From Fodinibius salicampi (GTDB lineage Bacteria > Bacteroidota > Rhodothermia > Balneolales > Balneolaceae), in assembly GCF_039545095.1 (NCBI RefSeq), contig NZ_BAABRS010000001.1, positions 1,550,001 to 1,614,000 of the forward strand: a stretch of DNA of 64,000 nucleotides. The letters are read 5' to 3'. The first letter of the stretch is position 1, and every line of letters starts with the position of its first letter. Positions 1 to 64,000 of this stretch are shown here, piece by piece. Made by a program: the position numbers and the translations under genes. The notes below the pieces were generated by a model that was given only the letters and a program-made list of their open reading frames with translations, made no database searches and had not been told where the DNA came from.

Positions 1-406
1 CATTTTCGATCTTAATGAGCACCGTCTTATCTCTGTGCGTTACGTAGGCTGTATAATTATTTAGAATACTGTTCCTAAAATATCCGATGTAGCCAAACAT
101 TCCTCCTATCCCCCAAGTACGGATAGATCCCATCATGGCAAGCGGTTTATATTCAATGCTTTGAATATCATTAATCAAAATATCTTTGGACCAACCCAAC
201 CGTAGCACTTTTAACTTTCCCTCTTGAATGCTATATCCATAAACCCCAAAAACAGCACATCCCAAGATAATACTCCAGGTTATTATGGTAGGAATGGTAT
301 TAGGAACAAAATAATTGAGTACCAACAGCATTGTGCTAATTCCTCCCGTCAGCGTAATTAGTAACCAATCCCAGGGAGCTTTAAATCGTTTTCGTGTTCC
401 AGGCAT
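1..406 (-). CDS. PH-domain-like membrane protein (3' end outside window)
   Basis: An open minus-strand frame starts at the ATG at 404-406 and runs off the left edge, so the C-terminus is missing. The visible 135 residues begin MPGTRKRFKAPWDWLLI, contain two hydrophobic segments (about residues 14-30 and 37-55) and continue into a soluble part with KVLRLGWSKDILINDIQSIE. This two-helix plus beta-rich layout resembles bacterial PH-like (bPH) membrane proteins. It lies 16 bp after the stop of the upstream flavin monooxygenase and may be cotranscribed with it. The function is unknown and the family call is from fold-like appearance only. Confidence 0.6.
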   Translation of the reverse strand, partial: MPGTRKRFKAPWDWLLITLTGGISTMLLVLNYFVPNTIPTIITWSIILGCAVFGVYGYSIQEGKLKVLRLGWSKDILINDIQSIEYKPLAMMGSIRTWGIGGMFGYIGYFRNSILNNYTAYVTHRDKTVLIKIEN

Positions 407-422
407 AACTTCTTCCTATGTT

Positions 423-1454
423 TTAATTATCGCCAAGTTCTTTATTCACTGCAGGAGCTACCTCAGTAGCAAAAAGCTCAATAGAACGAAGCAACTTTTT
501 GTGAGGGATACTGCCTACACTCATCTGTAATAAAAAGCGGTCGTGACCAAATATTTCATGCTGAAACAGGATTTTATCAATTATTTCCTGGGGACTTCCG
601 ACCACATTTGCCCCTCTAAGCGTTCGACTGGCTTCAAACTGGTCACGCGTCATCGGCGACCAGCCCCGTTCTTTTCCAATTTTGTCCATCGTAACTTTAA
701 AAGCGGGAAAAGCAATATCCGCTGCTTCCTGTGAATCTTCAGCAACAAACCCATGTGAATTAATACTCAGTGCCGGGGTTTCTTTCCTATTTTCCCGGGC
801 CCCTTTTTTGTGCAAATCTGCCAGGGATTTAAAACGCTCCGGCTGCCCACCTATAATGCCCAATGCCAGCGGCAATCCCAATGCACCCGCCTGATAAGCT
901 GATTTGGGCGTGCCGCCCACCGCTTGCCAAATAGGAATTTGATCCTGATACGGTTGAGGATACACCGAGCGATTGTCAATATCCGGACGATGTTTGCCAC
1001 TCCAGGTGATTCTTTTGCTTTCTCGGAGTTCCAGCAACAAATCCAGTTTTTCTTCAAACAACTCGTCGTAATCATTGAGGTCGTATCCAAAAAGCGGAAA
1101 AGACTCCACAAAAGATCCACGCCCCACCATAATTTCAACCCGTCCTTTTGAAAGCAGATCAATGGTGGAGAACTGCTGGTATACCCGCACTGGATCTTCA
1201 GACCCAAGCACCGTTACCGCGCTACTCAGACGAATCTGTTCGGTGCGCGCCGCCGCGGCAGAAAGAATGGTAGAGGGAGCAGAAGACAAATATTCTTCAC
1301 GATGATGCTCACCGATTCCAAAGACATCAAGCCCGGCTTCATCGGCCAACTCTATCTCTTCCATCAGGTTTTCGAGTCGCTGGGCCGGGGAAAGTGTTCC
1401 GTTTATTTCGGGATGCGGGGTATTTTCAACAAAGGTATATATGCCAAATTCCAT
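423..1454 (-). CDS. LLM-class flavin-dependent oxidoreductase
   Basis: This 343-residue protein has the features of the bacterial luciferase-like monooxygenase superfamily, which uses reduced FMN or F420 in a TIM barrel. The N-terminus [15 protein letters not shown] is the first strand; [20 protein letters not shown] (about residues 41-60) holds the GEHH motif typical of the superfamily, and [14 protein letters not shown] follows the usual phosphate-binding order. Length and start fit the family. The substrate cannot be told; many relatives are annotated only as LLM oxidoreductases. It is a cytoplasmic enzyme and is unlikely to be linked to the nitrogen genes further right. Confidence 0.85.
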
Positions 1455-1502
1455 CTACACTTTCACTATTTTTCTAAATCAGTTTTATAAGTCTTTTTAT
1501 TG

Positions 1503-2354
1503 CTATACCACTTCCGGGAGAAAGTCTTCAATGGCTGCCGGCTCGCGTCCCAAGAGCTTACCCAAAGCATCGTGCGTGTAGTTCAATGCTCCGTTGACAA
1601 AAGTAGTTGCAACGCTCGTACTCAGCGCAATGGTTTCATCCGGCAACCCTGCCTTTTCCAAATTCTTTTGAAAATCAGCAATGGATAGATCGTGGTAGGT
1701 AATATCATTGCCCGTTTCTTTGCTTATCAAATCCGCAATTTCTTCGAGGTCATAAGCTTGTCCCGAGGTTATCTCATAAACCTCATCTTTGTGCTCATCC
1801 CGGCTCAACAAACCATTGGCAAGAGCTTCGGCCATCTCCGAACGCAGAGCCAGATTTATTTTCTGCCCTCCGGATGGAAAGTACCATTCGCCGGTATCCA
1901 GCGCATCTCCCAAAAACATCGGTAGAAATTCACCATAGAACGTATGGCGATAGATCGTAGAATCAATTTCTGCATTCTTAAGAATGTTTTCGGTTTCATG
2001 ATGATCCGGTGACAACGGACTTAGCTCCTCGTCGGCATGTACTATGCTTGTATAAAAAATATGATTCACCTCAGCTTCCTCAGCCGCATTGATCACATTT
2101 TTATGCTGCTGCACCCGCCCCTCCAGTGAACTTGAAGAAATCAGTAGCAGTGTATCCACATTTTGCATTGCCTCTTGAAGAGATGCATAATCGGTGTAAT
2201 CGCCAATCCTTATTTCAACACCTTTTTTCTTGAGCTCAGCACCCTTTTCCTCACTCCTGACTAAACCTGCTATATCTTCAGAAGGATCCTGTTTCAGCAA
2301 AAAATCTATGGCCTGTGATCCTAAATTCCCGTTTGCTCCTGTTACGAGTATCAT
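1503..2354 (-). CDS. NmrA-like NAD(P)-binding SDR family oxidoreductase
   Basis: The protein opens with MILVTGANGNLGSQAIDFLL, a classic Rossmann GxxGxxG dinucleotide-binding motif at the very N-terminus. I therefore choose the internal ATG at 2352-2354 (283 residues) over the longer frame to 2438, whose extra 28 residues precede the first strand and look untranslated. The body has the atypical-SDR/NmrA/QOR2 pattern (GLVRSEEKGAELKKKGVEI, DTLLLISSSS, IYRHTFYGEFLP). Such proteins are NAD(P)H-dependent quinone or aldehyde reductases or redox sensors. The role here is unknown. It lies 48 bp upstream of the flavin monooxygenase start on the same strand. Confidence 0.8.
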   Translation of the reverse strand: MILVTGANGNLGSQAIDFLLKQDPSEDIAGLVRSEEKGAELKKKGVEIRIGDYTDYASLQEAMQNVDTLLLISSSSLEGRVQQHKNVINAAEEAEVNHIFYTSIVHADEELSPLSPDHHETENILKNAEIDSTIYRHTFYGEFLPMFLGDALDTGEWYFPSGGQKINLALRSEMAEALANGLLSRDEHKDEVYEITSGQAYDLEEIADLISKETGNDITYHDLSIADFQKNLEKAGLPDETIALSTSVATTFVNGALNYTHDALGKLLGREPAAIEDFLPEVV

Positions 2355-2596
2355 AATATCTTTATTTATATTTACCAGATTATTACCTCTTTCACCAATA
2401 TATACCGAAAGCTGATTGAACCAAATTCGTTCCTTCAAAATTGTTTAAAAAACAGTGTTTTTCTATTTCTATTGATTATCTGGATGTTTAATAGCATCAG
2501 TAAAAACTATTTAGCAGATCATCAGAAATAATATTCAAAAATACTAACAGATTTCTATCTTGAAGTAATTCCAACGCATTATCAAAACCAATACCT

Positions 2597-3631
2597 ATGC
2601 GCCCACTAGATACATCTATTGAACGAACCCTGCCCTTTAGCAGTGATAAAAAGCTGCGTAAAAAATTTATGATTGTAGATAAAGATATACCTGGCAATAT
2701 TCGGTGGGGACGCCTGCTTGAAGAACTCGATAAGCTGGCCGAGGATATCGCGCTCGATTATGTACATCAGTTTGAACCGGAGGCCCGCGTAGTTACCGCT
2801 GCGGTGGATGATATTGCCCTGCACGTTCCGGCCGATATTACAAAGGATGTCTATTTGCGGGCCCGGATTAATTATGTGGGACGCACTTCCATGGAGGTCG
2901 GGATACGAGTGGATCAGGACAAAAAAGCGGAACACTCATTGGCGGCTTGTTATTTTACCATGGTTGCCCGGGTTGGGGAAGGTAAGAAAGCAAAAAGCCT
3001 CCCCATCCCTCCCCTGGATTATGAAAGCGATCTGGAAAAGGAACGGTACGAAGCGGCGATAGAACGACGTAAATCGTATCGTAAACAGATGGATGCGCTG
3101 GAGGAACCTCCCAGCAAGGAGGAGTTTCAACATCTGCGCGAATTACACCAGGCCCAGGAAGCGGAAGATTTTAAAGGACTTTTAGCGGGAAACCTTATCC
3201 GAAGCAATATGGAGCGGATGTATCCGGATCACGAGAATGTCCCGAAAAAGATATTCGGGGGCTACGTCATTCGTCGCGCTTTTGAACTCTCACTCATGCA
3301 TGCCGAAGAGATCGCTCCCCATCGGCCCGTTTTTGTACGCGTCAACCGGATTAACTTTCTGCAGCCCATACGCATCGGGGACAAGCTTGATTTTACGAGT
3401 CGCATCGTTTATACAGGCGATACTTCCATAAGTATTGAAATTGATATCGAACGTACCAGCATGGACAAGATAACCAAAGCTCTGTCTAATACCTGTGTAT
3501 TTACCTTTGTCAATGTAGATGAAAATATGGAACCACAGCCCGTTCCAAAGGTTTATCCCACTACCTATGCGGAGGACGAACGCTACCTTAAGGCCCATCG
3601 TCGCCGGAAAGAACACCTTGACACTATTTAG
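2597..3631 (+). CDS. Double-hotdog acyl-CoA thioesterase
   Basis: A 344-residue cytoplasmic protein with two hotdog-like halves: roughly residues 60-135 (DDIALHVPADITKDVYLRA, YVGRTSMEVGIRV) and 215-330 (KKIFGGYVIRRAFELSLMHA, YTGDTSISIEIDI), joined by a charged helical linker rich in Lys and Glu. The arrangement and the conserved FGGYVIR stretch resemble ACOT9/BFIT-type acyl-CoA hydrolases, which cleave acyl-CoA to free acid and CoA. It is the only plus-strand gene in the left 10 kb and converges on the TonB receptor gene, with a shared hairpin terminator between them. The acyl-chain preference cannot be read from the sequence. Confidence 0.82.
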   Translation: MRPLDTSIERTLPFSSDKKLRKKFMIVDKDIPGNIRWGRLLEELDKLAEDIALDYVHQFEPEARVVTAAVDDIALHVPADITKDVYLRARINYVGRTSMEVGIRVDQDKKAEHSLAACYFTMVARVGEGKKAKSLPIPPLDYESDLEKERYEAAIERRKSYRKQMDALEEPPSKEEFQHLRELHQAQEAEDFKGLLAGNLIRSNMERMYPDHENVPKKIFGGYVIRRAFELSLMHAEEIAPHRPVFVRVNRINFLQPIRIGDKLDFTSRIVYTGDTSISIEIDIERTSMDKITKALSNTCVFTFVNVDENMEPQPVPKVYPTTYAEDERYLKAHRRRKEHLDTI

Positions 3632-3674
3632 GTAATTTATTATCGCAGACTCCTCAAGTCAGCCCACTAAACTT

Positions 3675-3708
3675 AAAGGGGAAATACATTTTAAGTATCT
3701 CCCCTTTT
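3675..3708. terminator. Bidirectional hairpin terminator between convergent genes
   Basis: The arms AAAGGGGAAATAC and GTATCTCCCCTTT flank a 7-base loop, with one mismatch, and the stem ends in T runs on both strands. It sits between the thioesterase stop and the TonB receptor stop, so it can end both transcripts. Confidence 0.75.
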
Positions 3709-3736
3709 ATATCGTATTTACTGATTGCTAACTCAG

Positions 3737-6040
3737 TTAAAAACGAACACTGATATCTCCAAATAGTACCCGGCCCGGTTCGGCAATAGTCATTCCTGAA
3801 TATGGGTTTTTAGCATTCAGGTGATTGATGTACTGGCGATCTAACAGGTTTTTCACCCCAGCCTGAAGCGAAATACTATTAGTAATATTCCACCCGCCTT
3901 GTAGATCAAAAACCGTATATCCTTCAGTGGATGTTTCTCCCCGTGCCGTTGCAACACGTTCCTGTTCACTTACAAACTTGGCTGTGCTCTCCAGAAATAG
4001 TGGCTGCTTTGAAAATTCGTAGCGCAGCCCAACGGTCCCGGAAAGAGGAGATACGCCCAGGGCCGGTTCATCGAGCTCTGTATCCTGTCCCCACAGGTAA
4101 CTGAGTGAACTGTTAATTGTCAGTGGTTCGACAATACGATAGCAAGCTGAGATATCAAATCCTGCAAAACGCGCTGAACCGTTAATGTATTGATACACCG
4201 TTTCGGGACTCAGCGGCAGTCGTTTGGGAAAGTTGGTAGCTTCAAGCGTAATGTAGTTATCCATATGGCGGACAAATCCATTCAATGAAAGGTTGATATT
4301 TTCATATCTCCCGTTAAGCCATAAATCCGCCTGCGTGCTGCGCTCAGGCTCCAAGTCGGGATTACCGACAAATTCAGCGCTCATCTGGGCTTTACTTGCG
4401 GGAATACGGTCAGAATAGCGTTCCGTAGCATCAGCTGTGCGGACCACCGAGCCAAGCCCCAGACCAACCGACCAGAAATCAAAGAACTGGTAATTCAGTG
4501 TTCCTGAAGCGCTGAAATTAGCTTCCCGACTGTCCAGATTAGTAGCGATATTCTGCTCAAAAAACTGGCTGATGGTATCAGCATCCGCACGTACAAAATC
4601 CATCCGCCCGGTAGCGGTAGCGCTGAGTTTTTCAGAGAAAGAATAACTGAGGCGATTGAATATACCTAAATCTGTTATGGTAGCTTCGGGCCACATCAGG
4701 TCAAAAAACAGCTTTTGCCCATTGTCGCGGCGACTTAGTCTCCGTGTTGCATCCCGATAAGAACTGTATATATCGGTCCCTACTTCCCAGTCCCACTGAT
4801 CTCCGGTTTCAATCATTGCAGCCAGCTTTCCCCCGGATACATAATTGTCCGCTTCGACTTCTACATCCAGCGCAAAAGGAGGCATGCGATCGGGATCAGG
4901 TTGGGCGGTCGGTTTATTATCATTATCCATACCATGGCTAACATTATTGATGTAAGCTTTGGCCTGTAGGTTTCGAATAATATTATTCTCAGGATTCCAT
5001 TCCCAATCCAGAGAACCATTATAGGTGTTAAAATAGGTGGCATCGAGGAGTCGCCCGGGATAATCGATATCTTCCTGGTTTTGATATCCTAATGAAGCGG
5101 TAATCCGGCTGTTTGAGGTGACTTCATAACTTACCTTTCCACGGATCTCACGTGACAAATAATCACCGGGAATGTTCGTTCCGTTTCCAGAGGCGTAATC
5201 GTCACCAGTACGCCAGGCACCGCTGACCATATACCCCACTTTTCCAGATTGTCCATAGAGCGAAGCGGCCTCTTCGAGAGTATTGAAATTGCTGTCGTAT
5301 CCACTGGTCAGGTTGCCCCCAAATGCTGTATTCAGATTATTCAACGACTTTGTTTCTACCCTGATGGCACTCATATTCCCAGCGCCCCAGCTCAGCGCAT
5401 AGGGACCTTTTACGATTTCAATATTTTCGATCATCGTTGGATCAAGATGGCTGAGAGGGGAATCCATACGGGCAGGTCCGGCCGGAAAAATGCGGGTTCC
5501 ATCCAAATAGGTACCCACTTCTGTTTCACGAAGGCCGCGTACCACGGGATCAAGTCCCACGGGTCCGCGACGAACGGCATCCACACCATTTACACTCCGC
5601 AACAATTCACCCGAATCGCGAGGATTGGCTTTTCTTATTTCCGCTTGACTTACGTTGGCATCTACGTTGAGATCGGGACGAAGTGCCGTAACCGTTATAC
5701 CACCAAGCATCATTTCGGATGGATGCAGTTCTATGGTCAGCTCAACGGTTTCTCCGCCGCTAATAGCAACCGATTGCCGTATCTGTTGATAACCTACAAA
5801 AGAAATCTCAACATCGTAATTTCCCGGTGCTATCGACGGAATGGTAAAGTTGCCCTCAGAATCGGTCGCCGCACCTTTACTAAGCTCCGGAATAAAAATA
5901 TTGGCTCCCGGAATAGGCTCAGAAGTTTCGGCATCAACGACGGCTCCCTCAAGAGTCCCTTTGGATTGGGCGAAAACGGCATAAGGTAGTAGTATACCTA
6001 AGAATAAAATTAAAAATAAACGTTTTTTGTGTTCAATCAT
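3737..6040 (-). CDS. TonB-dependent outer-membrane receptor, possibly for copper
   Basis: A 767-residue receptor. The start is the ATG at 6038-6040 (MIEHKKRLFLILFLGILL), which gives a good signal peptide ending at VFAQ; the longer frame to 6151 adds 37 non-signal residues. Order: signal peptide, CarboxypepD_reg-like domain (about 25-105), plug (about 115-230, with VVRGLRETEVGTYLDG and NIEIVKGPYALSWG), 22-strand barrel ending in an aromatic-rich IAEPGRVLFGDISVRF. The plug motif RMDSPLSHLDP recalls the RMDPP region of NosA/OprC copper receptors as I remember it. Together with the upstream Met/His-rich exported protein and the nos genes, this suggests copper rather than iron; that is inference. 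Confidence 0.85.
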   Translation of the reverse strand: MIEHKKRLFLILFLGILLPYAVFAQSKGTLEGAVVDAETSEPIPGANIFIPELSKGAATDSEGNFTIPSIAPGNYDVEISFVGYQQIRQSVAISGGETVELTIELHPSEMMLGGITVTALRPDLNVDANVSQAEIRKANPRDSGELLRSVNGVDAVRRGPVGLDPVVRGLRETEVGTYLDGTRIFPAGPARMDSPLSHLDPTMIENIEIVKGPYALSWGAGNMSAIRVETKSLNNLNTAFGGNLTSGYDSNFNTLEEAASLYGQSGKVGYMVSGAWRTGDDYASGNGTNIPGDYLSREIRGKVSYEVTSNSRITASLGYQNQEDIDYPGRLLDATYFNTYNGSLDWEWNPENNIIRNLQAKAYINNVSHGMDNDNKPTAQPDPDRMPPFALDVEVEADNYVSGGKLAAMIETGDQWDWEVGTDIYSSYRDATRRLSRRDNGQKLFFDLMWPEATITDLGIFNRLSYSFSEKLSATATGRMDFVRADADTISQFFEQNIATNLDSREANFSASGTLNYQFFDFWSVGLGLGSVVRTADATERYSDRIPASKAQMSAEFVGNPDLEPERSTQADLWLNGRYENINLSLNGFVRHMDNYITLEATNFPKRLPLSPETVYQYINGSARFAGFDISACYRIVEPLTINSSLSYLWGQDTELDEPALGVSPLSGTVGLRYEFSKQPLFLESTAKFVSEQERVATARGETSTEGYTVFDLQGGWNITNSISLQAGVKNLLDRQYINHLNAKNPYSGMTIAEPGRVLFGDISVRF

Positions 6041-6180
6041 TGTTATAGTCTGGTCCTTATCCGCTGAAAATCTGCAGCAGACTTTGTTAAAAGTTGTTCT
6101 TTTAAATGGATTGAGATATAGTTCTCTCCTCCTGTATTGGTCTGATAACAAATAGTGCAGGATAAGTTGAGAGAAAAATA

Positions 6181-6591
6181 CTATGCAGTGGGTACGAACT
6201 GTGGCGGGGGGACCAGCGGATCAGAAATCCAGAGAGACTTCAGTTCTGATCGGAAAGGACTGAAATAAATTTTGTGGTAAAGGGGATCAATGGCAGAATT
6301 ATTAGTATCCACAGCCAGCAAATTTATCCGGTATTGAATCAATAAAGATGTAGCTGATCGTGAGGTATTTTGATCATCTGAGTTATTGGATACATTTTCT
6401 ACCATACAGCTTCCGTCACATTCATCATCAGGACTATCTTCATGATGATGCATTTGCATTTTAGATGCTGTCTCTGTCCCCATATCCATATGCGCATGCT
6501 GCAAGCAGTGCAGCGTACAGGGGATGGTAAAGCCTGCGACGCTTACAAAGACACTAAAGATAAGCGATATGGAGAGTAGTTTATTTTGCAT
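6181..6591 (-). CDS. Exported Met/His/Cys-rich small protein, probable metal binder
   Basis: A 136-residue protein. I use the ATG at 6589-6591 (MQNKLLSISLIF), not the TTG two codons upstream. A signal peptide covers about residues 1-22. It is followed by a dense cluster of soft-metal ligands: Cys25, Cys29, His32, His34, Met35, Met37, then Met45, Met47, three His at 48-50, and Cys58/Cys62. The C-terminal half is ordinary. The composition fits periplasmic copper binding. It sits 140 bp upstream of the TonB receptor on the same strand, so the two may form a metal-acquisition pair. No family was recognised with certainty. Confidence 0.65.
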   Translation of the reverse strand: MQNKLLSISLIFSVFVSVAGFTIPCTLHCLQHAHMDMGTETASKMQMHHHEDSPDDECDGSCMVENVSNNSDDQNTSRSATSLLIQYRINLLAVDTNNSAIDPLYHKIYFSPFRSELKSLWISDPLVPPPQFVPTA

Positions 6592-6701
6592 CACCAAAAA
6601 ATATAATCCGCATGTAAAATTATTATGAACCTTGCATAATTCAGATTCATTTTCTGTACTTAACTTAATATAAATTAAATAGAAAAATTTGTTTGGCTGA
6701 T

Positions 6702-7448
6702 CTATTTATCCAACTTCATCACTTTCACCTTCCACTCTTTGGGCATCGTTTCCAGATACTCCCATTTAAACGGTTCGTCACTTTCGGCCTCCATCTGATA
6801 GTATAGCGGCTTCGGATCGTGGTCATTGATAAACACAAAGGCTTCCCCCGGTTTTAGCTCATCAAAAGCATCAAAAACCATATCGTGTCGTTTTGCGGGG
6901 ATATGCGGACGCACATCAAATGAATTAACCACAGAAATATCCTCAAGCGCCGGATCCGTTTCCTCTTTTTTAGTCACGTGGATAATATATTCTCCCGGCC
7001 GGTCTTTTTTATATATCCATGTGTATTCCCCATCGAATTTTCTCTTAAAAATTTTGCGAATTTCTGCCGGATCTTTTTCCGATATGATCTCCATAGTATC
7101 ACCTTTCAACATCATCCCATAGCGATGAAATACAGCATATTTCCAGTCTTTGCGGTCTGCCTTCCGAAGATCCATTAGGGTAGAAAAATCATCGAATTCA
7201 CGCCCTTGTGATTCTTCAGTACGGGTCACACGCACCTTCCACTCCTGTCCACCGCGTTGCAGGTACTCCCAGCCGACTACATCGCCGTAAATCGATCGAA
7301 ATTCATAATATAACGGCTTTGGATCGTGGTCGTTGACGAAGACAAAGCTGTCGTCCGCCGGTAGCTCCTTGAACAGCTTAAGCAGTTTTTTATGCCTTTT
7401 TATGGGGATTAGCGAGCGTACATCGAGTTCTTGTTCTGTTTTTTGCAT
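6702..7448 (-). CDS. Protein with three DUF2249-like repeats
   Basis: A 248-residue cytoplasmic protein. Residues about 14-76 and 184-246 are clear DUF2249 domains (a TusA/SirA-like fold), each with IPIKRH/IPAKRH, FVFVNDHDPKPLYY or FVFINDHDPKPLYY, and EWKV.V. The middle segment (about 105-166, GDTMEIISEKDPAEIRKIF to GEYIIHVTK) follows the same strand-helix pattern but has lost the HDPKPL motif, so I read it as a degenerate third copy. DUF2249 proteins commonly occur beside Ric, NnrS and denitrification genes; their biochemical role is not established. It follows the DUF488 gene by 12 bp and is probably in its operon. Confidence 0.85.
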   Translation of the reverse strand: MQKTEQELDVRSLIPIKRHKKLLKLFKELPADDSFVFVNDHDPKPLYYEFRSIYGDVVGWEYLQRGGQEWKVRVTRTEESQGREFDDFSTLMDLRKADRKDWKYAVFHRYGMMLKGDTMEIISEKDPAEIRKIFKRKFDGEYTWIYKKDRPGEYIIHVTKKEETDPALEDISVVNSFDVRPHIPAKRHDMVFDAFDELKPGEAFVFINDHDPKPLYYQMEAESDEPFKWEYLETMPKEWKVKVMKLDK

Positions 7449-7460
7449 TTGATCGTTTAA

Positions 7461-7841
7461 TTAATTGTTTGCTGTTAATTGTTCATTTAAAAATTCTTTT
7501 AAAACCAAAGCATGATTGTGGTCTTCATCTTTGGCCGCATACAACAGTGTGACATGCTGCTTCTCTGTTTTGTCTATAAGATGATTTACCTCCTCTTCTT
7601 TTTGGATCAGCTCCCCCTTATACCGATTCGCAAACTCTTCGAATTTCCCCGGATCGTGATTAAACCACTTTCGAAGTTCAGTAGTGGGCGCTATTTCTTT
7701 GCACCACTCATCGAGCCCGGCCTCTTCTTTGGAAACGCCGCGCGGCCAAAGTCGGTCAACCAGCACACGGTATCCGTCATCCTCAGAATACTCTTCATAA
7801 ATCCGTTTTATTCGAATAAGTTGATGATCAGAAGTATTCAT
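7461..7841 (-). CDS. DUF488 family protein
   Basis: A 126-residue protein with the signature order of the DUF488 family: RIYEEYSEDDGYRVLVDRLWPRG near the N-terminus, then EWCKEIAPTTELRKWFNHDP, and VTLLYAAKDEDHNHALVLK at the end. Family function is unknown; members are small cytoplasmic proteins, often with metabolic or stress neighbours. It lies between the outer-membrane barrel gene (23 bp upstream) and the DUF2249 gene (12 bp downstream), which points to a single transcript. Confidence 0.88.
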   Translation of the reverse strand: MNTSDHQLIRIKRIYEEYSEDDGYRVLVDRLWPRGVSKEEAGLDEWCKEIAPTTELRKWFNHDPGKFEEFANRYKGELIQKEEEVNHLIDKTEKQHVTLLYAAKDEDHNHALVLKEFLNEQLTANN

Positions 7842-7864
7842 AATTGATTTTTTTGAAAGATTAT

Positions 7865-9118
7865 CTAGTTAAGGAATTGAGGAGTTAGCATTATCATAGC
7901 CCATCCCCAATGCTGCGTATATTTACCGGCTCTTTGTTGTAGGGCGTCCAGCGAAGAGCTATTGAAAAGTGTGGAATATCCCATTCTGAAACCTATTTCA
8001 TCCGTAAAACTATAACTAAAGGACCAATCGATTTCGGATCCAAGATATTTGTCTGACACTTCATCTGTATTTAGAGGATTCTGAATGTTATTTGCCAATG
8101 CGAGATAATGATAAGTGAGACCAATACTGGCCTCCTCATTCACTTTAAAAGTAGTTCCTAAATATACGTCCTGTAATCCTCCACCTCGGGTATCTCGCGG
8201 AATGTTCAGGAAATAATCCATGTGGCCATAAAACTTGTGATTTGTAGCATACAAAGTATGAAAGGCGTGACGCGCTGGGTCAGCGTCATTTATACCTCCA
8301 CCCGAAAGATAGTCGAAACCAGTTTTTAATTGAACATTACCTAAACTGCGTGTTGCGTTAAGCGAAAACATGCTAGCTGATATATTTCTCCTTGTGGCAT
8401 CATCTCCCCCCTGGAAATAAGCGCTACCCGATAGTTCCCAGTCCTGCGTATTGTAGAGCAGATGTGTACCATAGGTATACCGGAAGTTTGTACCACCAGA
8501 CTGGTGCTCAAAACCATCCGTCAAAAAAATCGCTGAAATATCCAGATAACTAATCTTTTTATTCATCCATAGATAAGACAATACTTTATAATTGTTCAGT
8601 GTATAGGGATTATTAAACAGGGTTTGGGCTTCCTGATTAAAAGCACCCCCCAGATCAATCTGAAGATTCGAGTCTGAGTCATGATATTTTAAAACAAGAG
8701 CATCGTGGCTTCTGGCCTGTTGTGTCCAGTTTACACTGCCGAGCAAACGCTGATCATCGTACACTAGTTCTTGTCGTCCCAATTTCAGTTGGAATACCTC
8801 AGACAGGTATAACTGAGCCCAGGCTTCATGAATATTGACATTCGCATTATCCTGTAACTGTTCAACCTCTCCCCAAACACGAACATCCTGGCCTGATACT
8901 TTTATTTTATATAGATCGGATTCGTAGTTAAGTGATAGCCGGGTTCGTTGTGATGTAAAGAATGCAGGTTCTGTTGCCGGAGTTCTCAGAAGTTGATAGC
9001 CATTTCTATATTCGCTTCTTGGCCGAAACTCTCCATCCAGACTCAGCTGTGCTAAAAGAATGCTCGGAGTTAAAAGAATGAGAATAAATAAGACAATATT
9101 TTTAAGGGATTTTAACAT
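7865..9118 (-). CDS. Outer-membrane beta-barrel of the alginate-export (AlgE-like) type
   Basis: A 417-residue protein with a signal peptide (MLKSLKNIVLFILILLTPSI, cut near LLAQ) followed entirely by amphipathic strands. LSLDGEFRPRSEYRNGY, FTSQRTRLSLNYESDLYKIKVSGQDVR split, LGRQELVYDDQRLLGSVNWTQQARS and the terminal strand are the pattern of the alginate_exp family, which is a broad label for porins rather than proof of alginate transport. In Bacteroidota such barrels recur near respiration genes. A possible operator (9235-9252) lies about 117 bp upstream of the start. It heads the DUF488-DUF2249 series. The substrate is unknown. Confidence 0.8.
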   Translation of the reverse strand: MLKSLKNIVLFILILLTPSILLAQLSLDGEFRPRSEYRNGYQLLRTPATEPAFFTSQRTRLSLNYESDLYKIKVSGQDVRVWGEVEQLQDNANVNIHEAWAQLYLSEVFQLKLGRQELVYDDQRLLGSVNWTQQARSHDALVLKYHDSDSNLQIDLGGAFNQEAQTLFNNPYTLNNYKVLSYLWMNKKISYLDISAIFLTDGFEHQSGGTNFRYTYGTHLLYNTQDWELSGSAYFQGGDDATRRNISASMFSLNATRSLGNVQLKTGFDYLSGGGINDADPARHAFHTLYATNHKFYGHMDYFLNIPRDTRGGGLQDVYLGTTFKVNEEASIGLTYHYLALANNIQNPLNTDEVSDKYLGSEIDWSFSYSFTDEIGFRMGYSTLFNSSSLDALQQRAGKYTQHWGWAMIMLTPQFLN

Positions 9119-9551
9119 TAGGAGTCTCTACATTAAGATTAGTGTCAGGTATTAATATCATTTTGACAATGATGCCCATTTCAGCCATTTGGTATTATTC
9201 AAGGTGCATGTAGTTTTCTTATATAAATTAATAATTAATACTCTTTTATCTTTAATACAAGTATTCTACTTAATTACAATTTTTATGCCAGACTAAACGT
9301 CATTAGTAAATGCTGATCTTTACCGGTTTATTTATATAAAAACTACTCGCAAGTTGTAGAATATTGCAATCTTGCTAATGTACATTTCCCCTGCCCATTG
9401 CAACTCTGCAAGAATCTTTATCTCAAGCTGTTATTTTGCTTCTTATGATAAGGTGTTTAACGATGCCTTTTTTAAAAATGAGGCTAAGAATGATCATAAC
9501 ACCTTCCTCTTTGTGCAGGTTTTAGCATTGTTGGATTCATTATGTCACCAT
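9119..9551. other. AT-rich intergenic region with candidate regulatory sites
   Basis: These 433 bp separate the barrel gene start from the stop of the SufR-like regulator. No convincing coding frame is present. It contains an AAGATA-type motif (9235-9252) and two spaced ATTGCAA words (around 9364 and 9397) each followed by a TTGC or CTGC word, similar to a stretch upstream of the nos cytochrome gene. It is the probable promoter region of the barrel operon. Confidence 0.6.
9235..9252. promoter_or_regulatory. Candidate NsrR-like operator, variant copy
   Basis: On the minus strand this reads AAGATAAAAGAGTATTAA. The left half matches the sites at the ric and nos promoters, and the right half is inverted relative to them. 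It lies 117-134 bp upstream of the barrel gene. This is the weakest member of the motif set. Confidence 0.3.
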
Positions 9552-10181
9552 TTAATCTGTTGGGATCTTATAGGTACATGAATAATCACCTTCAGCGATA
9601 AAGGTAGCTCGTTCAGCATTTTCATTAAATAATTTTTTATAGAACATTTCTTCCAGCTTGCAAGGCAAACGCGTTTCTTTTATAACTTCACTAAAGGGGC
9701 AGTTACATTCTTTAACCGTGAGTTTATTTTCATCCTCATCAACCTGGTATTCCGGCATAAATCCCTCTTCCTCCAGCATCTCCATCAAAATCTGGATACG
9801 CACTTCGGGATCATCTGTGGAGGCATCTTCTATCCGCTTTCGTGCTTTTTCCAGCCGACTTTCCCAAAATGCTTCAAAAAACTCTTCAATAGCTTCTCTA
9901 TCTCCTCGAGATTTAAAATAGCTAATCATCTCGCGGATTAATGCCGATTCTGAGGACGGAAACAGGCTATTTCCTTTTGAAGTCAACTGATATCGCAGGC
10001 TGGGTCGGCCCGGACCGGATCGCACATATTCTCGTTCCACGTAGCCATCCCTTTCGAGTTGTAAAAAATGTTCCCGAATGGTTGTTTTTGCCAGCTCAAT
10101 TTCCTCAACCGCTGTATCTATTGAGAGGGTACCCTTGCGTTTGATTAAATCAATAATCTCTTTTTTTGAACCGGTAAACAT
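9552..10181 (-). CDS. SufR-like Fe-S winged-helix transcriptional regulator
   Basis: A 209-residue regulator. Residues 1-70 form a winged helix (ELAKTTIREHFLQLERDGYV recognition region, then SGPGRPSLRYQLT as the wing). The C-terminal half carries Cys159, Cys161, Cys174 and Cys202. SufR proteins use C-X12-C-X13-C-X14-C to hold an Fe-S cluster; here C161-X12-C174 and C174-X27-C202 match the first, second and fourth positions, while the third is absent and an extra Cys159 makes a CxC. A cluster sensing O2, NO or iron supply is likely. It lies 21 bp after the Ric-like gene, so it probably belongs to that transcript. Confidence 0.78.
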   Translation of the reverse strand: MFTGSKKEIIDLIKRKGTLSIDTAVEEIELAKTTIREHFLQLERDGYVEREYVRSGPGRPSLRYQLTSKGNSLFPSSESALIREMISYFKSRGDREAIEEFFEAFWESRLEKARKRIEDASTDDPEVRIQILMEMLEEEGFMPEYQVDEDENKLTVKECNCPFSEVIKETRLPCKLEEMFYKKLFNENAERATFIAEGDYSCTYKIPTD

Positions 10182-10202
10182 AACGCTGTTATCAAATTAT
10201 AA

Positions 10203-10955
10203 TTAGATTACATTGAGTTCTTGCCTAACAATGGGAATCACATTTTCTACTTCAATCCTGAATTGCTTTTCCAGTATCTCCTCCAGCTCAAAAAAGTTAT
10301 GATTCATAATACACAATGTCGTACATGCACCTTCAGGATTTTTAAAATTATTCCCTCTTTCTTTTACCACATCTTTCAGTTTAATTAACCGCTCCTGGTC
10401 ATCTTCTATGATCTTAAGAGAACGTTCGAGTTTTCGAATAGTCCCATCCAGCACATTCCCATTGTCATTATTATAAAGCCTGAGTGCGATCGGATAGAAT
10501 TTATTTCGTTCAAAACCGTAGTACAACCGCAGCGCTTCATCAAAAGAATTAAAGTGCCATTCCATATTCTTTAGCCAGGGATACTGATTGCCATGTATCT
10601 TATGAACCCTGGAAAAGCTATCGCTGATTTCATCCAGAAGACTAATACTTCTCTTAAGAAATTCCTCTTCCAGATAAGTTATCCACTGCGGTAGACTATC
10701 GTCATAATCAATATCCGTTTGTTTATGTTGATCTTCCTGTATTGAATAATCCTCATGATGTTTTTTGACCCAATCCAGTACTTCCACCTCACTCCAGTGG
10801 CGCTGCTGGCAAACCGATCGAAGAGTTTCTTCCTTGTGGTTCGACGGATCCAAACCAATAGATGCCAACAATTGTGCCGCCTTATCATAAACAGATATAA
10901 TCTGATTCAACTTGGCATCAGGAGTCACTTGCTTGAAAGATTGATCGGAATTCAT
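10203..10955 (-). CDS. Degenerate Ric (ScdA/YtfE)-like protein lacking iron ligands
   Basis: A 250-residue protein aligned by eye with the true Ric at 28561-29280. The N-terminal DUF542-like part keeps KLNQIISVYDKAAQLLASIGL but has DPSNH where Ric has FCCGG. The central part keeps RVHKIHGNQYPWL (Ric: KVHGERHPEL) and the CTT turn near residue 211. The di-iron ligands are mostly gone: the HH pair is replaced by YL-EEE, and the H-x-H-x-x-E near the C-terminus by QFRIEVENVIP. It is therefore unlikely to hold a standard di-iron site. It may be a regulatory or binding partner of Ric or of the SufR-like regulator encoded 21 bp downstream. Confidence 0.65.
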   Translation of the reverse strand: MNSDQSFKQVTPDAKLNQIISVYDKAAQLLASIGLDPSNHKEETLRSVCQQRHWSEVEVLDWVKKHHEDYSIQEDQHKQTDIDYDDSLPQWITYLEEEFLKRSISLLDEISDSFSRVHKIHGNQYPWLKNMEWHFNSFDEALRLYYGFERNKFYPIALRLYNNDNGNVLDGTIRKLERSLKIIEDDQERLIKLKDVVKERGNNFKNPEGACTTLCIMNHNFFELEEILEKQFRIEVENVIPIVRQELNVI

Positions 10956-10994
10956 AACAATTTGTTGCTTTTTTCTATTGCAAATCTGTTTCTA

Positions 10995-11010
10995 AGATAC
11001 TTATGATTTA
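10995..11010. promoter_or_regulatory. Possible partial operator in divergent region
   Basis: AAGATACTTATGATTT lies between the divergent Ric-like and ferredoxin genes. It shares AAGATA and AT-rich spacing with the motif set but lacks a clear second half. An ATTGCAAA word is close by (10977-10984). Confidence 0.25.
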
Positions 11011-11117
11011 CAGACAAATCAATAAAAAAGGTTTAAACCGTTTTTATAGTTGATATTAATTTTCGGTACTCCTACCTTTAGGTCGAAACCAATTGAAATC
11101 GATTAGCAATAAGCAAT

Positions 11118-11468
11118 ATGGCTTATGTAGTCACCGATCCTTGCATCCAATGCAAGCACACTAATTGCGCGGCTGTATGCCCGGTGGATGCCTTTCGGGA
11201 AGGACCTAACTTTTTGGTCATTGACCCTTTTGAATGTATCGATTGTGATGCATGTGTAGCCGAATGTCCGGAAGAAGCCATATTTCCTGATGATGAAGTT
11301 CCCCTGGAATGGGAGGATTATATTGAACTAAACGATCGGCTTTCAGAAGAATGGGCGGAGCATGTTATCAACCAGGCAAAGGAGTCGCTGCCGGATGTTG
11401 ACAAATGGAGCGGAAAGGAAAACAAGCGCAAACACCTAATCGAAAGCTGGGAAGAAGAAACAGTGTAA
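11118..11468 (+). CDS. fdxA: Seven-iron ferredoxin (FdxA/FdI type)
   Basis: A 116-residue ferredoxin with Cys9, 12, 17 and 21 in the first half and Cys40, 43, 46 and 50 in the second, the latter as CIDCDACVAEC. By comparison with Azotobacter FdI, Cys9, Cys17 and Cys50 would hold a [3Fe-4S] cluster, and Cys21, 40, 43 and 46 a [4Fe-4S] cluster. The C-terminal extension (EVPLEWEDYIELNDRLSEEW) is also FdI-like. It is a low-potential electron carrier in the cytoplasm. It starts a plus-strand series with Fe-S assembly, NnrS-like, OsmC and cupredoxin genes, which suggests a redox-stress context. Confidence 0.93.
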   Translation: MAYVVTDPCIQCKHTNCAAVCPVDAFREGPNFLVIDPFECIDCDACVAECPEEAIFPDDEVPLEWEDYIELNDRLSEEWAEHVINQAKESLPDVDKWSGKENKRKHLIESWEEETV

Positions 11469-11470
11469 TG

Positions 11471-11514
11471 GTTATTCGCTATTTATGATTTGGATCAAAT
11501 CCATAGCCGATAAC
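11471..11514. repeat. Intergenic stem-loop between fdxA and the MIP18-type gene
   Basis: An imperfect palindrome: outer arms GTTATTCGCTAT and ATAGCCGATAAC, inner arms GATTTG and CAAATC around GAT. It lacks a T run, so it is more likely an mRNA-processing or stability hairpin, or an operator, than a terminator. Confidence 0.5.
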
Positions 11515-11530
11515 TATTAACAATAGCAAT

Positions 11531-11884
11531 ATGAAAAATTTGGAAACTAAATCTATGAATAATTCCTCTATAATTCGGCGCAGGATAGTCCGGCAGCTCC
11601 GTGAGGTTATCGACCCTGAATTAGGCGTAAATATTGTGGATCTTGGGTTGGTTTACAACATTTTGTTCGGCGATGACAAAGTGATTGTAGAATATACGAC
11701 CACCACTCCGGGGTGCCCCATGCGCCGGTATTTACAACAGCAAATTGAGGAAGCCCTCAAATCTGTTGAAGAAGTCGATGAGTACGAGACGAACTTAGTC
11801 TGGGAGCCGGACTGGTCAGTGGATATGATCGACGGCGAGGTTGAATTCTTCGCGCATCCCCCACCCCGGACTCAAATGTCATAA
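11531..11884 (+). CDS. MIP18/DUF59-family Fe-S assembly protein (SufT/PaaD-like)
   Basis: A 117-residue protein with the family motifs DPELGVNIVDLGLVY (from residue 28) and TTTTPGCPMRRYL holding Cys62, followed by WEPDW. Family members help deliver or mature Fe-S clusters. The short N-terminus (MKNLETKSMNN) could begin at either Met; the upstream start is used. It sits 62 bp after fdxA and 27 bp before the NnrS-like gene. The context suggests rebuilding of Fe-S clusters under NO or oxygen stress. Confidence 0.88.
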   Translation: MKNLETKSMNNSSIIRRRIVRQLREVIDPELGVNIVDLGLVYNILFGDDKVIVEYTTTTPGCPMRRYLQQQIEEALKSVEEVDEYETNLVWEPDWSVDMIDGEVEFFAHPPPRTQMS

Positions 11885-11911
11885 TTAGTTTTCTTCAATA
11901 ATTAATAATTA

Positions 11912-13015
11912 ATGACATCTCCTAAGGTTTCAACATATGTACTGGTAATCCTGCTCTTTGTAGCGGGTATTGGTCTGTTAAGCGGACTTTATTCCGGCTT
12001 GGTACGTTTAGGATTTTTAGCAGGAACTTCTGGAGGTATCTCTCCCCTGGCGCACGGTCCACTCATGATCAACGGGTTTCTGGGAACGCTCATCGGACTT
12101 GAACGAGCGGCCGCACTTGAAAAAAAATGGTCGTACTTAGCCCCTGTTTTATTGGGTATTTCAACCATCCTGGTACTTGCCGGATTTACAGTCCCGGCGA
12201 AGCTGCTGTTTATTCTCGGATCCTTTTTCCTGCTAGCGACTATGCTCTACCTTTACAATATGCAGCCGGTTGCTCATCATCTTATCATGGCCCTTGGGGC
12301 AGGCACCCTCCTCATCGGCAATATTCTATTCCTGTTTGATACTCCAATTTTTAACCTTGTTGCCTGGTGGGCCGGATTTCCGTTATTAACTATTTTCGGA
12401 GAACGACTGGAACTCAATCGTATTATGCGTCCGCCCCAAAGAGCCCAACACCTATTTTTAGCACTCATCATTCTCTGGACAGCTGCAATAACTTTTACTC
12501 ATATCAACCGTCCGATCGGATGGACAATTGCCTCTGTTTCCCTGATCGCACAGGCCGGCTGGCTTTTTAAATATGATGTAGCCCGTCGCACTATCAAGTC
12601 TGTTAAATGGACCCGCTACAGTGCCATTAGCTTACTGACAGGCTACGGCTGGCTCGTATTAGCAGGATTTTTCAGCCTCTGGCAGGGCTTCCCTACAGCG
12701 GGTCCCCTGTACGACGCCCTGTTACATATGATATTTGTGGGTTTTGTATTCAGTATGATCTTCGCACACGCTTCCGTCATCATTCCTTCACTATCAGGGA
12801 AACTTGTCCCCTATCATCAATATTTTTATCTCCCACTTTTGCTCTTGCACGGATTTCTCTTAATAAGAGTCATTGGGGATATCGTCTGGCTGCCCGTTAT
12901 ACGTTCCATTGGCAGTTATGGAAATGTATTGGCTATTTTATTGTTTTTAGGTGGCATCATATTTCAATTACTAAGAGTAAGTGCAAGGAAGAAAATAACG
13001 AACAAAGGAATGTAA
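11912..13015 (+). CDS. NnrS-like polytopic membrane protein
   Basis: A 367-residue protein with about eleven hydrophobic helices. The segment LAHGPLMINGFLGTLIGLER (residues 46-65, His48) resembles the conserved HGPLM.FGF motif of NnrS, a haem- and copper-containing membrane protein that relieves nitrosative stress. A second conserved-looking stretch is LLHMIFVGFVFSMIFAHASV near residue 270. It starts 27 bp after the MIP18-type gene. NnrS-like is a family resemblance; true NnrS function is not proven by the sequence. Confidence 0.72.
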   Translation: MTSPKVSTYVLVILLFVAGIGLLSGLYSGLVRLGFLAGTSGGISPLAHGPLMINGFLGTLIGLERAAALEKKWSYLAPVLLGISTILVLAGFTVPAKLLFILGSFFLLATMLYLYNMQPVAHHLIMALGAGTLLIGNILFLFDTPIFNLVAWWAGFPLLTIFGERLELNRIMRPPQRAQHLFLALIILWTAAITFTHINRPIGWTIASVSLIAQAGWLFKYDVARRTIKSVKWTRYSAISLLTGYGWLVLAGFFSLWQGFPTAGPLYDALLHMIFVGFVFSMIFAHASVIIPSLSGKLVPYHQYFYLPLLLLHGFLLIRVIGDIVWLPVIRSIGSYGNVLAILLFLGGIIFQLLRVSARKKITNKGM

Positions 13016-13079
13016 CTCTTTTTAAAAGCCTTATATTAACACATAACTTACATCAATCAGAACTTAAAACACTATTATT

Positions 13080-13499
13080 ATGCCTACAAAAAAAGCAAAT
13101 GCAGAATGGAAAGGAGATCTTAAAAGCGGAAAAGGAACCATGGAATTAGAAAGTGGTTCTTATAAAGGAAGCTATACTTTCGCTACGCGATTTAAAGATG
13201 AAGACGGATCGAATCCAGAAGAATTGATTGGGGCGGCCCATGCCGGTTGCTTTTCTATGGCCCTTTCTAATGAATTGGCCGAAGCCGGATACGATCCAAA
13301 ATCGGTCAAAACCAACGCCGAAGTAACTATCGATCCTTCAAAAGGAGAGATTACAGAAATAAAGCTCATTTCAAAAGCAACTGTTCCCGGAATAGATGAA
13401 GATACGTTCCAGGAATTTGCAGAGGGAGCTAAAAAAGGATGTCCGGTATCTAAGGCTTTGGCCAGTACTAATATTACACTGGATGCAACCTTGCTATAA
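13080..13499 (+). CDS. osmC: OsmC/Ohr-type peroxidase
   Basis: A 139-residue protein with the two OsmC redox cysteines, Cys57 in AAHAGCFSMAL and Cys121 in KKGCPVSKAL, and the LIGAAHAGC signature. OsmC reduces organic hydroperoxides with thiols. Length matches the short OsmC subfamily that begins MPTKKANAEW. It lies 64 bp after the NnrS-like gene and 76 bp before the cupredoxin gene, so it may have its own promoter. Confidence 0.92.
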   Translation: MPTKKANAEWKGDLKSGKGTMELESGSYKGSYTFATRFKDEDGSNPEELIGAAHAGCFSMALSNELAEAGYDPKSVKTNAEVTIDPSKGEITEIKLISKATVPGIDEDTFQEFAEGAKKGCPVSKALASTNITLDATLL

Positions 13500-13575
13500 G
13501 CAAAAAGATAGCTGTAATACAGCGAATACTTTCTTATTTTAAACCTATAAATTTCAACCTAAATAAATTCATTTT

Positions 13576-14145
13576 ATGACACGTTTTGCACCATACTTAT
13601 TCTCACTAATGCTATTATTTGTTACTGCTTGTGGGGGCGGATCTGACGATCAGCAACAAACAGAAACCCAGGAAAGCCAAACCACAGCTCAACAAGCTGA
13701 TGATGGTGTTCGTACTATCGAAATAGTGGGTATCGATCGCATGAAGTTCGTCGTTGAAGGTGATGAAGACGGTATTTCTACCGGCGATACTATGGGCGAT
13801 TATGTTCTGCTCGAATCTATCACTGCTGAACCCGGCGAAGAGATTCGTATTCGGTTAACCACAGAAAGTACTCTGCCCGCATCTGCCATGGCTCATAATT
13901 TTGTGCTGCTGGTTATGGATGCTGACGCTACTGCATTTGCTAATGCGGCAGCCAGAGCTAAAGATAATGAGTACATCCCTGCTGATATGGAAGATCAGAT
14001 TATCGCTCATACCGATATGGCTGCAGGTGGTGAAACAGTAGAGGTAACCTTTACTGCTCCTGAAGAGGCTGGTGATTACGAATTTATCTGTAGTTTCCCT
14101 GGTCACTACTCCGGCGGAATGGCAGGTACGCTTACCGTAGAATAA
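13576..14145 (+). CDS. Azurin-like cupredoxin lipoprotein
   Basis: A 189-residue exported protein. A lipobox (FVTACGGG, Cys19) is followed by a Gln/Thr/Glu-rich linker to about residue 45 and then a cupredoxin domain. Type 1 copper ligands are visible: His107 in AMAHNFVLL, then Cys172, His177 and Met182 in CSFPGHYSGGM. The Cys-Met loop is one residue longer than in classical azurin and is more like auracyanin. It is a membrane-anchored periplasmic electron carrier that could feed NosZ or another terminal reductase. A strong terminator follows. Confidence 0.9.
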   Translation: MTRFAPYLFSLMLLFVTACGGGSDDQQQTETQESQTTAQQADDGVRTIEIVGIDRMKFVVEGDEDGISTGDTMGDYVLLESITAEPGEEIRIRLTTESTLPASAMAHNFVLLVMDADATAFANAAARAKDNEYIPADMEDQIIAHTDMAAGGETVEVTFTAPEEAGDYEFICSFPGHYSGGMAGTLTVE

Positions 14146-14175
14146 TCTCTGATATTTATATTTTATAATAAATTT

Positions 14176-14208
14176 AAAAGCGGCTGATCCTTTCAGCCGC
14201 TTTTTTTA
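14176..14208 (+). terminator. Rho-independent terminator after cupredoxin gene
   Basis: A perfect 9-bp stem AGCGGCTGA/TCAGCCGCT with a 5-base loop is followed by a run of T. It closes the fdxA-to-cupredoxin series. Confidence 0.92.
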
Positions 14209-14254
14209 TTGCTAAAATTTCAGCCATTTAAAACTGGAAGGTTAGAAATCAGCC

Positions 14255-14746
14255 ATGTATTACCTATCAATTTACACGCATATCCTTTCTGCTATTTTCT
14301 GGATCGGAGGGATGCTCTTTACCGCCGCCGTTTTAGTCCCGGCTACCCGCCATAAATTATTGAAAAATAAAAAAGGTGCCTTTTTTACGCTTATTGGGAA
14401 AAAATTCAGCCGAATATCCTGGGTACTCTTTATTGTTCTTACAGTCACCGGAATAACAAATTTACTTACCCGGGGTTTTACCACAGATCAACTTCTAACT
14501 GCTTCTTTCTGGACTGATATTTTTGGCGGAAATTTATTTATTAAGCTGCATCTTTTTGCCGTCGTACTAATTATTAGCGGTATCCACGATTTCTATGCCG
14601 GGCCCAAAGCAGCAGAATTAATGGACAAACAGCCAGACAGTAAAAAAACAAAGACAATGCGGAAACTATCTAGCTGGCTGGGACGTATTAATCTTCTATT
14701 GGGACTGGCAATTCTTTATTATGCCATGCGTTTGCTTCGGGGATAA
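14255..14746 (+). CDS. CopD-like four-helix membrane protein
   Basis: A 163-residue protein with four hydrophobic segments. It starts MYYLSIYTHILSAIFWIGGM with the His-W-GG pattern of CopD/DUF2269-type proteins, and its third helix carries KLHLFAVVLIISGIHDF with further His residues. CopD-like domains are linked to copper or haem handling in the inner membrane. It is downstream of a strong terminator and therefore probably has its own promoter. It converges on the next minus-strand gene across a 45-bp gap that holds an AATGAGT/ACTCATT inverted repeat. Confidence 0.68.
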   Translation: MYYLSIYTHILSAIFWIGGMLFTAAVLVPATRHKLLKNKKGAFFTLIGKKFSRISWVLFIVLTVTGITNLLTRGFTTDQLLTASFWTDIFGGNLFIKLHLFAVVLIISGIHDFYAGPKAAELMDKQPDSKKTKTMRKLSSWLGRINLLLGLAILYYAMRLLRG

Positions 14747-14791
14747 TCAGTAGAAAATAATGAGTATTGAGTATTAATTGTCACTCATTAC

Positions 14792-15196
14792 TTACTTATA
14801 AGTCACAGCCCGATTCCAGTGGAGGCCTATAAACAAAATTACTGCTCCTATTTCAAATAACCGCCCGACAATGGTGGCCGATGAGCCAATCACATCCAGA
14901 TAGGAAGCCACATTGATGAGAATGCCCAGATTTAATAATGCAACCATTACCAGCGCCAGCATGGGATTCCCTCTCGATGGTCTTATCAAGTAGCGCGGCA
15001 ATATCCAGTAGGCGGTTCCCATAGTAAGCTGAATTATCCACCCAAAAATGCTGATTTCTATATGAATTGAAAGCAGACTCCACATTCCGGCAAATGCCGG
15101 ATAGGCTTTGCTAACCAGAATTAAAGCGCCGATGGAAAATCCCACAAGCATATAAATCAACGATGCTTTTATCATCCAGCGACTCGGTATTGGCAT
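14792..15196 (-). CDS. Small oxidase-subunit-I-like membrane protein (paralogue A)
   Basis: A 134-residue protein with four predicted helices. The motif HIEISIFGWIIQLTMGTAYW resembles helices of haem-copper oxidase subunit I and NnrS-like proteins, where a helix-borne His binds haem, but the protein is far too short to be an oxidase. The gene at 15250-15702 encodes a similar protein with HLLMVGWITQIIFGVSMW, so the two look like an ancient duplication and may form a heterodimer. The gap between them is 53 bp. The function is unknown. Confidence 0.65.
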   Translation of the reverse strand: MPIPSRWMIKASLIYMLVGFSIGALILVSKAYPAFAGMWSLLSIHIEISIFGWIIQLTMGTAYWILPRYLIRPSRGNPMLALVMVALLNLGILINVASYLDVIGSSATIVGRLFEIGAVILFIGLHWNRAVTYK

Positions 15197-15249
15197 AAGG
15201 TAGTTTTACTGGTTATTTGTTATTAGGATTCAAGCGAAAACTTAAATCA

Positions 15250-15702
15250 TTAATTTTCGGATTTCTGTCGTTTCTTCTTTCGCTGCCTGCGACGCTGCTC
15301 TTTGGATTGAATTCGCGGCCAGAGTTCTATGGTATAAGTTGCAGCTGCTGCAACTTGGGCTATGGCCGAAACAACAATCAAAATATTCCAAATAGCTGCA
15401 TTTGATGTGTAGGACGCGGGCTCAGAAACCATGCGGCATACAAGTCCAACATTTAACATGATATAGGTCAGCCATCCCCATTTTTGAGGCCAAAATCCTT
15501 CTTCTTTGGTTCGGCCGGGGAACATCCACATGGAGACGCCAAATATTATTTGTGTAATCCATCCAACCATCAGCAAGTGCCAGAAAAGGGGTGTTATTCC
15601 AGGAAAATTTAGCCATTTAAATTCGGTAGCTAACCCCAATAAGAGCGAGGCTAAAAAATAAAGGAGTCCCGTTTTAATAAATAAGCGTGCTAATCTTGGC
15701 AT
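15250..15702 (-). CDS. Small oxidase-subunit-I-like membrane protein (paralogue B)
   Basis: A 150-residue protein with four predicted helices and a strongly basic tail (QRRRQRKKKRQK) on the presumed cytoplasmic side. The central FWHLLMVGWITQIIFGVSMW aligns with the equivalent segment of the neighbouring 134-residue protein. The start overlaps the end of the DUF3565 gene by 13 bp, which indicates translational coupling. It is probably a haem-binding or scaffold membrane protein in the NO/respiration region; that role is inferred from context only. Confidence 0.65.
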   Translation of the reverse strand: MPRLARLFIKTGLLYFLASLLLGLATEFKWLNFPGITPLFWHLLMVGWITQIIFGVSMWMFPGRTKEEGFWPQKWGWLTYIMLNVGLVCRMVSEPASYTSNAAIWNILIVVSAIAQVAAAATYTIELWPRIQSKEQRRRQRKKKRQKSEN

Positions 15703-15911
15703 GGAGGTTCAAAGTCTTTGGATTCGTTACGATCACATTTTTTACAGTTCAATTCCTTTCCAAGACGACTTTCCCGGCCTTGTAGAGTCATCACCCATGG
15801 ACGCAGCATCCAAGGAGGATTATGTCGCACATGCTGATTGTGTCCACATCGAAGCTCCGCTACCCAATCGTCTTCTTCATCTTTGTGATAGCCGATAATT
15901 GGTTGTTTCAT
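15690..15911 (-). CDS. DUF3565 zinc-ribbon-like small protein
   Basis: A 73-residue protein with the family pattern MKQPIIGYHKDEEDDWVAEL, RCGHNQHVRHNPPWMLRPWV and NCKKCD. The Cys/His set (CGH, H-x-x-H and CKKC) suggests a bound metal. DUF3565 proteins are small and uncharacterised; they recur beside NnrS, Ric and oxidase-like genes. It is placed 12 bp after the cytochrome c'-like gene and overlaps the following membrane gene. Confidence 0.88.
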   Translation of the reverse strand: MKQPIIGYHKDEEDDWVAELRCGHNQHVRHNPPWMLRPWVMTLQGRESRLGKELNCKKCDRNESKDFEPPCQD

Positions 15912-15923
15912 AATAATATTTTG

Positions 15924-16376
15924 CTAGTCACCGGTCCTAGCAGAAGAAATGGATTCCCGAAAATTTGAGTGGCAATCCACACAGCCTTGCTGAACAATAC
16001 GGTAGTGGCGAAGAACTTCCGTCATATCTTTTTGAATGGCAGCCATCCGCATTGAATCAGCATGATGATGTACTACCATGTCATACTCCACAAACTGCTT
16101 CATTTCGGTACCCAGCTTTTTCTTTACTAACTTCTTATCCTCAGATGTCATTGTAGGATGATCTGATATTCTGCCTGCTCCTTGTTTAATCAAACTAAAT
16201 TCTTCCGTATAAATACCACGGTCAACCTGCTGCATATCTATCAACAGCTGTTGCATCATAGGAACCAGCGGCATGGTTTCCGGCTGTTTGGCTTTTTCAT
16301 GCGGATAGATCACCCATCCCATAATGCTGATAGAAAAGACAATTAAAATCGTAGTTATTAATATTGAATCTCTCAT
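15924..16376 (-). CDS. Cytochrome c'-like monohaem protein
   Basis: A 150-residue protein with an N-terminal membrane anchor or signal (about 5-24) and a mainly helical body. Its single haem motif CVDCH (132-136) is close to the C-terminus, as in cytochrome c' and its relatives. His103-105 and Met residues lie upstream, but no second CXXCH exists. Cytochromes c' are periplasmic and bind NO, which fits the globin and Ric-type neighbours. The call to the c' family rests on motif position and helical content. Confidence 0.75.
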   Translation of the reverse strand: MRDSILITTILIVFSISIMGWVIYPHEKAKQPETMPLVPMMQQLLIDMQQVDRGIYTEEFSLIKQGAGRISDHPTMTSEDKKLVKKKLGTEMKQFVEYDMVVHHHADSMRMAAIQKDMTEVLRHYRIVQQGCVDCHSNFRESISSARTGD

Positions 16377-16571
16377 AATTTCAAATATTTATTTTTAATT
16401 ATATGAACTATATCTAAATTCCCGATTGCGCTAATGGAAACATCCATTGCCCCTTCAGTATATAATAATCTACTCATGGAGGCATCCCTTAGTCCTTCGC
16501 GTTCTGTGTCTATACAGGCATTTTGGACTTTTCAGCTAAGATCTGCATCCCTTGTTCCATTTTTGTTATTT

Positions 16572-16961
16572 TCATTGGCTTTCTTCTGATTCATTAAACT
16601 TACCTTCCATCTCCATTCTAACAGAAAAAGAAGAAGCTATTTTCCCTGCCATTTCCTTGGCATGTTCGGCTTTTTCACCTTCAAAATATTCATCTACGGT
16701 CTCTTCAAATAATCCATACCATCGACCAAAATCTTCCTTTTCTATAGGTAAAGGAAGGTGTTCTCTAAATGGATGTCCCTTATAGCGTTGAGTCTGAAAC
16801 AACAATTTTGACCAAAAATCAACCATTTTAGGCAAATGGTTCTCCCACTCCACCCCCGCAAAATCATTAAAAATGGGTCCAAGCCGCACATCCTTTTCTA
16901 CTTTGGCATAAAAAGCATGCACAAGTTTTTGAATGTCATCTTCATTTTGGATGTCTTTCAT
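16572..16961 (-). CDS. Group III (P-type) truncated haemoglobin
   Basis: A 129-residue globin matching group III truncated haemoglobins: LVHAFYAKVEKDVRLGPIFN, then WENHLPKMVDFWSKLLF, GHPFREHLPLPI with the proximal His region, and FGRWYGLFEETVDEYF. Group III globins are cytoplasmic and are associated with NO and oxygen handling. It is separated by 195 bp from the cytochrome c'-like gene and by 62 bp from the membrane gene on its other side. Confidence 0.92.
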   Translation of the reverse strand: MKDIQNEDDIQKLVHAFYAKVEKDVRLGPIFNDFAGVEWENHLPKMVDFWSKLLFQTQRYKGHPFREHLPLPIEKEDFGRWYGLFEETVDEYFEGEKAEHAKEMAGKIASSFSVRMEMEGKFNESEESQ

Positions 16962-17023
16962 CTAATACTTCTCTTTTCTATATGATTTAACAATTTCTGT
17001 AATCTATTATAATTCCAAGTCGC

Positions 17024-18268
17024 TCAATTTCTTGAACCGTTCAATCTCATCCAATACGTAGTCACGGCAATAATCGGAAGCAGAGCACCAAATGCCAAAG
17101 CATATAAAATCCATGGCCCGGAAAGCACATCTGGCCACAACCGTGTAGGTATAAGTAACGTTACCAATGTAATGAGAATAGCAACCCCAACAGCCTGATA
17201 ATATCTAATAGAAATGGGGGACTTTACCTGGATCCATCCTATTCCCATTAACGTAAGCCCTCCCAGCAATAAAATATGCAAATAGAACAGGCGTAATCCC
17301 GGATCGGACAGCCAGAATGAACTGGGTATTACTGAACTTACGAACTGCATTAATCCTTTTAAACTCAACAGGCAAATAGGCCAAATCCATATTCGGTGTT
17401 TCCAATTTCCAGATTTATATAATACCAGCAGCACTATTAATATTCCTATAGCCGCCAGTGCTCCCCCAATACGCGCCGTTATCAAAAGCGTAGAAGAAAG
17501 CAATGATTCGGATATTCCATATGGAAAAGTCAGCGGCGCCCCAATAGCTATACATCCTAAAGCCACGTGTGGAGGAATCGGCCAGTTTTTTTCGCTGATA
17601 TTCAGCTCCGAAATTAAAACAGCCAATAGTATCAATACAACCCAACCTTCAGTAAAAGCAGCAAGAAAGAAATGAGTCATACTCTTCATCAACAGGTGCG
17701 ACTGCGGAGCTATCTCCTGTATAACTGCCACTCCCCAGGCGCCCAGTGAGCAGATGGACAGCAGGAAGAGTGCTCCATCAAACCAAGGCAGACTATCATC
17801 CTCTTTTAAAGCGGAACGGCCTTTCCAGTATCCCCACATAAATCCATACCAGCTGAGCATTACCAAGCCTGAAAAGACCACGGAAAGCGGCATGGCAGCC
17901 GACCCCAAAGGTACAGGACGATAGCCATAGAATAAGAAAAAAGGATAAGCCAACAGGCCAAATAATAAAGTGGCGGCAATGGAATATTTCATCCATTTTA
18001 TTACCCTGACCTGGCTGTGAGTATCTAATTTTCCGACTATTTTCTGCATAATAATGTAAAAAGGCAATGGAACCGCCCAAGCAAAAAACATCAAATGCGA
18101 ATGAGCATGGCGAACATTGCCAAAGGATAATTCACCGGGCATCCATCCCAGCATTCCTAATCGATAGAAAAAGCCGGTAAGTCCCGCTAGCACAAAACAA
18201 GCCACTGATGCCTGCCATAGAAAGGAACCATTTTGCAATCTCACAGAACCGAAATTATGAAATCCCAT
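17024..18268 (-). CDS. Twelve-helix membrane protein, NnrS/oxidase-like
   Basis: A 414-residue integral membrane protein with about twelve helices. The conspicuous motif HAHSHLMFFAWAVPLPFYI (His54, 56, 58) and later His in SMTHFFLAAFTEGW and FYLHILLLGGLTLMGIG are possible haem or metal ligands. I cannot assign a named family; the His-bearing helices recall haem-copper oxidase subunit I and NnrS. The promoter carries a perfect inverted repeat TAAGATAAATCTTA 13 bp upstream of the start, part of the candidate regulon motif. Confidence 0.65.
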   Translation of the reverse strand: MGFHNFGSVRLQNGSFLWQASVACFVLAGLTGFFYRLGMLGWMPGELSFGNVRHAHSHLMFFAWAVPLPFYIIMQKIVGKLDTHSQVRVIKWMKYSIAATLLFGLLAYPFFLFYGYRPVPLGSAAMPLSVVFSGLVMLSWYGFMWGYWKGRSALKEDDSLPWFDGALFLLSICSLGAWGVAVIQEIAPQSHLLMKSMTHFFLAAFTEGWVVLILLAVLISELNISEKNWPIPPHVALGCIAIGAPLTFPYGISESLLSSTLLITARIGGALAAIGILIVLLVLYKSGNWKHRIWIWPICLLSLKGLMQFVSSVIPSSFWLSDPGLRLFYLHILLLGGLTLMGIGWIQVKSPISIRYYQAVGVAILITLVTLLIPTRLWPDVLSGPWILYALAFGALLPIIAVTTYWMRLNGSRN

Positions 18269-18280
18269 AACCTGACTTTT

Positions 18281-18294
18281 TAAGATAAATCTTA
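18281..18294. promoter_or_regulatory. Candidate NsrR-like operator, perfect palindrome
   Basis: TAAGATAAATCTTA is a perfect inverted repeat 13-26 bp upstream of the 12-helix membrane protein. On the minus strand it continues as ATCTTAAAAA, like the right half of the site upstream of the nos cytochrome gene. Confidence 0.5.
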
Positions 18295-18390
18295 TAAATC
18301 ATCGAATATAACAGGTCTTTATAAACATTTGATGATAAATAAGATGTTAACAAAATGAGACTCTTTAAAATATTACCTTGCCCTATCATT

Positions 18391-19242
18391 TTAGTATTGC
18401 GAGACACCTAGCTGATTATCAAATGTGTTGTAATTAACCTCATTAATACCTTGCTTCATCAAGCTGTCAATATTTGTTTGAAACATATCACAAAACATAT
18501 CTTCTGAGAGCATAGCCCTCGCTCCTTTTTTTGTAGCCCCCTCACCATGTATTTGTATATGGCCCAGACTCTGATAAATCCTCCAGGCTTTCCGTAACCT
18601 TTTCTTGCCAGCCTCTCTTTTGTTCTCCTTCCAATCAATATAGCCTCTTAAAAATAGAGCCTGATAGTTTGAATTGTCAGCTGACAGAACAGCATCTAAT
18701 AATTCCTTAGCTTCAGACATATTATTATCAAATATTGCAATTTTTGACAATTGCAAAGGAGCGCCAATCTCTTCGCGATTCAAATCTTTTGCATACCTAT
18801 ACTTTCTTTCAGCTCTCTCCATATCGAATAGCGGGTTATCGTCATCCGTACAGAAATATAGTTTCCCTAATTGCAACTGAGTACGCGGTACATTCTCCTG
18901 AATCTCTTCTAGTCGAAGCCAGTATTTTTCAGTCTGTTTGAATTTCCGTTGAAATAGATACATGTTTCCCAAATAGTATAATGCATCCGTATGTTCTCCA
19001 TCTCGTTTCAGTGCCTCTTTATAATGATATATAGCTTGTTCATAGTCTCCGGCCGTTCGACTTGCAGTAGCTTGTTGATAGTGAGACCAAAATTCTTTAC
19101 TTGCTTTCACTTCAACATTTTGTTCTTCCTTTATTGAATGAGCTTTTTGTAACTCTCCCTGTGAAATATACTTCCAAATACCAACAGATGAATACAGAAA
19201 TACCAATAAAGAAAAGGATAATATATGTGACCTTTTGACCAT
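18391..19242 (-). CDS. TPR-repeat periplasmic protein
   Basis: A 283-residue protein with a signal anchor (about residues 5-24) and several tetratricopeptide repeats: AGDYEQAIYHYKEALKRDGE, TDALYYLGNMYLFQRKFKQT, and NYQALFLRGYIDWKENKREA. The final third is a helical tail. TPR proteins commonly accompany CRTAC1-type proteins. It is the last gene of the multihaem-CRTAC1 operon, 37 bp after the CRTAC1 stop. It probably acts as a protein-binding scaffold in the envelope. Confidence 0.82.
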   Translation of the reverse strand: MVKRSHILSFSLLVFLYSSVGIWKYISQGELQKAHSIKEEQNVEVKASKEFWSHYQQATASRTAGDYEQAIYHYKEALKRDGEHTDALYYLGNMYLFQRKFKQTEKYWLRLEEIQENVPRTQLQLGKLYFCTDDDNPLFDMERAERKYRYAKDLNREEIGAPLQLSKIAIFDNNMSEAKELLDAVLSADNSNYQALFLRGYIDWKENKREAGKKRLRKAWRIYQSLGHIQIHGEGATKKGARAMLSEDMFCDMFQTNIDSLMKQGINEVNYNTFDNQLGVSQY

Positions 19243-19279
19243 CCTCTGATATAATTATAAGTTATAATTCTGCCAAGAA

Positions 19280-21067
19280 TTAGTTTAGATTTCGTAACGC
19301 TGAATCACCCTCTTGGATATGCAGTCGCTGGTTTGCCTTCACATTCGTGAATACCTGTTCTTCTCCGCTCGGCCAGCGGATAAAAAGGGTATCGGCCTGA
19401 CACGCTCTTCCAAGTCCAAATTGCTGTATTAACGTATTTTGTGAGAGATAGGAAGGCTGCATTCCAACCTGTCTTATTTGCACCTCATCATCCACAGTCA
19501 GTCTTATCTTTGTCCCAATTGCAGATTTATTACTTTCCGTACCTTCCAGCTTCAATTGCAGCCATTGATTGGCGGTTTGGGTTTGGTTTTCCAGCAAAAC
19601 AGCAGGAGCATCATGATTCACAATAAAAAGATCCTGTTGCCCATCGTTATTATAATCGCCATAAGCACCACCACGCCCTACCCACTCTTCTTTGAAGTAC
19701 GCTCCCGCTAGTTCAGATATATCGTAGAAGCCATCTTCATTGTTTCGATTCCAGAATATCCGATCTTCCATAGGAATCATATCTTGGGAGTTCTCTGTTT
19801 TTTGCATTGTGTGTCCGTTAACTACGAAAAGGTCCTCTCTTCCGTCATTATTTATATCCACAAACGAAGTTGCCCAACCTACATAATCAGTCGATAATTG
19901 TCCCATCCCAAATCGATCGGCTTCATCTCGAAATTCAAGTGTCCCCCTGGTATTGACCATATTGCTATAAAAAGCATTTTCTTCGGCAACCCAGTGGGTA
20001 ACAAAAAGATCGTGATCCTGATCTCCATTCCAGTCACCAATGGCAACCCCCATTGAACCCCTATAATCAGCTACCTTAGCTTGGTAACTGATATTTATAA
20101 AAGTTCCATCACCCAAATTCTGATATAGCATATTGTCCGTTACATCATTTGCTATATACAGATCCGGCAAATTATTATTGGTCAAATCCACCCACGCTAC
20201 CGCAAGACTTTTACCCTCCAGATTAGCAACACCCGCTTCTTTGGACACTTCTGAAAAGGTTCCATCCCCATTATTTTTATATAACAGATTGGAAGCAGGT
20301 TCAAAGACTGATGGATTAATAGAAGGCGGCTCCTGCAGGTTTCGGATTTCCTCATCATCAGGAATTTCAAAATATATTATGTATCCACCAATATAGAGAT
20401 CAACGAAGCCGTCGCTATTATAATCCGCCCATGCCGCTCCCGACCAAAATCCCTCTTTCTCTGCAAGTCCCGCCTCAGCTGTAACTTCTGTAAAGGTACC
20501 ATTACCATTATTATGAAAGAGTCTGTTTTGACCATAAGTGGTAATGAGACAATCAATATACCCATCATTATCATAATCGGCCCAGGCGGTACCAATACCA
20601 TATACTGGAATTTTCAAGCCTGCCTGTTCTGTTACATCTGTAAAAGAACCGTCACCATTATTTTGATATAGTACAGGAGTTGCGGGTGAATTATTGAATG
20701 CTTCATGACCCATATCTGTCGGTCCGGCAAAATTCACCACAAACAGATCTTCATATCCGTCATTATTAAAATCAATCCACGCTACACCAGATCCCATATC
20801 TTCCGTAATCCTTGAGCCACGCTCTTTATAAAAATGCTTGAACTCAATTCCTTTTTGTGCCGTGACATTTTCAAAACGAATTTGCGGAACGTCTTCCGGA
20901 ACTTTCCTATCCAGCCGTGCTGTTCGTCCTTCTACCTCGTCACCGGGTATATATTTTGCGGTATCCTGCTTCTGCCAAATAAAAGAAGCTGCAAGAATAG
21001 AAATTAATGCTATAAATACGGATGCGCTGAGTATTCTTTTTTTCCGGCGGCTTAAATTAGAAAACAT
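19280..21067 (-). CDS. CRTAC1-type FG-GAP/ASPIC-UnbV protein
   Basis: A 595-residue exported protein. An N-terminal signal anchor (about 11-30) leads into FENVTAQKGIEFKHFY, a typical CRTAC1 start. A series of FG-GAP/VCBS repeats follows (DFNNDGYEDLFVVN, DYDNDGYIDCLITT, DYNSDGFVDLYIGG, DLTNNNLPDLYIAN, DWNGDQDHDLFVTH, DINNDGREDLFVVN, DYNNDGQQDLFIVN), consistent with a calcium-binding propeller. The ASPIC/UnbV domain is at about 515-580 (IRWPSGEEQVF). The start is 12 bp from the multihaem cytochrome stop. The role in electron transfer is not known; linkage suggests a partner of the cytochrome. Confidence 0.92.
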   Translation of the reverse strand: MFSNLSRRKKRILSASVFIALISILAASFIWQKQDTAKYIPGDEVEGRTARLDRKVPEDVPQIRFENVTAQKGIEFKHFYKERGSRITEDMGSGVAWIDFNNDGYEDLFVVNFAGPTDMGHEAFNNSPATPVLYQNNGDGSFTDVTEQAGLKIPVYGIGTAWADYDNDGYIDCLITTYGQNRLFHNNGNGTFTEVTAEAGLAEKEGFWSGAAWADYNSDGFVDLYIGGYIIYFEIPDDEEIRNLQEPPSINPSVFEPASNLLYKNNGDGTFSEVSKEAGVANLEGKSLAVAWVDLTNNNLPDLYIANDVTDNMLYQNLGDGTFINISYQAKVADYRGSMGVAIGDWNGDQDHDLFVTHWVAEENAFYSNMVNTRGTLEFRDEADRFGMGQLSTDYVGWATSFVDINNDGREDLFVVNGHTMQKTENSQDMIPMEDRIFWNRNNEDGFYDISELAGAYFKEEWVGRGGAYGDYNNDGQQDLFIVNHDAPAVLLENQTQTANQWLQLKLEGTESNKSAIGTKIRLTVDDEVQIRQVGMQPSYLSQNTLIQQFGLGRACQADTLFIRWPSGEEQVFTNVKANQRLHIQEGDSALRNLN

Positions 21068-21079
21068 GATGTTTTTTTC

Positions 21080-23077
21080 TTATCGAGACACTTTTACCTG
21101 ATGAGTATCACTGGAAACGGTAGTTATAGGAGCCGTTTCGTCATCTACTTCTGTAAATACTTCATTCATCAAAAACTGGTTGAATTTTCGATACTGCAGC
21201 TTCGCTGTTATATAAATGTCTGTAATATTTTCTTCCGTTATATCCACAGCAAAACGAGCATAATCGGTTTTCCCGGGGTAGAGAGCCCGGCTGTACCGTA
21301 CGCCTACAAGCTCCCAAAGATTGTGGCGGTCAATTAAATTTCCATATTGATCGACCGGCTCGGCTTTAAATATGAAACTACCGGATTCTATAAAATGATC
21401 TTCATCCAGCGTTCCTGATGAAAATAATATATTGCCATCCTGGTCTTTAGCTATTATTTCTATCCATGACTGCATCATATCCAATGGACCTGTTGGAAAT
21501 TCATGGCCTGCTTTTTTGTTAGTAATAATGACATCCATATTTAATTCCTCGCCCACCTGGATACTATCTGGGCTGATAATTGAGATCGGAATGGTCTCAC
21601 CTTTAACCCACTTATCCTGTATTTCCGGAATTTCATAATCTCCCCGAAGCCATTCCTCAATCAGCTCTACATGCTTATCTGCATTAGGCAAGTCCAGTAG
21701 CTTGGGCACATATTGATTTCCACCCAAAAACCGATGACTACGGTGTTTTTTATCATCAGCTGTCCTGTTTATATCAAGCGCATCCCCACGAGCCGGATCT
21801 TCTGAAGCTGTGAGCGGCATGTGGCAATCCCTGCATTCCAGTGTGGCAAATGCGTTCTCCTCATCATTCCAGTGACTCTTCCGCCATTGGTCATATTGAT
21901 TCTGTAACTGAACCCACCCCACATTATTAATATCTTCGTCTATATATTGCTTATGACAGGAACCACAATACTCAGATGTTTTATAAAATGTCCGGCTGTA
22001 ACTATCTACATGTTTTTCTGGATAGGCCCTTATCAGGAAATCGCTAATAAGCTTAGCTATCTTTCCATCCTTAAGCTCAAATATATATCGCTCCGGAGAG
22101 ATAATGGCATAGTCTGCATTTCCCTGAACATCAGCCTCTGTCATAGTATGGCAAGAGACGCAGGATATCCCCTCATCAAGTCCGATATTATTAGTCAGTT
22201 TATCGGAATAGAGATTCGCAGAACCAGCAAATAATCCAATGGGATCGTGGCAACCAGCGCAATACCGGCTGGCCACTGCTCCCTTTTGTTTGCCCATATT
22301 TTCCTGAATTTTCCTAAAAAATGGATCCGAAGCAGCGTAGCGATGGGCACTAGTCTCCCATTCTTCTTTTATTTCAGAATGACAACCTGATGTACCACAC
22401 GATTCCGATCCTCCGAGCCGTTCTGCGTCAATAAGATCTCCGCTTTCTGTACGGGCAAGGCTTGGCGCAAAGGGACTCTCAGCCCCCTCATGGTATGGAT
22501 AATCATTGGGTAGTTTAACCGTATCAGAATAAGAAGATGAGTAAGCAAACATTAGTAGTCCTACTACCGCAAACTGATAGAGCAACAAATAGGCACTGTT
22601 AAAACTAAATTTCTTTTGGCCTAACTTTCTTTTTTGAATCGTTTCGCTCTTATTTTCTGCTTTTGAATCCCGGAAGATAATCAACCCTACGTGAGGGATA
22701 ACCGAAGCGATGAGTACAAAGGTTGAGGTTAAATGTATTTTCTTCCAAACAGCTGTGATAGCCGACATGAATAACGCTTCATAAGTCAAAATCAAACCCG
22801 ATATTATGGCTACTGTTGTAGCGGCCATTGCTACATATCCCATAATCACGAATTCGTTGATGGGACGGTCTTTATATTCCAGCCAATGCTGATATTGATA
22901 CCACAGGTAAGGAAACAGAAATAGTAATCCCACAACTGTATGTAAAAGTACCATTAACTGATTGCCCACACTGAAAGGCAACAGATAAATAGAAAGACCT
23001 GTTAATATCTCAAATAAAAGAAAGCCAGATACCGTATAAAGAAGCGGCCGAACCCATTTGTTTCTTTTTGATGTCAT
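21080..23077 (-). CDS. Fusion of b561-like membrane domain and multihaem cytochrome c
   Basis: A 665-residue protein. Residues 12-180 hold five hydrophobic helices with paired His residues (His46, His115, His129), as in di-haem b561-like domains. The rest is periplasmic and carries CAGCH (273-277), CVSCH (306-310), CGSCH (371-375), CRDCH (415-419), plus an unusual CGTSGCH (227-233), a CX4CH motif. The layout resembles cytochrome c554-like decahaem relatives fused to a quinol-interacting domain, so it may pass electrons from quinol to the periplasm. It heads the operon with CRTAC1 and TPR genes. Confidence 0.85.
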   Translation of the reverse strand: MTSKRNKWVRPLLYTVSGFLLFEILTGLSIYLLPFSVGNQLMVLLHTVVGLLFLFPYLWYQYQHWLEYKDRPINEFVIMGYVAMAATTVAIISGLILTYEALFMSAITAVWKKIHLTSTFVLIASVIPHVGLIIFRDSKAENKSETIQKRKLGQKKFSFNSAYLLLYQFAVVGLLMFAYSSSYSDTVKLPNDYPYHEGAESPFAPSLARTESGDLIDAERLGGSESCGTSGCHSEIKEEWETSAHRYAASDPFFRKIQENMGKQKGAVASRYCAGCHDPIGLFAGSANLYSDKLTNNIGLDEGISCVSCHTMTEADVQGNADYAIISPERYIFELKDGKIAKLISDFLIRAYPEKHVDSYSRTFYKTSEYCGSCHKQYIDEDINNVGWVQLQNQYDQWRKSHWNDEENAFATLECRDCHMPLTASEDPARGDALDINRTADDKKHRSHRFLGGNQYVPKLLDLPNADKHVELIEEWLRGDYEIPEIQDKWVKGETIPISIISPDSIQVGEELNMDVIITNKKAGHEFPTGPLDMMQSWIEIIAKDQDGNILFSSGTLDEDHFIESGSFIFKAEPVDQYGNLIDRHNLWELVGVRYSRALYPGKTDYARFAVDITEENITDIYITAKLQYRKFNQFLMNEVFTEVDDETAPITTVSSDTHQVKVSR

Positions 23078-23119
23078 CGATAGTCGCTAAAACCAATTAT
23101 GAATTTCAAAAGTAATAAT

Positions 23120-23135
23120 AAGATAAAATACTCTT
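23120..23135. promoter_or_regulatory. Candidate NsrR-like operator in divergent promoter
   Basis: AAGATAAAATACTCTT, identical over 16 bases to the inverted site upstream of the nos cytochrome gene. It lies 43-58 bp upstream of the multihaem gene and 133 bp upstream of tnaA, so it could act on either. Confidence 0.5.
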
Positions 23136-23267
23136 TTATACCAAATAAAATCAGGTTCAATCATGCTTGGATAAAATTCTTGTACATTATTGAACAGTAA
23201 CTGTATTTTTGAACTGATTAAATAAAGTTTATAGTTACCCTAGCCCCTTAACCCAAGGAACTATTTT

Positions 23268-24662
23268 ATGAAACTAAATGAATTTGAATCCGATACTATT
23301 ATTGAACCCTTTCGTATTCGGTCTGTTGAACCTATTCGATTCACTTCTATGGAGGAGCGGAAGCGACTTCTTAAGGAGGCCGGGTATAACCCCTTCTTGC
23401 TCAAAGCGGATGACGTGCTGATAGATCTGCTAACGGATAGCGGTACAGGGGCTATGTCCTCCAAACAGTGGTCGGGCATAATCGCCAGTGATGAATCTTA
23501 TGCAGGCTCCTCTTCTTTTTACAAACTGGAATCTGCCGTACAGGATATAACAGGATACAAACACCTCATCCCTACTCATCAGGGACGGGCAGCTGAAAAT
23601 ATCTTCTTCACAACTATTGCTCAGGAGGGTGACGTCATTCCTAGTAACACTCACTTTGACACCACTCGTGCTCATGTAGAGCATGCTGGTGCCGAAGCAC
23701 GTGACTTAGTGATAGCAGAGGGACATCAACCCGAAAGCCGGCATCCGTTTAAGGGGAATATGGATCTGGATAAACTGGAAAAAACCATTCATGATGTTGG
23801 AATCGATAATATTCCCGTAATTATGATTACGGTAACCAATAATTCTGGGGGCGGCCAGCCGGTAAGCATGGAAAATATCCGATCCGTCTCTGAGATTGCC
23901 CGAAAAAACGATATCCCTTTTTTCATTGACGCCTGCCGGTTTGCCGAAAATGCCTGGTTCATCAAAACCCGCGAAGAAGGATTTTCTGGTAAAAGCCCTA
24001 TTGACATTGCACAAGAGATGTTCAGCTATGCTGACGGTTGTACTATGAGCGCCAAAAAAGACGGCATGGCCAATATCGGGGGATTCCTGGCACTGAACAG
24101 TGATGAACTGGCTTCTGAATGCCGAAACCTGGAGATCCTGACCGAGGGTTTCCCTACCTATGGCGGGATGGCCGGCTACGATATGGAAGCCGTTGCCCAA
24201 GGTCTCTATGAAGCCCTCGACAGCGACTATCTGCGCTATCGAATCCGTTCCATTGCTTATCTGGGAGATAAACTTACTGATGCAGGCATTCCCATTGTAC
24301 AGCCTACCGGGGGACATGCGGTCTATTTGGATGCCAAGAAGATATTACCTCATATTCCGCCTACCCAATATCCTGCATGGTCTTTTAACAATGCCCTCTA
24401 CCTGTTAGGAGGCGTACGCGGAGTAGAAATTGGAACCGTTATGTTTGGACAACACCCCGACGGTAGCGAAAAGCCTGCAGCTATGGAGCTGGTCCGTTTG
24501 GCTTTTCCACGCAGAGTTTATACGCAAAGCCATGTTGATTATTTGGCTGAAGTAATCATTTCAGCATATGAGCAACGCAAAAAACTCAGCGGCTACGAGA
24601 TTGTTTCAGGCCCGGACGTGCTACGGCACTTTTCGGCCCGGCTGAATCCGCTTGAGGAATAA
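23268..24662 (+). CDS. tnaA: Tryptophanase (tryptophan indole-lyase)
   Basis: A 464-residue PLP enzyme of the beta-eliminating lyase family. The PLP lysine is Lys264 in MSAKKDGM. Substrate-specific positions separate it from tyrosine phenol-lyase: FDTT after Phe130 has Asp131 where TPL has Thr, and VRGVEIG has Ile where TPL has the tyrosine-binding Arg. These match tryptophanase, which splits L-tryptophan into indole, pyruvate and ammonia. It is divergent from the multihaem operon. No TnaC-like leader peptide or tnaB permease is visible nearby. Confidence 0.85.
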   Translation: MKLNEFESDTIIEPFRIRSVEPIRFTSMEERKRLLKEAGYNPFLLKADDVLIDLLTDSGTGAMSSKQWSGIIASDESYAGSSSFYKLESAVQDITGYKHLIPTHQGRAAENIFFTTIAQEGDVIPSNTHFDTTRAHVEHAGAEARDLVIAEGHQPESRHPFKGNMDLDKLEKTIHDVGIDNIPVIMITVTNNSGGGQPVSMENIRSVSEIARKNDIPFFIDACRFAENAWFIKTREEGFSGKSPIDIAQEMFSYADGCTMSAKKDGMANIGGFLALNSDELASECRNLEILTEGFPTYGGMAGYDMEAVAQGLYEALDSDYLRYRIRSIAYLGDKLTDAGIPIVQPTGGHAVYLDAKKILPHIPPTQYPAWSFNNALYLLGGVRGVEIGTVMFGQHPDGSEKPAAMELVRLAFPRRVYTQSHVDYLAEVIISAYEQRKKLSGYEIVSGPDVLRHFSARLNPLEE

Positions 24663-25195
24663 CAAAATTAAACCTGTCGATCAAAATAAGTTATTACTTT
24701 ATTTAGATAATTAAACTGTTTTTAAGCGGTATTGTACCGTGATAAAATGGGGGACTATTCTTTGAATCCATGAGTTTAAGAAGGGCTATAAATAGAAAAA
24801 GTCCTGCGGTTGCAGAACTTTTTTTCGATCAAGTGTTTATAATATAAGGCTAATACCCTACACAGAACAAGTCTTTCTTCTATTTGTAGATTAATATATA
24901 AGTAATATGTAACTAATAGTAACTAACCTATAATCAATAGGTTATTAATATAAGTATTTTAATACAACTACTGAATGTTTGATATCGAAAATATGAGCCT
25001 TTTGTGCTCCGTCCTGTAATAAAAAGATAGAATATCTGATTAAACTTTATTTTATATCAATCAGGGGAATAAACATTCCAAGCTCTGCGGAGGATGGGGA
25101 AAAAAGCAGAAAACTAATATTCTAATACTTGGTCCGCATAAGAGATACCGAACGAGGTTGATTATTACGACCATTAGTTTTGGGACAAACGGTAT
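24663..25195. other. Intergenic region between two lyase genes
   Basis: These 533 bp lie between the convergent tryptophanase and tyrosine phenol-lyase genes. No coding frame is convincing. A hairpin terminator lies at 24794-24825 and a small inverted repeat AACCTAT/ATAGGTT near 24925. The rest is AT-rich and shows nothing I can name. Confidence 0.6.
24794..24825 (+). terminator. Rho-independent terminator downstream of tnaA
   Basis: AAAAAGTCCTGC and GCAGAACTTTTTT form a stem with one mismatch around GGTT, followed by T residues. It probably ends the tnaA transcript, about 135 bp after the stop. Confidence 0.75.
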
Positions 25196-26602
<1,407 letters not shown>

Positions 26603-26709
26603 CTATTAAAAACAATGGATCTATTGGCTGATTAATTAATCCACTGAATAAGTAACCCAATGTATATAACTATAAAAGAACTTGTCAACTGTGACAGAGG
26701 TAATCCGTA

Positions 26710-28524
26710 CTAGGCTTGAACCATTATCTTCGCCTCAGCGAATTTAATAATCTCTTCCAGTCGTTGTCGCTGCTCTTCAACAGTGGACGGAATAGAATCC
26801 AGGTTTTCCTCCTCATAAGCTTCTGTTTTTGCTATTTCAAGACAATAATCCATTCCCTTTTCCAAATTCTTCCGGATTTTTTTGAGTTTTTTAATATCCG
26901 CAGGATCGCCCTGCTGATTTGCAAGCTCTTCCACATAATCCACATAAAGTGTAATCTCTTTCGCAAACATATGCGGACGTTCAGCCGGTACCAGCGACGC
27001 TCCGCGCCCATAGATGTGATCGACCATTTCCCGCAGTGTATACTCTCCGTCAAACCAGGCAATATTGGGTCCTGGGCAAATAGCTTGTGGGGCGCGATGC
27101 TCGGCTAAAATTCCCAAATCAATGAGCGCCCCGTTGCCAAGATGGTCACATAAACAAGCCTTATTTAATACTTTTTCGCGCTTTTGTTCCTTCTGGTCTT
27201 CCGCCATTTCACTTTGAGCAATCTGGTCGAGCTTAAGCAGCTGATACTGCGTAGATGCGGTACAAATAGGCTGTTCCGTAAATTCGGTATTGGATTTTAG
27301 GAAGCCTTTGGGACAGGGTGAACCGGGTTTCCCCTTTTCTATTCGCTCCTTGTGATAATGCTCCGATCCGGTATCCCTAATGTTATTAAACGGCACTCCT
27401 AATGGGGAAACACCACTCAGATAAAGCTCGCTCTCACCCGCCTTTTCCAAGAGCTTACGTGTTGGTTTATCAACGGTAGTGGCTTCCGGAACTAATAAAA
27501 AGGGACTGCCCCATCCTGTGGCATCCATCTTAAAGTCCTTAAGCAGGCGCTCCGCTTCTCCGCTGTTGCCGATCCCCCCCTGCACCGTTAACCGGGGCTC
27601 AGTGATTTCCCAATCCTTTGAAAAGCCGCCGGCATGTTCATCATAATACTTTTTAATAAGCGGCTGTACCGCGGTTGTGAGCTGCTCTCTTTTCTCTCGG
27701 AATTCCCGAAGCAAACTTGGCATTAAGTGTCCATCTGAGGGGAAAGCGTGTCCTCCACAATTCAAACCTGATTCTATGCGATATTCAAATACCTCCAGAC
27801 CTTTCTTAGCCAGGTACTTCCCCTGGATAAGGGCTGAACGAAAATCACTGACCTTCAGAATAATCTTCTTTTTAATCTCTCCACCGGCATCCCGATAAAA
27901 ATCTTTAAACTCGGTAATATAATTATAGAGCCTTGGATTAAATCCCGCGGAGAGAATAAGACTCGACGACAGCTTGCTTTTTGCGTATCCACGTAAGGCA
28001 GCACTGGCATCACTGAATTCACTACTCATAGGCACATCGCCTTTGGTATAATTTAGCTTATCCACCTTCGCCATGATATTAACATCTATCGAACCCGGAC
28101 TCATGAGCTGTGAGAGTTCACAGGAAAGACGATCACGAAGACTTCCCTCTTCGGTACTCATCAGTTTATTATATTTCTGCCTGATAACAGTCCCCCCAGG
28201 AAGCATCTCAAAGTACTTTGCCTTGTCGTTGTCCTCGAAGAAAGGCTGATTCCGGATCGCTGTAAACTTATCCTGAACAATCTCTTGCACCGTATCCAGG
28301 TAAACTGTAATACGGCGTGCGCGACCATCCTCCGCATTGCGGGCTATATTGGTGTATTCAAAGTCGAATTTTTGGCAATAATACTTGCGGATGCGTTCAA
28401 CCAGCAGGTCATCTACAATAGAAATAACCGAATCGATTCCATAGGGACCAACACGGATGGGAGAATCAATTGAATGACCGGTTCCCATTACAGGAATAGA
28501 AAAGTCGTGAGGTGAAAGTTTCAT
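26710..28524 (-). CDS. Uncharacterised 604-residue cytoplasmic protein with conserved-looking cysteines
   Basis: I do not recognise this family with certainty. There is no signal or membrane segment. Several segments look like a phosphate-binding TIM barrel: VMGTGHSIDSPIRVGPYGI at the start, KKIILKVSDFRSA at 218-231, YRIESGLNCGGHAF at 248-261 and LTVQGGIGNSGEAERLL at 312-328 followed by GWGSPFLLVPEAT. The C-terminal third has Cys404, Cys421, Cys457, Cys459 and Cys483, enough for an Fe-S cluster. It ends in a helical coiled region. It lies 36 bp upstream of nothing else on its transcript but directly after ric, so a link to NO or Fe-S repair is possible. An FMN- and Fe-S-dependent oxidoreductase is a guess. 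Confidence 0.55.
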   Translation of the reverse strand: MKLSPHDFSIPVMGTGHSIDSPIRVGPYGIDSVISIVDDLLVERIRKYYCQKFDFEYTNIARNAEDGRARRITVYLDTVQEIVQDKFTAIRNQPFFEDNDKAKYFEMLPGGTVIRQKYNKLMSTEEGSLRDRLSCELSQLMSPGSIDVNIMAKVDKLNYTKGDVPMSSEFSDASAALRGYAKSKLSSSLILSAGFNPRLYNYITEFKDFYRDAGGEIKKKIILKVSDFRSALIQGKYLAKKGLEVFEYRIESGLNCGGHAFPSDGHLMPSLLREFREKREQLTTAVQPLIKKYYDEHAGGFSKDWEITEPRLTVQGGIGNSGEAERLLKDFKMDATGWGSPFLLVPEATTVDKPTRKLLEKAGESELYLSGVSPLGVPFNNIRDTGSEHYHKERIEKGKPGSPCPKGFLKSNTEFTEQPICTASTQYQLLKLDQIAQSEMAEDQKEQKREKVLNKACLCDHLGNGALIDLGILAEHRAPQAICPGPNIAWFDGEYTLREMVDHIYGRGASLVPAERPHMFAKEITLYVDYVEELANQQGDPADIKKLKKIRKNLEKGMDYCLEIAKTEAYEEENLDSIPSTVEEQRQRLEEIIKFAEAKIMVQA

Positions 28525-28560
28525 AGTAAATAGGGTTATAGGTATAAAAGTTTTGCGTCG

Positions 28561-29280
28561 TCAATTCAAACGCTTCTCAAGTTCCAAAGCTTTTGGAAAG
28601 AGAATATTGTTTTCAAGGTGTACATGCTTGTGAAGGTCTTTTTCGAATCCTTCCAAATTTTCAAATAGGATTCGGTATGTGGTACATGCGTCTTCCGGTG
28701 GAGTAAAGTCATTACTCAGTTCACGGATTTTTGCAATAGCCGCTCCAGCATCGTCATGCTCATCTTCCATCATTGATACAGGATTAGCAGCACTGATATA
28801 ATCCGGCTGTTCAGGGGTTTCATTATTCTTCTCAGCCTCTACCATCTCTTTGATATAGGGAAATAGGAGTTCCTCTTCCTTATCAAGATGATTAATCATT
28901 TCGCTGTGAAGTTTGGTAAACTCATAATAGATTTCTGTGAGTTCAGGATGGCGCTCCCCGTGTACTTTAGCTACTTTTTTTGCATAAGCACCTATTTCCG
29001 GAAGCTTCTTACGAGAAAACTGATGGTGGTTATTCACAATATAATCCACCAGGAAGTCCAGCGACCACTGGTCATAATTATCTTCTTTCCCGTTTTTATC
29101 AGTCAGTCCTTGTAAAGCAGTGTGTACTTTAGTTGGATCAACATTCTTTTTCTCACATGCTTCTTCTATGGTCAGATTTCCACCACAGCAAAAATCCAGT
29201 CCATAGTTTCTAAAAACTTGTGCTGCTCTATAATCATCAGTTACAACTTGTCCAATCGTTCGTTCTTTTACCGTATTCAT
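28561..29280 (-). CDS. ric: Ric-type di-iron iron-sulfur cluster repair protein
   Basis: A 239-residue Ric/YtfE/ScdA protein. The DUF542 N-terminus keeps FCCGG (30-34). The haemerythrin-like domain has all expected ligands: the His85/His86 pair, His131 and Glu135 in NHLDKEEELLFP, His175 in MEDEHDDAG, and His219/Glu223 in HKHVHLENNILFP. It repairs Fe-S clusters damaged by NO or peroxide. It has a candidate operator 45-65 bp upstream, and is followed after 36 bp by the unknown 604-residue gene. Confidence 0.95.
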   Translation of the reverse strand: MNTVKERTIGQVVTDDYRAAQVFRNYGLDFCCGGNLTIEEACEKKNVDPTKVHTALQGLTDKNGKEDNYDQWSLDFLVDYIVNNHHQFSRKKLPEIGAYAKKVAKVHGERHPELTEIYYEFTKLHSEMINHLDKEEELLFPYIKEMVEAEKNNETPEQPDYISAANPVSMMEDEHDDAGAAIAKIRELSNDFTPPEDACTTYRILFENLEGFEKDLHKHVHLENNILFPKALELEKRLN

Positions 29281-29324
29281 AATGTGATTTTTATTTGGTT
29301 AAGCCTGTCAGGCCTTATTTAGTA

Positions 29325-29345
29325 TTTAAGAGTATCTTATCTTAA
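29325..29345. promoter_or_regulatory. Candidate NsrR-like operator upstream of ric
   Basis: On the minus strand the site reads AAGATAAGATACTCTTAAA. It differs by one base in 16 from the site upstream of the nos cytochrome gene. The location, 45-65 bp upstream of the ric start, suits repression of a promoter. Confidence 0.5.
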
Positions 29346-29358
29346 ATTAAGAATAATA

Positions 29359-30396
29359 TTAGACTTTTACCCCATTAGATTTCAGATCGTGGTAGTACCA
29401 AATCCAGAAAAACAGTACCATAAACGCTCCGGCCTGGTGAATAACTCCTACCAAAATTTCCACATTGGTTATAACCGTTAAGATTCCGAGCACATACTGT
29501 GTCAAAATCATGCCGAGCAGAATTCGAGCTTTTTGTTCTATAATTGGACTGAGATCAGCTTTACGATTTTTCCACCAAAATATGGCAGCCGCTATTCCAA
29601 GGATAGTCCCTAAAATACGGTGCATCCATTGAACCGTACCGGGATTCTCTACCAGGTTTAATACCAACGGTTGCAGAACCCACGCGCTTCCGGGAAGCCA
29701 GTCCCCATTCATTGTGGGAAATGTATTGTACATATATCCTGCATCAAGTCCAGCGGTAAACGCACCCCAAACTACTTGAAAAGTAAAAATAATCAGTAGG
29801 GTTATGGACCACCGTTTGAGAGCAGGCAGATCGTTACTTTTCCCTGATGAATCTGAGTCGTAAAGATCCAGTGCATACCAGATACAAAATCCAAATAAAA
29901 TCATAGCCAGCAGCAAATGAAGGGCCAACCGATAATGACTTACGTACGGCACATCCACCAAGCCGCTTTTAACCATAATCCAGCCCATAATTCCCTGCAG
30001 TGCTCCCAAAGCGAACAAAATACAGGCACGGCGTAACATTCTAGCATTAAAATACCCACGCACCCAGAAGAAGATAAATGGAACAAGAAAAACGAATCCG
30101 ATGATACGGCCCAATAACCGGTGGATATACTCCCAGAAAAAAATTGCCTTAAATTCTGTTAGAGACATTCCTGTATTAATCTGCTGGTATTGAGGAAACT
30201 CCTTATAGCGTTCAAAAACTGCCATCCATTCGGATTCACTCATCGGAGGTAATGCTCCCATTATCAAGTTCCAATCAGACATTGAGAGACCGGAATCCGT
30301 CAATCGTGTAATTCCACCTACCACAAGCATGAAAAAAATTAACCACGCACCGGTCCATAGCCACCAGCGAATATATTTTTGTTGGTCGGGCGACAT
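29359..30396 (-). CDS. ctaA: Haem A synthase (COX15/CtaA family)
   Basis: A 345-residue membrane protein with eight helices. I use the ATG at 30394-30396 (MSPDQQKYIRWWLW), one base after the hemN stop, rather than the longer frame that overlaps hemN. Conserved histidine motifs are visible: EYIHRLLGRIIG, SHYRLALHLLLA, QWMHRILGTILG and VIHQAGAFMVLF. CtaA oxidises haem O to haem A for aa3/caa3 oxidases. Its tight coupling to hemN makes a haem-biosynthesis pair within the nitrogen-respiration block. Confidence 0.93.
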   Translation of the reverse strand: MSPDQQKYIRWWLWTGAWLIFFMLVVGGITRLTDSGLSMSDWNLIMGALPPMSESEWMAVFERYKEFPQYQQINTGMSLTEFKAIFFWEYIHRLLGRIIGFVFLVPFIFFWVRGYFNARMLRRACILFALGALQGIMGWIMVKSGLVDVPYVSHYRLALHLLLAMILFGFCIWYALDLYDSDSSGKSNDLPALKRWSITLLIIFTFQVVWGAFTAGLDAGYMYNTFPTMNGDWLPGSAWVLQPLVLNLVENPGTVQWMHRILGTILGIAAAIFWWKNRKADLSPIIEQKARILLGMILTQYVLGILTVITNVEILVGVIHQAGAFMVLFFWIWYYHDLKSNGVKV

Positions 30397-30397
30397 T

Positions 30398-31780
30398 TTA
30401 TACTGTTTTTGAAAAGTTATGAACTTCCTTCTGTTCATTCAGGTAGTAATCAAAACACATAGCAATATTACGGAGAAACAACCGTCCTTTTTCAGTGATT
30501 ATTAATTCATCAGAAGATCGTACAATAAGTCCGTCTTTTTCAAGCTCCAGTAAACGTTTCAATTCATCCGAGAAGTAATCAGTAAAATCAATATTCCATT
30601 GATTCTCAACGGAATGATAATCGATACCCATGCGACACATGATATCCATAATAACCGACTTGCGAAGCCGATCATCTCTGCTCAGTTGCAGTATTTTAAA
30701 AACCGGAGCATTTCCTTCATCCAATTGCTCATAATACCCTCCAATGTCTTTAGTATTTTGCCAATAATATTCCCCGACATTAGAAATACCCGACATGCCA
30801 AAGGCATATAAATCTGCTCCCGCCAATGTGCTGTAGCCCTGAAAATTACGCTGCAGTGTTCCATTGTCCATTGCCTGGGAGAGTTCCTCATCTTCCCGCG
30901 AGAAGTGATCCATACCTATAAATCGATACCTGTTCTCTGTTAAATAGGAGATACTCAGTTGCAACATGGCTAATTTCTCGTCAGTTGAGGGCATATCTGC
31001 CTCATTCAACAGCTTTTGAGCTGGCATCATGCTGGGAATATGGGCATAACTATACACCGCAAGCCGATCCGGATGCAAGGTGAGTACATCGTCTATGGTC
31101 TGCTGAAAAGTTTCCAGTGTCTGCAGTGGCAAACCATAAATTAGATCAAAATTAATAGAATCAATATTAGCTTCGCGAAGCCAATTTGTTACCTGCTGAG
31201 TTTGTTCAAAAGGTTGAATGCGATGTATGGCCTCCTGGACTTTTTCATTCGTATCCTGAACGCCCAGGGAGGCACGATTACACCCGATATCAGCCAATGT
31301 TTGGATATGCTCCCGGGTGCAGCGGCGAGGATCAATTTCAACGCCAAATTCCGTTTCCTCTGTAAGATTGAACCGTTTTTTTATTTCATCGCCCAAACGC
31401 TGCAGCTGATTCGGCTTCAAAAAAGTGGGGGTCCCGCCGCCAAAGTGGATCTGAACGATTTCAGAATCGGGATGCAGCAACTTTGAAATCTGGTCCATTT
31501 CTTTCTCAAGATAATCGAGATAGGCATCTCCCCGATCCTGATCTTTTGTAATAATTTTTGTACATCCACAATACCAGCAGAGCGAGAAACAAAACGGAAT
31601 ATGAAAATACAGAGATACCGGACGCGGTTCCCTATTACGATCGATTAAGTACTCATAAAGCGTTAAGATATCCTCATATCCCGTCTCGCTGAACTGTACC
31701 GCAGTGGGATATGAGGTATAGCGCGGACCCTGTACGTTATACTTTTTGATAAGGTCAATATTCAGTTTTGAAGCATCCAT
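30398..31780 (-). CDS. hemN: Oxygen-independent coproporphyrinogen III oxidase
   Basis: A 460-residue radical SAM enzyme. Cys64, Cys68 and Cys71 form the CxxxCxxC motif, followed by Cys73 (IPFCFSLCWYCGCTK), as in HemN rather than shorter HemN-like proteins. QIHFGGGTPTFL and FGVEIDPR follow. The C-terminal HemN domain (ALEKDGLIV-like LLELEKDGLIV) is present. It decarboxylates coproporphyrinogen III without oxygen, supplying haem when the cell respires N2O. It is coupled to ctaA. Confidence 0.96.
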   Translation of the reverse strand: MDASKLNIDLIKKYNVQGPRYTSYPTAVQFSETGYEDILTLYEYLIDRNREPRPVSLYFHIPFCFSLCWYCGCTKIITKDQDRGDAYLDYLEKEMDQISKLLHPDSEIVQIHFGGGTPTFLKPNQLQRLGDEIKKRFNLTEETEFGVEIDPRRCTREHIQTLADIGCNRASLGVQDTNEKVQEAIHRIQPFEQTQQVTNWLREANIDSINFDLIYGLPLQTLETFQQTIDDVLTLHPDRLAVYSYAHIPSMMPAQKLLNEADMPSTDEKLAMLQLSISYLTENRYRFIGMDHFSREDEELSQAMDNGTLQRNFQGYSTLAGADLYAFGMSGISNVGEYYWQNTKDIGGYYEQLDEGNAPVFKILQLSRDDRLRKSVIMDIMCRMGIDYHSVENQWNIDFTDYFSDELKRLLELEKDGLIVRSSDELIITEKGRLFLRNIAMCFDYYLNEQKEVHNFSKTV

Positions 31781-31830
31781 TTTACGTAGGTCTTTAAAAT
31801 TGAACTAAAGCTGGAATTTTAAGCAGATAA

Positions 31831-32184
31831 TCAGTTGAAATATTTGGGGATGAAATCTGTGGTTCCCTGCAAGAGTTCATAAACACACTCGGTACTATGA
31901 GATGTACCTGTAGGTATAAATCCCGCAGCGCTAAGCAGTATTTCTTCATCTATCTCGAAGTAGAAAGAGAATGTATCGGGATTTTTGATCTCCAGACACC
32001 GACGGGGAATAGCAAAATGACGATTTATTTTTCCGATAAAGTTGGCATAGCACAAAACGATATATGTAATCGCTCCATCCTGAGGAGTAATCATTACGTT
32101 CTGAATAACTCCCACTTCCTCTCCTGTAGGATTTTTAATTTTTGTTCCCATAATGTCGGTTACTAATTGTGTACCAGTTTTCAT
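31831..32184 (-). CDS. PRC-barrel domain protein
   Basis: A 117-residue protein with one PRC-barrel-like domain: LVTDIMGTKIKNPTGEEVGV, ITYIVLCYANFIGKINRHFA and IPRRCLEIK. The last third is unassigned. PRC-barrel proteins are cytoplasmic or photosynthetic-centre associated and have no single function. It lies 97 bp downstream of nosY on the same strand and has its own candidate operator (32201-32217), so it may be a separate unit of the same regulon. Confidence 0.72.
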   Translation of the reverse strand: MKTGTQLVTDIMGTKIKNPTGEEVGVIQNVMITPQDGAITYIVLCYANFIGKINRHFAIPRRCLEIKNPDTFSFYFEIDEEILLSAAGFIPTGTSHSTECVYELLQGTTDFIPKYFN

Positions 32185-32200
32185 AATTTCATTTTCAATA

Positions 32201-32217
32201 TTTAAGTGTTATTTGAT
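32201..32217. promoter_or_regulatory. Candidate NsrR-like operator upstream of PRC-barrel gene
   Basis: On the minus strand ATCAAATAACACTTAAA followed by TATTG. It matches the Rrf2 promoter site at ATAAC-CTTAAATATTG and differs in the left half. It is 17-33 bp upstream of the start. Confidence 0.4.
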
Positions 32218-32281
32218 TTTATAAGTTGTGTTTTCAACTCAAAAGTGCTGTTTCGGTTGTATATTTACATGCAGCTCATTC

Positions 32282-33073
32282 CTAAAAATCCTTCCTGTTA
32301 AACTGACGCTGACTTCTCCAAAGCGGAATGCCCATCCAGACCAGAAGGCTGGCAGACGCCACCCCTATCCCAAGCATGGTCCCAAAAAATCGATTGAACA
32401 CCGCGCCGGTATATCCCATGAGTGCAGAAATATCGAATTCAAGTAATACAGTTATTCGAGCCAGATCTATTGGGTTTGCTAATGCCAGTGCCAGCATCGG
32501 TTTTTCAATGGGATAATCTCCAAAGGTAAAAATGGCTAACAGTACTAATCCGTCATAAAGCACCGCCAGGAAAAGCCAGCTGACCAAAGCAAAACCAAGC
32601 CCTTTTACCCGATCTTCGAAAAAGTATAGGCCGAACCAAAAACCAAGTCCTGTAAACAGAATCGTTAACACAATACCTAGTAAAAGAACCAGTAAAATTG
32701 ACGATAGGTTGGCCGATAAAATCATACCGGTATAAATCATTGGCAGTGCCGTTCCCACTGCAAAAGCCAACGCCAACGGAACGCTAAGTCCGCCAAACAA
32801 CCCCCAGAAAAAAGAGGAGCGATCAATCGGTTGGGCCAACAAAAGTTCGGTAAATTCTCGAGACTGATAAAGGTAGAGTGCACCGTAGATCATCCCTACC
32901 AGCGGTATAAGCAACAGCATTATATTTGACACACTAAGCAATGCCTTGGGACCCGCGCTACCGAAACGAATCATAGCATCGGCAATGAGCAGGTAAATGA
33001 GTCCATAGCCCACAATCCACTTCCCTCGAAGAAGATCTTTCCATTGGTATTTTAAAATTGTTAGTGTTTTCAT
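32282..33073 (-). CDS. nosY: NosY, ABC permease for NosZ copper-site maturation
   Basis: A 263-residue protein with six helices. It starts MKTLTILKYQWKDLLRGKWI and has YLYQSREFTELLLAQPIDRS, the coupling-helix region typical of NosY. NosY pairs with the NosF ATPase in the inner membrane and works with periplasmic NosD in assembling the CuZ sulfide/copper cluster. Its start overlaps the nosF stop by 4 bp (ATGA type), so translation is coupled. It ends the main nos transcript. Confidence 0.92.
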   Translation of the reverse strand: MKTLTILKYQWKDLLRGKWIVGYGLIYLLIADAMIRFGSAGPKALLSVSNIMLLLIPLVGMIYGALYLYQSREFTELLLAQPIDRSSFFWGLFGGLSVPLALAFAVGTALPMIYTGMILSANLSSILLVLLLGIVLTILFTGLGFWFGLYFFEDRVKGLGFALVSWLFLAVLYDGLVLLAIFTFGDYPIEKPMLALALANPIDLARITVLLEFDISALMGYTGAVFNRFFGTMLGIGVASASLLVWMGIPLWRSQRQFNRKDF

Positions 33074-33780
33074 GCTGCTGTTTCCTCCATCATTTTAGCC
33101 ACAGCACCTTCGAGTCGCTGTTCTTTTTGCCGTTCCATCAGTTTATGCATGGGACCATCATATCGAATGTTTCCTTCTACAATAAATATGAGATGATCGG
33201 TTAATTCTTCTATCTCACTCATAATGTGGGAGGTCAACAGTACTGTTTTTCCTTTGTCCTTCTCTTCATGAACCAGCTTCTTAAACTGTACGCTCGACTT
33301 TGGATCAAGTCCCGCCGTGGGCTCATCAAAAATCAGGATTTCCGGATCAAACATCATGGACAGAATAGCTCCTACTTTCTGACGCATTCCACCGGAAAGT
33401 GTCCGCATGCGCTTGTCAATATCATTATCGAGCTCAAAATACTCGAGCAACTCCTTATCCCGATTTGTGGGGCTTCCACGCATATCTTTGATGAAATCAA
33501 ACAGTTCTCTGATCGTCATATTTTCGGGATAACGGGCTATCTGTGGCATATAACCGATCTTTCGACGATAATCCCACTGCCCTTCTATGTTCTCTCCATT
33601 GATTAAAATATTTCCTGCCGTTGGCTTTACCAGTCCCAGCAGAGTTTTAATCGTGGTGGTCTTTCCCGAACCATTCGGTCCTACGATACCGGTAGCCTGT
33701 CCTGCCGGAATCTGTAACTCTATATCATTAAGGACCGTACGAGATCCAAAATCTTTACGTAAGTTTTTTATTGTAATCAT
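33070..33780 (-). CDS. nosF: NosF, ABC ATPase
   Basis: A 236-residue ABC ATPase. Walker A is GPNGSGKTT near residue 34, the signature LSGGMRQKVGA, Walker B ILIFDEPTAGLD and the H-loop TSHIMSEIEE are all present. It powers the NosY permease in CuZ assembly. The start overlaps the nosD stop by 4 bp. Position between nosD and nosY makes the assignment clear. Confidence 0.95.
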   Translation of the reverse strand: MITIKNLRKDFGSRTVLNDIELQIPAGQATGIVGPNGSGKTTTIKTLLGLVKPTAGNILINGENIEGQWDYRRKIGYMPQIARYPENMTIRELFDFIKDMRGSPTNRDKELLEYFELDNDIDKRMRTLSGGMRQKVGAILSMMFDPEILIFDEPTAGLDPKSSVQFKKLVHEEKDKGKTVLLTSHIMSEIEELTDHLIFIVEGNIRYDGPMHKLMERQKEQRLEGAVAKMMEETAA

Positions 33781-35030
33781 AGAACAGGCTCCATTTTCGG
33801 TTTAGAATCAATAAGCGTTTCGGGAGTAAGGACCGGCATAAATTTTTCGGCAGCATCCAAAAGATCGATAAGCAGACTTCGTAGTAGCAGCAACGATTCT
33901 GGCTGTTTTTCTACCAGTATGGAAAACAATCGCACAGGACGATGAGGCACATCCCCTACTCCATCACGATCTAAATCGTATCCTTCATACTCACTCCAGT
34001 AATTTTTATCAAAATTATTGCTATAGTTCATCCTGCTGTTTGTTGATACTTCAAAGGAATTGGCGATAAAATTATTCTTACTAAATAGGTTGTCAGTAGA
34101 ATTTGCCATCAGCTGAATCGCCCATCCATTTTGGCTGAACGTATTATCTTTTATATCATTTCTGCTGGATGCTTCCATATAGAGTCCCACTGAATTATTT
34201 TCAAAAGTATTATTTCTAATTACGCTTCTGTTTATCTCTTTCAGCAGCATTCCATAAGCAGATGAACCCCAGTTGTCCGCAAACCGATTATTAATGATCT
34301 CTACATTAGAAGTGTACATGACCGCCACCCCGCCACCATTATCACGGAAGGTATTATTTTCGTACCGGCAATTATCCGAATACATAAAATGGATTCCGTA
34401 ACGGATATTCCCCTCACTGATATTACCGGAAATAGTAGCCCCGTCAACAAACTCAAAATAAAGTCCGTCGCGATGACCGTAGATATAGTTATCCGTAATT
34501 TCTACGTCTTTTGTGTACCAAAGGTGGATACCATTGCCGGAGTTGGTTTCACGCTGATATGATGCCGTAATATGATTGTTTTTCAGGACTGTTCCCTCAG
34601 ATTTAGCCAGATAAATCCCAAAAAAGTTATTCACCAGCTTCACATTTTCAATGCGGACGTTATGCGCCGATTCAACCACAATTCCAGCATAATCGTCCAT
34701 AAAACCGGCTTTGCTGTTATGAACTTCAATATCTTTTATTACTACGCTATCCGCTTCCACAACCACAACAAAGCCCTGTTCATCACCGTCGATGATGGCA
34801 TTTTCTTCTCCCAATAACGTAATTCTTTTGTTTATGCGAATATCGTATTCAATATAGCGCCCTTCTTTAACAAACACGGTATCGCCTGGTTGAGCCTGAT
34901 CAATTCCTGTCTGTACAGAAGTGATATCACCGTCTTTGGCAACAGTTATCTGGATAGCCGAAATCCGAGAGATAGGCATCGATAGCATCAGCCCCACAAA
35001 CAGCATGGTTGTTAATTTTAATAATCTCAT
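33777..35030 (-). CDS. nosD: NosD, periplasmic beta-helix maturation protein
   Basis: A 417-residue exported protein with a signal peptide (about 1-25) and a right-handed beta-helix of PbH1/CASH repeats: DVEITDNYIYGHRDGLYFEF, ATISGNISEGNIRYGIHFMY, CRYENNTFRDNGGGVAVMYT. The ending (RPVRLFSILVEKQPESLLLL) also matches NosD. It forms a complex with NosFY and delivers sulfur or copper to NosZ. It is 54 bp downstream of nosL. Confidence 0.95.
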   Translation of the reverse strand: MRLLKLTTMLFVGLMLSMPISRISAIQITVAKDGDITSVQTGIDQAQPGDTVFVKEGRYIEYDIRINKRITLLGEENAIIDGDEQGFVVVVEADSVVIKDIEVHNSKAGFMDDYAGIVVESAHNVRIENVKLVNNFFGIYLAKSEGTVLKNNHITASYQRETNSGNGIHLWYTKDVEITDNYIYGHRDGLYFEFVDGATISGNISEGNIRYGIHFMYSDNCRYENNTFRDNGGGVAVMYTSNVEIINNRFADNWGSSAYGMLLKEINRSVIRNNTFENNSVGLYMEASSRNDIKDNTFSQNGWAIQLMANSTDNLFSKNNFIANSFEVSTNSRMNYSNNFDKNYWSEYEGYDLDRDGVGDVPHRPVRLFSILVEKQPESLLLLRSLLIDLLDAAEKFMPVLTPETLIDSKPKMEPVL

Positions 35031-35084
35031 AGCCTCAATCCTTATTTGTAACTCAATTTACAGTACCAACTTGCAGCTTCAATG

Positions 35085-35531
35085 CTACCTTTCTATTTGG
35101 GACACCTCCGCCCATTTTAACAATGCTCCGGATTTTTCAGCCACATGCTCCCGGGCTTCTTTTTCCGATGGAAAAGCCAGTAGCGATTCGCCCATCGGGC
35201 TGTTTATCACCTCACTCTTCACGAACTGTGCCTCTCCGGCCTTAATCCAATTACCCGGCTGATTATAATCGCTCACATACCGTATTGCTCCTTGCAATTC
35301 ATCGGCATTTTCTCGCTGATAGACTGCCATACATTCGATGGCGTCAAACTTTATCGCCTTTCCCTTATCTGTTACGATTTGGGAAGCGAACTGCTCGTCC
35401 GTTATCATCATCTTGCAATGCGCGCACTCGTCACTACCGTAGTGAATCACCGCCGGTTCCTGGCTGCAGGCTGTTGCCAAAAGAAACAACCCAGCAACAG
35501 CAATAATTTTAATAATCTTATAGAGATACAT
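35085..35531 (-). CDS. nosL: NosL, copper chaperone lipoprotein
   Basis: A 148-residue lipoprotein using the ATG at 35529-35531 (MYLYKIIKIIAV); the longer frame overlaps the upstream gene. Lipobox LLATAC puts the modified Cys at residue 22. The metal motif DECAHCKMMI has Cys36, Cys39, Met41 and Met42. NosL binds Cu(I) and supplies NosZ. It lies 20 bp after the 189-residue membrane protein and before nosD. Confidence 0.95.
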   Translation of the reverse strand: MYLYKIIKIIAVAGLFLLATACSQEPAVIHYGSDECAHCKMMITDEQFASQIVTDKGKAIKFDAIECMAVYQRENADELQGAIRYVSDYNQPGNWIKAGEAQFVKSEVINSPMGESLLAFPSEKEAREHVAEKSGALLKWAEVSQIER

Positions 35532-35551
35532 TATAACAGACCTCTTTTTTA

Positions 35552-36121
35552 TCAATCCTCTTTGCTTTTCCACCATACCGTGCCGGCTATACCCATTGAT
35601 AGTAGTGAGATATAAAATCCAATATGCGGCAGCGAAGTGGCATTAATATTCAGTAATTGCTTGCTACCCAAAAGCGGTGGCTGGTACGTCATGCCCGGTA
35701 CTTTAATCGGGGCATCGGGGTTTAAATTATGACCATAATCGTATCCCCAGATATAAAAATCTACCAGTCCGGCAATGGCCAGCAATACAAAGATTCCAAG
35801 CCAGAACAGAATCCATTTCCTATCTCCTACTATTGCAATAACCACACCACTTATAATCAAAAAGCCGAATATAAAAGGCATGATCTTAAGTTCAGGGATA
35901 GAATCAGGGTTAATTTCTTTCATCCCGATATAATGGTTCAATCCATTAATATTTTGCAAATCATTCTTTTCCTTTCCCTGGATATTATCCACAGTAATAT
36001 TCATGCCAATTCCCTCGGGATACTGTGGCGCATCCATGCTAATGCTCCAAATGGGTACAAAGTAAACGCCAATCAGTATTAGCGCCGCTACTCCCATCGA
36101 AATTCTTTTTTTTGTGTCCAT
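35552..36121 (-). CDS. Conserved-context nos-cluster membrane protein
   Basis: A 189-residue protein with about four hydrophobic segments: residues 9-28, 84-103, 105-127 and 166-185. The first loop is periplasmic and contains MDAPQYPEGIGMNITVDNIQ. I do not recognise a named family. Relatives of this kind sit between nosZ and nosL in Bacteroidota-type nos clusters as I recall. Role in copper or electron supply to NosZ is inferred. It follows nosZ after a hairpin and precedes nosL by 20 bp. Confidence 0.7.
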   Translation of the reverse strand: MDTKKRISMGVAALILIGVYFVPIWSISMDAPQYPEGIGMNITVDNIQGKEKNDLQNINGLNHYIGMKEINPDSIPELKIMPFIFGFLIISGVVIAIVGDRKWILFWLGIFVLLAIAGLVDFYIWGYDYGHNLNPDAPIKVPGMTYQPPLLGSKQLLNINATSLPHIGFYISLLSMGIAGTVWWKSKED

Positions 36122-36170
36122 TATATTAAGCCAAGAATGAAGGAAAATTACTACTATTATGAAATAAGAA

Positions 36171-36194
36171 GAAGAGAGGTTTCATCCTCTCTTC
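36171..36194. terminator. Hairpin between nosZ and the downstream nos genes
   Basis: A perfect 9-bp stem GAAGAGAGG/CCTCTCTTC with a 6-base loop lies 19 bp past the nosZ stop. On the transcribed minus strand it is followed by TTATTTC, so it could partly terminate or stabilise the nosZ 3' end and give nosZ more mRNA than nosLDFY. Confidence 0.6.
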
Positions 36195-36212
36195 CACAGG
36201 GATTGAGGTCAT

Positions 36213-38192
36213 TTAAGATTGACCTGTGCTATAGGATACTTCTACATCAGAATCTTCAGAAGATACTCGTACATAACCCTGCATCTCTTGGTGCAGCGCC
36301 GAGCAGAAGTCGGTACAGTAGAATGGGAAGACCCCTACTTTTTTGGGCTCCCACTTCAACGTCATAGTTTCGCCCGGCATAATAAGCAGTTCAGCATTAT
36401 TGGCACCTTTCATTGCAAAACCGTGCGGTACATCCCAGTCCTGCTCGAGGTTTGTAACGTGGAAATACACTTCATCGCCCACTTTAATACCCTCGATATT
36501 ATCGGGTGCAAAGTGACTTCGAATGGTGGTCATGTAAACATGTACTTCGTTGCCATCACGTTCCACACGTGTTTCTTTTTCGCTTTTAGCAGCATGAGGA
36601 TGATTATTACCTTCGATTTCATAGAATCGTTTTTGATTCTCTTTGACCTTTTCGGCCGCGATGCCCTGTGCGTAGTGTGGCTCACCCTCGGTGGGGAAGT
36701 CAAGCAACAACTGCATTTTTTCGCCAGAGATATCAATTAATTGCGCCGAGTGGAACATTTCAGGTCCTGTTGGCAGGTAACGATCCTTAGTAATCTTGTT
36801 CAATGCAACCAAGTATTTACCGTCAGGATTTTGGCTATCTCCCCCAGGAATCATTAAGTGACCGGGAGAATAGTACACATCGATACGGTCAACAACTTCG
36901 AGTGTCTCAACGTCCCACTTTACAATTTCTGAAGAAATAAAAGCGGTAGTATAGGCATTGCCCTTATCATCAAACTCTGTATGCAATGGACCTAAACCTG
37001 GATTTTCTACTTCTCCATGCAGGATAGATTCGTAATTCAATACGGGAATGCCCTGTTCTTCGCCTTCGAAGTCTTCATTCTCGATAGCCGTCATCATTTT
37101 ATCGAAGGAATGTACCGGAATGACGGTAGAAAGCTTACCGCCGGCAGCGATATACCTGCCAGATGGATCGACATCTACTCCATGGGGAGACTTGGGGGTG
37201 GGCAGAAAGTAAACGAGCCCATCAAGCTCACGGGGATCAAGCACCCGAACTTCCTCAATCAGTTCGCTTTTGGCAACTCCTCCCTCTTCATGATCAATAT
37301 AATTGCGATAATGTTCACCAGGAATCATCTTTCCTTCACCGTTAGCAGCATATTCAGCCGCTTTTTCCCAGTTAATAGCCGCGATATAATCTTTGTCATT
37401 TTTCGAGGCATTGATCTCTAACATCGTGTGTGCTTCTTCACTGTTGTATGAGGTAAAGAATGCCCAACCATCAGAAGGACCTTTGCCCGAATGACTTAAA
37501 TCATAATTGAAACCGGGCATCCTGATCTGGAAATCAATATTCATATGTCCTTCATCAGAAACCTTGATAAATGAAATTGTCCCCTGAAAGTTATCTTTAT
37601 AACTATCAATACTCACATCCATGTTCTGGAGATTATCTTCATCCATCGGTACACTAAAGCGCGTTGCGGCAGTAACATACTCGGTATTCGGTGTTACAAA
37701 CGACGAAGCGTGGTTACCGGCTGAGTTGGGTATCTCAATAATCTCTTGTGTTCGAAATTCATCCAGTCCGATTCGTGCAATTCGGGGAGTATTGTTTTCA
37801 TTGATGAAGACCCAGCGTCCATCTGTTTCACCATTCGTTTGCGAAAGCTCAGGGTGATGTGCATCTCCCCAAGGTACAAAACCATCGCTTGTTTGAAACA
37901 TTGGTTTGGTCTCCTCATTATATCCCCACCCGTTTACCGCAGCCTGCGAAAAGACCGGTATGGTAAAAATATGTCGCCCAGAGGGTAAACCGTATACCCC
38001 AAGCTGTCCATTATATCCTCCGGAGAAGAAGCCGTAAAACTCATCGTGTTCTCCTGGGGCTACATATACCTTCTCTGCAGCATCAGAAGAGGAACCAAAT
38101 TCCCCGTTTGAGCTACATCCCATAGATAGAAAACCTATTGCTGCTACTACCGCAAACGGCCACAGCAAAGATTTTTTTAACATTTTACTCAT
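36213..38192 (-). CDS. nosZ: Nitrous oxide reductase NosZ, Sec-type clade II
   Basis: A 659-residue lipoprotein. There is no twin-arginine signal; the N-terminus is a Sec signal with lipobox FLSMGC (Cys26), the mark of clade II enzymes. The CuZ propeller has His112/His113 in DAHHPEL and His161 in GNHASSF. The C-terminal CuA cupredoxin has His590 in VPHGFAM and Cys626, Cys630, His634 and Met637 in CTDFCSALHQEM. It reduces N2O to N2 in the periplasm. The cytochrome c gene lies 38 bp upstream; nosL, D, F and Y follow. Confidence 0.97.
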   Translation of the reverse strand: MSKMLKKSLLWPFAVVAAIGFLSMGCSSNGEFGSSSDAAEKVYVAPGEHDEFYGFFSGGYNGQLGVYGLPSGRHIFTIPVFSQAAVNGWGYNEETKPMFQTSDGFVPWGDAHHPELSQTNGETDGRWVFINENNTPRIARIGLDEFRTQEIIEIPNSAGNHASSFVTPNTEYVTAATRFSVPMDEDNLQNMDVSIDSYKDNFQGTISFIKVSDEGHMNIDFQIRMPGFNYDLSHSGKGPSDGWAFFTSYNSEEAHTMLEINASKNDKDYIAAINWEKAAEYAANGEGKMIPGEHYRNYIDHEEGGVAKSELIEEVRVLDPRELDGLVYFLPTPKSPHGVDVDPSGRYIAAGGKLSTVIPVHSFDKMMTAIENEDFEGEEQGIPVLNYESILHGEVENPGLGPLHTEFDDKGNAYTTAFISSEIVKWDVETLEVVDRIDVYYSPGHLMIPGGDSQNPDGKYLVALNKITKDRYLPTGPEMFHSAQLIDISGEKMQLLLDFPTEGEPHYAQGIAAEKVKENQKRFYEIEGNNHPHAAKSEKETRVERDGNEVHVYMTTIRSHFAPDNIEGIKVGDEVYFHVTNLEQDWDVPHGFAMKGANNAELLIMPGETMTLKWEPKKVGVFPFYCTDFCSALHQEMQGYVRVSSEDSDVEVSYSTGQS

Positions 38193-38230
38193 AGTATTAT
38201 ACCTTTTTATTGTTATTTATTCGAGGTTAT

Positions 38231-38695
38231 TTATTGTGATTCTTGTGCCAAATACTCTACAACAGCTCGTGCCTTTTCTCTGGTTAATTGCTGATTTGTC
38301 ATCCGTGTCGGATATTCTGATCCAACTGATTTTGCAATAGGATGCTTTTCGAGCATTTCTTCAGGGTTTAAGATCATATTCATTACATAGGCGGGTGTAC
38401 GCGTATTCATAATTCCTCCTAATGGCGGACCCACATAACGACTATCCATCTTATGACAGGCCCCGCACTTCATATCAAAAACCTGCATTCCCTCTTTTGC
38501 TAACTCAGGATCGATTTCATCAATTGTAATTTCTTCGTTAACCGGACCAATTCCATTTGTCATTTCAAACTCTGTAAGTTCCTGCTCCACCTCCTTATTT
38601 GCTGTGGCCTCCGTATTTGTATCCGAGCCTCCCTCACAACCAATAAGCAGTAGTATTGTTACAGTCATTAATCCCACTATTTTAGATATCTTCAT
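38231..38695 (-). CDS. Lipoprotein cytochrome c of the nos cluster
   Basis: A 154-residue protein with lipobox LLIGC (Cys20), an acidic linker to about residue 60, and a class I cytochrome c domain: CGACH (77-81), VGPPLGGI, and a late Met (about 132) in the YPTRMTNQQL loop as axial ligand. It is a membrane-anchored donor likely to feed NosZ. It is the first gene of the nos transcript, 38 bp before nosZ, with a candidate operator 36-51 bp upstream. Confidence 0.92.
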   Translation of the reverse strand: MKISKIVGLMTVTILLLIGCEGGSDTNTEATANKEVEQELTEFEMTNGIGPVNEEITIDEIDPELAKEGMQVFDMKCGACHKMDSRYVGPPLGGIMNTRTPAYVMNMILNPEEMLEKHPIAKSVGSEYPTRMTNQQLTREKARAVVEYLAQESQ

Positions 38696-38730
38696 AGGTA
38701 CAATTAATTTTTATAATTAATTTAATTTTT

Positions 38731-38746
38731 AAGAGTATTTTATCTT
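38731..38746. promoter_or_regulatory. Candidate NsrR-like operator of the nos operon
   Basis: AAGAGTATTTTATCTT on the plus strand; on the transcribed strand AAGATAAAATACTCTTAAAAA. It lies 36-51 bp upstream of the first nos gene and is the best-conserved member of the motif set. Confidence 0.5.
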
Positions 38747-38917
38747 TTATACATATATTACCTCAATAAACATGCCAGTTTTTCAATAGTCCTCTTTTTT
38801 CTGCTTTATAGGTGAATTTAATTTTTCAGATAAGAATAAATTGGCCAGATATTTAAATAGTATTGCAATCCTGCATTACTAATATCGAAGGGAACTGCAT
38901 AATTGCAATAGTTTCAA

Positions 38918-39370
38918 TTACTGCCAAACAAATTTCCCATCCGGTGTAATGCGCAAATCATTTTGTTTTCCCTTCTTGGACATATCTGCCAGACTGGTTG
39001 TTCTAAATACTTTCTCTATATCATCCCGGGTTTCCGCCCACATGCTATGCATGGGACAGGGTTTTTCACTCCCACATCCAGGGAGCCCCAATACACATTC
39101 CGTAAATATTTCAATCCCGTCAATTGCCACAACGATTTCTTGTAATGATATATCATCACTTGCTTTAGATAACCTTACTCCTCCCTTGGGTCCCTTCATA
39201 GACTCCAAAAGGCCCGCGGCCGTCAGCTCTTGAAGAATTTTCGTAAGAAAATGGAATGAGATATCAAGCTTTTCGCTTAACTTCTTTATGGAAATGTATT
39301 TTTCATTGGAACTCGAAGCCAGATACAATGTGGCCCTTAAGCCATATTCGCAAGATTTTGACAGTAGCAT
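38918..39370 (-). CDS. Rrf2-family regulator, NsrR/IscR-like
   Basis: A 150-residue regulator. The winged helix at the N-terminus (LSKSCEYGLRATLYLAS, then IKKLSEKLDISFHFLTKILQ and GPKGGVRLSK) is typical of Rrf2. Three cysteines, Cys92, Cys99 and Cys105 (CVLGLPGCGSEKPC), could hold an Fe-S cluster; the spacing C-X6-C-X5-C is close to that of NsrR and IscR. NsrR proteins lose repression when NO attacks the cluster. It is directly upstream of the nos operon, and its own promoter has a matching operator, pointing to autoregulation. Confidence 0.85.
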   Translation of the reverse strand: MLLSKSCEYGLRATLYLASSSNEKYISIKKLSEKLDISFHFLTKILQELTAAGLLESMKGPKGGVRLSKASDDISLQEIVVAIDGIEIFTECVLGLPGCGSEKPCPMHSMWAETRDDIEKVFRTTSLADMSKKGKQNDLRITPDGKFVWQ

Positions 39371-39385
39371 TGACGGAAATCAATA

Positions 39386-39404
39386 TTTAAGAGTTATTTA
39401 TCCA
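39386..39404. promoter_or_regulatory. Candidate operator in the Rrf2 gene promoter
   Basis: On the minus strand GGATAAATAACTCTTAAA continuing TATTG. It is 16-34 bp upstream of the Rrf2 start. The right half is the same as at ric and nos. Confidence 0.45.
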
Positions 39405-39512
39405 AAATTAAGTACTTCTTTTATTTTTTAAAACTAAAATTTGAATTTTCTAGATATGCTCTGTTGCTTTGTCCCTCCTTCAAGTCTATAAAACAAGGGT
39501 ATTTAAGATCAT

Positions 39513-40283
39513 TTACTCATAGAGTGAGTCATTATCAGTAACGGCAAGATCAGCAAGAAACTGACTAATGCGATCGGTTACAGCTTCTAAAAACTGCTCC
39601 CCCTTTTCGGCTGATGCCGCAACAGGATTGCCAACCCCCGTGTCTTCCGTTACCTGGGTCCACTCGCGCTGCACAAAGGTCCACCCCTCGTTTAAGCCAT
39701 CCACTTTAAATTTGCGGGCTGCTCCCTCCCCCGCTTCCGAAAGAGGGAGTACCAGCTCTGGAGCAATATGCATGATCGCACTTGTTTCCATCTCCCCGGC
39801 ATGATCTCCCGGTTCATCAAAATACTCCTCGGCATCAGCTGCCTGATACCAGTTTAATGCACAAGAAAACAACCCGGGAAAATCTACGGAAAGGGTACGG
39901 AGCATCTGCTTGAAGTGGTTTCCGCCATGGCCGTTCAGGATAACCAATTTGGGTATGCCCTGACGATGCAGCACATCGGCAATATCGTTTAGTACTGCCA
40001 GTTGGGTAGACGGATTCATATTCAGGCACAAATCCACATCCAGCTGACCGGTATTTACCCCAAAAGGTACGGTAGGAAGCACAATTATCTTTGCGTCCTT
40101 CTCCCAGGCTTTGCGAGCGGATTCGGCAGCTACATGGTCGCATTGGATGACATCGGTAGCATAGGGCATATGGTAATTATGGGCCTCGGTAGCGCCCCAG
40201 GGAAGGACCGCCACCTGGTAGGATTGTTCCTTCACGGTTTTCCAGTTCGTTTCAGCAAGAATATACGGTCGGGGTGAATTCAT
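39513..40283 (-). CDS. Creatininase-family amidohydrolase
   Basis: A 256-residue cytoplasmic protein with the family motifs LPWGATEAHNYHMPYATD, NGHGGNHFKQ and DHAGEMETS, which supply the metal-binding His, Asp and Glu residues. Family members include creatinine amidohydrolase and MftE-like peptidases, so the substrate is open. It starts MNSPRPYILAETNW. It is the first gene right of the nos block and is separated from the next by a region with two hairpin repeats. Confidence 0.88.
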   Translation of the reverse strand: MNSPRPYILAETNWKTVKEQSYQVAVLPWGATEAHNYHMPYATDVIQCDHVAAESARKAWEKDAKIIVLPTVPFGVNTGQLDVDLCLNMNPSTQLAVLNDIADVLHRQGIPKLVILNGHGGNHFKQMLRTLSVDFPGLFSCALNWYQAADAEEYFDEPGDHAGEMETSAIMHIAPELVLPLSEAGEGAARKFKVDGLNEGWTFVQREWTQVTEDTGVGNPVAASAEKGEQFLEAVTDRISQFLADLAVTDNDSLYE

Positions 40284-40384
40284 GTGACTGAATTGTATTT
40301 ATATTTATGCATTTAGCGGTTATTGAATATACGTTAAGTGGTTAAAATCGAGGATAATGTCTTATAAATGGATTCAATCTCCCT

Positions 40385-40410
40385 AAATCCCTCTTCTCCA
40401 AGAGGGATTT
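40385..40410. repeat. Perfect inverted repeat
   Basis: AAATCCCTCTT and AAGAGGGATTT form an 11-bp perfect stem with a 4-base loop in the gap between the creatininase and SGNH genes. It resembles short dispersed palindromes common in Bacteroidota-type genomes. Confidence 0.7.
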
Positions 40411-40480
40411 ATAACATTGGTTCATAAAATAATTCGTAGCAAATATATCAAACAACGAATTCCTCTGGCGAAGGAGGACA

Positions 40481-40515
40481 TGCCCTGTGGAATTGAGCTC
40501 TATTCCACGAGGGCA
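40481..40515. repeat. Inverted repeat, possible terminator
   Basis: TGCCCTGTGGAAT and ATTCCACGAGGGCA form a 13-bp stem with one bulged base. It lies 25-60 bp beyond the SGNH hydrolase stop and may end that transcript. Confidence 0.6.
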
Positions 40516-40539
40516 GGAAGATTGATCTATTTTATTGAG

Positions 40540-41226
40540 TCAATTCAGATACTGCTCAATCTCTGACTTCCATACCAGATATCCGTTGCCGTTCAAATGC
40601 AGGCCATCCTCGGTATAATCCGGATTTAGCTGATCTCTATCAGTACTCATATCGTCAAACAAATTGATATAGGTAAGTCCTTTCCGGTCAGCCAGTTTTT
40701 TTAAGCCCTTATTTACTTCTTTAATCTCGGGCGTCTTGTCCACATGGGAGGAAAACTGCTCAAAATCCTCATTTACCGGCAGCACACTTTGGATATAAAT
40801 CTTAGTATCCGGTGAATCCTGTTCTATTTTATTCACGATCTTCTCATAATTTTCCAATACATAATTCACCGAACGATCCCGTGCCAGGTCGTTAACGCCG
40901 ATCATCACAAAGACTTTATCCGGATTTGATTCGGTCACTTCATTCAGTCGGTAGAGCACTCCATCGGTTACATCTCCGGATATGCCCCGATTTTTAAGCC
41001 GGGTGCTTCCAAACATCTCGGCCCACTCATTGCCATCGGTGATGCTGTCGCCAAGAAAGATAATTTCATCCTCCCCATTCGGCAGCTGCTCAAACAGGTT
41101 CTTTTTGTGGTAATAATAAGCTGAATAGTCAGGTTTTTCTTCCGTTTGCTGACCCAGAACATATTCTATTGATACTCCGGATATCAGCACAGTGCAGATT
41201 AAAATCGATTTAAGTAAACCTTTCAT
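40540..41226 (-). CDS. SGNH/GDSL-type hydrolase, exported
   Basis: A 228-residue protein with a signal peptide (about 1-25) and the SGNH blocks in order: block I FLGDSITDG with the nucleophile Ser, block II with Gly in NRGISGDVTDG, block III GVNDL, and block V DGLHLN with the catalytic Asp-His. These enzymes are esterases or deacetylases; relatives that act on platelet-activating-factor-like or sialyl ester substrates look similar. Being exported and close to polysaccharide genes, it may deacetylate a sugar. Confidence 0.88.
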   Translation of the reverse strand: MKGLLKSILICTVLISGVSIEYVLGQQTEEKPDYSAYYYHKKNLFEQLPNGEDEIIFLGDSITDGNEWAEMFGSTRLKNRGISGDVTDGVLYRLNEVTESNPDKVFVMIGVNDLARDRSVNYVLENYEKIVNKIEQDSPDTKIYIQSVLPVNEDFEQFSSHVDKTPEIKEVNKGLKKLADRKGLTYINLFDDMSTDRDQLNPDYTEDGLHLNGNGYLVWKSEIEQYLN

Positions 41227-41279
41227 AGCAATAAAATTTAATTAACAGGATAATGGGTTAGGAGTTAGCTTCTAAACAA

Positions 41280-41368
41280 CCTGTCAGCGTCCACAGGACC
41301 TGAAAGCGTTGTCTAAAAGACGCTAGACGCTGACAGGAATCAACAATTGATACGCTGTCAGGTCCTGT
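41280..41368. repeat. Nested palindromic intergenic repeat
   Basis: The 12-bp arms CCTGTCAGCGTC (41280-41291) and GACGCTGACAGG (41326-41337) enclose a second arm ACAGGACCTGA, which pairs with TCAGGTCCTGT at 41358-41368. The two stems cannot both form fully, so alternative structures are possible. It is probably a mobile or REP-like dispersed repeat. Confidence 0.75.
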
Positions 41369-41416
41369 TTTTATTTAACCCTAAACACATTGACAGAATA
41401 TTAATAAGTACTCCTT

Positions 41417-42241
41417 TTAATCTTTTTTTGCAAGGGCATAAATGCCGCCCCCCTTTTCATTATCATCGAATAGATCCAGCCACATCAGGAGTAATCCCAC
41501 CGGAAGCGTAACTATATAATAAATGGCCATCAATGGCAGGGCCCAAAGTCCTATTTTTGTTAGCCACAGCATCGGATATTTGATGAGCAGCTCCCAGGCC
41601 AAATGCCCTTTACTGCCATAGGTGTACGCCACCTCTATCGGCGTAAGTCCAGCGGACTCCAATTTTTCCTGAATATCTTCTTTTGAATAACCCGTACGGG
41701 CATGTTCGTCAACAAACGATTCCTCATCACCGGCATCTTCTTCTGAATAAATAGAGGGCGAATGCATTAAGAAAAAACCGCCGGACTTTAGTGCCTTACA
41801 GATATTGCGCATTACCTTCACATCTTGTTCAATATGCTCCAGCACATCAATACAGGTCGAAAAATCGAAGACAGCATCAGATTCCAGTTCCAGGAGGTCT
41901 TTCTGCTCAAAGGATATACGCCCCTCATTAATTGCTTGTTGGAAATAATGCCGGCAATCCTGTAGATAATCCGCTTTCACATCGATAGCCCGGATTGAAA
42001 CATTGGAAAATTGGCGGAGGATAAAACGATCGTACTGGCCGAATCCTGATCCGGCATCGAGCATCTGCCATTTTCCCTGCCGGTCAATATCCGAGGCATA
42101 TTTTTTAAGCAAACGCCTTACATACCAGCTGCGCAGAAAAAAGAGATCGAGCAATTTATAAAACAGTGTCCGCAACAAACGGCTGTTTCGAATGATATTG
42201 GCAAAACGGTCTTTAACCGGATCGTAGGCAATGCGACTCAT
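41417..42241 (-). CDS. Class I SAM-dependent methyltransferase with C-terminal helices
   Basis: A 274-residue protein. The SAM site is LDAGSGFGQYDRFILRQF (from about residue 57), then IRAIDVKADYLQDCR and FDFSTCIDVLEHIEQD, typical of Methyltransf_11/25. Two hydrophobic helices near the end (about 215-260) anchor it in the membrane. It lies 15 bp downstream of a dolichyl-phosphate-mannose-synthase-like glycosyltransferase, so it probably modifies a lipid-linked sugar or a lipid. Confidence 0.82.
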   Translation of the reverse strand: MSRIAYDPVKDRFANIIRNSRLLRTLFYKLLDLFFLRSWYVRRLLKKYASDIDRQGKWQMLDAGSGFGQYDRFILRQFSNVSIRAIDVKADYLQDCRHYFQQAINEGRISFEQKDLLELESDAVFDFSTCIDVLEHIEQDVKVMRNICKALKSGGFFLMHSPSIYSEEDAGDEESFVDEHARTGYSKEDIQEKLESAGLTPIEVAYTYGSKGHLAWELLIKYPMLWLTKIGLWALPLMAIYYIVTLPVGLLLMWLDLFDDNEKGGGIYALAKKD

Positions 42242-42256
42242 TGGCTAGAATAAGCT

Positions 42257-43213
42257 TTATAAAATTTCTTTAATATTCGGGGTATGCTGTTTTTCATTGC
42301 GTTTTTGGATAAGCTCTCCCAAAAAGCCGATGGAAAAAATCTGAGCGCCCAGAACCATCAGCATGACGCCAAACAACAACAGCGGACGATCACCCAGGTT
42401 AGCTCCGAAGAATAATTTTTCAATCGTCAGATAGCCGTTAATGATCCCTCCCAGGAAAAGCAATAAAAAACCGAGGGTTCCGAAAAAGTGCATGGGGCGC
42501 TGCAAATAGCGATTAACAAATAACAGTGTAAGCAAATCCAGAAAGCCATGCATAAATCGAGAGATACCGAATTTTGTTTCCCCGTACTTCCGGGCATGAT
42601 GCTTGACGACCTTCTCTTCAATGCGGTCGTAGCCTTCCAGCTTGGCCAAAAAGGGAATATAGCGATGCAATTCACCATAAAGATAGATATGATCAATCAC
42701 CTCACTCCGGTAAACCTTAAGTCCACAGTTAAAATCATTGAGATCAATGTCCGTAAAAAAAGACGTTACCCTGTTAAAGAAACGCGACGGTATGGTTTTG
42801 GTAATGGGATCGTGACGCTTCTTTTTCCATCCGCTCACCAGATCCAATTGGTGTTCTTTCAACTGCTGCAACATAGCGGGAATCTCAAATGGATCGTCTT
42901 GCAAGTCTGCATCCATCGTGGCGATATATTGTCCCAAGGCCTCTTCGAACCCAGCCTGAAGGGCTGAACTTTTGCCGTAATTGCGCTGGAGCCGAATTCC
43001 ACGTACTAATGCTGAGTCGCGACACGCTTTCCTGATCTCCTTCCATGAACCATCTGTGGAACCATCATCCACAAAAATAAGCTCATAATTAGAAGCATCC
43101 GCCAGCGCTTCATCTACTTTCCGGGCCAGCTCTTCGACGGACTGTTCCTCGTTATACAGGGGAACTACGACACTTAATTCGATATCGGATTTGTTCGGCT
43201 GCTGTTCAGACAA
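42257..43213 (-). CDS. Family 2 glycosyltransferase, DPM1-like with two C-terminal helices
   Basis: A 318-residue enzyme. GT2 motifs: SVVVPLYNEE, DDGSTDGSW, RNYGKSSALQAG, and MDADLQDDPFEI with the metal-binding Asp residues, followed by the QxxRW-like loop. Two membrane helices near the C-terminus (about 235-255 and 275-300) match ArnC/GtrB-type polyprenyl-phosphate sugar transferases. It probably loads a sugar on undecaprenyl phosphate. It is coupled to the methyltransferase gene. Confidence 0.9.
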   Translation of the reverse strand: MSEQQPNKSDIELSVVVPLYNEEQSVEELARKVDEALADASNYELIFVDDGSTDGSWKEIRKACRDSALVRGIRLQRNYGKSSALQAGFEEALGQYIATMDADLQDDPFEIPAMLQQLKEHQLDLVSGWKKKRHDPITKTIPSRFFNRVTSFFTDIDLNDFNCGLKVYRSEVIDHIYLYGELHRYIPFLAKLEGYDRIEEKVVKHHARKYGETKFGISRFMHGFLDLLTLLFVNRYLQRPMHFFGTLGFLLLFLGGIINGYLTIEKLFFGANLGDRPLLLFGVMLMVLGAQIFSIGFLGELIQKRNEKQHTPNIKEIL

Positions 43214-43302
43214 TGTTTTCTTACTTATTTTATGGCAAAGAGTTAGACAAAATCCCTAAGATCATGTATAATAAGCAATAAAGATACGCTTTTAGATTTG
43301 CT

Positions 43303-43629
43303 ATGAAAAAACTTTATTACTCCATAGGCGAAGTTAGTGAAATTACAGATGTAGATGCGCATGTTCTGCGCTACTGGGAAACGGTTTTCGATGAACTCAG
43401 TCCCAAAAAAAATAAAGCCGGAAATCGCACCTACAAAGAAGATGATATAGAAACCATCTTAAAACTTAAAGAGCTCATTCAGGAAAAAAAATACAGTACG
43501 GAAGGTGCTCAGCAAGCACTTAAGCGAGAGGCGGAATCAGGTGAAACAGAAAAAGAAATTCCTGTTAATTTGAAAAAAGATTTAAAGGAGATGCGTGTAT
43601 TTCTGAAGAATCTTTTAGAAAAGCTGTGA
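43303..43629 (+). CDS. MerR-family regulator, short form
   Basis: A 108-residue protein with a MerR-type winged helix: YYSIGEVSEITDVDAHVLRYWE and FDELSPKKNKAGNRTYKEDDIE, then a helical stretch LIQEKKYSTEGAQQAL. Short single-domain MerR proteins of this type lack a ligand domain. It is divergent from the glycosyltransferase gene across 89 bp and may control it or itself. No metal ligands are visible. Confidence 0.9.
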   Translation: MKKLYYSIGEVSEITDVDAHVLRYWETVFDELSPKKNKAGNRTYKEDDIETILKLKELIQEKKYSTEGAQQALKREAESGETEKEIPVNLKKDLKEMRVFLKNLLEKL

Positions 43630-43706
43630 TATTACAGTGAAACATTATATTACCAGCTTTCTTCTTTTCTGTAATGTAAACTCGCAATTACTGAAATTCT
43701 CAGCCA

Positions 43707-44594
43707 ATGAATCTATCGGAGCTATCATTTGGACCGTTTCATCTTTATGCTATCGAAACCGGCCGCTTCCGCCTCGACGGCGGAGCCATGTTTGGAGTCG
43801 TACCCAAGACTTTGTGGTCGCGCTATATTGATGTGGATGAAAAGAACCGCATCCTGATGGCCATGCGCTGCCTGTTGATTACTTCTGAAAGCACCGGGCG
43901 TACGTACCTGGTTGATAACGGCTGCGGCACCAAGTTTAATGAGAAGTACGAGAATATCTATCAGCTGGATCACAACCACAGCAATCTGCTCAGTTCACTA
44001 GAGCATCACGGATTTGCACCCGGGGATATTACGGACCTTATTTTCAGCCATTTACACTTCGATCACTGTGGGGGAACAACCTATTATGATGAAGAAGATT
44101 CCCTCCGCCATACCTTCCCCAATGCGCAGTACCATGTTACAGAGAAGCATTTAGCAACGGCTACCGATCCCAATGCGCGCGAAAAAGCCAGTTTTTTACC
44201 CGAGAATATTCGTCCCATAGCAGAATGGGAAAAACTCAATGTAGTTGACGAGTATTATCAATATGAGGAAGGAATGGACGCCCTGCCGGTTAGCGGACAT
44301 ACCATCGGTCAGCAGTTACCAAAAATTACGGTCGGTGATCAGACGATCGTTTTTATGGCAGACCTCCTGCCCACTCATGTGCACCTGCCCCTGCCCTGGG
44401 TGATGGGCTACGATATGTATCCCGTTCAAACGCTGAAAGAAAAAGAGAGATTTCTGGATAAGGCTGTTGATCAAAATTGGTACCTGTTTCTTGAGCACGA
44501 TGCCGAACAGGAAGTTATTACCGTAAAAAAAGAGGAAGGCAGATATAAGGTAAAAGAAAAACTTAGCCTCAGTGATATTCCGGTAGATAACTAA
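43707..44594 (+). CDS. Metallo-beta-lactamase-fold hydrolase
   Basis: A 295-residue protein with the zinc-binding motif HLHFDHCGG (His115, His117, Asp119, His120), a further His in VSGHTIGQQ and Asp in MADLLPTH, and His in LEHDAEQ. This is the MBL-fold set seen in quorum-quenching-like and general hydrolases. The substrate is not known. It follows the MerR gene by 77 bp. Confidence 0.9.
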   Translation: MNLSELSFGPFHLYAIETGRFRLDGGAMFGVVPKTLWSRYIDVDEKNRILMAMRCLLITSESTGRTYLVDNGCGTKFNEKYENIYQLDHNHSNLLSSLEHHGFAPGDITDLIFSHLHFDHCGGTTYYDEEDSLRHTFPNAQYHVTEKHLATATDPNAREKASFLPENIRPIAEWEKLNVVDEYYQYEEGMDALPVSGHTIGQQLPKITVGDQTIVFMADLLPTHVHLPLPWVMGYDMYPVQTLKEKERFLDKAVDQNWYLFLEHDAEQEVITVKKEEGRYKVKEKLSLSDIPVDN

Positions 44595-44644
44595 TACAAT
44601 TTACGGCTGACTTCTATTCATCCGTCAAGAGAAATTCTAACATC

Positions 44645-45649
44645 TTATCCCAGCGTCCCGTCGCACTCTTTATACCAGTCCGCGACTCCTTCACTGAGCG
44701 AATATTTTAGATTAAAAGGCGATTGGGCCAGCTTTGCGCCCGAAACATTGGTTGAGATCATCACTTTTTTTACCCGATCGGGATGAATACCGACAAATTC
44801 TTTACCGATCAGCTTGCCCAGCAGCCTGATCATGTGGGCCGCTCCCAGCAACAGCGTTGAAGGAATCAACAGCCGGGCCTTGCCTGCATCGGTCTGTTCA
44901 TGTATCACTTCACAAATCTGCTCAATCGTAGGCGGCTCTTCATAAACCAGGTTATAAAGCTCGAGTCCCGCTGATCCATCAGCAAAATAGCGACATGCGC
45001 GCGCTACATCCTTTACATAAATGCAGGCTTTCCTGGTATCGCGCCTACCGGGATAGGCAAAAAAATGTTTCTTCAGAGACGTATAAAGCCGGGTAAAGTT
45101 GGCCCGCTCCCTGGGACCGAAAATAATGCCCGGCCTGAGAATGGTAAGCCGATTATTTTGGGGATCTTTTTCTTGCCATCCGCGGTGGATATACTCAGCC
45201 GCCAGCTTTGACGAGCCGTAAGGGTCCTTTGGCTCCGGGACTGAACTTTCAGTCTTAAGTTCCTCCGAAGCGCCGTATGGAGAGATAGAACTGGTAAATA
45301 TAATCCGATTACAGCCGAGAGCTTCAGCCAGCCGACATACATTTTTAGCCCCTTCTATATTTGTGTGGAAGTAATCAGCATCGGGATAGCCGGGAATTTT
45401 ACAAATAGCGGCGAGATTAAAAATAACACTATCAGATCCACATCCCTGTTCTCTAAAAAGGTCGGGGGACAGCTCCTCACGTATATCTTTCTTCAAATGA
45501 ACATACCGGTCGGAGGTTTCGTGGGCTGATATTTCCGACGGCTCCAGATCTACATTGATAATTTTATCATATCGATCGGATTCCAACAGCTGGTTGACCA
45601 GATGGCTTCCCACAAATCCCGATCCCCCGGTAACTATAGCGTGCGGCAT
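44645..45649 (-). CDS. NAD-dependent epimerase/dehydratase
   Basis: A 334-residue extended SDR. The NAD motif is GGSGFVGSHLVNQLL at the N-terminus. The catalytic triad is visible as SSISPYG with DPYGSSKLAAE (Tyr-x-x-x-Lys). LRPGIIFGPRER follows. Extended SDRs of this type make nucleotide sugars or reduce sterol-like substrates. It sits 24 bp from the GT4 gene start-side stop, in the polysaccharide locus, so a sugar-nucleotide role is likely. Confidence 0.88.
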   Translation of the reverse strand: MPHAIVTGGSGFVGSHLVNQLLESDRYDKIINVDLEPSEISAHETSDRYVHLKKDIREELSPDLFREQGCGSDSVIFNLAAICKIPGYPDADYFHTNIEGAKNVCRLAEALGCNRIIFTSSISPYGASEELKTESSVPEPKDPYGSSKLAAEYIHRGWQEKDPQNNRLTILRPGIIFGPRERANFTRLYTSLKKHFFAYPGRRDTRKACIYVKDVARACRYFADGSAGLELYNLVYEEPPTIEQICEVIHEQTDAGKARLLIPSTLLLGAAHMIRLLGKLIGKEFVGIHPDRVKKVMISTNVSGAKLAQSPFNLKYSLSEGVADWYKECDGTLG

Positions 45650-45673
45650 ACAATGTAAATCTGTCCTTTAGAG

Positions 45674-46786
45674 TTAACGTCCCCACTGAAAGTCGGAAAA
45701 ATACGAAGGATAGGTGCCTATTAAAAAATCTTTTATTGCGCTTCGAAAACGTTCGGGACTAAACCGGGAGGCATTCTCTCTACAGCGCTCCCGATCAAAC
45801 TGCTTTTCAATCTTTTCAAATCGCTTTACTGCCTCTATAAGGGCTTCGGGGGTCTGTTCTTCAAAAAAGAGTCCCGTTTCATCTTCCTGAACCGTTTCCA
45901 GCGCTCCGCCCTCTTTATAAGCTATCACTGCCTTGCCGGAAGCCTGTGCTTCAAGGGGCGTTATTCCAAAATCTTCGACCCCCGGAAAGATAAATGCCCG
46001 ACAGAGCTCATAATGCTCTTTGAGTACTTCAAACGGCTGGCTTCCCAAGAAACTGATGTTGTCTCCGGCCATCTGCTCCAGTCGTTCTTTCTCTGAACCG
46101 GATCCGATGATCACCAGCGGTTTTTCAAGCTCGTTAAAAGCCTGTACGGCCAACCCTACCCGTTTATAAGGCACCAGTGCCGAAACCATCAGGTAATACT
46201 CTTCCTGGGGATGTTTATAGCTAAATTCGGACAGGTCCACCGGCGGATAGATAACGGTAGATTCCCGGTTGTATATCCGTTTGATACGCTTCTGCACAAA
46301 CTTCGAATTTGCCAGAAAGTGATCCACCTTTGCAGCCCCTTCGAGGTCAAACTTCCGCAGGTAGGGTGTAAGCCTTTTAAGTACTTGGGCTGAAAATGGA
46401 TTCATCCGCTGCAGGTATTCCTCCTGCATATCCCACAGATAGCGGGGCGGCGAGTGACAGTAGCATACATGCGGCACATCATCCGGCTGACCTACCCCCT
46501 TGATCAGGCTCGCATCCGACGATAATATAAAATCACTCTCTACCCTGTGATTCCGTATCGCCATAGGATAGAGCGGCAGCAGTGATTTATAATACCGTTT
46601 GACGCCGGGCAGTTTACCTAAACTAGTAGTCCTAATCAGATGCTGTTGTAGCTCTCTGCTAATATTTTTCTCTACTGCCACCAGCGTATGGATATCTGCT
46701 GAGGGAAACATCGTTGAAAACTGTTCGAGCACCTTCTCTCCCCCGCGCATACTCACCAGCCAGTGATGTAATAAATCGATATTCAT
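45674..46786 (-). CDS. Family 4 glycosyltransferase
   Basis: A 370-residue enzyme. I use the ATG at 46784-46786 (MNIDLLHHWLVSMRGGEKVL), as the longer frame adds 17 residues before the first strand. GT4 features: HHWLVSMRGGEKV in the N-domain acceptor loop, LVIIGSGSEKERLE, and FGITPLEAQASGKAVIAY with the sugar-nucleotide-binding Glu. It transfers a sugar in the cytoplasm as part of surface-polysaccharide assembly. Downstream is the epimerase gene; upstream is a 2.2-kb non-coding stretch. Confidence 0.9.
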   Translation of the reverse strand: MNIDLLHHWLVSMRGGEKVLEQFSTMFPSADIHTLVAVEKNISRELQQHLIRTTSLGKLPGVKRYYKSLLPLYPMAIRNHRVESDFILSSDASLIKGVGQPDDVPHVCYCHSPPRYLWDMQEEYLQRMNPFSAQVLKRLTPYLRKFDLEGAAKVDHFLANSKFVQKRIKRIYNRESTVIYPPVDLSEFSYKHPQEEYYLMVSALVPYKRVGLAVQAFNELEKPLVIIGSGSEKERLEQMAGDNISFLGSQPFEVLKEHYELCRAFIFPGVEDFGITPLEAQASGKAVIAYKEGGALETVQEDETGLFFEEQTPEALIEAVKRFEKIEKQFDRERCRENASRFSPERFRSAIKDFLIGTYPSYFSDFQWGR

Positions 46787-47003
46787 AAATAGCGTAATCC
46801 AAAAAAGTTCCAACCGGAAAGCCTGAAGATGAATCAAATAAAAGAATCTTTCAACGTTTTGTTTGGATATTTTCTGTGCTGATTTAAGCAGGTAAAAATA
46901 ATCCTGTTACCCGAAACCATGTTGTATATTGCTTAGTGGCAAAGGATAGATTAATAGAAAAGATCCAGTATCCATTTTAAAGCTACTAAATACTTATCAT
47001 TAA

Positions 47004-47022
47004 GACGGGCTAGCAGCCCGTC
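47004..47022. repeat. Perfect palindrome
   Basis: GACGGGCT and AGCCCGTC flank AGC. The 8-bp G+C-rich stem resembles dispersed palindromes of the form found between genes; no T run follows. Confidence 0.7.
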
Positions 47023-47295
47023 CTACATATCTGCCACTACTATTTTTATGGGATATGTAAGGCCCGGAAGCCTTCCCGGCCAAACTACTTCAGTATTTGG
47101 ATGAAATAATAAGTTAAATACCCAATAAACGGATTTGATAACCCACCGCGGCACAACGCTAAAGCCCTTTCTTGCCCCATCCCACTGTTCTCCCTTCCCT
47201 GAACATCAAGGAAGGGAGAGACGCCTATATCACGTGACATATTGCAATGGTCATTTGAAGAAACAGGTGCATCCCCGATACCGACCGCACCTTGC

Positions 47296-47493
47296 CATAT
47301 AATGATAGCGCCGTTAACATTAGGAGTCAGTGGTACTACCATTACTACTTAGTAACGCTATCATTGGGAGTCAGAGTCACTATGACCAAGACTTAATATC
47401 AATGGCACCAGGAGTTAGTATTGCTAACACCAAGAGTTAGTGGCACTGACTCCTGGAGTTAATAATGCCGATACCAGGAGCGGCTGTCGTTAT
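47296..47493. repeat. Degenerate 22-bp tandem repeat, nine units
   Basis: Nine consecutive 22-base units share the core CA-C-AGGAGTTAGT. Unit starts are 47296, 47318, 47340, 47362, 47384, 47406, 47428, 47450 and 47472. The best units are 47406-47427 and 47428-47449. The period is close to two helical turns and is not a multiple of three, so it is unlikely to code. Confidence 0.75.
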
Positions 47494-48639
47494 CATTACA
47501 CAAGAGAAAGCCTGCGCCGCAGGATCTATCAAAGCGCTCTCCAAAGGGGCATTCCATAAGGCCGAAGGATTGTAAAATGTCGGTTGGCGGATGGCGGTGG
47601 GCAGATGGTGACTAACGGATAGCAGATTTCGGATAGCAGGTCCAGCCCCCCCCAACTGGTTCAAGTTTGTAACTTGGACCAGTGATGAGGTCGATTATCG
47701 AAATAAAGGCCATTCTCGGCTCCAACTGCCCGGCCGCCTAAACTTTTTCCGTGGATAGTTGTATTTCTAACTCTATTGAAAGCGACCGAACCCACCCGTA
47801 CCATTTCTGTGTGACGAAGGGTGGGCCGGAGCGGTAATCAGCGGCTCTGGGGTCGTCCACCTTAAGGAGTTAAATGGCCCTTGATTTTTCCGTCTCTTTT
47901 GGATCAAGCCAAAAGGGACACTATTAATATTGTTAAGGTTTTCCTTTTAGTAAGGAGATATTCTTATACCTTTTCCCTTGTTCCATTTTTGTAACAACGC
48001 TCCGCCAGTAGGCGGACCAGCAGAGCTGGAAAACCCAAAAGCCGTCGGCTGAGGGTTCTTCGCCTGAGCGCGTCCGCTCACAACCCAAGGCCGGAGGGAA
48101 TATGATCTTGAACTTGCAAGTCCGGAAGCTAAGTCCCTCTTTCGACACGGCCGTTGAAAACCTGACAAATATGTTCCGAAGAAAATCTAGTGGTAATCAG
48201 TAAATATTCTAAAATATCTTGTAGGAGATGTCCATTTTTTGTCACCAAAAAATAGACGAAAAAAGTGCTGGGCAATAGCCAGATATTGTTTTGTTGTAAA
48301 TCTCAATACGGGGAGAGCCCGACCACGGCAGTTGTTTTTACCGAAGTCGTTCCCGCTATTCCCCAGACCCCGATTTATTTCTTTGTACTTCAACGGACTC
48401 ATCCTATTCGCAAGGCTGGAAAGGAAACAATTTAAGCCCCTTTCCCCAAACCGCCGGCCTTAGCAGGTGAGGCGTGGAAAGGGAGCGGGAGGTACGAAAA
48501 AGAAATAAATGGGGAACGCTGTGAGAAAAGCAGTAGGCGCTCCCGGGCTATTCCTTCTTGGGGCCACCTAATAAACGAGATCTTCATTTATTTCCGTACC
48601 GAGCGATCCCGAACGCCGAAGCCGGTTCGCCGGTCGTTT

Positions 48640-48665
48640 TTACAGCACTTTTGGCGACCAAAAGT
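48640..48665. repeat. Palindrome AGCACTTTTGG
   Basis: AGCACTTTTGG and CCAAAAGTGCT form a perfect 11-bp stem around CGA. A related word, AAAAAGTGCTG, lies about 370 bp to the left, which suggests that the two mark the ends of one repeat element. Confidence 0.6.
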
Positions 48666-48827
48666 GCTATGTTAAATGCCGAGGCGAAAGAAAACTAAGG
48701 CTAAACCATATTTCCCATTTAGAAACAACAAATGAAAACCACCGAAGAGCAAAAAAACTATCGTATCGCGTGCTGAGACAGTAAACTTTGGCTCATTTAC
48801 CTGCAATTCGATGAGGCAATCTCTCCG

Positions 48828-48942
48828 CTAAAGTATTACAAACACTTTCCTATATATATGGCAAACAACCTGTCATATATATGGGAGACTCCCTCCCATA
48901 GTAATGGGAAACATCTTCCCATATATATCATAAATTCCAAAC
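48828..48942. repeat. Degenerate 23-bp tandem repeat, about five units
   Basis: Units start at 48828 (weak), 48851, 48874, 48897 and 48920, an exact 23-bp spacing. The shared core is CATATATATGGGAAACA followed by a C/T-rich TCC. It ends 26 bp before the stop of the BspA-like gene, so it lies just beyond its 3' end. Confidence 0.75.
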
Positions 48943-48968
48943 TTGTCGTGCAAACGTTGTTCTAATAA

Positions 48969-50690
48969 TTATTCCGGGCAGGTGCCCCACACCGGGTGGT
49001 GTTCCTCGGAAAGGGCACTTCCTTCTGAAAAATTGGATGGTTCTTCATTGAAATTACTGACACACCAGCCGCTAAGATCCTGGTTGAAATTTATAGCTTC
49101 ACGAAACATCCCACTCATCTCAGTTGCATTTTCCACATCCCAATTGCTGATATCCCCGTTAAAGCTTGTCGCTTCAGCAAACATCCCGCCCATATAAGTT
49201 ACATTGCTGACGTCCCAACTGTTTAAATCCTGGTTGAAGTTTTCGGCTCCCTCAAACATATAACTCATATCTGTAACACTGCTCACGTCCCAACTGCTGA
49301 TATCACGATTAAAGCTTATGGCTACACTGAACATACCAAACATGCTTGTAACCTTACTTACATCCCATCCGCCAATATCCCCATTAAAGCTGGTAGCCCC
49401 CAAAAACATATCTCTCATGTGAGTTACATTGCTGACATCCCAACTGCTGATGTCGCCATTAAAAGATGTGGCCCCATAAAACATTCGTTGCATAGTCGTT
49501 ACATTGCTGACATCCCAGTTACTTAAATCCCTGTTAAAGCTTGTAGCCCCGATATCTTCGGGAGCTTCTACCCCTATAAACCCTGCAATCCCAAACATAC
49601 TATACATATCAGTTACGTTGCTTACATCCCAACTGTTTATATCGCCATTAAAGCTTTCAGCCCCGGCAAACATACTTCGCATAGTGGTTACGTTGCTTAC
49701 GTCCCAATTGCCTAAATCGCCATTAAAGTCTGTAGCCCTCCAAAACATACTTCGCATATCCGAAACATTACTTACGTCCCAGCTGTTTAGATCCCTATCG
49801 AAGCTTGTTGCTTGACTAAACATTCTTCGCATAATAGTTACGTTACTCACGTCCCAGCTGCTGATATCGCCATTAAAGCTCGATGCTTCCTGGAACATTT
49901 GATCCAAATTGGTTGCGCTGCGCACATCCCAGCTGCCGATATTACCATTAAAGCTTGAGGCACCAAAAAACATGCCATTCATTCTGGTTACCTCGCTGAC
50001 GTCCCAGCTACTGATATCACCGTCGAAGTTTGAGGCTCCTACAAACATCTGGTGCATATCCGTTACATTCCCCACATCCCAGTTGTTTAAATCGCCATTA
50101 AAACTTGTTGCTCCTCTAAACATCCTTTCCATATCCGTTACATTGCTGACATCCCAGTTGCTAATATCCCCATTAAAATTTTTAGCTCCGGAAAACACAT
50201 AGCTCATATCAGTTATGAGGGAAGTACATACGGTAGACAAATCCCCCCCATTATTTATTTTATGATCTAAAAGCGTTCGGTCAACCGCCTCATATTCCGT
50301 TCCATCTACCGTCCCTTTCTGGCCCGGTTTTGCATACGGGCATTGGATGGTCACCCCGTTTTCATGGAGGGAAAATAGATCTTCGCTCCTGATAAAGTTA
50401 GCTGTAAGAGCATAGTCCTGGTCAATGGTGACTGGCAGCGGATTGACGGTACGCTCCAAATCCCCGGACCAACCGGTAAAATGATAATCCTCGCTGGCTT
50501 TTGCCAGTAAGACAACCATGCTTTCGGCTTCATAGGTGCTGTCCGCTGCCGGGGAAATAGTTCCTGCCCCTTCGGGAACGACTGATACCGAAACGTCATA
50601 GAGCGTGGTATCAGGACCACTGTTGTCGCAGGAAATGAGCAGAAGCACTAATACAAAGAATAAAGAATAGCGTGCGATATTGATATTCAT
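48969..50690 (-). CDS. BspA-like lipoprotein with fifteen 25-residue repeats
   Basis: A 573-residue protein. A lipoprotein signal ends at LLLISC; an InlB-B-like/bacterial repeat domain follows ([30 protein letters not shown] type FTGWSGD), then a short linker. From about residue 165 come fifteen repeats of 25 residues of the form [25 protein letters not shown] (DUF285/BspA). Repeat nine carries a 13-residue insertion. The last repeat ends with WCVSNF. Such proteins are surface adhesins. The 75-bp DNA repeats make the gene prone to recombination. Confidence 0.93.
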
Positions 50691-50788
50691 GATGGTCTCT
50701 CCTCGAATATTCAGGTATTAAAAAGCGAAATGGATACCTTTATGCAACTTAACTAATTGTATAGTACAACTTAATAAATATACAGGTA

Positions 50789-51754
50789 TTATAATACCCT
50801 GCTTTCTTTCTGCAAGATAAAAACAGCCTGGTCTCCTTTTTGCTCTTTATTTAATTCTCTGGCTTTCTGGGTAAAAGAGCGGATATCACCTGCTGTAAAC
50901 ATCGACTTCTCCGGATTAACTGCATAAGAACTTTCGTGGCGCAATGGTATGTCATTCTCATACTGAATACTTCCCCAAAACTGGAAAGCAGTTGAATCGT
51001 AACTTACTTCTTTGAGTTTAAAGTCCGTTTCTCTTACAAGATATCGAATACTTTTGGGTGAATGAACAAATATATGCCGGGGTGGGTCTAGTTGAACCCA
51101 GTTCTCACGGAACTTCTCCCAGGCTACTGATTCAGTAACCGGAATACGAATAAGGCAATGTCCTCCCTCCGAAAGCAACTGGGAAGCTTTTTGTAATACC
51201 TCCAGAGGATCAGAAACATGCTCAAATACATGGTGCATCATAATCAGATCCCACTGTCCCTCTATTTCAAAAATACTTTTCTTAAATATTCTTGCATCAT
51301 CCCCAATTTCAATGACCGCTTCTTTATTGTAGGGATCAATACCTGTTAGATTTTCAAACCCCAACTGAACCAGAGACCGCAAGAGCTCTCCGGTACCACA
51401 TCCGACATCTAATATAGCAGTGTCTTTCTTTAGCGGAATATGGGACAAGGCCTGCAGATCAGGCTTGGGATATTTTGAATATATAAACTTGCCTATGAGG
51501 GATCTGTCAAAAACTGCGTATTGATCTCTCTTTCGCTTTACAAATTTCGTAATAAAGTTTTCTTTTTTTGCATCTTGAAATGAATAATATTCACCTGAAT
51601 AATATTTTGATAAGTTGTCTGGTATTTCTGCTATTTGAAGACATTTACAATCATCACACTGGAAATAGGTAAAAACTTCTCTTAGTCCCATCATCATTTC
51701 CCGGGTTTCATAAGTGATATTGTTTTCCGTATTTCCACAAATTTTACATTCCAT
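50789..51754 (-). CDS. Class I SAM methyltransferase with N-terminal zinc ribbon
   Basis: A 321-residue protein. The N-terminus has a zinc-ribbon pattern (Cys3, Cys6, Cys33, Cys36: MECKICG and QCDDCKCLQ). The SAM site is ILDVGCGTGELLRSL, then LTGIDPY and MMHHVFEHVSDPLE. This domain pair is common in polysaccharide loci as sugar or aglycone methyltransferases. It is 48 bp downstream of the next glycosyltransferase. Confidence 0.88.
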   Translation of the reverse strand: MECKICGNTENNITYETREMMMGLREVFTYFQCDDCKCLQIAEIPDNLSKYYSGEYYSFQDAKKENFITKFVKRKRDQYAVFDRSLIGKFIYSKYPKPDLQALSHIPLKKDTAILDVGCGTGELLRSLVQLGFENLTGIDPYNKEAVIEIGDDARIFKKSIFEIEGQWDLIMMHHVFEHVSDPLEVLQKASQLLSEGGHCLIRIPVTESVAWEKFRENWVQLDPPRHIFVHSPKSIRYLVRETDFKLKEVSYDSTAFQFWGSIQYENDIPLRHESSYAVNPEKSMFTAGDIRSFTQKARELNKEQKGDQAVFILQKESRVL

Positions 51755-51802
51755 AGGAGTCGTTTAAAAATGTATGGGTCACAATTTCAGTGTGATTACT
51801 TA

Positions 51803-52852
51803 CTATTCCAGTCCTCTCTGTATTAAATATTGGCGGGTTTTTTCTGCTGTTCGGCTCCACTGGAACTCCTGTGCATAATGATAGGCCTTTTCAGTCAGCT
51901 GTTTTCGCTCTGCTGCGGAATCCAAAAGCTTGTGTATTGCCGAGGCGATCTCTGAGGGTTCCCTGGGGTTCACGGTCAGGGCATAGCCTTCGGCCAGTTC
52001 TTTCAGGGAGGTTGTATTGGAGGTAACTACCGGCGTGCGGCAGGCCATCGCTTCTAACACCGGCAGGCCAAATCCCTCAAAGTGCGAAGGAAAGGCAAAA
52101 ACGATTGCTCCCGAGTAGAGCGCAGGGAGTTCTTCATAGGGCACGTAGCCCAAAAAACGCACCGAATCGTCCACCTCTTCTTCCATTTGGAAAGCGAACT
52201 TTGAGGCTTCTCCTCCGGCTATAACCAGCTCCATTTCATTCCGGATTCTCTCCGGGAGCTGGTTCCATGCTGCAATAAGACCATTGATATTTTTTCGCGG
52301 ATCACGCGAACCCACTGTTATGACATAAGGTTTCTGCAGATTATACTTCCTTTTCACCGCATTGATTTCTTTCTCTGGCCGGAGATAAAAATGGTCGGTC
52401 CGTACCCCGTTATAGATGACCTCAATCTTATCCCAGGTAGAGGGAAATTGTTCAATAATGGTCTGTTTCGAATATTCGGATACGGTGATGATTCCCTTTA
52501 CACGCTTGAGCAGAGGCGGCAATACCACAGACCGCCAGCCTGCATATTGGGCATCAAACCATTCGGCATGCAGCTGATCAGAAATATCGTGCAGGGTCAA
52601 AACCTGGTTACGGCAGAAAACCGGTCCGATATTCGTAGGCGACCAGAGCAACTCGTCCCCGGAAAGTTGAAAAGGCATTCCTCCCTGCATCCACAGTTGA
52701 CGCAGCTTATCGGATATTAACTTTTGGGGTGGTTCTGCGTACCGATATCCCCACCCTTTCTTGTCAAATTCCTTTATTATTTCCCGGGCATAGCGCTGCA
52801 CACCGGTAGCCTGCTGTGCTTTAAAATGTCCGTTTATGACAATATTACTCAT
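51803..52852 (-). CDS. Family 4 glycosyltransferase
   Basis: A 349-residue GT4 enzyme. Features: GHFKAQQATGVQRYAREII, ITVSEYSKQTIIEQFP, VITVGSRDPRKNINGLI, and FPSHFEGFGLPVLEAMACRT with the EX7E-type glutamates. It overlaps the O-antigen polymerase gene by 8 bp at its start. It acts in the cytoplasm on the growing lipid-linked glycan. Confidence 0.93.
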   Translation of the reverse strand: MSNIVINGHFKAQQATGVQRYAREIIKEFDKKGWGYRYAEPPQKLISDKLRQLWMQGGMPFQLSGDELLWSPTNIGPVFCRNQVLTLHDISDQLHAEWFDAQYAGWRSVVLPPLLKRVKGIITVSEYSKQTIIEQFPSTWDKIEVIYNGVRTDHFYLRPEKEINAVKRKYNLQKPYVITVGSRDPRKNINGLIAAWNQLPERIRNEMELVIAGGEASKFAFQMEEEVDDSVRFLGYVPYEELPALYSGAIVFAFPSHFEGFGLPVLEAMACRTPVVTSNTTSLKELAEGYALTVNPREPSEIASAIHKLLDSAAERKQLTEKAYHYAQEFQWSRTAEKTRQYLIQRGLE

Positions 52853-54083
52853 CCTTCACCTCCACCATTTTTACCCGCTTATAGTTATCGCGATGCATGA
52901 GCAGCATGCCTAGTGAAATGGTAAACGGCAGCATCATTGAGGGCGTTGTTATACGATGCTCGGTAAAAGCCGCAAAAGTGATAGTAAAAAAAGCGATTAT
53001 CAAATAATCTCTTAGCACCGGGTGAACCTTAAGCCTCCTCAAATACAGGAAAATAGAGGTCCAGAATATCAAAAAGAGTGTCAGTCCTATAATTCCCTGC
53101 TCTGCTAACATGTGAAGATAAGAATGGTGGGCATGGGCATCGCTGTGGGTCTTGCTGGATTGCGCATTGTATTCTATGTAAGGTACCACCTCCTGGAAGT
53201 CAAACGGACGGTCATCATAAGATCCCACGCCGGTTCCTAAAAAAGGAGACTGTTTAAAAACATGCCAGGCACGGGGAAAGGTATAGAATAAGCGAATAAG
53301 GATATTTGCGTTTTTCTGGTCCACCTCCTCGTCAATCTCCAGCTCAACTACATTACCCGTCGCCAGACTGCTTTTATAATAGGGATAACCGATCATGACA
53401 CTCCCGATCGTAAACATAACCGGTATGATCAAAAGTGCAATAAGCATTTTATATCGCTCGGTATGGGATAAATACCATCCCAGTATACCCAGCAATAGTC
53501 CGAGTATAGATCCCCGCGAATAGGTAGCTGCCAATATTATGAACACAAGCAGAAAGCCCAGAAATTCTTTTTTACCGCCGCGATGATAATAGTAGGCAAA
53601 TCCCAGTCCGCCCAAAATGGACAAAAATCCTCCTACTGCATTCTGTGCGATAAAGAGTCCGCCGAAAACAATACCGTGAAGACTGCCTAAAAAATTAGTC
53701 GTCATTAAATGGTTTAAAAACAGCACTCCATAAAGCACTACGGCAAACAGGTAAAAACGCCGGAAATATTTTTCAATATCAAAGGTAAAACTGAATAGCG
53801 GGAGGACAAGAAGAGGAGCATATGATATTACGAAGTTCCCATCGCGCCGGTAAAAATCAAATTCAATAACGGATAACGGGTGATACAGCAGCACGCTTAC
53901 TAGGAAAAGCAGCGTGAAGGCATAAAGCCACGCCACCGGACGCGGGAGCTCGTCTTTGTTAAATACATAAATAGCCAGGGGTACTAATAGCGTCAACAGC
54001 GGACTAAAGAAAACAAAGTTCGTCACCGTCCCAAAAAGGGACAAAAGTGCCAATACTAATACAAACTTTTTTTGGAGATCCAC
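52845..54083 (-). CDS. O-antigen ligase/polymerase family protein
   Basis: A 412-residue membrane protein with about eleven helices and a large periplasmic loop containing GTGVGSYDDRPFDFQE and THSDAHAHHSYLHMLAEQGI, the Wzy_C/WaaL-like His motif. It would polymerise or ligate glycan units at the outer face of the inner membrane. Start MDLQKKFVLVLALL fits a first helix. The 8-bp overlap with the downstream glycosyltransferase suggests coupled translation. Confidence 0.88.
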   Translation of the reverse strand: MDLQKKFVLVLALLSLFGTVTNFVFFSPLLTLLVPLAIYVFNKDELPRPVAWLYAFTLLFLVSVLLYHPLSVIEFDFYRRDGNFVISYAPLLVLPLFSFTFDIEKYFRRFYLFAVVLYGVLFLNHLMTTNFLGSLHGIVFGGLFIAQNAVGGFLSILGGLGFAYYYHRGGKKEFLGFLLVFIILAATYSRGSILGLLLGILGWYLSHTERYKMLIALLIIPVMFTIGSVMIGYPYYKSSLATGNVVELEIDEEVDQKNANILIRLFYTFPRAWHVFKQSPFLGTGVGSYDDRPFDFQEVVPYIEYNAQSSKTHSDAHAHHSYLHMLAEQGIIGLTLFLIFWTSIFLYLRRLKVHPVLRDYLIIAFFTITFAAFTEHRITTPSMMLPFTISLGMLLMHRDNYKRVKMVEVKDE

Positions 54084-54103
54084 TGTTAGAAAATCTTCTG
54101 GTG

Positions 54104-55018
54104 TTATTTATTAAAGCTAAACATAAGCTTAATTATCATAGGAATACGATTCCATTGTCCTCTTAACGCTCGATTAAAAATGGCCAAAATAACAGTAGCG
54201 TACACCACCGGCAAATAGAGAGGATAAAATGAAGCTGTAAATTTCAATCGATTTTTGATCTGGTAGTAATCAGATTTTCTGCTTTTCTCTGCAGGTAAAG
54301 CCTGTTTACCCCCTATTGAGGCTCCCTCTTTATGATATACAATACTTTCGGGCGCAAAACCAACCTTAAATTTTCCTTTTGCCCGGGCAGCCCAGTCAAT
54401 TTCTTCGTAGTACAAAAAATATTCTTCATTCAGTAATCCTACTTCCCGAATAAATTCCCTGGAAACCAGCATAGAGGCTCCAATTACAAAATCAAGCCGA
54501 TCTTCCACTTCTTCAGGATTTATTTCAACATCTACCGCTGCTTGTCCCCCGATATTAGTGGACACTCCCAACCACTTGTTATAATGTCCACCGGCTAATG
54601 CCTGAATGGTATCACGTTGGTGGTAATAAATCAGCTTGGAACCACAAATACCTATAGCTGGGTTCTCTTCCATCCGTTCCACCAAGGCAGACAAAGCCCT
54701 TTTCTCTACCACGGTATCATTATTAAGCAGCCAGAAATAATCAGCGTCCTTTTCGATCGCATAATTAATTCCTAAATTATTTCCTCCCGCGAAGCCCGTG
54801 TTTTCCTTACTTTCTAGAAGGGTAATACCCGGATATTCTGTCTGAATCTTTGATACTGACTGATCTGTAGATCCATTATCAACGACCACAACCTCCTTAT
54901 GGGGATAATCCAACGCCTCCAGTGATTGGAGACATTCAATGGTATCCCGCCAACCGTTCCAGTTGACCAGAATAATAAAGACTTTTGGTGCATTTATTGT
55001 TTCTATCCCAGATCCCAT
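54104..55018 (-). CDS. Family 2 glycosyltransferase (rhamnosyltransferase-like)
   Basis: A 304-residue enzyme. GT2 motifs: IILVNWNGWRDTIECLQSL, VVDNGSTDQSV, ENTGFAGGNNLGI and WLLNNDTVV with the metal-binding Asp residues. The end has a membrane-like hydrophobic stretch. The NTGFAGGNN signature is that of the WbbL-like rhamnosyltransferase group. It begins one base after the flippase stop region. Confidence 0.9.
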   Translation of the reverse strand: MGSGIETINAPKVFIILVNWNGWRDTIECLQSLEALDYPHKEVVVVDNGSTDQSVSKIQTEYPGITLLESKENTGFAGGNNLGINYAIEKDADYFWLLNNDTVVEKRALSALVERMEENPAIGICGSKLIYYHQRDTIQALAGGHYNKWLGVSTNIGGQAAVDVEINPEEVEDRLDFVIGASMLVSREFIREVGLLNEEYFLYYEEIDWAARAKGKFKVGFAPESIVYHKEGASIGGKQALPAEKSRKSDYYQIKNRLKFTASFYPLYLPVVYATVILAIFNRALRGQWNRIPMIIKLMFSFNK

Positions 55019-55019
55019 A

Positions 55020-56591
55020 TCATTTTTTTGACATTCGGTCCTGTTTAAACCAGCTATTTATTACCGAGGATGCTTCTCCTTTTACCTCCTGATAGAAATC
55101 TAGCAACCGGTTTCGTTCTTCCAGTTTTAAAGTATAGGTCCAGATCAGGTAAAATATGAGTAGAGCTGATACGATTCCAAAACCTATCAGCGATAACCGA
55201 TCCTGAATATAGAAAAATAGTACTGCCAAACACCCAAAAGTTGCAGCATGGATAAGTGCCTGAACATACAATCCACGGCGGGGGTAATCCATAAAAGAAA
55301 TTAAGTTATTACAGAAATAGAGCAGCAGTACTCCGTCTATACTTACGCGCAATACCCACGCCAAAGCCACACCTATCACCCCCATCCAATAGGTAAAAAA
55401 CCAAATCATCAGGAGGTAAATTGGCAGCTCTAATAAATGTAATTTTGCCGTTATGTCTGGCCGGCCCGCAGCCTGAAGGGCTGTATATGGAACCGTAGCT
55501 ACCGAATTAACCAATATTCCTATCGCCAGTAATTGCAGAACTGTCGTACTGTTTTGAGCAAATTCGCTGCCAATCCAGTAAAACAGCAGTGGCTCTGCGG
55601 CTATGATTAAAAAAGTAACCACAGGCGCTAATATCAGCAAAAGATAACGGATAGATTTTTGATGTAATCCCGCCATTTTTTGGTGATCCTCCTTCGAATA
55701 AACGCTAAAGGCCGGAAACATAACCCCCATAAAGCTGCTGGATACAATCAAAAGACGGCTAATCATCTCGTAAGGAGTGGTATAATAGGCCACGGCGCTC
55801 ATTGTCAGGATAGCCCCCAGGATAAAACGGTCCATATACACCATAATGGGACTGATCAAATTGCTGACAGTAACCCAGGCCCCAAAGCTCAGCATCTCCT
55901 TAGCCCACTGAACAACGGGATATTCGGCAAGATCAAGTGTAAAATCGTCCCTAAGACAAAAGTAAAGATACATTCCAAATGTTATAGCCCGTGCTGCTAC
56001 CAATACAATAACCACATGCTGCAGCTGATTGCTGAAGGGCAATACCATGAGCGGACCCACATAATTGATTATTCCGGCCGGTACTTTTATGGCATTGACA
56101 ATACCAAACTTTTGCTGGGCTTCGAGTGCTCCCCGCGCGCCAATAGATCCCAGTACCAACGGGATGGAAAAGCTGAGCACATAAAAAGCATACTCCGTTT
56201 CTATTAGCAGTTCATCAGGAATGTTTAAAATATCATATACCAGGTATGGGGTCATTAGCCAGATCATCCCTCCACCTGCAACCCCTAATCCGCTAAGCAA
56301 GAGGATAGAAGTAATAATAATGGGTGATAGTTTGGACGCTCCCCTGGCTTCAAGATCAGCTACAAACTTTGTGGTAGCGCGGCCGATTCCCATATCAAAC
56401 AGTCCAAAATAGCCAATCACCATCCACACGATGGTAAGCACCCCAAACCGTTCCGTCCCCAGTCCTTCTATAACAAAAGGAATGGCAATAACAGCAAATA
56501 TTAGCGGCAGGCCTCGCCCGATAAGATTGATAGCCGTATTACGGGCTAATACTCCTTGCTTTTTGGAAGAAGAATCAGACGAAGTTTCCAT
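55020..56591 (-). CDS. Wzx-like oligosaccharide flippase
   Basis: A 523-residue protein with about twelve to fourteen helices and a MATE/MVF-type pattern: IGRGLPLIFAVIAIPFVIEG, DMGIGRATTKFVADLEAR. It would flip lipid-linked oligosaccharide units to the periplasm. It precedes the GT2 gene with one base between. The charged C-terminal tail is cytoplasmic. Confidence 0.9.
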   Translation of the reverse strand: METSSDSSSKKQGVLARNTAINLIGRGLPLIFAVIAIPFVIEGLGTERFGVLTIVWMVIGYFGLFDMGIGRATTKFVADLEARGASKLSPIIITSILLLSGLGVAGGGMIWLMTPYLVYDILNIPDELLIETEYAFYVLSFSIPLVLGSIGARGALEAQQKFGIVNAIKVPAGIINYVGPLMVLPFSNQLQHVVIVLVAARAITFGMYLYFCLRDDFTLDLAEYPVVQWAKEMLSFGAWVTVSNLISPIMVYMDRFILGAILTMSAVAYYTTPYEMISRLLIVSSSFMGVMFPAFSVYSKEDHQKMAGLHQKSIRYLLLILAPVVTFLIIAAEPLLFYWIGSEFAQNSTTVLQLLAIGILVNSVATVPYTALQAAGRPDITAKLHLLELPIYLLMIWFFTYWMGVIGVALAWVLRVSIDGVLLLYFCNNLISFMDYPRRGLYVQALIHAATFGCLAVLFFYIQDRLSLIGFGIVSALLIFYLIWTYTLKLEERNRLLDFYQEVKGEASSVINSWFKQDRMSKK

Positions 56592-56643
56592 TTATTGTTT
56601 TCTTAAACAGCGTTCAATCAAAGAACAAATGCGCCAAAAACCA

Positions 56644-57801
56644 CTACAGTTGTGAACGAACATTGTAATAAATATTTCGGCCTGCTATATAAAGGAAAGA
56701 AACAATCAGTCCGCTTATGATGGAGAGCACAATAATGAGTATACGCTGGGGCTCACTCTTGTTGTTGGGTACATTCACTGACTGGATAACCTTAAAAACC
56801 GGGGTCTGTTCCTGAACTTTCATTTTAGCCTCCATCAGCTGCTGGGATACATTATTATACATCTCATAGGCTAAATCAAATTCTGCCTGCAGGCGCTGCT
56901 CCTGGGTTCGCGACTTGGCTGTAGATAAATTCACATTTTGATCCAAAAATGTAGCCAGCTCATCCTGCACTTCCTTCAGTCGCTCCTGCGCCTGTTGATG
57001 CTGTGTTTGAGCAAAAGCCAAGTCTTCTTTGGCTTTCTGTGTACTATATTCTTCCACAAACTTTTTGAGCATATTAATCACCTCCCGGTTAACCTGGGCA
57101 GACGCCATCGCATCAGGCATTTGAGCGGTAGTAGTCAATACTCCTGTTTGACTGTCAAGCTCAATTTCAATGCGTTCCCGCATATTCTCTATTATCTCAA
57201 GCTCATTATCAGTCAGTTCCAATACGGCCTCTTCATCAAAAATATCACGCAGCCATTGAGGCAGTGTTTCTTGTGAGGAAGAAGAACTGAACTTGCCCGG
57301 AAGCTTTATGGTGTACTCTACCAGCCACTCAAAAAAAGAAAGATCGCGAATGTCTTTAAAATACGTATATCCACTAACCGTGGTATCCTTTTTAGAAAAG
57401 TAGTAGTCTTGCTGCAGCAGCGTATGTTGAAACCCAAGACTTTCAACAATTTTGGGATATACATCCGGAGCTATTTTACCCTCCTGGGATAAATCCATCG
57501 ATCCCAAGCCTCCCAGCCCCAAGAGTCCTCCATAGCTATCCAACATATCTCCCGCAGAGCTCTCACTCTCTTTCATCTCAGGTAAAAGCAACGCTTCCGA
57601 AGTATATTCCACCGGACTAAAAAGCGCCAAAACGATGCCTAATAAAAGAAAAGAACCCGTGATTTTTTTTATTAGGGCTGTGTTATCCCCCATTAACCGG
57701 ATCAAATCAATCAGATTTACGGCATTATCTTCATTGATATCTTCTTCAACGGGAATCAACCGATATTCTTTAACGGGAGCCTGGCCTTTTCCTTCGGGCA
57801 A
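56644..57801 (-). CDS. Wzz-like chain-length determinant
   Basis: A 385-residue protein with a hydrophilic N-terminus, a first helix (about 47-64), a periplasmic coiled-coil segment (about 260-335) and a second helix (about 360-378). The PCP/Wzz domain fits control of polysaccharide chain length. There is no ATG: the annotated start is a TTG at 57799-57801, with AGGA about 13 bases upstream. An upstream in-frame stretch (LSDENQHNNQESGEH) is also open and hydrophilic, so the true start may be non-ATG and upstream. Confidence 0.8.
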   Translation of the reverse strand: MPEGKGQAPVKEYRLIPVEEDINEDNAVNLIDLIRLMGDNTALIKKITGSFLLLGIVLALFSPVEYTSEALLLPEMKESESSAGDMLDSYGGLLGLGGLGSMDLSQEGKIAPDVYPKIVESLGFQHTLLQQDYYFSKKDTTVSGYTYFKDIRDLSFFEWLVEYTIKLPGKFSSSSSQETLPQWLRDIFDEEAVLELTDNELEIIENMRERIEIELDSQTGVLTTTAQMPDAMASAQVNREVINMLKKFVEEYSTQKAKEDLAFAQTQHQQAQERLKEVQDELATFLDQNVNLSTAKSRTQEQRLQAEFDLAYEMYNNVSQQLMEAKMKVQEQTPVFKVIQSVNVPNNKSEPQRILIIVLSIISGLIVSFLYIAGRNIYYNVRSQL

Positions 57802-57846
57802 ATGTTCACCGGATTCCTGATTGTTATGTTGGTTTTCGTCGCTCAG

Positions 57847-58167
57847 AGAAATATTCTTTTAGATGAAATTTTGCACAGTTCTAATAAGCTCAAATTATAC
57901 GGATTTTTCCTCAGCAGCAAAAGGCGAATTCTTTATCCATATATCCTATTTCCTTAAGGTTTATTAAATTACACTGATAGTTCGTTGGTTGCAAAACCAA
58001 CTGTCATTATATTCACAATGACAGCTCTTTAAAGGGAAAGGGTTTGCCAAGCCATTGATAAATATTTCTCTTTCTCAAACCCAAAGCAATGAACTCTAAT
58101 AATCATAGTATCTTCTTACTATATTTAATATTCTTGCAATATTACTCAAATCCCACAATAACCATAG
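57847..58167. other. Intergenic region with two adjacent hairpins
   Basis: These 321 bp separate the divergent Wzz-like and sulfotransferase genes. GTTGGTT/AACCAAC around GCAA (57984-58001) and CTGTCATT/AATGACAG (58001-58024) are two perfect, adjoining stems. The rest is AT-rich promoter-like sequence. No coding frame is convincing. Confidence 0.55.
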
Positions 58168-59175
58168 ATGCAGAATAATCCTATTTTAGTGACGGGAATC
58201 CACCGTTCTGGCAGTACTTTTGTTGGAAATATGCTGAGCCTGAATAGAAATATTGGCTATATCCAAGAGCCGTTTAACAGGGATTATGGTCTTAAAATTT
58301 TTGATGTCAACTTTACCTATCTCACAGATACATCAATAACACATCAGATACAGAAGACCCTCGACCAGCTTATTTTACTGGATAAAGCGGACTATCATAT
58401 TCCTTCTATTAACCGGGAACACCACGGGCTTGAGAACAGAAAAGAACTTTGTAGGGATTTCTTTGCTCAGCCAAACATCCAAAACACTCCTGCTTTTATC
58501 AAGCGCTTGCTTTTTAAGTCAAAAGGGCAGCTTCTGTTTAACCGTGCCAAGTATGATCCCCGTGTAGACAGACTACTTATCAAAGATCCTCTTGCCTGCT
58601 TGGCAAGCTCATTTCTGCACCAGCGATACGATATGGATGTGGTGATATTGGTTCGCCATCCGCTGAGCTTTGCGGGAAGCCTTAAACGACTGGGCTGGCG
58701 ATTCAATTTTGACAATATTCTGTCCCAGGAACAACTTATGAGTGATTATCTGAAGCCCTATCGGGAAGAGCTAATCTATTTACAAAATAAACAAACCACG
58801 GTTGTTGAGGAAGCCGCCATGCTCTGGAACTGTATTTATACGGTATTGACTAATTTCATTAGTAAAAATCCCTCATTTATCGTTTGCAGGCATGAAGATA
58901 TCGCTCAAAGCCCTGTTAAAACCTTTCATAACCTCTATTCCAAGTTAAATTTAAACTATACTGCTTCTGTGGAAAAGAAAATATCCGAGCACACAAATGA
59001 GGATAATCCTGTATCAACCCAAAATAACCGGGCCCACCAACTCAAACGAAACAGCGAGGCACTCATTTATAAATGGAAAGATATTCTGACTGAAGATGAG
59101 ATCATTCATATCTCTGAGAAAACCAAGAAAATAGCTTCAAATTTCTATCAGCAGGATTTTTTCCGAGATATCTAA
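58168..59175 (+). CDS. Sulfotransferase-family protein
   Basis: A 335-residue protein with the PAPS 5'-phosphosulfate-binding loop GIHRSGSTFVG (residues 10-20), the 3'-phosphate loop VVILVRHPLSFAGSLK at about 168, and FIVCRHEDIAQSP. These fit a cytoplasmic carbohydrate sulfotransferase, which would sulfate the nearby polysaccharide. No transmembrane segment is visible. It is the last gene of the polysaccharide region, divergent from wzz. Confidence 0.85.
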   Translation: MQNNPILVTGIHRSGSTFVGNMLSLNRNIGYIQEPFNRDYGLKIFDVNFTYLTDTSITHQIQKTLDQLILLDKADYHIPSINREHHGLENRKELCRDFFAQPNIQNTPAFIKRLLFKSKGQLLFNRAKYDPRVDRLLIKDPLACLASSFLHQRYDMDVVILVRHPLSFAGSLKRLGWRFNFDNILSQEQLMSDYLKPYREELIYLQNKQTTVVEEAAMLWNCIYTVLTNFISKNPSFIVCRHEDIAQSPVKTFHNLYSKLNLNYTASVEKKISEHTNEDNPVSTQNNRAHQLKRNSEALIYKWKDILTEDEIIHISEKTKKIASNFYQQDFFRDI

Positions 59176-59226
59176 CCCGCTAAGCTGGCTTCCCCCGGGG
59201 TTTAAATTTTACTCCAAATGGTTTCA

Positions 59227-61278
59227 TTAAAATTTAATGCGTGCCTGAATGCCTATTTCACTTCGGGTATCCCCTTGGATTTCATTCAATCCGCTCCCGA
59301 TAACCTGCTTGTCCTCGTATTTGGTGATCCCAAATTTTGCCCACAGTTCCAGATAAGAAAACGGTTCGTAATTAAGCAGCAGGTACATCCGCTGTCCCTG
59401 GTCGAACAAAACCTGACTTCCAAACACGTACAGCAAATCATTCTCAAACTGATATACGCGTGTCGCAAAACTTTCGGTATCGAAGACCGTCAGGCGGGTA
59501 TCCAGACGTAAATTATTACGCAGCTGAAGCCGCACATCCTGGTAAAGCAAAATACCGCTTTCAAGTGAGGCCCCCGGCTCACGGTTTTGAACCAGCTCTC
59601 CCCGGGTGCGAAGGCGGATATTTTTATTTACCTGGTATTCAATATTCGCACGAATACTACTGCGCTGACCATTTCCCAATGCCCGCTGTGTGCGTCCCAG
59701 TTCATCCGGGGTCTCATACTCTCCTTCTTTGGTTTCACTTCGCCACTGCAGATACACTTCCCAATCCGCAGTTAGCTTAACTTCCGCCCTGCCCAGCCAT
59801 TCAAATCCCTTTGTCGACTGATGAGTCCCAAAACGCGGACCGGGAAACCTGAACTGATCCATATACCCGCTAAGCGTAATGTTCTCCCCGATGGCATGCT
59901 GAAGTCCCAAATAAACTCCCTCTTCATTTTTGGGCGCACCCGATGATTCTCCAAAACCGCTGCCCTGAATTGACTGGAACTCTTTCTTATAATTCCGGTA
60001 GGCTAAAGCCATATCAGTTTGCTCTCCAACAGGACTTTCAAGCCCTGCAACCAAACCCATGCCCCCATTTTCACTTCTTGCGGCCTCTCCGAATATAATA
60101 GCCGGCCCGACCAATAACGTATAATCTATCCCAAAAACGGAAATTGAGGTACCCCGAAAATCATAACGGGCATACGGCTGTTGACTAGCTGTAATATAGC
60201 GATTAAAAAAGGTTCGGTATCCTGTGGTACCTATAATTCCAATAGGAAATTCCATCTGTAGGCGTCCTCCATATAACATTTGCCGCACATTTCCTCTCCG
60301 TTCGTACTGCCTGGCCGTCCGGTGATAGCCACTTGAAGTTGGAAAGCGAATTGTATCGGATGAAATTTCACTGGCGGTAAGTCGCCGGACGGAATAAAAT
60401 CCTGTTAGCTGGAGCCGACCTCCGACAGTAGCAGCCGCTCCCCGGAAATAATTGGATTCCTGCGCAGAGGTATAAGGCTTGATTCCTCTTCCACTGCGAT
60501 TAGCAGCTCCCGTAACATCTCCGCCTTTGCCGAATACGCCGCCGTTCCACAAAACAAGTCCCTGCCCAAACGATAAGCTGTAATCTCCTAAGGCAAGCGT
60601 GCGCAACTTTCCGTTACCTTCCAGTGCCAAATGCCACGACTGATGATCGAATCGTACGGGACTTTCCAGTATCTCACCGGCATCTTTTTCCTGCGTCAGG
60701 TTTATGGACAAATGGTTGCTCCGGTATCCCATCCGCTGGTAATATTTTACAGCATTTCCCAGGTATCCGCCCCCTTCCGGCGAATCCAGATAACCGCGTG
60801 CTGGCTGTAAATCTCGCTGGTAACGGCTAAAAGACTGAAATTGTCCATTACTGGTCCAATACCGCGGATCAGTATAGAGTATTTTACCGAGCTGAAGTCC
60901 TTTCCCAATTGTAATATAGGGGCGTATTTTATCATACGTTACCCTCCCAATCCCGGATACTTCCACCAGCTCATCGGGCGTTTCAAACGGTTTTCTCTCT
61001 TCCCGGTAGCGAATAATAGCCCGGGCGGTTTTCAGGTTGAGACCCGGAACCTGTCGCAGACTGTGCAAGCCCGCAGTATTAACATTCACGGGATTTGCGG
61101 ATAATTCCTGCAAGAACTGAATCAACTGCTCGCTATTTGCTTCGGCATCCTCGGGATCAAAGCCCTCAAGCGCCTGTTCCAAATCCTGCTGCACCTCCGT
61201 ACTTAAAGAATCCCGTTCCTGGGCACTGCTTACATATGGAATTACCAGGAACAGAGATATTATGACAAAGACCTTCAT
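59227..61278 (-). CDS. HHH-domain outer-membrane beta-barrel protein
   Basis: A 683-residue exported protein. A signal peptide (about 1-19) is followed by an acidic linker and two helix-hairpin-helix motifs, NVNTAGLHSLRQVPGLNLKT and DELVEVSGIGRVTYDKI (about 58-117), of the ComEA type. The remainder is a long beta-barrel of amphipathic strands ending in IGIQARIKF. The mix of a DNA-binding-like motif and a barrel is typical of this Bacteroidota family; DNA uptake is a guess. The upstream PorV-like gene is 3 bp away. Confidence 0.85.
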   Translation of the reverse strand: MKVFVIISLFLVIPYVSSAQERDSLSTEVQQDLEQALEGFDPEDAEANSEQLIQFLQELSANPVNVNTAGLHSLRQVPGLNLKTARAIIRYREERKPFETPDELVEVSGIGRVTYDKIRPYITIGKGLQLGKILYTDPRYWTSNGQFQSFSRYQRDLQPARGYLDSPEGGGYLGNAVKYYQRMGYRSNHLSINLTQEKDAGEILESPVRFDHQSWHLALEGNGKLRTLALGDYSLSFGQGLVLWNGGVFGKGGDVTGAANRSGRGIKPYTSAQESNYFRGAAATVGGRLQLTGFYSVRRLTASEISSDTIRFPTSSGYHRTARQYERRGNVRQMLYGGRLQMEFPIGIIGTTGYRTFFNRYITASQQPYARYDFRGTSISVFGIDYTLLVGPAIIFGEAARSENGGMGLVAGLESPVGEQTDMALAYRNYKKEFQSIQGSGFGESSGAPKNEEGVYLGLQHAIGENITLSGYMDQFRFPGPRFGTHQSTKGFEWLGRAEVKLTADWEVYLQWRSETKEGEYETPDELGRTQRALGNGQRSSIRANIEYQVNKNIRLRTRGELVQNREPGASLESGILLYQDVRLQLRNNLRLDTRLTVFDTESFATRVYQFENDLLYVFGSQVLFDQGQRMYLLLNYEPFSYLELWAKFGITKYEDKQVIGSGLNEIQGDTRSEIGIQARIKF

Positions 61279-61281
61279 ACG

Positions 61282-62133
61282 CTACCACCGAACTTTAAAG
61301 TCAATAGCCGGACTGTATCCCAACACGTTATTCTCGTGTCGCTGTACTCCCACACTCGCTCCCCATAATCTGCTTTCATAGCCGAAACCTGCCGCAAAGG
61401 TTTGGGGAGCCGTTGTAATACCCGCTCTGCCCATTAATCCAGCAATAATATTAACCTCAATTCCACTTCTGAAGGCCACTGGGAAACGCACGTCTTTAAA
61501 TATTTCTGTGGAAAAAAGAGCTATATCGGAAAGAAAGTATGAAAGTCCCACACTCAGATTACGCGGTAATTCCTCATCGTTAAGAGAGCCGTAGGCAGGT
61601 TGATTAAGATTAATGGCCTTGGCCCCGATCCAAAGTCCGGGTACAACGGAAGCAGCGACTCCCAGATCAACTCCAAATGCACCGGCTGAGCCATATCCTC
61701 CACCCTGTATGACGTGATTATAGTTTAACACAATACCGTAATGGAAGCCTGCCACTGAATGTTTATAGCCCATCCGTAACCTGCTTTCATTGAAAAGGTC
61801 GTATCCATAACGATGTGCACCTGCCGAAAATACTCCAATATCCGTAGGATAATTGACCGCAGCGGCCATATCCGTAATTTCAGCTAACCCAAAATAACGC
61901 ACACCAAAAAAGGAAACATCAGGTCTTTGATCAGATATCATAGCCGGATTGCCAAATACAGACCATGAACTGTTGGGCAGCGCCGTAGTGGCCTGCCCCA
62001 TCGACAATTCCCGGGCTCCTAATACGGCCTGTCCCTCTGCATCCGGAGGAGAACTCAGTCCGCTTAAACATACCAGGAGAAGAATTAAAAGTTTTCTGTG
62101 AGAATGCCTGTGCTTTTTTATAATATATTCCAT
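61282..62133 (-). CDS. PorV/UPF0164-like outer-membrane protein
   Basis: A 283-residue exported protein with a signal peptide (about 13-35) and the N-terminal pattern LGARELSMGQATTALPNSSWSVFGNPA, then about a dozen strands. This matches small FadL-like, PorV/PorQ-type barrels. It lies 3 bp before the HHH barrel gene, so the two are one transcript. The role in protein secretion is inferred from the family only. Confidence 0.78.
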   Translation of the reverse strand: MEYIIKKHRHSHRKLLILLLVCLSGLSSPPDAEGQAVLGARELSMGQATTALPNSSWSVFGNPAMISDQRPDVSFFGVRYFGLAEITDMAAAVNYPTDIGVFSAGAHRYGYDLFNESRLRMGYKHSVAGFHYGIVLNYNHVIQGGGYGSAGAFGVDLGVAASVVPGLWIGAKAINLNQPAYGSLNDEELPRNLSVGLSYFLSDIALFSTEIFKDVRFPVAFRSGIEVNIIAGLMGRAGITTAPQTFAAGFGYESRLWGASVGVQRHENNVLGYSPAIDFKVRW

Positions 62134-62157
62134 AACAAATAACTCTCTTTGATTTAG

Positions 62158-63096
62158 GTGTTACGTATTTTGATATATCTATTTTTTACCAAACGAAACC
62201 GGATCCCAGTTCTCTTTATTTTTATTTGTATGGGACTCCTGTTGCTTCCTATGAGAGGCATTAGTCAGGAAATTGATGCGCGCGTAACTGTTGATCGCAG
62301 TCAATTGAGCAACACTTCGCTCAGCTTCCTTGACAATCTCTCTGATGAAATCGAATCGTATATAAACGAATACAATTGGACCGATACCGATTTTAAACTA
62401 CAGGAAAGAATCAGGCTCGATCTTCAGATTACGTTAATGAGTACCGATGACAATTTCAACTTTAATGCTCAGGTTGTTGTTCAATCGCGACGTCCGATCT
62501 ATAATACCCCACGCGAAACCATGCTCTTTTTTCATAATGATGAAAATTGGACGTTCAATTATACGCCCAACCGATCCCTCCGGCATGATCTGCTCCAGTT
62601 CGATACCCTAACCAGCTTTATCGATTTCTATGTATATATAGTTCTTGGATACGATTTTGACAGTTTTGAAGAGCTGGCAGGCACCCCCTATTTTTCGGAG
62701 GCTCAAAATATTCTTTCACAGGCCCAGAATTCTTCTGCCACCGGCTGGGATTCCAACAATAACAGGCGCAACCGGGCGCAACTTGTCTCAAATCTTCTAA
62801 GTTCTAATTATGAATCATTACGGTCAGCCATCTATGAGTATCACCGCCTTGGACTGGATCGTTTTGTCGATCACCCTAAAGAAGCGAGGCAACAGATTAT
62901 AGCCACGCTCCAAAAAATTGATGAAGCAAAAAGCCGCACTTCCTCAAATTTTCTATTTGATATCTTCTTCAATACTAAATACCGCGAATTAGTATTTATT
63001 TTTGAAGATGCCGAACCACAAGTTCGGCGCAATGCCTTTGAAGTTCTGTCAACCGTTGATCAAAGCCATCTTTCTGAGTATCGAAAGCTGCAGTAG
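62158..63096 (+). CDS. DUF4835 family envelope protein (PorD-like)
   Basis: A 312-residue protein with a hydrophobic signal segment (about 17-37) that ends at ISQEIDARV. The family signatures RISRPIYNTPRETMLFFHND (present as RRPIYNTPRETMLFF), DTLTSFIDFYVYIVLGYDFDSFEE and GYDRLGLDRF-type HRLGLDRFVDHP are visible. DUF4835/PorD proteins are linked to type IX secretion in Bacteroidota. The start is a GTG at 62158; a nearer start before the signal is possible. It is divergent from the PorV-like gene by 24 bp. Confidence 0.85.
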   Translation: MLRILIYLFFTKRNRIPVLFIFICMGLLLLPMRGISQEIDARVTVDRSQLSNTSLSFLDNLSDEIESYINEYNWTDTDFKLQERIRLDLQITLMSTDDNFNFNAQVVVQSRRPIYNTPRETMLFFHNDENWTFNYTPNRSLRHDLLQFDTLTSFIDFYVYIVLGYDFDSFEELAGTPYFSEAQNILSQAQNSSATGWDSNNNRRNRAQLVSNLLSSNYESLRSAIYEYHRLGLDRFVDHPKEARQQIIATLQKIDEAKSRTSSNFLFDIFFNTKYRELVFIFEDAEPQVRRNAFEVLSTVDQSHLSEYRKLQ

Positions 63097-63264
63097 ATCT
63101 TCTGTTAAGAACTGAATTAGCGATTTACATAAAATGAATCCTTTATTTCTACCCAATCCGATAACTACTCTTTCCTACCAGCTGAATATTTTATCTCAGG
63201 TTTTGTATATTCGTTTGCAAGAGGCCAATAAAATTCCATTCTAACAGAAAAAAATTTTTAGCCT

Positions 63265-64000
63265 ATGAAATTTTATGTTTGTATCAAACAGGTTCCGGAT
63301 ATTGATGCCCCTATACAGATAAAAGATGGGAAACTAATCCAGGATACTGACCGCATGGTTCTTAACGCTTACGATGCATCCGCTGTAGAAGAAGCTCTGG
63401 TGCTTACTGAAGAGACTGACGGAGAAGTAGAGGTAGTTTTGGTCGGACCCAGCAAAGCCAAAGAAACTATTCGCAAGGCATTGGCTATGGGCGCTGATAA
63501 AGCTTCCCACATTGTACTTGAAGGAGAGGATACCTACGACTCGGCAACTTATGCCAAAATATTGGCAAAATTTTTCGAAGATAAGGAATACGATGTTATA
63601 GCCTGTGGGAAACAATCCCAGGACACGGATGCTGGTCTTGCCGGAAGTATGCTGGCAGAACACCTGAATCTGCCTTATACAACTAATGCAGTGGGACTTT
63701 CGATAGAGGATGGAAAGCTGGTCGTGAAACGTCAGGGAGACTCGGGACAAGAAATCATTGAACTCCCTCCCTCCTGTCTTGTCACCTGCTCAAACGATAT
63801 GAACGAACCCCGCATACCCAGTCTCAAAGGGATTATGCAATCCAAGCGAAAGCCTATGGAAACTATTGAACTTTCTGACTTAGGTATAGAAGAGGATAAC
63901 CTTTCTCCTAAAACCAAAGTAACCGGCTACATGGAAAAACCAGAGCGAGAACCGGGACAAAAGTTTGAGGGGGAACCGGAAGAGTTGGCGCAAAAGGTGG
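63265..64000 (+). CDS. etfB: Electron transfer flavoprotein beta subunit (3' end outside window)
   Basis: The ATG at 63265 opens a frame to the right edge (about 245 residues visible). MKFYVCIKQVPDIDAPIQIK is the typical EtfB start; LNAYDASAVEEALVLTEETD, ALAMGADKASHIV and CGKQSQDTDAGLAGSMLAEHL, with the AMP/NAD-binding Gly-rich loop, follow, and the family signature region LVTCSNDMNEPRIPSLKGIM is present. EtfB carries AMP/FAD with EtfA and passes electrons from acyl-CoA dehydrogenases to the quinone pool. etfA is likely just beyond the edge. Confidence 0.94.
   Translation, partial: MKFYVCIKQVPDIDAPIQIKDGKLIQDTDRMVLNAYDASAVEEALVLTEETDGEVEVVLVGPSKAKETIRKALAMGADKASHIVLEGEDTYDSATYAKILAKFFEDKEYDVIACGKQSQDTDAGLAGSMLAEHLNLPYTTNAVGLSIEDGKLVVKRQGDSGQEIIELPPSCLVTCSNDMNEPRIPSLKGIMQSKRKPMETIELSDLGIEEDNLSPKTKVTGYMEKPEREPGQKFEGEPEELAQKV

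Follow-up and report, generated by a model that had tools for sequence, protein, structure and literature searches.

The window, meaning the whole 64,000-nucleotide stretch analysed here, comes from Fodinibius salicampi (family Balneolaceae, class Rhodothermia; contig NZ_BAABRS010000001.1, positions 1,550,001 to 1,614,000). Its list of open reading frames confirms a three-gene operon, encoded throughout on the minus strand, in which a b/c cytochrome is followed after 12 bp by a propeller protein and after a further 37 bp by a TPR protein (Table 1). The propeller protein is recovered by the Pfam models UnbV_ASPIC (2.7e-19) and FG-GAP_3 (5.9e-44) and passes the gathering score of CRTAC1/UnbV_ASPIC (PF07593; 69.3 versus 23.4 bits). 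The third protein matches TPR families in Pfam; its N-terminus is weakly hydrophobic by eye, under the threshold of the hydrophobic-segment scan. An earlier note on this DNA had described a tight operon of a five-helix b-type domain, fused to a periplasmic part with four CXXCH motifs and one CX4CH motif, together with FG-GAP/UnbV and TPR proteins, and this observation holds as a whole, with the genes, fusion, motifs and operon all found again.

Table 1. Coordinates of the operon, its haem motifs and the associated regulatory features in the window
Feature	Positions	Strand	Remarks
TPR protein	18391..19242	-	283 aa
FG-GAP/UnbV_ASPIC (CRTAC1-type) propeller protein	19280..21067	-	595 aa; single N-terminal hydrophobic anchor
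b/c cytochrome	21080..23077	-	665 aa; five-helix membrane domain (~6-182) and periplasmic pentahaem domain (~217-661)
CXXCH motif CRDCH	21821..21835	-	residues 415-419, then invariant Met420
CXXCH motif CGSCH	21953..21967	-	residues 371-375, then invariant Lys376
CXXCH motif CVSCH	22148..22162	-	residues 306-310
CXXCH motif CAGCH	22247..22261	-	residues 273-277
CX4CH motif CGTSGCH	22379..22399	-	residues 227-233
Membrane domain	22532..23062	-	invariant His 46, 64 (helix 2) and 115, 129 (helix 4); two b haems predicted
Operator-like site AAGAGTATTTTATCTT	23120..23135	-	43-58 bp ahead of cytochrome start
RIC-type di-iron protein (ScdA_N and hemerythrin)	28561..29280	-	proposed co-regulated gene
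16-mer with one mismatch	29328..29343	+	48-63 bp ahead of RIC (ScdA/YtfE-type) gene
Nos operon, NosZ	38192-36213		
Nos operon, cytochrome c	38695-38231		
Identical 16-mer	38731..38746	+	36-51 bp ahead of first nos operon gene
Rrf2-family regulator	38918..39370	-	Cys92, Cys99, Cys105 (CX6CX5C); candidate regulator of the sites

The fused cytochrome and its structural relatives

The cytochrome has five hydrophobic segments (residues 12-30, 35-55, 75-100, 114-138 and 159-177) and five long helices in its AlphaFold2 model (pLDDT 85.9, pTM 0.84; pLDDT 96.1 for the membrane domain). In alignment and model, this five-helix domain has four invariant histidines, one pair on helix 2 and one pair on helix 4, and runs on into the periplasmic pentahaem domain in which all five c-type motifs were located. 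The protein is thus predicted from its sequence to carry seven haems, two of the b type and five of the c type. Residues 231-311 pass the gathering score of Cytochrome_C554 (PF13435; 26.4 versus 20.8 bits); the Pfam scores for NapC/NirT/NrfH (PF03264; 14.6 versus 24.1 bits) and Ni_hydr_CYTB (14.3 versus 30.1 bits) lie below the cut-offs, and the haem-copper subunit I model COX1 gives no match at E 0.1.

The periplasmic part aligns with the pentahaem cytochrome c552 of T. tepidum (PDB 5ze8) at VIA Z 23.3 over 343 residues, and the same structure is the top Foldseek match of the cytochrome (E 8e-12) and is matched by profile A1 at 1.8e-10. It thereby shows both marks of the c552 type, the 5ze8 fold and the five c-haem motifs, with the common fold extending over residues 217-661 and including a C-terminal beta domain with a PTG stretch. 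Available excerpts of PMC11976967 describe small cable-bacteria members of the ExtKL-containing family as structurally similar to the T. tepidum protein. The present cytochrome differs from T. tepidum c552 and the ExtKL/cable-bacteria PHC family in its fusion to a five-helix membrane domain, in its first motif, which is CX4CH where theirs is CX2CH, and in its fixed CRTAC1 and TPR gene partners.

For the membrane domain, the first three VIA rows are hydrogenase-1 cytochrome b (Z 11.6 and 11.1) and FdnI (10.3), with a Z near 11 being a weak discriminator for a helical bundle; cytochrome b6 scores 9.3, about equal to an unrelated channel at 9.6. Foldseek gives nothing under 0.001 for this domain, and its sequence profile found no relative in the PDB. 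Its helical fold may be that of the di-haem b subunits (hydrogenase-1 cytochrome b, FdnI and cytochrome b6), with which it shares four invariant membrane histidines, the probable haem ligands, in agreement with its earlier description as quinol-type. The domain differs from them in the want of a sequence match, in the placing of its histidines two per helix on two helices, and in the fusion to its own c-haem chain. The logic of a quinol side joined to a multihaem periplasmic chain is that of the NrfH-type quinol dehydrogenases, although the cytochrome stays under the cut-off of the model that covers them. CbcL-type proteins, quinol dehydrogenases with a multihaem c part, follow the same logic; CbcL and other families are absent from the VIA lists of both domains, an absence that excludes nothing.

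Conservation of the haem sites and of the gene order

As a single-protein scan of the genome contigs gave nothing, we used an alignment-based search, retrieving relatives with patterns on the second and fourth haem motifs, with the first motif not used for retrieval. The alignment has 110 rows, namely 30 loci of the class (the window's own included) and, out of 548 or more relatives, the best 80. These represent 107 different loci, with L053, L056 and L058 being duplicate contigs of L010, L016 and L018 that were left out of the tree; L002, a paralogue with five CXXCH motifs and no CX4CH, was excluded from the alignment. Across all 110 rows of this alignment, the five haem motifs, the membrane histidines 46, 64, 115 and 129, and the candidate distal histidines 245, 356, 448 and 525 are present without exception. 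The first motif is CX4CH in 109 rows (106 of 107 without the duplicates), the sole exception being the close relative L007 with an ordinary CX2CH. His445 and His585 are each found in 97 of the 110 rows, with losses mainly in the TPR-fused clade.

The three-gene order, sought in other genomes, recurs: a CRTAC1 gene lies directly downstream of the cytochrome in 75 of the 80 named-genome loci (the best 80 of at least 548), 40 of them coding for CRTAC1-TPR fusions and 25 having a separate TPR gene. Among the ten with CRTAC1 and no called TPR, seven end at a contig boundary, L055 has a TPR gene behind a second CRTAC1 gene, and no TPR was seen in L110 and L130. Five loci were scored as being without CRTAC1: three are at contig ends and L085 has a split cytochrome reading frame followed by CRTAC1 and TPR, which leaves L128 as the only one of these 80 without CRTAC1 despite room. 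For the three-gene type, 14 wide loci show CRTAC1 in 13 cases and TPR in 11 (one fused); a longest-ORF rule, which chose antisense frames, accounts at least in part for the misses in L040, L042 and L043. For the long type, CRTAC1 lies beside the cytochrome in four of seven wide loci (L046, L047, L048 and L050), and L049 ends at the contig. Other genomes have the TPR in one chain with either the propeller protein or a longer cytochrome relative. By these sequence comparisons, the propeller and TPR proteins are regular gene partners of the cytochrome across phyla, with the module spanning about a dozen phylum-level lineages, mostly as metagenome bins. Of the two outcomes held in the earlier note to tell against its reading, a CX4CH that is not conserved and genes that are rarely adjacent, neither was found; since both the motif and the gene order are conserved, the motif pattern is not a product of chance. 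A membrane cytochrome predicted to carry seven haems, accompanied by the same two partners, is in this way conserved over about a dozen such lineages.

It had also been suggested that the CX4CH motif might be unoccupied or might need dedicated haem attachment. The former is unlikely and we reject it, because the motif is invariant but for L007, where CX2CH takes its place. The latter finds no support: a genome search for an additional Cytochrom_C_asm gene that could supply an extra haem lyase gave two matches only, one CcmF and one 222-aa CcmC-like reading frame, beside one CcmE. This CcmE has CXXXY in place of HXXXY, a variant that occurs in Desulfovibrio, and Desulfovibrio cytochromes c3 also have CX4CH. 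The module thus offers an almost invariant natural CX4CH site for studying haem attachment.

An operator-like site shared with nitrogen-oxide genes

There are exactly two copies of the 16-mer AAGAGTATTTTATCTT in the 3.94-Mb genome, one ahead of the cytochrome operon and one ahead of nos, as against about 0.007 expected under a simple composition model; allowing one mismatch, the same model expects about 0.29 sites and six are observed. One-mismatch sites also precede the RIC gene and a permease-CRTAC1-NirK operon. Two further one-mismatch sites, C1:751566 and C2:359108, stand before a transporter-like gene and a small secreted-protein-like gene, judged by eye, with no visible link. At up to two mismatches, sites in this genome do not outnumber those of the reversed control (9 versus 14). 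Within the window there are five matches at up to three mismatches compared to 1.4 in shuffles, with 1 of 100 shuffles reaching five. The pattern, drawn from seven of the ten family genomes searched, gives 56 sites in these ten, against 21 when reversed; nine of the ten have a site no more than about 1.5 kb ahead of nosZ, and six of the eight that carry the cytochrome gene have one before it. We make no claim for the operator outside the family, where P<=0.05 was reached in 13 of 85 upstream regions, mostly of a Rhodothermus-like group and with two double-counted, nor for a possible site before the rrf2 gene, which has four mismatches by eye.

The probable regulator of these sites is an Rrf2 protein whose gene adjoins nos; it passes the Rrf2 superfamily model (116.8 versus 73.3 bits) and has three candidate cluster-ligand cysteines, C92, C99 and C105. 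The NsrR-like operator of the earlier note, for which no position was given there and which is placed here at 23120-23135, is retained as an Rrf2-type candidate site common to nos, without the NsrR assignment, as the local protein reaches 58.2 bits against the NCBIfam cut-off of 182 for the NsrR equivalog.

Nitrogen-oxide genes lie within about 6 kb in six of the eight module genomes of the family, where the neighbours comprise NirK and azurin (G016), NirK-like, SUMF1, SCO, azurin and RIC (G067), NrfHA (G046), Rrf2 and an eNOR-type oxidase (G069), and RIC, recognised by eye (G034). In Acidobacteriota, one locus (L099) has Rrf2 divergent from RIC, with the cytochrome 45 bp after RIC and then CRTAC1-TPR; another (L091) has Rrf2 followed by the cytochrome, and two (L077 and L127) have RIC near the module. 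A RIC gene falls within an 18-kb stretch in three loci compared to 0.12 expected (Poisson P 3e-4, 50 of the 80 loci), in a test made after these three had been noticed. Alternative complex III genes adjoin four loci (L099, L100, L113 and L127), with ActD named by Pfam in L100 and the rest assigned via the common gene cluster. A NarK-like transporter lies beside the module in L113 and a type II DMSO-reductase-like set in L131, both below cut-offs.

By genome, NosZ and NirK are strongly enriched, NosZ being found in 17 of 18 module genomes versus 101 of 226 others, and NirK in 11 of 18 versus 34 of 226; by genus there is no significant enrichment (NosZ, with genera counted by hand, 7/8 versus 47/81; NirK 4/8 versus 18/81; P 0.10 each). 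As 101 of the 118 NosZ genomes of the class over the cut-off have no close relative of the cytochrome, the latter is dispensable for N2O reduction.

A putative electron-transfer complex in nitrogen-oxide metabolism

Because the AAGAGTATTTTATCTT sites place the operon together with nos, RIC and CRTAC1-NirK in what may be a small common regulon, a role in denitrification or in protection from NO is most likely. We propose, with moderate confidence, that the operon encodes a quinol-linked cytochrome complex within an Rrf2-type NO/denitrification regulon. Its products would form an inner-membrane electron-transfer complex facing the periplasm, in which the membrane domain would hold two b haems and exchange electrons with (mena)quinol. 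From there electrons might travel along the five c haems to an N-oxide enzyme of the periplasm or to the cytochrome c or cupredoxin that serves it as donor, or alternatively to a ligand at one c haem, with the propeller and TPR proteins serving as potential docking or scaffold parts. The evidence suggests that the trio is an uncharacterised electron-transfer complex for nitrogen-oxide respiration or stress, and the earlier interpretation as an envelope electron-transfer module is to that extent partly supported. The terminal acceptor, which the note called unknown, need not be wholly so, since both the shared operator and the adjoining genes indicate nitrogen-oxide/NO metabolism. The operator common to nos and the cytochrome operon is a direct, testable link to that metabolism, and suggests what uncharacterised bacterial CRTAC1 proteins may do.

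It appears unlikely that the trio is a general respiratory or redox-balance module (passing quinol electrons to periplasmic cytochrome c when oxygen is limiting, for example) that was drawn into the NO regulon in this family only. The very wide distribution of the module and the adjoining alternative complex III genes would suit such a role; however, RIC or Rrf2 genes adjoin the module in Acidobacteriota as well, and the sub-threshold NarK-like and DMSO-reductase-like neighbours also speak against it.

Quite unlikely, in our judgement, is a catalytic role in which the pentahaem domain itself reduces NO (or nitrite or hydroxylamine) with quinol electrons at a c haem that has no distal ligand from the protein, making it an NO reductase or detoxifier outside the haem-copper type. 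There are five haems and only four invariant distal histidines (in the 110 aligned rows), and the accessible portions of PMC11976967 group the cable-bacteria sPHC and lPHC as potentially catalytic, with at least one pentacoordinate haem predicted. However, the three-gene clade keeps His445 and His585 almost without exception as well, which could make the fifth haem six-coordinate. The F. salicampi genome encodes NirK and NosZ, and both of its COX1-family proteins over the Pfam cut-off retain the H-x3-Y tyrosine, so that no NO reductase of that superfamily is recognised. Nor is one recognised in five more module genomes (9 of 18 tested), against which three of the nine encode an eNOR-type oxidase, with Gln for Tyr, a criterion taken from the available part of PMC8756737. 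These oxidases were classified by motif and by eye, with the C-type-like L213 (G067) and L216 (G016) read as retaining a tyrosine in the next helix. Moreover, the literature treats genomes that combine nir with nosZ, whether nor is present or not, as a category, as far as the accessible text of PMC12569097 goes. The stronger proposal that the operon specifies a new quinol-linked NO-consuming complex of non-haem-copper type between NirK and NosZ, where no NO reductase is recognisable, and that CRTAC1-type propellers are general scaffolds of periplasmic N-oxide complexes, as their presence in the NirK operon of this genome and near hydrazine-synthase-like genes in others might suggest, is a long shot.

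Very unlikely is extracellular electron transfer, with the complex passing electrons outward as proposed for ExtKL-type pentahaem cytochromes in Geobacter: the resemblance of the T. tepidum c552 fold to small members of the ExtKL-containing family and a weak NCBIfam ExtKL match would fit, whereas the scores for ExtKL (NF040886; 25.4 bits versus a curated 250) and decahaem OmcA/MtrC (TIGR03507; 25.4 versus 209.3) are far below the cut-offs, no porin-cytochrome gene set was seen on general inspection of the loci viewed, and the common operator and neighbours indicate N-oxides.

In the literature searched, we found neither the combination of b/c cytochrome, CRTAC1 and TPR nor a paper linking UnbV/CRTAC1 with a multihaem cytochrome and TPR; the available parts of PMC3174227 and PMC3909097 merely list UnbV domains. 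The excerpts of PMC12758564 mention an FG-GAP/CRTAC1 gene beside hydrazine-synthase-like and multihaem genes. The CRTAC1/ASPIC-UnbV proteins there share the Pfam family and the adjoining multihaem cytochrome genes with the present operon, but their clusters hold HZS-like subunits and, in those excerpts, are without this b/c cytochrome.

Architecture, fold and conservation of the module

An earlier note had described an operon of a b/c fusion cytochrome, a CRTAC1-type propeller protein and a TPR protein; it proved to be real and conserved, with three ORFs separated by just 12 and 37 bp. We found no description of this combination in the literature searched. The cytochrome displays five hydrophobic segments followed by CGTSGCH and four CXXCH motifs, with the Pfam Cytochrome_C554 family matching residues 231–311. 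Its N-terminus is short and basic, and helices 4 and 5 are joined by a segment rich in Lys and Arg; with five helices in all, the positive-inside rule predicts a periplasmic C-terminal part. The second protein combines FG-GAP and UnbV_ASPIC (Pfam) and matches Cartilage acidic protein 1 (9etn, 6.6e-26), and the third matches Pfam TPR families.

Features of the window and related loci (G, class Rhodothermia genomes, G000 being the own genome; C1, contig; L, loci)
Feature	Position	Strand	Length (aa)
b/c cytochrome	23077-21080	minus	665
FG-GAP/UnbV_ASPIC protein	21067-19280	minus	595
TPR protein	19242-18391	minus	283
AAGAGTATTTTATCTT, exact	43-58 bp before cytochrome start
AAGAGTATTTTATCTT, exact	36-51 bp before first nos operon gene
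RIC	28561-29280
Two short proteins	14792-15196; 15250-15702
Membrane protein	17024-18268		414
Two related ORFs	23268-24662; 25196-26581		464; 461
Paralogue of periplasmic part	L002 (G000:C1:169221-173213)		558
CcmE	L142:826-1227 (G000:C1, beside 131466)
Permease-CRTAC1-NirK-SUMF1/EgtB-like operon	L189:9682-15182 (G000:C1:1540181-1545681)
eNOR-type subunit (G069)	L036:16252-17979
DMSO-reductase-like genes (Verrucomicrobiota bin)	L131:784-7692

In the AlphaFold2 model (pLDDT 85.9, pTM 0.84), the periplasmic part resembles T. tepidum pentahaem cytochrome c552 (5ze8; Z 23.3 over 343 residues) far above every other match (next row 11.1). PMC11976967 describes c552 as structurally similar to a set of small cable-bacteria pentahaem cytochromes; it groups that set with ExtKL of Geobacter and lists it among cytochromes with at least one pentacoordinate haem. 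For the membrane part modelled alone (pLDDT 96.1), the top three VIA rows are hydrogenase-1 cytochrome b and FdnI (Z 11.6, 11.1 and 10.3); an unrelated channel comes next (9.6), ahead of cytochrome b6 (9.3). Foldseek returned no match below 0.001 for this part. As the membrane part's four invariant histidines (46, 64, 115 and 129) sit at both ends of helices 2 and 4, it would most naturally hold two b haems spanning the membrane.

The cytochrome has matches at 1e-10 in 67 of the 244 class genomes, with close relatives (53–71% identity, or self) in 18, the own genome counted; the remainder are ~900-aa relatives (~30%), C-terminally TPR in both of the two tested, or more distant paralogues. A scan with the alignment recovered at least 548 relatives in named genomes, the best 80 of which, almost all from metagenome bins, span Bacteroidota, Gemmatimonadota, Acidobacteriota, Planctomycetota, Verrucomicrobiota, KSB1, Marinimicrobia, Krumholzibacteriota, Latescibacterota, Poribacteria, Chloroflexota, Myxococcota and Actinomycetota.

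The earlier note had staked its reading on a conserved CX4CH motif and on regular adjacency of the genes, and both are borne out. Among 110 aligned rows, one of them from the window itself (three contigs are counted twice, L053, L056 and L058 being L010, L016 and L018), the first haem motif is CX4CH in 109, the sole exception, L007, having a plain CX2CH (CGSCH) in the same place. The other four motifs, the above membrane histidines and periplasmic His 245, 356, 448 and 525 are invariant; each of His 445 and 585 is present in 97 rows and absent chiefly from the TPR-fused clade. The CRTAC1 gene directly follows the cytochrome in 75 of 80 loci, 40 as a CRTAC1-TPR fusion (found within the class too, in L044), 25 with a separate TPR gene next and 10 without a called TPR, seven of these where the contig stops; L128 alone has room for CRTAC1 and truly lacks it. 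That the TPR part can stand alone or be joined to either the propeller or a cytochrome relative is the usual sign of products working together, and suggests that these three do so.

The own genome also encodes a paralogue of the periplasmic part with five CXXCH motifs and no CX4CH, adjoining a cytochrome c gene. Its CcmE, adjoining CcmF and a CcmC-like gene, has CPSKY (CXXXY); the usual CcmE motif is HXXXY, and the CXXXY form is the Desulfovibrio-type variant. This CcmE and the CX4CH motif coincide in one genome.

A 16-mer shared with nos, NirK and RIC genes

Comparison of upstream regions yielded a common 16-mer, AAGAGTATTTTATCTT, with two exact copies in the 3.94-Mb genome and four more with one mismatch, as against 0.007 and 0.28 expected by base composition. 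One of the latter precedes the RIC gene. Another precedes an operon that encodes an ArsP-like permease, a further CRTAC1 protein, a NirK bearing a C-terminal CXXCH motif and an EgtB/SenA-type protein (sub-threshold matches; by eye, it is SUMF1-like); a Crp/Fnr-type gene flanks the site opposite the operon. This ties a second CRTAC1 gene to a nitrogen-oxide enzyme. Allowing up to two mismatches gives no excess in this genome (9 matches versus 14 for the reversed control), so only close matches count.

Across ten Balneolaceae genomes, a slightly degenerate pattern has 56 matches versus 21 for the reversed control. Nine genomes have a match within ~1.5 kb upstream of nosZ (exception G016), and of the eight that carry the module six have one before the cytochrome (exceptions G046 and G069). 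Upstream regions from 7–8 of these ten supplied the pattern, so independence holds for the relatives' nosZ sites and not for the cytochrome sites. Each of the three nos loci read (those of the window, G034 and G067) has an Rrf2 gene immediately upstream of the operon, the site lying between the two. The window's Rrf2 protein, with Cys 92, 99 and 105, scores far under the curated NsrR model and is the obvious candidate regulator of these sites. We give an even chance to our favoured explanation, the module being a quinol-linked complex, in which the b/c pentahaem cytochrome would act with propeller and TPR partners on a putative substrate, under the control, in this genome, of the nos/NirK/RIC regulon.

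Nitrogen-oxide neighbours and the NO-reductase gap

Six of the eight family genomes that have the module carry nitrogen-oxide or NO-related genes no more than ~6 kb from it. The window has RIC together with Pfam matches to a bacterial globin and, below threshold, to cytochrome c'; G016 has NirK and azurin at 2.2–2.7 kb, with a second NirK ~10 kb away on the other side; G067 has a NirK-like protein (203/296 bits), SUMF1, SCO, azurin and RIC; G034 has RIC as judged by eye; G046 has NrfHA; and G069 has Rrf2 with an eNOR-type oxidase. None was recognised near the module on the short contigs of G061 and G070 (17 and 8 kb). Outside the class, L099 has Rrf2, RIC, cytochrome and CRTAC1-TPR in a row, RIC is near the module in L077 and L127, and Rrf2 precedes the cytochrome in L091. 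Of 50 loci, 3 have RIC inside the 18-kb stretch versus 0.12 expected, a test made after those three were seen. NosZ exceeds its cut-off in 17 of the 18 genomes with a close relative versus 101 of 226 others, and NirK occurs in 11 versus 34, neither enrichment being significant by genus.

The own genome encodes NirK and NosZ; just two of its proteins pass the Pfam cut-off for the COX1 family, and both keep the H-x3-Y tyrosine of oxidases, the residue replaced by Gln in the eNOR criterion stated in PMC8756737. A Gln-for-Tyr oxidase is present in three of nine module genomes tested (G069, G166, G222) and was not recognised in the other six, the motif being read by eye and two C-type-like proteins being less certain. 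This would allow the module to be the NO-consuming step, which is only a lead, as genomes with nir and nosZ, with or without nor, form their own category in PMC12569097.

The eNOR-type subunit of G069 (GHHSQQ), 4 kb downstream of the module, could easily be misnamed, since its sole NCBIfam match at 1e-10 is the oxidase CtaD, far under cut-off. Divergent from the module in a Verrucomicrobiota bin are proteins resembling the alpha, beta and haem-b components of type II DMSO reductases (all sub-cut-off). On the upstream side of the window's operon lie two related ORFs, tryptophanase-like by eye, with a relative near the module in L036. The window's 414-aa membrane protein, NnrS-like by eye only, has no match in Pfam, NCBIfam or PDB; it has a relative in L037 (G034) and, by eye, in L190 (G016) and L192. 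Pairs similar to the window's two short proteins, which have sub-threshold COX1 matches, have nitrogen-oxide genes nearby in L035 (G067) and L037 by phmmer and in L190 by eye.
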